A DNA stretch of 17,558 bases from assembly GCA_000433175.1 (NCBI GenBank), contig HF986679.1, forward strand, positions 7,172 to 24,729, given 5' to 3'. The notes beneath the pieces are model-generated. The model was not told the DNA's origin. It worked only from the letters and a program-made list of their open reading frames with translations, and did no database searches. Each line of letters begins with the position of its first letter. The stretch's first letter is position 1. Below, piece by piece: positions 1 through 17,558 of the stretch. The translations under genes were made by a program, and so were the position numbers. The DNA comes from Prevotella sp. CAG:1058 (GTDB taxonomy: Bacteria; Bacteroidota; Bacteroidia; Bacteroidales; Bacteroidaceae).

Positions 1-1090
1 CGTCCTTGAACAACCATTTCAACGGCTCGCAGAGTTGCAGATGCATTTCCTTAGGTAGTCCACCAACGTTGTGATGGCTCTTTATAACCATGCCGGTTAT
101 GCTGAGACTCTCTATGCGGTCAGGGTAGATCGTACCTTGTGCAAGCCACTTGGCATCAGTTATCTTCTTTGCTTCCGCGTTGAACACCTCAACGAAGTCG
201 CGGCCTATGATCTTACGCTTCTGCTCCGGGTCGGTAACACCTTCAAGGTCCTTGAAGAACTTGTCGCTTGCGTCAACACCTATCACGTTAAGTCCAAGTC
301 CCTTGTAAGCATCCATAACTTTGGCAAACTCGTTCTTGCGCAACATTCCGTGGTCAACGAAGATACACGTAAGGTTACTGCCGATTGCACGGTTCAGCAA
401 TGTCGCACAAACAGAAGAGTCTACACCACCGCTCAAACCGAGTATTACTCGGTCATCGCCCAACTGCTCTTTCAACTCCTTTACAGTAGTCTCAACAAAC
501 GATGCGGGGCTCCACTCCTGCTTGCTGCCGCAAATGTCTACAACGAAATTTGACAGCAACTGCTTGCCTTGTTCAGTATGGAACACTTCAGGATGGAACT
601 GTACTGCCCACAACGGATTGGTGTCACTTGCATACGCAGCGAACTGAACGTCAGCCGTTGAAGCAATGGCATGGCAATCTGAAGGAATAGCCGTAATTGT
701 ATCGCCGTGGCTCATCCATACCTGTGAGTTTTCCTTAAATCCCTTGAACAAAGGATTTTGCGCATCAAACGATTTCAGATGGGCACGTCCATACTCACGC
801 GTGTCGGTCTTTTCCACCTTTCCGCCGTTCGAGGCAGCAATAAACTGGGCACCGTAACAAATGCCGAGGACTGGGTATTTGCCTATAAGCCTGCTCAAAT
901 CAACCTTGAAAGCTTCCGGATCATGAACAGAATAAGGTGAACCGCTCAAGATAACGCCTATTACGTCGGCATCGTCTTGCGGAAATTTGTTGTAAGGCAA
1001 AATCTCGCAAAATGTGTCAAGCTCTCGCACCCGTCGGCCGATAAGCTGCGTTGTCTGCGAACCGAAATCGAGAATGATAATTTTTTGCAT
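1..1090 (-). CDS. guaA: GMP synthase (glutamine-hydrolysing), C-terminus cut by window edge
   Basis: GuaA converts XMP to GMP using ATP and glutamine-derived ammonia, the last step of guanine nucleotide synthesis in the cytoplasm. Reading leftwards from the ATG at 1090, the frame is open for 363 codons to the window edge. The N-terminus ([20 protein letters not shown]) is the class I glutamine amidotransferase start. The nucleophile Cys sits in GICYGAQ, and the His-x-Glu pair is in [10 protein letters not shown]. The ATP pyrophosphatase P-loop follows as [11 protein letters not shown]. Later come the GTIYPD and [11 protein letters not shown] motifs typical of GuaA. Roughly 150 residues of the dimerisation domain lie outside, judged from the usual length of about 510 residues. 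It starts 10 bp after the stop of the nucleotidyltransferase gene, so it is probably the last known member of the operon reading from about 3700. Identification is very secure. Confidence 0.97.
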
Positions 1091-1100
1091 TGCGTTATAT

Positions 1101-1847
1101 TTAGAATTTATTTAGATCTGAAGAATTATAAAAACGTTCGGCTTCAGCCAGGGTGTCAAGTTTTCCTACGTCAAGCAAACGCAAGTCCTGCTTCACACAA
1201 GCCTTGATAACAGCCTTGTCGCATATTTTCAGATAAAAGTCAATTATGCCGAATTTGTCAGGGAATGCGTCCATCAGCGGAAACAGACGAGGAGAAAACA
1301 CGTGTATGCCTGAAAAAGCAAACATCTTGCATGAACTTACATCAAGTCCTACGTACGGACTCTTAACCTCGCCGGTCTCTATGTTGGTCCAACCAACAAG
1401 ACGCATATCATCATCAAAGAGCAGGTAACGCTTTGTCTTGCGCTCGCTTACAAGCAGTGTGGCGTCACAATCTCCATGCCGTCCGTACAACCAGCGCAAA
1501 TCCACATTGCTCAAAATATCCACATTGTGAATAAGTATCGGGGCATCAGGAGCAAACAGTGGCGCGGCCTTCTTTATTCCGCCACCTGTGTCAAGGAGTT
1601 CCGCCGACTCGTCACTTATACTTATATCCAGGCCAAAGTTGCCATTATCCGCCAGGAAATCCACCACTTGCGACGCAAAATGATGCACGTTGACAACTAT
1701 CCTGCCAACGCCCGCCCCTTTAAGTTTTTCTACTACCTGTTCAATAAGAGGTTTCCCCCCTACCCTAACAAGGGCTTTGGGCATTGTATCGGTAATCGGC
1801 TTCAGGCGCGTACCCAGGCCTGCGGCAAAAATCATTGCTTGCATCAT
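1101..1847 (-). CDS. Sugar-1-phosphate nucleotidyltransferase, MurU-like (MurNAc-1-P uridylyltransferase candidate)
   Basis: A 248-residue nucleotidyltransferase of the NTP_transferase family. Residues 10-14 (GLGTR) and Lys24 (in DTMPKAL) form the nucleotide-binding signature. LLDTGGG at 85-90 contacts the nucleotide, Asp110 in IHNVD is the expected metal ligand, and a late [10 protein letters not shown] gives the second acidic site. The length matches the single-domain MurU/HddC type without the C-terminal left-handed helix of GlmU or RmlA-long. In the family, MurU makes UDP-MurNAc from MurNAc alpha-1-phosphate. That choice rests mainly on the gene just upstream, an AmgK-like kinase whose stop is one base from this start, so the two are surely co-translated. 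The start could also be the ATG at 1844 or 1835, since the protein begins MMQAM. Mannose-1-P guanylyltransferase activity is an alternative. Confidence 0.82.
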
Positions 1848-1848
1848 A

Positions 1849-3390
1849 TTACTTTTCCTTTGCCTCCAATACCGTACTTATGTTTTGTTCACGGTGGACG
1901 ATACGTACCTCCACACCGAATTTCTCGTTCAGATGTTCTCCCAAATGCTGTGCCGCGTAAACGCTGCGATGCTGTCCGCCCGTACACCCGAAACAGAACA
2001 TCAGGCTGGTAAACCCTCGCTGAATGTAACGGCGCACATGGACGTCTGCCAACTTATACACATTTTCGAGAAATTCCAGTATCTCGCCGTCGTCTTCAAG
2101 GAAACGTATTACAGGCTCGTCCAGACCGGTCAGCTTCTTGTAAGGCTCGTAACGGCCGGGATTATGCGTACCCCTGCAATCGAATACATATCCTCCGCCG
2201 TTGCCGCTTTCGTCCTTAGGCATTCCCTTATGATAAGAAAAACTATAAACCCGGACTACGAGCGGACCTTTGTTGTCGTATTTGGAGAACGTTGCCGGAC
2301 CGTCTGACGGATGAGCAGCATATACATTACTGTCTGAAATCTTATAACCGTCGGCACGCGTCAACGCCGGTTCTTCAATTCGGGCAAACTGCGGTAGTTC
2401 GGTCAGCCGATGCAGCACGTCAATAAGATAAGGATACGGGAAGACGTTCAGTTTCAGCAGTTCACGCAAATTCTGGATAGCGGGAGGTATGCTGTCAAGA
2501 AAATGCTTCTTGCGTTCAAAATATCCACGGAATCCGTATGCGCCAAGCACCTGGAGCGTCCGGAACAGCACGAAAAGGCTGAGACGCTCGACAAAGTGGC
2601 GTACTGATGGAACTTCGGTATAATGCTTCAGCGAGTCATAATATTCCGAAACGAGTTCGCGCCTTAGCTTGTATGAATACTTTGCCGACGCCTGCCAGAG
2701 GAATGAAGCAAGGTCATAATAATAAGGCCCCTTGCGGCCGCCCTGGTAATCTATGAAATAGGGACGACCCTGTGCGTCGAGCATAACATTGCGTGCCTGG
2801 AAGTCACGATACATGAAGCAGTCCGCTTTCTCGGCAACAAGGTCTTTGGCAAACAGCCTGAAATTAGCCTCGAGCTTCAACTCGTGAAAATCAAGCTCGG
2901 CCGGCTTCAGGAAACAATACTTGAAATAATTCAGGTCAAACAGCACGCTGTCCTCGTCGAACTCCGGCTGCGGGTAACAATTCGTCCAATCCAAGCCGCG
3001 CGCTCCGCGTATCTGTATGTTCGGCAGTTCGCGTATCGTGTTTACGAGCAACTGCCGCTCGCGCTGGTTGTATCGTCCGCCTGACTCGCGGCCTCCGCTT
3101 AACGCGCTGAAAAGCGACACCCGCCCGAGGTCTTCCTGAATATACCTCAACTCGTCGTCGGCAACAGCCAATATGCGCGGCACCGGCAGCTGGCGCTGCC
3201 TGAAATGTTTAGACAGGTAAATGAAAGCATGGTCTTCGTCACGGCTCGTACCTATGACGCCTATGACCGAACCCCCGTCAACGCCGATGATACGGAAATA
3301 CTGGCGGTTACTGCCGGCCGCATCAAGGCGTTCAACGCCTGAAGGCTCGGAGCCGCTCCATCCCTTATATAAATCCAAAAGTTTCTGCAT
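1849..3390 (-). CDS. AmgK-like sugar kinase fused to a RapZ C-terminal domain
   Basis: A 513-residue two-part protein. Residues about 1-340 are an aminoglycoside-phosphotransferase-fold kinase. The catalytic loop MYRDFQARN gives Asp196 and Asn201, and FIDYQ gives the metal ligand Asp214, followed by GPYYYDLASFLWQA, the arrangement seen in AmgK (MurNAc/GlcNAc anomeric kinase). Residues about 377-513 match the C-terminal domain of RapZ: VVRVYSFSYHKG, VFDCRGTHNPGR, TGLDEPVIRFL and the hallmark FGCTGGQHRSVY (467-478). In E. coli RapZ this domain senses glucosamine-6-phosphate and binds RNA or protein partners. The N-terminal P-loop ATPase part of RapZ is absent, replaced by the kinase. The gene is placed directly before the MurU-like gene, so a cell-wall sugar salvage role is likely. 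Coupling of kinase activity to amino-sugar level is inference. Confidence 0.85.
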   Translation of the reverse strand: MQKLLDLYKGWSGSEPSGVERLDAAGSNRQYFRIIGVDGGSVIGVIGTSRDEDHAFIYLSKHFRQRQLPVPRILAVADDELRYIQEDLGRVSLFSALSGGRESGGRYNQRERQLLVNTIRELPNIQIRGARGLDWTNCYPQPEFDEDSVLFDLNYFKYCFLKPAELDFHELKLEANFRLFAKDLVAEKADCFMYRDFQARNVMLDAQGRPYFIDYQGGRKGPYYYDLASFLWQASAKYSYKLRRELVSEYYDSLKHYTEVPSVRHFVERLSLFVLFRTLQVLGAYGFRGYFERKKHFLDSIPPAIQNLRELLKLNVFPYPYLIDVLHRLTELPQFARIEEPALTRADGYKISDSNVYAAHPSDGPATFSKYDNKGPLVVRVYSFSYHKGMPKDESGNGGGYVFDCRGTHNPGRYEPYKKLTGLDEPVIRFLEDDGEILEFLENVYKLADVHVRRYIQRGFTSLMFCFGCTGGQHRSVYAAQHLGEHLNEKFGVEVRIVHREQNISTVLEAKEK

Positions 3391-3393
3391 ACG

Positions 3394-3588
3394 TCACATC
3401 AAAATGTCATCATCTTCGTCGCCCCGTTTCTTCCGCTCGTATTCGGCAAGCGCACGGTCAAGAAGTATAAGCAACAACATTATGCCGAGAGACATCAACC
3501 ATGACTTGGTTATATAAAGCAACCCGGCAGAAACGACAATATACAGCACCCATTGCCCTTTCTTTATCTTATATTTATTGACATCCAT
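3394..3588 (-). CDS. Small membrane protein of unknown function
   Basis: A 64-residue protein I do not recognise. A short basic N-terminus (MDVNKYKIKKGQ) is followed by a hydrophobic stretch of about residues 13-43, enough for one long or two short membrane helices. The tail is strongly charged: KKRG then DEDDD. The positive-inside rule leaves the topology open. Its stop is 3 bp from the start of the kinase-RapZ gene, and a promoter-like sequence lies about 115 bp upstream of its start, so it looks like the first gene of the operon that ends in guaA. The tight spacing and absence of a competing frame support it being real, but short length limits confidence. Confidence 0.65.
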   Translation of the reverse strand: MDVNKYKIKKGQWVLYIVVSAGLLYITKSWLMSLGIMLLLILLDRALAEYERKKRGDEDDDILM

Positions 3589-3703
3589 AAATTAACAGTA
3601 TTGTATCAACGCCAACGGAACACGATTACGTAACTTGCAGGCAAAAATAACGCAAACGAAGACGACACCGACCCGATTTGCCTTACTGCAACCTTATTTG
3701 CTG

Positions 3704-3735
3704 CAAAGGTAAACAAATTCAAGGATAAAATGAAA
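3704..3735 (-). promoter_or_regulatory. Bacteroidota-type promoter for the kinase/MurU/guaA operon
   Basis: Read on the minus strand there is TTTC (3735-3732), 20 nt, then TACCTTTG (3711-3704), which fits the Bacteroidota -7 consensus TAnnTTTG exactly and the -33 TTTG in three of four bases. Transcription would start near 3697 and leave an untranslated leader of about 110 nt before the small membrane protein gene. Confidence 0.5.
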
Positions 3736-3765
3736 TAAAGCTGATTGTTTTTGCCTTTGTGGTAC

Positions 3766-3804
3766 AAACAAAAAAAATCGCATGTCCTCACGACAAGCGA
3801 TTTT
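3766..3804 (-). terminator. Strong rho-independent terminator of a putative small RNA
   Basis: Arms AAAATCGC (3774-3781) and GCGATTTT (3797-3804) pair perfectly. After a single mismatch, TGTC (3783-3786) and GACA (3792-3795) extend the stem to 12 bp around a 5-nt loop. On the minus strand the 3' arm runs into eight T residues (3777-3770) and then G and TTT, a good terminator tail. On the plus strand the tail is broken by C and A runs, so the minus orientation is preferred. It lies well past the groEL terminator, so it appears to end another transcript. Confidence 0.65.
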
Positions 3805-3895
3805 CAAAAAACAAACTACTTAAAAACTAATCTACTAAAACAAATCAAAAAAATATCTACTTTAGGATCTATCTACAAACATATTGTTTTTACGA
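3768..3895 (-). ncRNA. Predicted small RNA between groEL and the left operon
   Basis: An apparent transcription unit with no protein gene. A near-perfect promoter (3930-3900, minus strand) would start RNA at about 3895, and a strong intrinsic terminator ends it at about 3768, giving about 125-130 nt. The body is very A/U-rich and carries GUAGAU three times (minus-strand matches at 3876-3871, 3860-3855, 3835-3830). The only in-frame ATG near the 5' end reaches a stop after five codons. It does not resemble tmRNA, RNase P RNA or SRP RNA to my eye. Alternatives are an upstream promoter of the left operon with an attenuator, or chance. No target can be named. Confidence 0.4.
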
Positions 3896-3899
3896 TTTG

Positions 3900-3930
3900 C
3901 AAAATTATGATTTTTATCCATGCATCCAAA
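3900..3930 (-). promoter_or_regulatory. Bacteroidota-type promoter driving the putative small RNA
   Basis: On the minus strand TTTG (3930-3927), then exactly 19 nt, then TAATTTTG (3907-3900). Both boxes match the TTTG / TAnnTTTG pattern of the Bacteroidota primary sigma factor, and the spacing is ideal. No protein gene starts within the next 180 bp before a terminator, which is the reason for proposing a non-coding transcript. Confidence 0.55.
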
Positions 3931-3973
3931 ATTTTTCATGAAAAAAAATCATATAATCTGCAATAAAAACATC

Positions 3974-4000
3974 AAAAAAGGCGGTTGATTGACAACCGCC
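3974..4000 (-). terminator. groEL terminator
   Basis: Perfect 8-bp inverted repeat GGCGGTTG (3980-3987) and CAACCGCC (3993-4000) with a 5-nt loop. On the minus strand it is followed directly by six T residues (3979-3974). It begins 29 bp after the groEL stop codon and is a textbook intrinsic terminator for the groES-groEL transcript. Confidence 0.9.
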
Positions 4001-4028
4001 CTTTCTTTTGATATCTGTGGTTTGCAAA

Positions 4029-5663
<1,635 letters not shown>

Positions 5664-5761
5664 TTATTTTTTGTGGTCGAAGGAGTTACAGCCATTAAGC
5701 AACCTAACCGCGGCTAACGCCACACCCCTTCAAGCCTTTTGTGTTTAATTAATATGAATGA

Positions 5762-6034
5762 TTATTTCTCGATAACTGCGAGCACGTCGCTCTGGCGCAT
5801 CATAAGATACTTCTCGCCTTCAAACTCGAGTTCAGTACCAGAGTACTTGCCGTAAAGAACTTCGTCGCCGGCTTTCAGTACCATCTCCTCGTCTTTTGTG
5901 CCCTTGCCCGTAGCAACAACCTTGCCATGCAATGGTTTCTCTTTTGCAGTATCAGGAATAATGATACCACCTATTTTCTCTTCTGCCGGTGCCGGAAGTA
6001 CCAGCACTCTGTCTGCTAATGGTTTAATGTTCAT
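5762..6034 (-). CDS. groES: Co-chaperonin GroES (Hsp10)
   Basis: A 90-residue co-chaperonin that caps the GroEL ring. The start [20 protein letters not shown], the mobile loop around [15 protein letters not shown] with its IIIP contact site for GroEL, and [34 protein letters not shown] are all typical, and the length is normal for Bacteroidota. It is the first gene of the groES-groEL operon. The start is the only good ATG, about 80 bp downstream of a -7-like element (6127-6120). No CIRCE operator is seen; instead repeated CTGACAA sites lie upstream. Confidence 0.98.
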
Positions 6035-6119
6035 AATTTTATGATTTTAATGTTTTATACTATTCTTGTTTCGTGCGTATCGTGTAACGCATCCGCCAAC
6101 AATACAGCGAAAAGCGTGC

Positions 6120-6169
6120 CAAAAGTAAGACTGACAATTTTGGCATGACACGACTGACAAAGTTGTCAG
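6120..6169 (-). promoter_or_regulatory. groES upstream region: -7 box and CTGACAA repeats
   Basis: The minus strand carries TACTTTTG (6127-6120), an exact TAnnTTTG box, although the -33 position is weak. Immediately upstream are the plus-strand repeats GACTGACAA at 6129-6137 and 6152-6160, 23 bp apart, and the second is half of an inverted repeat CTGACAA-AG-TTGTCAG (6154-6169). Three copies of one half-site beside a chaperone promoter look like an operator or activator site. The regulator is unknown. Confidence 0.4.
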
Positions 6170-6420
6170 CCTTACAATAAAAAACAATGTATTGGACAAC
6201 AACGGATGACAAACAGCGTCTTTTCTTTTTCACTCCAAATCCTGCATTATGCTATCTTTTTGATTTTCCTTGACGCTCCACAGCGGCCACGTCCTGATTT
6301 TTCCGACACTAAGACGCGTATGGGCGATTCTGAAGCGTGCAAGCGTAAGCGGCTGTCTGCATGCTTATTACATGCCAAGATACGTAAAGTGTGCAATCAG
6401 TAAAGGCGCATTAAGGCTAT

Positions 6421-6573
6421 AAAATGCCGTAAAACTGCAACAAAAAGCCGTATTCCGACATGCGAACAAGCATTTTCCGACAGCTAAAAGGCCATGTTTC
6501 GTAATGCAAAAGGCCACCTTTCATGTCGTAAAACACCGTAATTCATCACCAAACACGCCGTTTACTGCGACGG
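6421..6573. repeat. Degenerate tandem repeat array with 22-bp period (7 units)
   Basis: Units begin at about 6420, 6442, 6464, 6486, 6508, 6530 and 6552, exactly 22 bp apart. Most open with AAAA and then a GCC- or CCG-containing block: AAAATGCCG, AAAAAGCCG, AAAAGGCCA, AAAAGGCCA, AAAACACCG, AACACGCCG. The second half is often TTCCGACATGC or TTTCGTAATGC. The third unit is most diverged at its start but keeps the TTTTCCGACAGC half. Copies are too unlike one another, and lack spacers, for CRISPR. It resembles degenerate intergenic repeats I recall from Prevotella genomes; that parallel is from memory. Confidence 0.6.
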
Positions 6574-6825
6574 AAGCAACCGTCTGACGACAATTGTTTT
6601 CCTATTTCACGAAAAAACACTGACACTTCCGCATTGACACTTTGACAAGGTTTCTTCATTATTCGCTATCACTCTGAACTACCCACATCCTGCAAACCGG
6701 AACGCATAAAAACGCAAGACACATCTGTTAGCACGACAAAACAGCAACATTTTTATGCATAATATTATAAAAAGCCGCAAACCACACAACATTAAGAATA
6801 ATTAAACATTAAGCGAGGTCAATAA

Positions 6826-6857
6826 TTTGTTTATGTCAAATTATCCATGTAATTTTG
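6826..6857 (+). promoter_or_regulatory. Promoter of the modified-peptide cluster
   Basis: TTTG (6826-6829), 20 nt, TAATTTTG (6850-6857): an excellent Bacteroidota-type promoter pointing at the radical SAM gene. The start would be near 6862-6864, leaving about 65 nt of AT-rich leader. It is the only strong plus-strand promoter I see before the run of seven same-strand genes, so it probably drives the cluster. Confidence 0.65.
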
Positions 6858-6927
6858 CCAAATAACAAAGCTGGATGTCAAAACAAGTTTCAGTTCTTTA
6901 ATAATAACTAACCAATATATTAAACAG

Positions 6928-8799
6928 ATGAAAAAGATAATACTTAATTGGATGCCGCCAGCAATGATTAACGTGCCGTCTCCGTCAATGTCGGTACTGA
7001 AGAAATATCTTACCGTAAACGGATATGATGTTACTATAATATATTGGAACATAAAACTCCTAAAGCTCCAGCAAGATTTCTTGTGGGGGAATATGTCCGT
7101 TGGATTAGTCAATGAACTCCTCTCCGAATTGATTTTCTATAATTATTTAGCGGTCAGATTTAAAGACAGGGAAGCTTATGCCAAAGTAAAAGCTGCATTA
7201 TTAGCACTTAAGCCTAATTACATGACAGCAGATCCTTACTTATATGACAAGCATATGAAATATTATGCCCAACAGCTTGAAGATTTTATTAATGAGGAAC
7301 TAAAAACTATAAATTTTGCAGACATACTTTTTGTAGGAATGTCGGTGAATTTATATCAATGGATCTGTTCATCTATCATTGCACAAAAAATAAAAGAGAT
7401 TTCACCTAATACATCTATTATTGTCGGTGGCATCGGAACGAAAGACAGTGCTATAAGCTATTTGGAAGAGTTCAAGCAATTCGATATTGCAATTTGGGGT
7501 GAAGGGGAATATCTTTTAAAACAGATTGCAGACATTCTTGCAGGCAAGACAAATCATAGTAAACTTCTACAACTTGCCCATATAGCTTATAGGGCAAGTG
7601 AGGGTATAACAGCTTCTCAGGGGCAGGAAATTGAATACGTTGATCTCAACGACGTGAAATATTACCCTGAGTTTGATGATTTTTTAGAATTGATACCACA
7701 ACAATACGATAAATCCATCGTAATGCTTCCAATAGAAGGCAGCCGAAGCTGTCATTGGAGAAAATGTCATTTCTGTTACCTCAATTCTGGTTATAAACAT
7801 AGGTTAAAATCACCTACTAACATCAGTTCCTATATAAGAGATTTAATAAAGAAGCATGGAATTTACAAATTTGGATTTATGGATAATGACATAATATCAA
7901 ATGATTGGCAGAGATTCCATGAACTTCTTGGCGACCTAAACAATATAAAGAATGATTATCCAAAGTTTGAAATAGATTTGGCAGAAATAATTACGCAAGG
8001 AATAAATGCTGACATTATTAGAGGAATGGCTTTGGCAGGATTCTTAAATGTTCAGATCGGATATGAATCGCCAAGTAATAATTTATTAAAGAAAATAGAA
8101 AAGAAAAATACATTTGCGAGCAATTTACTTTTTATTAAGTATGCTTGCAAATACAATATTTTTGTCGTTGGGCTTAATGTTATCCGCGGATTATTAGAAG
8201 AAACCAATGTAGACATAGCTGAAGGTATAGAAAACCTGAGATTCATGAGATTCTTCTTAGGAAAAATAAGGCATGAAATGAGCAATTTGGGTATAACACA
8301 GTCAAGTAGATACTTCAAAATACCAAAGAATGAAAATTATTTTGACACAAACAATGTAATACAATACTTGCCAGCAGGCTTTATTAGTAATAAGAGTATT
8401 CAAGAATGTAAAATCGCCGAAAAAATAGCTGTACACACTAAAAATATATGGGATAATTTTAAAAATGTAGAAAAATTCTTTATTGAAAACTCATATACAT
8501 ACCAATTATATAAGACAACAGACGCAATCATATATAAAGAATATTTTAATGGAGAGCAAACAAACGAATTAGAATTTTCTTTCGATTCACTTGACTATAT
8601 AATATTAAGTAATTCAAACAAGGCTATATTTAGTTATGAGCAATTGACAAAAATCATAAGCAATAATACTGCGTATGTAAATATGACGGATTGCGAAGTA
8701 TTCAATTGCTTGGAAGAATTGAAAAAGGAAGGTATTATATATTGCACTGAAGATTATTCTGAAATTCTGACCATTATTGACCTTGAAAGCATCTTATAA
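6928..8799 (+). CDS. Radical SAM peptide maturase with B12-type N-terminal domain
   Basis: A 623-residue enzyme. Residues about 1-200 have the B12-binding-like Rossmann fold: an N-terminal ILNWMPPAMINVPSPSMSVL, then ILFVGMSVN, SIIVGGIGTKDS and FDIAIWGEGEYLLKQI. The radical SAM core follows, with cluster cysteines Cys275, Cys280 and Cys283 in SCHWRKCHFCYLNSGYKHR. Its pattern is CX4CX2C rather than the usual CX3CX2C. The CxFCxLN...RxKSP context resembles the 'RiPP maturation radical SAM protein 1' family (TIGR03975). A C-terminal 100-residue part (DCEVFNCLEELKKEGIIY) looks like a winged helix that could hold the leader peptide. It ends 2 bp before the glycosyltransferase gene and stands two genes from the small precursor. 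Likely it modifies the precursor core in the cytoplasm; methylation, crosslinking or epimerisation cannot be told apart. Base composition is AT-rich. Confidence 0.85.
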   Translation: MKKIILNWMPPAMINVPSPSMSVLKKYLTVNGYDVTIIYWNIKLLKLQQDFLWGNMSVGLVNELLSELIFYNYLAVRFKDREAYAKVKAALLALKPNYMTADPYLYDKHMKYYAQQLEDFINEELKTINFADILFVGMSVNLYQWICSSIIAQKIKEISPNTSIIVGGIGTKDSAISYLEEFKQFDIAIWGEGEYLLKQIADILAGKTNHSKLLQLAHIAYRASEGITASQGQEIEYVDLNDVKYYPEFDDFLELIPQQYDKSIVMLPIEGSRSCHWRKCHFCYLNSGYKHRLKSPTNISSYIRDLIKKHGIYKFGFMDNDIISNDWQRFHELLGDLNNIKNDYPKFEIDLAEIITQGINADIIRGMALAGFLNVQIGYESPSNNLLKKIEKKNTFASNLLFIKYACKYNIFVVGLNVIRGLLEETNVDIAEGIENLRFMRFFLGKIRHEMSNLGITQSSRYFKIPKNENYFDTNNVIQYLPAGFISNKSIQECKIAEKIAVHTKNIWDNFKNVEKFFIENSYTYQLYKTTDAIIYKEYFNGEQTNELEFSFDSLDYIILSNSNKAIFSYEQLTKIISNNTAYVNMTDCEVFNCLEELKKEGIIYCTEDYSEILTIIDLESIL

Positions 8800-8801
8800 C
8801 C

Positions 8802-9716
8802 ATGAATACGGAGCTTACAGTTATAATTCCTTTTAAAAATGAGGGAGAAGAAGTAGGAAAGACTATTCGCAGTCTGAACGATATGGCCTGCGGCAACATT
8901 AATATTATCGTTATAAACGACGCCTCCGATGACGGTTACGATTACAGCAGCATTGCATCAGAAAAAAATGTAAAATACATAATACATAAGGAAAGTTTAG
9001 GCCCTGCACAGTCACGCGCTCATGGCGTTAAACTATGCGAAACTGAATATTTCTTATTATTAGACGCTCACATGAGAGCATTAACCAAAGGATGGAATAA
9101 ATTAATCATAGAAGAACTGAAAACAGATAAAAGAGCTGTTTTTTGCTGCAAAACAGAACGTCTTTTAGATAACGATAAAATCTCTGATGGAGAATTTGGG
9201 TTAGGAGTAAATCTCAATTTTGAAGATTTATCATACAATTGGATTCAAGACCATTCATCTATTCAAGGAACAATAATGTCAATACCATGTGTCATGGGGG
9301 CGTCATATTGCACAAATAAACGTTATTGGAATAAAATTAGGGGGCTTGAGGGATTACGTTCATACGGCTATGAAGAACAACTGTTGAGCATAAAAACAAT
9401 GTTAGAAGGTGGAAACTGCTATGCGATAACAAACGTCTCTTTTGCACATAAATTCAGGACGTTCAAGGAGGTCCCATATAAAGCGTCAACTGTCGATTAT
9501 GTATTTAATCAACTTTATATTATTGAACTATTTTATCCCGTGAAATTAAAAACTAAAATTTTTAAGAAAATCAAAAGCGAAGGAGATGACAATACATTTG
9601 AAATTGCATTAAATAATTTATCTAAAATTAAAAACGAAATAATCTCTTTAAAAGAATACTATAAAGCCAACTTTTCAAGAGAGTTGGAATATATAACAGA
9701 TTTTACAAACCTCTAA
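8802..9716 (+). CDS. GT-A glycosyltransferase resembling polypeptide GalNAc-transferases
   Basis: A 304-residue GT2/GT27-like enzyme. The start ELTVIIPFKNEGEEVGKTIRSL and INDASDDG (38-45) give the nucleotide-sugar fold. LLLDAHM contains a D-x-H (Asp88, His90) in place of the usual DxD. GYEEQLLSIKTMLEGG (189-204) and FAHKFR (214-219, His216) align by eye with the GGENLE-SFR-W-CGG and GHVFR segments of animal polypeptide GalNAc-transferases, whose metal is held by just such a D-x-H plus the later His. So all three metal ligands appear kept. The C-terminus is a helical extension with no lectin domain. It lies 2 bp after the radical SAM gene and 12 bp before the Ser/Thr/Pro-rich precursor, which is the obvious acceptor. 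Donor sugar is unknown. No signal peptide, so it acts in the cytoplasm. Confidence 0.82.
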   Translation: MNTELTVIIPFKNEGEEVGKTIRSLNDMACGNINIIVINDASDDGYDYSSIASEKNVKYIIHKESLGPAQSRAHGVKLCETEYFLLLDAHMRALTKGWNKLIIEELKTDKRAVFCCKTERLLDNDKISDGEFGLGVNLNFEDLSYNWIQDHSSIQGTIMSIPCVMGASYCTNKRYWNKIRGLEGLRSYGYEEQLLSIKTMLEGGNCYAITNVSFAHKFRTFKEVPYKASTVDYVFNQLYIIELFYPVKLKTKIFKKIKSEGDDNTFEIALNNLSKIKNEIISLKEYYKANFSRELEYITDFTNL

Positions 9717-9728
9717 AAAAGAAACATT

Positions 9729-9968
9729 ATGAAAAAAAGATTCAATCTTAGTTTAGAAGAAAGGCTGGCCAATATGGACAGACTCTCCAATCAAAGGCAA
9801 ATGATGTTCAATGGAGGCTCGGAAGAATCTCAAGCTAGCACTTACGGCCCGACACAAGGGCCAACGACTCTTCCTCCACCAACATTTTCATTCGAGCCAT
9901 CACGAACATTTCCCCCATTTAAGTTTACAAATTGGGGCATAAGTGGAACTATCCCAATAAAGCTGTGA
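9729..9968 (+). CDS. Putative modified-peptide precursor with double-glycine leader, cysteine-free core
   Basis: A 79-residue protein with no recognised family. Residues 1-30 form a charged, amphipathic leader (LSLEERLANMDRLSNQ is probably helical) ending in FNGG. With Gly30 as -1, hydrophobic residues stand at -4 (Phe27), -12 (Leu19) and -15 (Met16), as in leaders cut by C39 peptidases; -7 is Gln, less usual. The predicted core (31-79) is 49 residues with 14 Ser/Thr, nine Pro, five Phe, one Tyr, one Trp and no Cys. It includes GPTQGPTTLPPPT, TFSF, SRTFPPFKF and a GISGTIPIKL end. It lies between the maturation enzymes and the export genes, which is the main reason to call it the substrate. 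Lack of Cys rules out thioether, disulphide or lanthionine chemistry. The modifications are inferred, not seen. Confidence 0.75.
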   Translation: MKKRFNLSLEERLANMDRLSNQRQMMFNGGSEESQASTYGPTQGPTTLPPPTFSFEPSRTFPPFKFTNWGISGTIPIKL

Positions 9969-9971
9969 ATT

Positions 9972-10015
9972 TTATTGCTGCAAGTATCTTGGCTTCAAAA
10001 GGCTTGCAGCAATAA
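9972..10015 (+). terminator. Stem-loop just after the precursor gene (attenuator or mRNA stabiliser)
   Basis: A perfect 13-bp inverted repeat, TTATTGCTGCAAG (9972-9984) and CTTGCAGCAATAA (10003-10015), encloses an 18-nt loop three bases after the precursor stop codon. No long T run follows, so full termination is doubtful. A hairpin in this place commonly serves partial termination or protection of an upstream mRNA, letting a precursor be made in excess over the downstream genes; that is inference here. Confidence 0.65.
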
Positions 10016-10050
10016 TTTAAACATCAATTTACAAATAATATGTTGATTCT

Positions 10051-11355
10051 ATGAAAAAAACATTTATTTTTCTGTTTATATGTATAACGATAAATTGCTA
10101 TGCTCAAAAGGCTGATTTTTACGTCTGTGAACTTGCAAACAAATTGGATTGGTTTGCACTTAACAATGAATATCCTAAGCTGAAAGATAGTGTACGGTAT
10201 GATCATATAAGGCTTTTTGCGGAAGGCATACTTTCACATTATTTCAACAGACCGCAAGAATCCATAGAAAAACTGACCGATTTAGTAAACAATCACCAAC
10301 AGGAAATTGGCACTATGACGGCGCTTAATCTTATACCGTCAATAATGCAAGATTATGAGTTCTTGGGAAAATATAAAATAATAGCTGAAAAAACAGGTTC
10401 TGTATTAGAGACTTTGAAAGGGCAACCTATTGATCTCCGTACTATACAGGATTATTACAACAGGTGCAAAGTCTTAGAAAGTTATCCTGCACAAACTATA
10501 TATAGAAAAAACAAAGACGTAACAGTTAAATTCAGCGAGAAATATGAGGGAGTATCACCATTTAAAGAAAACAAGACGATTGATAGCTTGATATACTTCC
10601 CCGTGACGTGTAACGGAAAAACTTATCAGTTCATACTTGACACAGGTGCAAAATCCACATTCCTGTCAAAACGGTTTGCCAAAGAGATTGGGGCAAAAAT
10701 GATTGAAGGATATGAAGACGAGATAGGTACTTGCGCTTTTATTGACAGTTTGCAAATAGGTGGCGGTATAACATTTAAAAATATCATAGCTGTTGTAGAT
10801 AAAGGGGGATCTCCTGGAAGGGCTGTAAACACGGATGGTGGTGTAAATGTCGATGCTATTCTCGGCATAGATTTTCTTAGATTAGTAGGGGAGATTCGGA
10901 TTGACTTTAGAAATCATACGTTAACATTCCCGTATTCGTTTACACCAAAACCACAATACGGTTCAAACATAAGAATGGATGACAGCGGAGGAATAGCATT
11001 GGAAGTAAGGGACTCAACGGGATTGCAACAAATCATATTTGACACTGGGGTGGTAGCTACAACATTCAACTATCGATATTTCAAGAAACACGAAAATGAG
11101 CTGTTGCCGCTTTTTGACAAGACAGACAAGCGTGAAATAACAGGAGGTGGACTTTCCTCATCTTATTATAGAATGGTCATGCGCGTTCCTGCGATTAAAT
11201 TTGACGCTTTTGGAAAGTCAATATCAGTCAAGGATAAATTTGTAGCATATACTCCAAATGATGATGAAAGTTGGAATGCTTTCGGAATGGACTTTGTGAA
11301 ACAATTCAATAAGGTTACGATCAACTTTAAGGACATGTTCATGACTGTGGAATAA
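10051..11355 (+). CDS. Secreted retropepsin-like aspartic protease with two DTG lobes
   Basis: A 434-residue protein. Residues 1-18 are a signal peptide (KKTFIFLFICITINCYA, cleavage expected before Gln19), so it acts in the periplasm or at the surface. Residues about 20-150 are helical, perhaps a TPR-like module. Then two similar aspartic-protease lobes follow. The first has Asp197-Thr198-Gly199 in FILDTGAKSTFLS and the flap-side LGIDFL at 271-276. The second has Asp331-Thr332-Gly333 in IIFDTGVVATTF and FGMDF at 411-415. The DTG to GxDF distances (75 and 81) are alike, so one chain carries both halves of an active site. Its place directly after the precursor suggests it processes the exported peptide or a target of it. 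That role is unproven; a self-protection role is another possibility. Confidence 0.8.
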   Translation: MKKTFIFLFICITINCYAQKADFYVCELANKLDWFALNNEYPKLKDSVRYDHIRLFAEGILSHYFNRPQESIEKLTDLVNNHQQEIGTMTALNLIPSIMQDYEFLGKYKIIAEKTGSVLETLKGQPIDLRTIQDYYNRCKVLESYPAQTIYRKNKDVTVKFSEKYEGVSPFKENKTIDSLIYFPVTCNGKTYQFILDTGAKSTFLSKRFAKEIGAKMIEGYEDEIGTCAFIDSLQIGGGITFKNIIAVVDKGGSPGRAVNTDGGVNVDAILGIDFLRLVGEIRIDFRNHTLTFPYSFTPKPQYGSNIRMDDSGGIALEVRDSTGLQQIIFDTGVVATTFNYRYFKKHENELLPLFDKTDKREITGGGLSSSYYRMVMRVPAIKFDAFGKSISVKDKFVAYTPNDDESWNAFGMDFVKQFNKVTINFKDMFMTVE

Positions 11356-11382
11356 AATCTGCGACTTATAATATAAATAGCA

Positions 11383-11988
11383 ATGAAAACCATAAGGACA
11401 CTTATACTTGCCGTCCTCGCCATTGCCGCCCAACAGGCGCAAGGGCAAACATCCTCTCTTAACGCAGGCTTCTATTACGCAACGAGACTGCAAAATGCAA
11501 AGGCGAACATACGCATGCCTGAATACATAGGGGCGAGCGTAGGCTACGAATTCTGCATAATACAGCCGTTAGGAGTGGAAATAGGCTTGGCCGTAGGGCA
11601 ATACTCACAGACTGTAGGCTACAAGGAGTACCAACACACGAGGTGCGCCCTGCGCGGCTTTGCTTTCTCGCCTTTCGTCGCTCCTGCGTTCTATGTGCCG
11701 CTCGGCAGTTGGGACAACATGCTGTTGCTGAGGAACGAGCTGGCATACGCGTTCCAAAAGCTGACGAGAAACGACAACAAGGAGGAGGTGTTCAACACGT
11801 TCGAGTGCCCTAAGAGCCAGTTTGCCTACCAAGTAGGCGTAGGCTACCGCCACATGTTCTCCGAAAACGTGTCGATGACAGCAATAGTAAATTACTCGAC
11901 GTTCAACTTCCTCCGAGGCAGCGACGGCAAGGGATTCAAAACTTCCACGCCGTTCAGCATGATAATAAAGTTCGGTTGGCATTTCTGA
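11383..11988 (+). CDS. Small outer-membrane beta-barrel protein
   Basis: A 201-residue protein with a clear signal peptide (TLILAVLAIAAQQAQG, cleavage near residue 21). The mature part alternates polar and hydrophobic residues in strand-like blocks (LNAGFYYATRL, ASVGYEFCI, GVEIGLAVGQYSQTVGY, QVGVGYRHMF, MTAIVNYSTFNFL). It ends MIIKFGWHF, the aromatic C-terminus typical of barrels recognised by the Bam machinery. Length suggests eight to ten strands. I cannot assign a function. It is not TolC-like: too short and without the helical tunnel. It sits 7 bp before the exporter gene, so it probably works with export, or as an immunity or surface partner. It is clearly richer in G+C than the genes on either side (38 of 60 bases at 11641-11700). 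Confidence 0.7.
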   Translation: MKTIRTLILAVLAIAAQQAQGQTSSLNAGFYYATRLQNAKANIRMPEYIGASVGYEFCIIQPLGVEIGLAVGQYSQTVGYKEYQHTRCALRGFAFSPFVAPAFYVPLGSWDNMLLLRNELAYAFQKLTRNDNKEEVFNTFECPKSQFAYQVGVGYRHMFSENVSMTAIVNYSTFNFLRGSDGKGFKTSTPFSMIIKFGWHF

Positions 11989-11995
11989 AATACAG

Positions 11996-14182
11996 ATGAA
12001 AGACTTTCCATTGTACACCCAACACGAGGCGATGGACTGCGGTCCTACGTGCCTGAGGATGATTGCTGCATATTACGGCAAAAGATACTCCCTGCAATAC
12101 CTGCGCGACATAAGCTATATTACGAAAGAGGGAGTATCGATGCTCGGCATAAGCGAAGCTGCCGAAAGAATTGGCCTGCACACGATTGCGGTAGAAGGGA
12201 CGATAGGAGAACTGACAGGGCAAGTTCCATTGCCGTGCATACTGCACTGGGATCAGAAGCACTTTGTCGTATTATACAAAATAAAGAAAGGAATATTCCA
12301 CGTAGCAGATCCGGCAGGCAGTAAGGTAAAGTTTAATGAGGAAGAATTTTGCGAGCATTGGCTTTGCAATGACAAGGACGGCAAAAAGTCGGGAGTAATG
12401 CTTTGCATGGAACCGACTACGGCCTTTTTCACTGCTGACGATAACGATAAGTTCAAGAAAGACAAAAACATTTTGAACCTGTTAGCATACTTGAAACCTT
12501 ACAAAAAGCTGATACTGCAAATATTCATCGGCTTGGCCACAGGCTCGCTGTTGCAACTGATACTACCGTTCACGACACAGGCTATCGTGGACTTCGGTAT
12601 AACAAACCAAGACCTAAGTTTTGTATTTCTTATGCTTATCGCACAGTCAGTGCTTGTTATAAGCAGCATATCCGTGGAATACATACGCGGATGGATTCTG
12701 CTTCATATAGGGACAAGAATAAATATCTCACTCATATCCGACTATCTTGCAAAACTGATGAGACTGCCGATAGCATATTTTGACGCAAAAATGACAGGTG
12801 ACATTCTTCAGAGGATAGGCGACCATGGAAGAATACAAACATTCCTGACAAGCACTGGGCTTAGTACATTATTTTCTATAGTGAACATTGTCATCTTTGG
12901 AGCTGTCATGTGCTTTTACGACTTGTCAATTTTCATCATCTATATTACGGCAAGCGTGATGTATGTCGGCTGGATTTGGCTCTTCATGAACCGTCGGGCA
13001 TCATTGGACCATAAGCTATTTACACAAAACGCTGCAAACCAAGGAAAGTTGGTGCAACTCATCGACGGCATGCAGGAAATAAAACTCTACACATGCGAGA
13101 ACCAAAAAAGATGGGATTGGGAGCGTATTCAAGCAAAAATCTACAAGATCAACATAAAGAGCCTTGCCTTGGCGCAATACCAGCAATCCGGCGGAATACT
13201 AATAAACCAATTGAAAAATGTCATAACAACAGCGTTCGTGGCAAGTCTCGTAATCAAAGGTGAAATCACTTTGGGCATGATGCTCTCAATACAATACATC
13301 ATAGGGCAACTTAACAGCCCGATAGACCAACTTATAGGATTTTTCCAACAATACCAAGACGCAAAACTCAGCTTTGAACGATTGCAAGACGTATACGGCA
13401 AGGAAGATGAAGATCCTGTGAAAGTAATGAAAATCCATGACATCAGAAACGATAATATTTATCTTCATAATGTTTCGTTCAAATACAACAAATTGAGTGA
13501 CTCCCCTATTATTAACAATATAACAATAACAATACCTAAAGGTAAGACAACAGCCATAGTAGGACTCAGCGGGAGTGGAAAAACCACGCTTATGAAACTC
13601 ATATTGGGTTATTATCAACCGGACAAAGGAAAAATACTGATAGGTAGTTCGGATTTGACAAACTTCAACAAAAGGGAATGGCGGAAGAAATGCGGTACCG
13701 TGATGCAGGACGGCTATATCTTTTCAGACACTATTGCTAAAAATATTGCCCCGGGAACAGAATTCATAGACGAGGAACGCATGGAAAACGCAGCGGAAAT
13801 AGCAAACATTAAAAATTTCATTGATGAATTGCCGTTGAGATACAACACAAAAATCGGGGCGGAAGGGCATGGACTCAGCATGGGACAGAAACAGCGCATA
13901 CTCATAGCACGAGCCGTGTACAAAGATCCTTATTATGTACTCCTTGATGAAGCTACGAACTCACTTGACACAAACAACGAACAATCTATAATAGAAAAAC
14001 TCAATAAATACCTTAAAGGGAAAACATCGATAATAATCGCCCATAGGTTGAGTACCGTTAGAGACGCTGACAACATATTGGTAATGGAGCATGGAGAGAT
14101 TGTAGAAAGCGGGAAACATGACGAGCTTTTAAGACAAAAAGGTGTTTATTACAGATTAGTCAAGAACCAATTGAACGTATAA
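11996..14182 (+). CDS. Peptidase-containing ABC exporter (C39 peptidase, membrane domain, ATPase)
   Basis: A 728-residue PCAT that cuts double-glycine leaders and exports the freed peptide across the inner membrane. The C39 peptidase domain (1-about 130) has Gln9, the catalytic Cys15 in MDCGPTCLRM, His89 in WDQKHFVV and Asp105 in VADPAG. The membrane domain (about 150-440) is a type I exporter fold with GSLLQLILPFTTQAIVDFGI. The ATPase has the Walker A GLSGSGKTT (523-531, Lys529), signature LSMGQ (627-631), Walker B VLLDEAT (Asp651, Glu652) and switch His683. All catalytic residues are present, so the enzyme should be active. It starts 7 bp after the barrel gene and ends 6 bp before the HlyD gene. 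The precursor at 9729-9968, with its Gly-Gly at 29-30, is the natural substrate. The C39 part is richer in G+C than the ATPase part. Confidence 0.95.
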   Translation: MKDFPLYTQHEAMDCGPTCLRMIAAYYGKRYSLQYLRDISYITKEGVSMLGISEAAERIGLHTIAVEGTIGELTGQVPLPCILHWDQKHFVVLYKIKKGIFHVADPAGSKVKFNEEEFCEHWLCNDKDGKKSGVMLCMEPTTAFFTADDNDKFKKDKNILNLLAYLKPYKKLILQIFIGLATGSLLQLILPFTTQAIVDFGITNQDLSFVFLMLIAQSVLVISSISVEYIRGWILLHIGTRINISLISDYLAKLMRLPIAYFDAKMTGDILQRIGDHGRIQTFLTSTGLSTLFSIVNIVIFGAVMCFYDLSIFIIYITASVMYVGWIWLFMNRRASLDHKLFTQNAANQGKLVQLIDGMQEIKLYTCENQKRWDWERIQAKIYKINIKSLALAQYQQSGGILINQLKNVITTAFVASLVIKGEITLGMMLSIQYIIGQLNSPIDQLIGFFQQYQDAKLSFERLQDVYGKEDEDPVKVMKIHDIRNDNIYLHNVSFKYNKLSDSPIINNITITIPKGKTTAIVGLSGSGKTTLMKLILGYYQPDKGKILIGSSDLTNFNKREWRKKCGTVMQDGYIFSDTIAKNIAPGTEFIDEERMENAAEIANIKNFIDELPLRYNTKIGAEGHGLSMGQKQRILIARAVYKDPYYVLLDEATNSLDTNNEQSIIEKLNKYLKGKTSIIIAHRLSTVRDADNILVMEHGEIVESGKHDELLRQKGVYYRLVKNQLNV

Positions 14183-14188
14183 ACGAAT

Positions 14189-15478
14189 ATGAAAAGCCTA
14201 GGCAAAATGAAGAATGCTTATAGCGACGATGTGAAAGACATTTTGTCCATGCCCCCAAGTTCTTTAACAAGATGGGGGTCAACAGTAATATTCATTATCA
14301 TTGTAACTCTTACTGTCGGATGTTTCATAATAAAATACCCTGACACCATATCATGCCAGGCAACAATATCGCCCAATGACCCTCCTATTTGGATTGTATC
14401 AAAATATACAGGGAAAATAAAGAACTTATACGTTAAAGACCAACAACATGTAAACAAAGATGAAATTATTGCTGTAATAGAAAATCCGGCAGAAACAAAA
14501 GACGTGTTAACAATCGATTCTTTCACAAAAAGTATCAAGATTAATGAAACGCCCATAAACACTATAAAAAAAGACTTACAAATAGGAGACATTCAAGAAA
14601 GTTATAACAACCTGCTAAAATCTATTATTAACTACAATAATTTTATAAACAACAACTTGTATGACCAACAAATAACTGCACAGGAAAAACAAATCAAGCC
14701 TTACAATGATTATGTGTCATCCGTAGCGAAGCAAGTGGAATTAGGAAACAAACAAAACTCGATAGAAACAGTAAATTATCAAAGGGAGAAAGACTTGCAC
14801 GACAAAGGACTTACATCAACAGCGGACTTAGAAAATGAAGAGAAAAATCTAATCAACACCCAAATTAATCTTGCACAAGCTAAAAGCACATTGGCAAATG
14901 CAAAGATACAAGCCGCTACAGTTGAGAGCAACATATCGGAACTGCAAGTCAGGAAAGAACAAGAAAGAAGAGATATAACAACAACTTTGGAGAATGCCGT
15001 CAAGAGTCTAAAAAATTCCATCACCACATGGAAACAAACTTTTGCGTTGATAAGCCCCATCGACGGAATCGTTTCATACAACAATGTATGGAAAGAAAAC
15101 CAAACAATCTCGCAAGGAGAAAAAGCATTCGCCATCACCCGTACAAATAAAAGCTCATGCATAGTGAAAGCAAAGATTCCCATCACGGGAATTGGCAAAG
15201 TTAGAAAAGGGAATAAAGTCAATATAATATTAGATGGCTATCCTCACATGGAATTTGGATATTTGAAAGGCGAAGTGTTATCAATTTCTCCTATGTTCGA
15301 TGACAACGGCTATACTGCAACAATCGATATAAAGAGCGAAACAACAACATATGGGAAGAAAATACCATTAGACAAAACTTTAGCAGGAACAGCAGAAATA
15401 ATTACAGACGATTTAAGTATAGCCATAAGACTATTAGCACCTTTAAGATATTTCTTCAAACATAACATAGAGACGTAA
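14189..15478 (+). CDS. HlyD-family membrane fusion protein (export adaptor)
   Basis: A 429-residue periplasmic adaptor. It has a short cytoplasmic N-terminus, one membrane helix at about 31-49 (STVIFIIIVTLTVGCFIIK), a first lipoyl half-motif (VSKYTGKIKNLYVKDQQHVNKDEIIAVIENP), then a long charged, Gln/Lys/Glu-rich coiled-coil hairpin (about 140-280). The second lipoyl half follows (LISPIDGIVSYNNVWKENQTISQGEKAFAI), then the beta-barrel domain. This is the normal layout for the adaptor that joins a PCAT to an outer-membrane channel. It follows the exporter by 6 bp and is probably the last cluster gene. A TolC-type partner is not in the window and must be supplied from elsewhere. Confidence 0.92.
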   Translation: MKSLGKMKNAYSDDVKDILSMPPSSLTRWGSTVIFIIIVTLTVGCFIIKYPDTISCQATISPNDPPIWIVSKYTGKIKNLYVKDQQHVNKDEIIAVIENPAETKDVLTIDSFTKSIKINETPINTIKKDLQIGDIQESYNNLLKSIINYNNFINNNLYDQQITAQEKQIKPYNDYVSSVAKQVELGNKQNSIETVNYQREKDLHDKGLTSTADLENEEKNLINTQINLAQAKSTLANAKIQAATVESNISELQVRKEQERRDITTTLENAVKSLKNSITTWKQTFALISPIDGIVSYNNVWKENQTISQGEKAFAITRTNKSSCIVKAKIPITGIGKVRKGNKVNIILDGYPHMEFGYLKGEVLSISPMFDDNGYTATIDIKSETTTYGKKIPLDKTLAGTAEIITDDLSIAIRLLAPLRYFFKHNIET

Positions 15479-15524
15479 AAGATATCAAATTAATTATTCT
15501 TATTTCACATTTTGAAGAAGACAG

Positions 15525-15555
15525 TCTGTTATTCCAACGATATTTTGTAAGTTTG
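15525..15555 (+). promoter_or_regulatory. Promoter of pncB
   Basis: TAAGTTTG (15548-15555) is an exact TAnnTTTG box; 19 nt upstream lies TCTG (15525-15528), three of four matches to TTTG. The start would fall near 15561, about 50 nt before pncB. I see no hairpin terminator between the HlyD gene and this promoter, so some read-through from the cluster is possible. Confidence 0.6.
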
Positions 15556-15613
15556 CAGAATAATAAGAATTTTTCTGTTTTTATTTCAAACCGGCATGAA
15601 TGAATAAATCACC

Positions 15614-16816
15614 ATGGAACAAATAATAAGACATTTTACTGACGACGACCTTTATAAATTTACCATGTGCTGCGCCGTGATTGACAACTTTCCACGCGCG
15701 CAAGTAAAATACATATTCACAGACAGGGACGACACGGTATATCCGGAAGGTTTCGCCACAGAACTTGAGAAGCAGATTGCCGCTCTTGAGGATGTGGTGA
15801 TAACCGAAGACGAGATTGACTTCATGCGCCGCAGGTGCTATTACCTGCCTGAATGGTTTTTCAATTATCTAAAAGGATTCCGCTTCAACCGCCATTGGGC
15901 AAAGGCATGGCAGGACGACGAAGGACACCTGCACGTCGAGTTTGAAGGCAGCTGGGCCGACACGATATTCCTTGAGGTGAAAGTGCTTGCCATAATCTCT
16001 GACCTGTTCTATGAAATGACGGGACAGGACAAGCTGTTTGATTACGACTCATATTACACCAAGACGTACAACAAAGCAGAGCGTCTGCTGCAGGCCGGCT
16101 GCGTGTTCAGCGACTTCGGCACGCGCCGCCGGGCGTCGTTCAAGGCAGAGGACGTGGTCGTAAGGGCGATGAAAGACTGCTACAACAGCCGCGAATGGCC
16201 GGGCAAGTTTGTAGGCACGAGCAACGTCTATCTTGCAATGAAGCACGACGTGGTGCCCGTTGGCACGATGGCTCACGAGTTTGTATGCGCCATAGGCGGC
16301 ATGTACGGCCCGCAGATGGCCAACAACATAGCGATGAACTCGTGGCGAAACACGTTCCGCGGTGCGCTCGGCACTTACCTTTACGACAGTTTCGGATGGA
16401 ACATCTTCAACCTGAACTTCTCTGAAGACTTCGCAAACCTGTTCAAAGGACTGCGCATAGACAGCGGCGACAACCGCGAACAGCTTATGAGAATAGTTGA
16501 AAAATACCGCTCGTTCGGCATCGACCCCAAGTCAAAACAGGTGATATTCAGCAACGCCCTGGACACCGACGCGGCAATAGAGATACAGAAGTTTGCTAAA
16601 GACTACTGCCAACCTTCATTCGGCATAGGCACCCACTTCACAAATGATTTCGAGGGAGTGAAGCCGATGAACATCGTAATAAAGCTAGTCGCGGCAAAGA
16701 TAACCGAAGCATGGACATTCTATAACGACACGTGCAAGCTGAGCGAAGACGAAGGCAAGCATGTAGGCAAGCCTGAAGTGGTAAAGCGGTTCATGCAGGC
16801 GCTGAACATGATTTGA
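15614..16816 (+). CDS. pncB: Nicotinate phosphoribosyltransferase
   Basis: PncB joins nicotinate and PRPP, with ATP hydrolysis, to nicotinate mononucleotide in the NAD salvage pathway (cytoplasm). The 400-residue protein has the family start IIRHFTDDDLYKFTMCCAV, then FSDFGTRRRASF (165-176), GTSNVYLA (201-208), and the phosphorylated His in VGTMAHEF (His221). RIDSGDN (nicotinate and phosphate contacts) and FGIGTHFTND come later. Length is normal for the bacterial PncB. It has its own promoter, ends before a strong hairpin, and returns to the higher G+C of the conserved flank, so it is a core gene bordering the accessory cluster. Confidence 0.97.
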   Translation: MEQIIRHFTDDDLYKFTMCCAVIDNFPRAQVKYIFTDRDDTVYPEGFATELEKQIAALEDVVITEDEIDFMRRRCYYLPEWFFNYLKGFRFNRHWAKAWQDDEGHLHVEFEGSWADTIFLEVKVLAIISDLFYEMTGQDKLFDYDSYYTKTYNKAERLLQAGCVFSDFGTRRRASFKAEDVVVRAMKDCYNSREWPGKFVGTSNVYLAMKHDVVPVGTMAHEFVCAIGGMYGPQMANNIAMNSWRNTFRGALGTYLYDSFGWNIFNLNFSEDFANLFKGLRIDSGDNREQLMRIVEKYRSFGIDPKSKQVIFSNALDTDAAIEIQKFAKDYCQPSFGIGTHFTNDFEGVKPMNIVIKLVAAKITEAWTFYNDTCKLSEDEGKHVGKPEVVKRFMQALNMI

Positions 16817-16866
16817 TATTCAACGGCACCGCATTTCAATCAACAGACATCAGAATATAATTAATA

Positions 16867-16920
16867 AAACAGCTAAACCGCCGGTTGCAGACACATTGGC
16901 AACCTGCGGATTAGCTGTTT
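16867..16920. terminator. Long bidirectional hairpin terminator between convergent genes
   Basis: AAACAGCTAA (16867-16876) pairs with TTAGCTGTTT (16911-16920); inside, CCGC with GCGG and GGTTGC with GCAACC extend it to 20 bp with two single mismatches and a 10-nt loop. It lies between pncB and the convergent mscS-type gene. Minus-strand transcripts get the better tail (TTTTATTAATT), while the plus-strand tail is short. Confidence 0.75.
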
Positions 16921-17009
16921 ATACGAACACGCAAACAACGTAAGTCGTTTATATCAGGCCAATAAGTTCATTACACAAAGGCCGCATAATCAGTAAAGAA
17001 ACAGAATAA

Positions 17010-17558
17010 TCAAGCATTGACGACATTAAGATACGGATAAGGTATCTCGATATTCTCTGCGTCGAAACGCTCTTTCACGCTTTTAAGCAAATCGCATTTC
17101 ATCGAATAAGCAGTGGCGGCACTTGACGCCCAAGCCCAGGCACGCAGCGTGATGGCAGAGTCGCCAAGATTGATTACGCGGATAATAACCTCCGGAAAGC
17201 CTTTCTTCTTATCCTCCTCGGTGCGGTGGTCGATAAGCAACGGATGCTTCATAATCTCGTCGCGCATCACTTCAATGGCTCTGTCAAGGTTTACGGTATA
17301 GGCCACACCTACTTCTACGAAGGCGCATGTAGAGGTGTCTCCGTATGACGAATTGATGATCGTACTCGAGTTTATCTTGTTGTTCGGAATAAGAATCATG
17401 CGGTTTTCGGCATCACGTATTACGGTGTGGCGCAGCGTTATTTCGATAACGGTACCTTTCACCGTGCTGTCAATCTCGACAAAATCGCCGAGCTTGAAGG
17501 GCTGGGAGAATATTATGAACAGTCCGCCGATAATGTTAGACAGCGCGTCCTGTGAAGC
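17010..17558 (-). CDS. MscS-family mechanosensitive channel, C-terminal part (N-terminus beyond the window)
   Basis: An open frame of 182 residues enters from the right edge. It begins ASQDALSNIIGGLFIIFSQPFKLGDFVEID, the end of the pore helix and the start of the beta domain of MscS channels. It goes on with GTVIEITLRHTVIRDAENRMILIPNNKI, the central beta barrel, and an alpha/beta C-terminal domain ending FDAENIEIPYPYLNVVNA, where the IPYP motif is usual for the family. The protein would sit in the inner membrane and release solutes on hypo-osmotic shock. The membrane helices and true start are outside, so overall size cannot be judged. It is convergent with pncB. Confidence 0.93.
   Translation of the reverse strand, partial: ASQDALSNIIGGLFIIFSQPFKLGDFVEIDSTVKGTVIEITLRHTVIRDAENRMILIPNNKINSSTIINSSYGDTSTCAFVEVGVAYTVNLDRAIEVMRDEIMKHPLLIDHRTEEDKKKGFPEVIIRVINLGDSAITLRAWAWASSAATAYSMKCDLLKSVKERFDAENIEIPYPYLNVVNA

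What the first reader, a model, noticed from the sequence alone, without database searches (positions are those of the whole stretch)
6928..15478. Peptide cluster joining a B12-type radical SAM maturase, a GalNAc-transferase-like enzyme and a cysteine-free precursor
Seven same-strand genes with short gaps encode radical SAM enzyme, glycosyltransferase, small Gly-Gly-leader peptide, secreted aspartic protease, outer-membrane barrel, C39 ABC exporter and HlyD. Each family is known; I do not know of a described system with exactly this set. The model is a ribosomal peptide that is both radical-modified and O-glycosylated, exported after C39 cleavage, and perhaps trimmed outside by an aspartic protease. 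Secreted glycosylated, Pro-rich peptides could be antimicrobials or signals. Presence of the gene set is seen; the pathway is inference.
Basis: partly seen in the sequence, partly recalled or inferred. Interest (0 to 1): 0.88.

Follow-up and report, generated by a model that had tools for sequence, protein, structure and literature searches.

The report
Gut-bacterial peptide cluster with mucin-type glycosyltransferase
A Bacteroidota gene cluster appears to make a secreted Pro/Ser/Thr-rich peptide that is altered by a vitamin-B12-type radical enzyme and probably sugar-coated by a bacterial cousin of the animal enzymes that start mucin glycosylation; neither step has been tested in the laboratory.

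The parts
6826..6857 (+). Bacteroides-type promoter candidate TTTG-N20-TAATTTTG, 70 nt before the first gene
   Evidence: 3 matches in window on both strands, 0.49 expected (4 of 200 shuffles reach 3); consensus recalled, not from a call
6928..8799 (+). B12-type radical SAM enzyme, 623 aa; 1-522 cobalamin-rSAM fold, Fe-S motif C275-x4-C280-x2-C283; 523-615 small C-terminal domain whose strand/helix order resembles a RiPP recognition element
   Evidence: RRE reading weak
8802..9716 (+). GT27-like glycosyltransferase, 304 aa: polypeptide GalNAc-transferase catalytic domain without lectin domain; D88-A-H90 and H216 metal site
9729..9968 (+). precursor peptide, 79 aa: leader 1-30 ending in Gly-Gly, core 31-79 rich in Pro, Ser and Thr, no Cys
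9972..10015 (+). RNA hairpin just after the precursor stop, -21.5 kcal/mol, z -5.25 for a segment chosen after a first fold; no clear T-run
   Evidence: hairpins after the precursor in 5 of 6 related loci, none in L003
10051..11355 (+). aspartic (retropepsin-like) protease with two DTG motifs and signal-peptide-like N-terminus (read by eye)
11383..11988 (+). small outer-membrane beta-barrel protein, 201 aa; not found in 26 related loci, so perhaps not part of the system
11996..14182 (+). C39 peptidase-containing ABC exporter (PCAT)
14189..15478 (+). HlyD-type periplasmic adaptor

Best explanation
A RiPP biosynthetic operon. One transcript makes a 79-residue precursor whose GG leader is bound by the enzymes (inferred). 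The cobalamin-type radical SAM enzyme makes a radical modification, most likely C-methylation, on the core (inferred from fold and nearest family). The GT27-like transferase adds a sugar from a nucleotide sugar to Ser/Thr in the Pro-rich core (inferred from fold, metal site and core composition; the sugar is unknown, GalNAc or another HexNAc/hexose). The C39 domain cuts after Gly-Gly while the ABC exporter with HlyD, and a TolC-like channel encoded elsewhere, exports the core (inferred from the families). The aspartic protease, probably periplasmic, trims the peptide or acts on its release (inference). Shown: gene content, precursor homology, predicted folds and catalytic residues, recurrence of radical SAM + transferase + precursor. 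Inferred: every chemical step and the peptide's role.
Confidence: 0.7

Rival explanations
1. Same RiPP operon, but the transferase adds glucose or another sugar by a GT2-like route (as I recall for MftF and SunS-type enzymes), so the mucin-like label is only a fold relationship.
For: Pfam assigns plain GT2; the best NCBIfam hit is MftF, 41.9 bits over residues 4-108 only; N320 of GALNT1 is E192 here and W316 is Y188.
Against: The structure comparison ranks all 29 GalNAc-T entries shown above every other transferase by 6 or more Z units; the DxH...H metal site is kept in 32 of 32 rows.
Confidence: 0.35
2. The peptide is modified by the radical SAM enzyme only; the transferase acts on another acceptor or has lost function.
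For: No transferase match in the genomes of the related rSAM/precursor loci L005 and L021 (L021 has only a weak 25% hit); L031 lacks a RiPP context.
Against: The gene lies 2 nt after rSAM and 12 nt before the precursor, recurs in 4 of 4 clade loci, is fused to a LanC-like domain in L010 and, with a weak match, in L030, and its metal-site residues are intact.
Confidence: 0.15
3. The aspartic protease, not C39, is the main maturation or leader peptidase, and C39/HlyD serve mainly as exporter.
For: The protease lies beside rSAM in the window, L001, L002, L005, L008, L010 and L021, and its N-terminal part in L004, while C39-ABC matched in only 1 of these 7 other loci (L001) within the held DNA.
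Against: The precursor keeps a GG site, and the window's C39 domain keeps its DCGPTC motif. Several of those loci end at contig ends, and C39 exporters may lie elsewhere in the genomes.
Confidence: 0.2

Closest known systems
Bacteroidales RiPP clusters with rSAM, LanC-like and glycosyltransferase genes, GG precursors and PCAT exporters (Fernandez-Cantos 2023, PMC10352776; abstract, section 13 and passages of other sections seen)
   Same: Order, GG leaders, C39 exporters, radical SAM enzymes; some areas combine rSAM with LanC-like proteins lacking zinc ligands and a peptide S-glycosyltransferase annotation.
   Different: The LanC-bearing clusters there have pseudo-rSAM partners; the terms B12 and aspart- do not occur in its text, nor does GalNAc.
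Mycofactocin pathway (MftC + MftF; PMC7491314, abstract and passages seen)
   Same: A ribosomal peptide changed by a radical SAM enzyme and glycosylated by a GT2-family enzyme: the precedent for the pairing.
   Different: A redox cofactor from a C-terminal Val-Tyr; no GG leader or C39 exporter in the passages seen; the MftF score here is 41.9 against a cut-off of 280.
Animal and protist polypeptide GalNAc-transferases (CAZy GT27)
   Same: Catalytic-domain fold over the whole protein, DxH and distant His metal ligands.
   Different: 15-19% identity in the structural alignments, no lectin domain, bacterial, in a RiPP operon; donor and linkage unknown.
TIGR03975 rSAM_ocin_1 (RiPP maturation radical SAM C-methyltransferase)
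   Same: Best family match, residues 4-466.
   Different: 152 bits against a cut-off of 281.85; the enzyme belongs to a conserved family of its own.
Glycocins (SunS-type S-glycosylated bacteriocins; recalled)
   Same: Exported glycopeptide idea.
   Different: No Cys in the core; none of the 10 NCBIfam matches of the transferase is named an S-glycosyltransferase.

Membership tests
RiPP biosynthetic cluster | Precursor with conserved leader and variable core beside tailoring enzymes | tested here: met
RiPP biosynthetic cluster | Peptide shown to be modified and released | not testable with these tools
   needs mass spectrometry
RiPP biosynthetic cluster | Leader-binding RRE in a tailoring enzyme | tested here: inconclusive
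   Strand/helix order of 523-615 fits; no significant sequence match; hhalign with Bacteroidales PqqD proteins gives probability 15
Cobalamin-dependent radical SAM architecture | N-terminal Rossmann-type part plus rSAM barrel as in TsrM/OxsB | tested here: met
Cobalamin-dependent radical SAM architecture | Binds cobalamin and methylates | not testable with these tools
   needs purified enzyme
TIGR03975 rSAM_ocin_1 | Curated score 281.85 | tested here: not met
   152 bits
Polypeptide GalNAc-transferase (GT27) | Catalytic-domain fold | tested here: met
Polypeptide GalNAc-transferase (GT27) | Metal-site Asp, His, His of GALNT1 | tested here: met
   D88, H90, H216 (residues named in PMC4202792, passage seen)
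Polypeptide GalNAc-transferase (GT27) | C-terminal ricin-type lectin domain | tested here: not met
   protein ends with the catalytic domain; so it may work like one but is not filed as a full member
Polypeptide GalNAc-transferase (GT27) | Transfers GalNAc to Ser/Thr | not testable with these tools
   needs an enzyme assay
C39 peptidase exporter (PCAT) | C39 peptidase, membrane and ABC domains in one protein | tested here: met
Mycofactocin | MftF family score | tested here: not met
   41.9 against 280
TIGR04149 GG rSAM-modified RiPP precursor | Family match of the precursor | tested here: not met
   0 families for the window peptide; 2 of the 23 alignment members match, best E 3.5e-5
Glycocin | Cys (S-glycosylation) in the core | tested here: not met
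   no Cys

The most novel reading that the evidence does not exclude
A bacterial mucin-type system: a GalNAc-transferase homologue starts O-glycosylation on Ser/Thr of a secreted, cobalamin-rSAM-modified peptide, and related clusters extend the glycan with further transferases (GT7-like and GT10 fucosyltransferase in L001, Core-2/I-branching-type in L032). Gut Bacteroidota would then make small exported mucin-like glycopeptides that could act as antimicrobials, signals or host-glycan mimics.
Probability: 0.3. Interest if true: 0.87.

Novelty: new variant of a known kind. Interest (0 to 1): 0.68.

Why it matters
It points to a bacterial family with the GalNAc-transferase catalytic core that is linked genetically to its likely peptide substrates. 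That makes two questions testable: whether bacteria perform mucin-type initiation on ribosomal peptides, and whether radical and glycosyl modifications meet on one exported peptide. The enzyme could also serve as a lectin-free peptide glycosylation tool.

Tried and rejected
Rejected: SunS-type glycocin (no Cys, no family match); mycofactocin; defence system (padloc, 4 of the cluster's proteins searched: no match for rSAM, GT or barrel, two weak partial PDC-M08B matches for the protease, best 33.6 bits); virus-borne cluster (viral contigs: 70 stretches matched a pattern, none encodes the rSAM; 59 viral loci match the transferase, most only over the first 90-125 residues; the longest, L047, is 29% over 5-297 and was not followed up); plasmid-borne cluster (48 plasmid records match, none covers 80% of the query; 23-24% identity in the 10 rows shown); known structured RNA (none at Rfam's gathering scores).

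RRE by sequence: the profile search of the PDB gave 5 hits at E 0.31-0.33, four of them RAD21 chains and one the N-terminal part of a radical SAM protein, 5wgg; Pfam none convincing; hhalign probability 15 (14 chosen frames, of which L114 looks wrongly chosen).

Empty-site test: 6 regions around the NAPRT gene in the Prevotellaceae-type group showed no groES/groEL, and groEL lies on other contigs in 9 of 9 genomes, so no insertion site could be defined. Against the barrel's membership: a 31% relative of it lies a few kilobases from the NAPRT gene in L135, a genome region without the cluster. Host not identified: no whole genome held. The promoter/terminator scan of 9700-15700 gave counts close to its shuffles (24 against 17.8; 5 against 5.1).

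Method limits: genes of related loci are longest-frame calls of 40 aa or more made by script; GG peptides were picked by eye; the tree has 22 rows, L020 (truncated) and L045 left out. Hairpin z-scores are for segments chosen after a first fold, and L003 was folded whole; a first, too short window segment gave z -2.95.

Print searches for the combination: (all 10). No paper describing a B12-type rSAM plus GalNAc-transferase-like enzyme in a RiPP cluster appeared in those listings; subscription journals are mostly not held and preprints hardly. GT27 labels in gut metagenome surveys exist (PMC8254964, PMC10671698; passages). The review of RiPP leader proteases (PMC10885120, passages) mentions aspart- only once, in a reference. 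PMC12710340 mentions RREs fused to PF00535 transferases (passages); PMC4922554 mentions a putative glycocin locus in B. fragilis (passages); PMC7268733 describes GG-type class I lanthipeptide leaders in Bacteroidetes (passages).

Full report
Observation. All seven frames are present, contiguous and same-strand. The window is bounded by groEL/groES (4029-6034, - strand; named from their translations) and a nicotinate phosphoribosyltransferase (15614-16816). A Bacteroides-type promoter candidate lies at 6826-6857 (the consensus is recalled). No whole genome is held for the window; its NAPRT gene is at best 77% identical in DNA among 348 genomes of the family of G004, the genome of L010, a Prevotellaceae MAG, so I call it Bacteroidota only.

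Precursor. The profile of seven precursors found 25 proteins at E <= 10 among 4329 candidates, 24 of them at E <= 2.8e-7 including the window's own. Many are near-identical Alistipes variants and some are truncated, so independent lineages are fewer: the window type, Mediterranea (two), Bacteroides L003, Alistipes, Prevotellaceae L010 and Tannerellaceae L021. I aligned 23 of these 24 (P0203 left out); G29-G30 is invariant. Between the window peptide and P0218/P0220 the leader and first half of the core are nearly the same while the C-terminal part differs, as expected for a RiPP core. Of the 20 cores tabulated (P0203, P0207, P0215, P0219 and P0225 left out), 17 end in Phe; the window peptide ends in Leu.

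Neighbourhoods. The genome scan with the rSAM profile gave 21 loci. In the tree of 22 rows the window groups with L001, L002, L003 and a B. fragilis protein at 100/99. All four loci with DNA, the window included, hold the transferase and precursor in the same run as rSAM. Outside that clade L010 also has them, with the transferase fused to a LanC-like domain. L005 and L021 have rSAM, protease and precursor, and their genomes gave no transferase match at E <= 1e-8. L007, L011, L012, L013, L014 and L019 pair the rSAM with C39-ABC and, in L007, L011 and L014, a large outer-membrane barrel; short GG-type peptides were seen in L007, L011, L012 and L013. Of nine places with the transferase gene (window, L001, L002, L003, L010, L030, L031, L032 and a remnant in L033), seven have a GG peptide within about 3 kb; L031 does not, and L033 is a fragment about 6 kb from an aspartic protease gene. 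The window's barrel matched in 0 of 26 loci, though divergence could hide it; a 31% relative near a NAPRT gene in L135, without the cluster, hints that it may not belong.

Glycan extension in relatives. L001 carries, in the same run of genes, a LanC-like protein, a Glyco_transf_7C-like transferase (by 51% identity to the L002 protein that matches PF02709 at 25.7 bits), a GT2, a GT10 fucosyltransferase and DUF2264. L010 has an NAD-epimerase nearby; L032 has a Core-2/I-branching-type domain fused to GT2, and a GT4. The four free-standing LanC-like proteins lack a CHG motif, in line with the missing zinc ligands reported for other Bacteroidales clusters (PMC10352776). So sugar chemistry recurs with these peptides; the window has only the presumed initiating enzyme.

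Support for Ser/Thr as target. Cores of the four clade loci have 24-35% Ser+Thr; L005 and L021, without transferase, have 14% and 19%; L010, with it, has 9% and contradicts the trend. The numbers are too small for a test.

Protease and RNA. In 8 full-length rows, the window included, the protease has D[TS]G in the first lobe in 8 and DTG or DSG in the second in 7 (L008 has DMG). A hairpin follows the precursor stop in 6 of 7 loci (z -5.1 to -8.0 for segments chosen after a first fold; L003 none, -0.46); in the window, L001 and L010 more cluster genes follow, so it may set precursor-to-enzyme mRNA ratios (inference).

Mechanism and placement. The best reading is a RiPP operon whose peptide is radical-modified (probably C-methylated) and O-glycosylated, then exported by C39/HlyD, with an aspartic protease as a probable trimming step. 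Only the genetics and predicted folds are shown. The pairing of radical SAM and glycosyltransferase on a ribosomal peptide has a precedent in mycofactocin (PMC7491314), and Bacteroidales clusters with GG leaders, PCATs and mixed enzymes are described (PMC10352776), so this is a new variant, not a new kind. What seems new in the papers I could search is the GalNAc-transferase-type enzyme in such clusters.

Noticed in passing
L001:4697-16769: One-strand run with LanC-like, GT7-like, GT2, GT10 fucosyltransferase, DUF2264, rSAM, aspartic protease, GT27-like, precursor and C39-ABC: possible multi-step glycan assembly on a RiPP.
   Followed up: partly
L030:7029-17001: GT27-like transferase extended by a weak LanC-like match (18.1 bits, below cut-off) near a LanB N-terminal dehydratase domain, GT4, GG peptide and C39-ABC: a possible glycosylated lanthipeptide-type cluster; PMC10352776 reported no LanB in its Bacteroidales set.
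   Followed up: partly
L010:285-2267: Fusion of the GT27-like transferase with a LANC_like domain in a B12-type rSAM cluster; a His-Gly of the usual CHG site is kept, the Cys is Met.
   Followed up: partly
L007, L011, L014: Other members of the same rSAM family pair with C39-ABC and a large TonB-receptor-like outer-membrane barrel; L007 and L011 have short GG-Lys peptides beside rSAM: perhaps export plus receptor or immunity.
   Followed up: no
L003:10001-12069: rSAM gene is split over two frames (565 and 123 aa); true break or assembly error not decided.
   Followed up: no
L033:325-8221: B. fragilis Q1F2 region with an aspartic protease relative and a transferase remnant with a stop: perhaps a decayed cluster.
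   Followed up: partly
window:7750-7776: Radical SAM cysteine spacing CX4CX2C, invariant in 36 of 36 aligned rows, not the usual CX3CX2C (recalled).
   Followed up: no
P0188, P0191: Distant homologues of the GT27-like transferase in Pseudoalteromonas (32-33% identity); context not seen.
   Followed up: no
L135:4243-4812: A 31% relative of the window's small barrel a few kilobases from the NAPRT gene in a genome region without the cluster.
   Followed up: no
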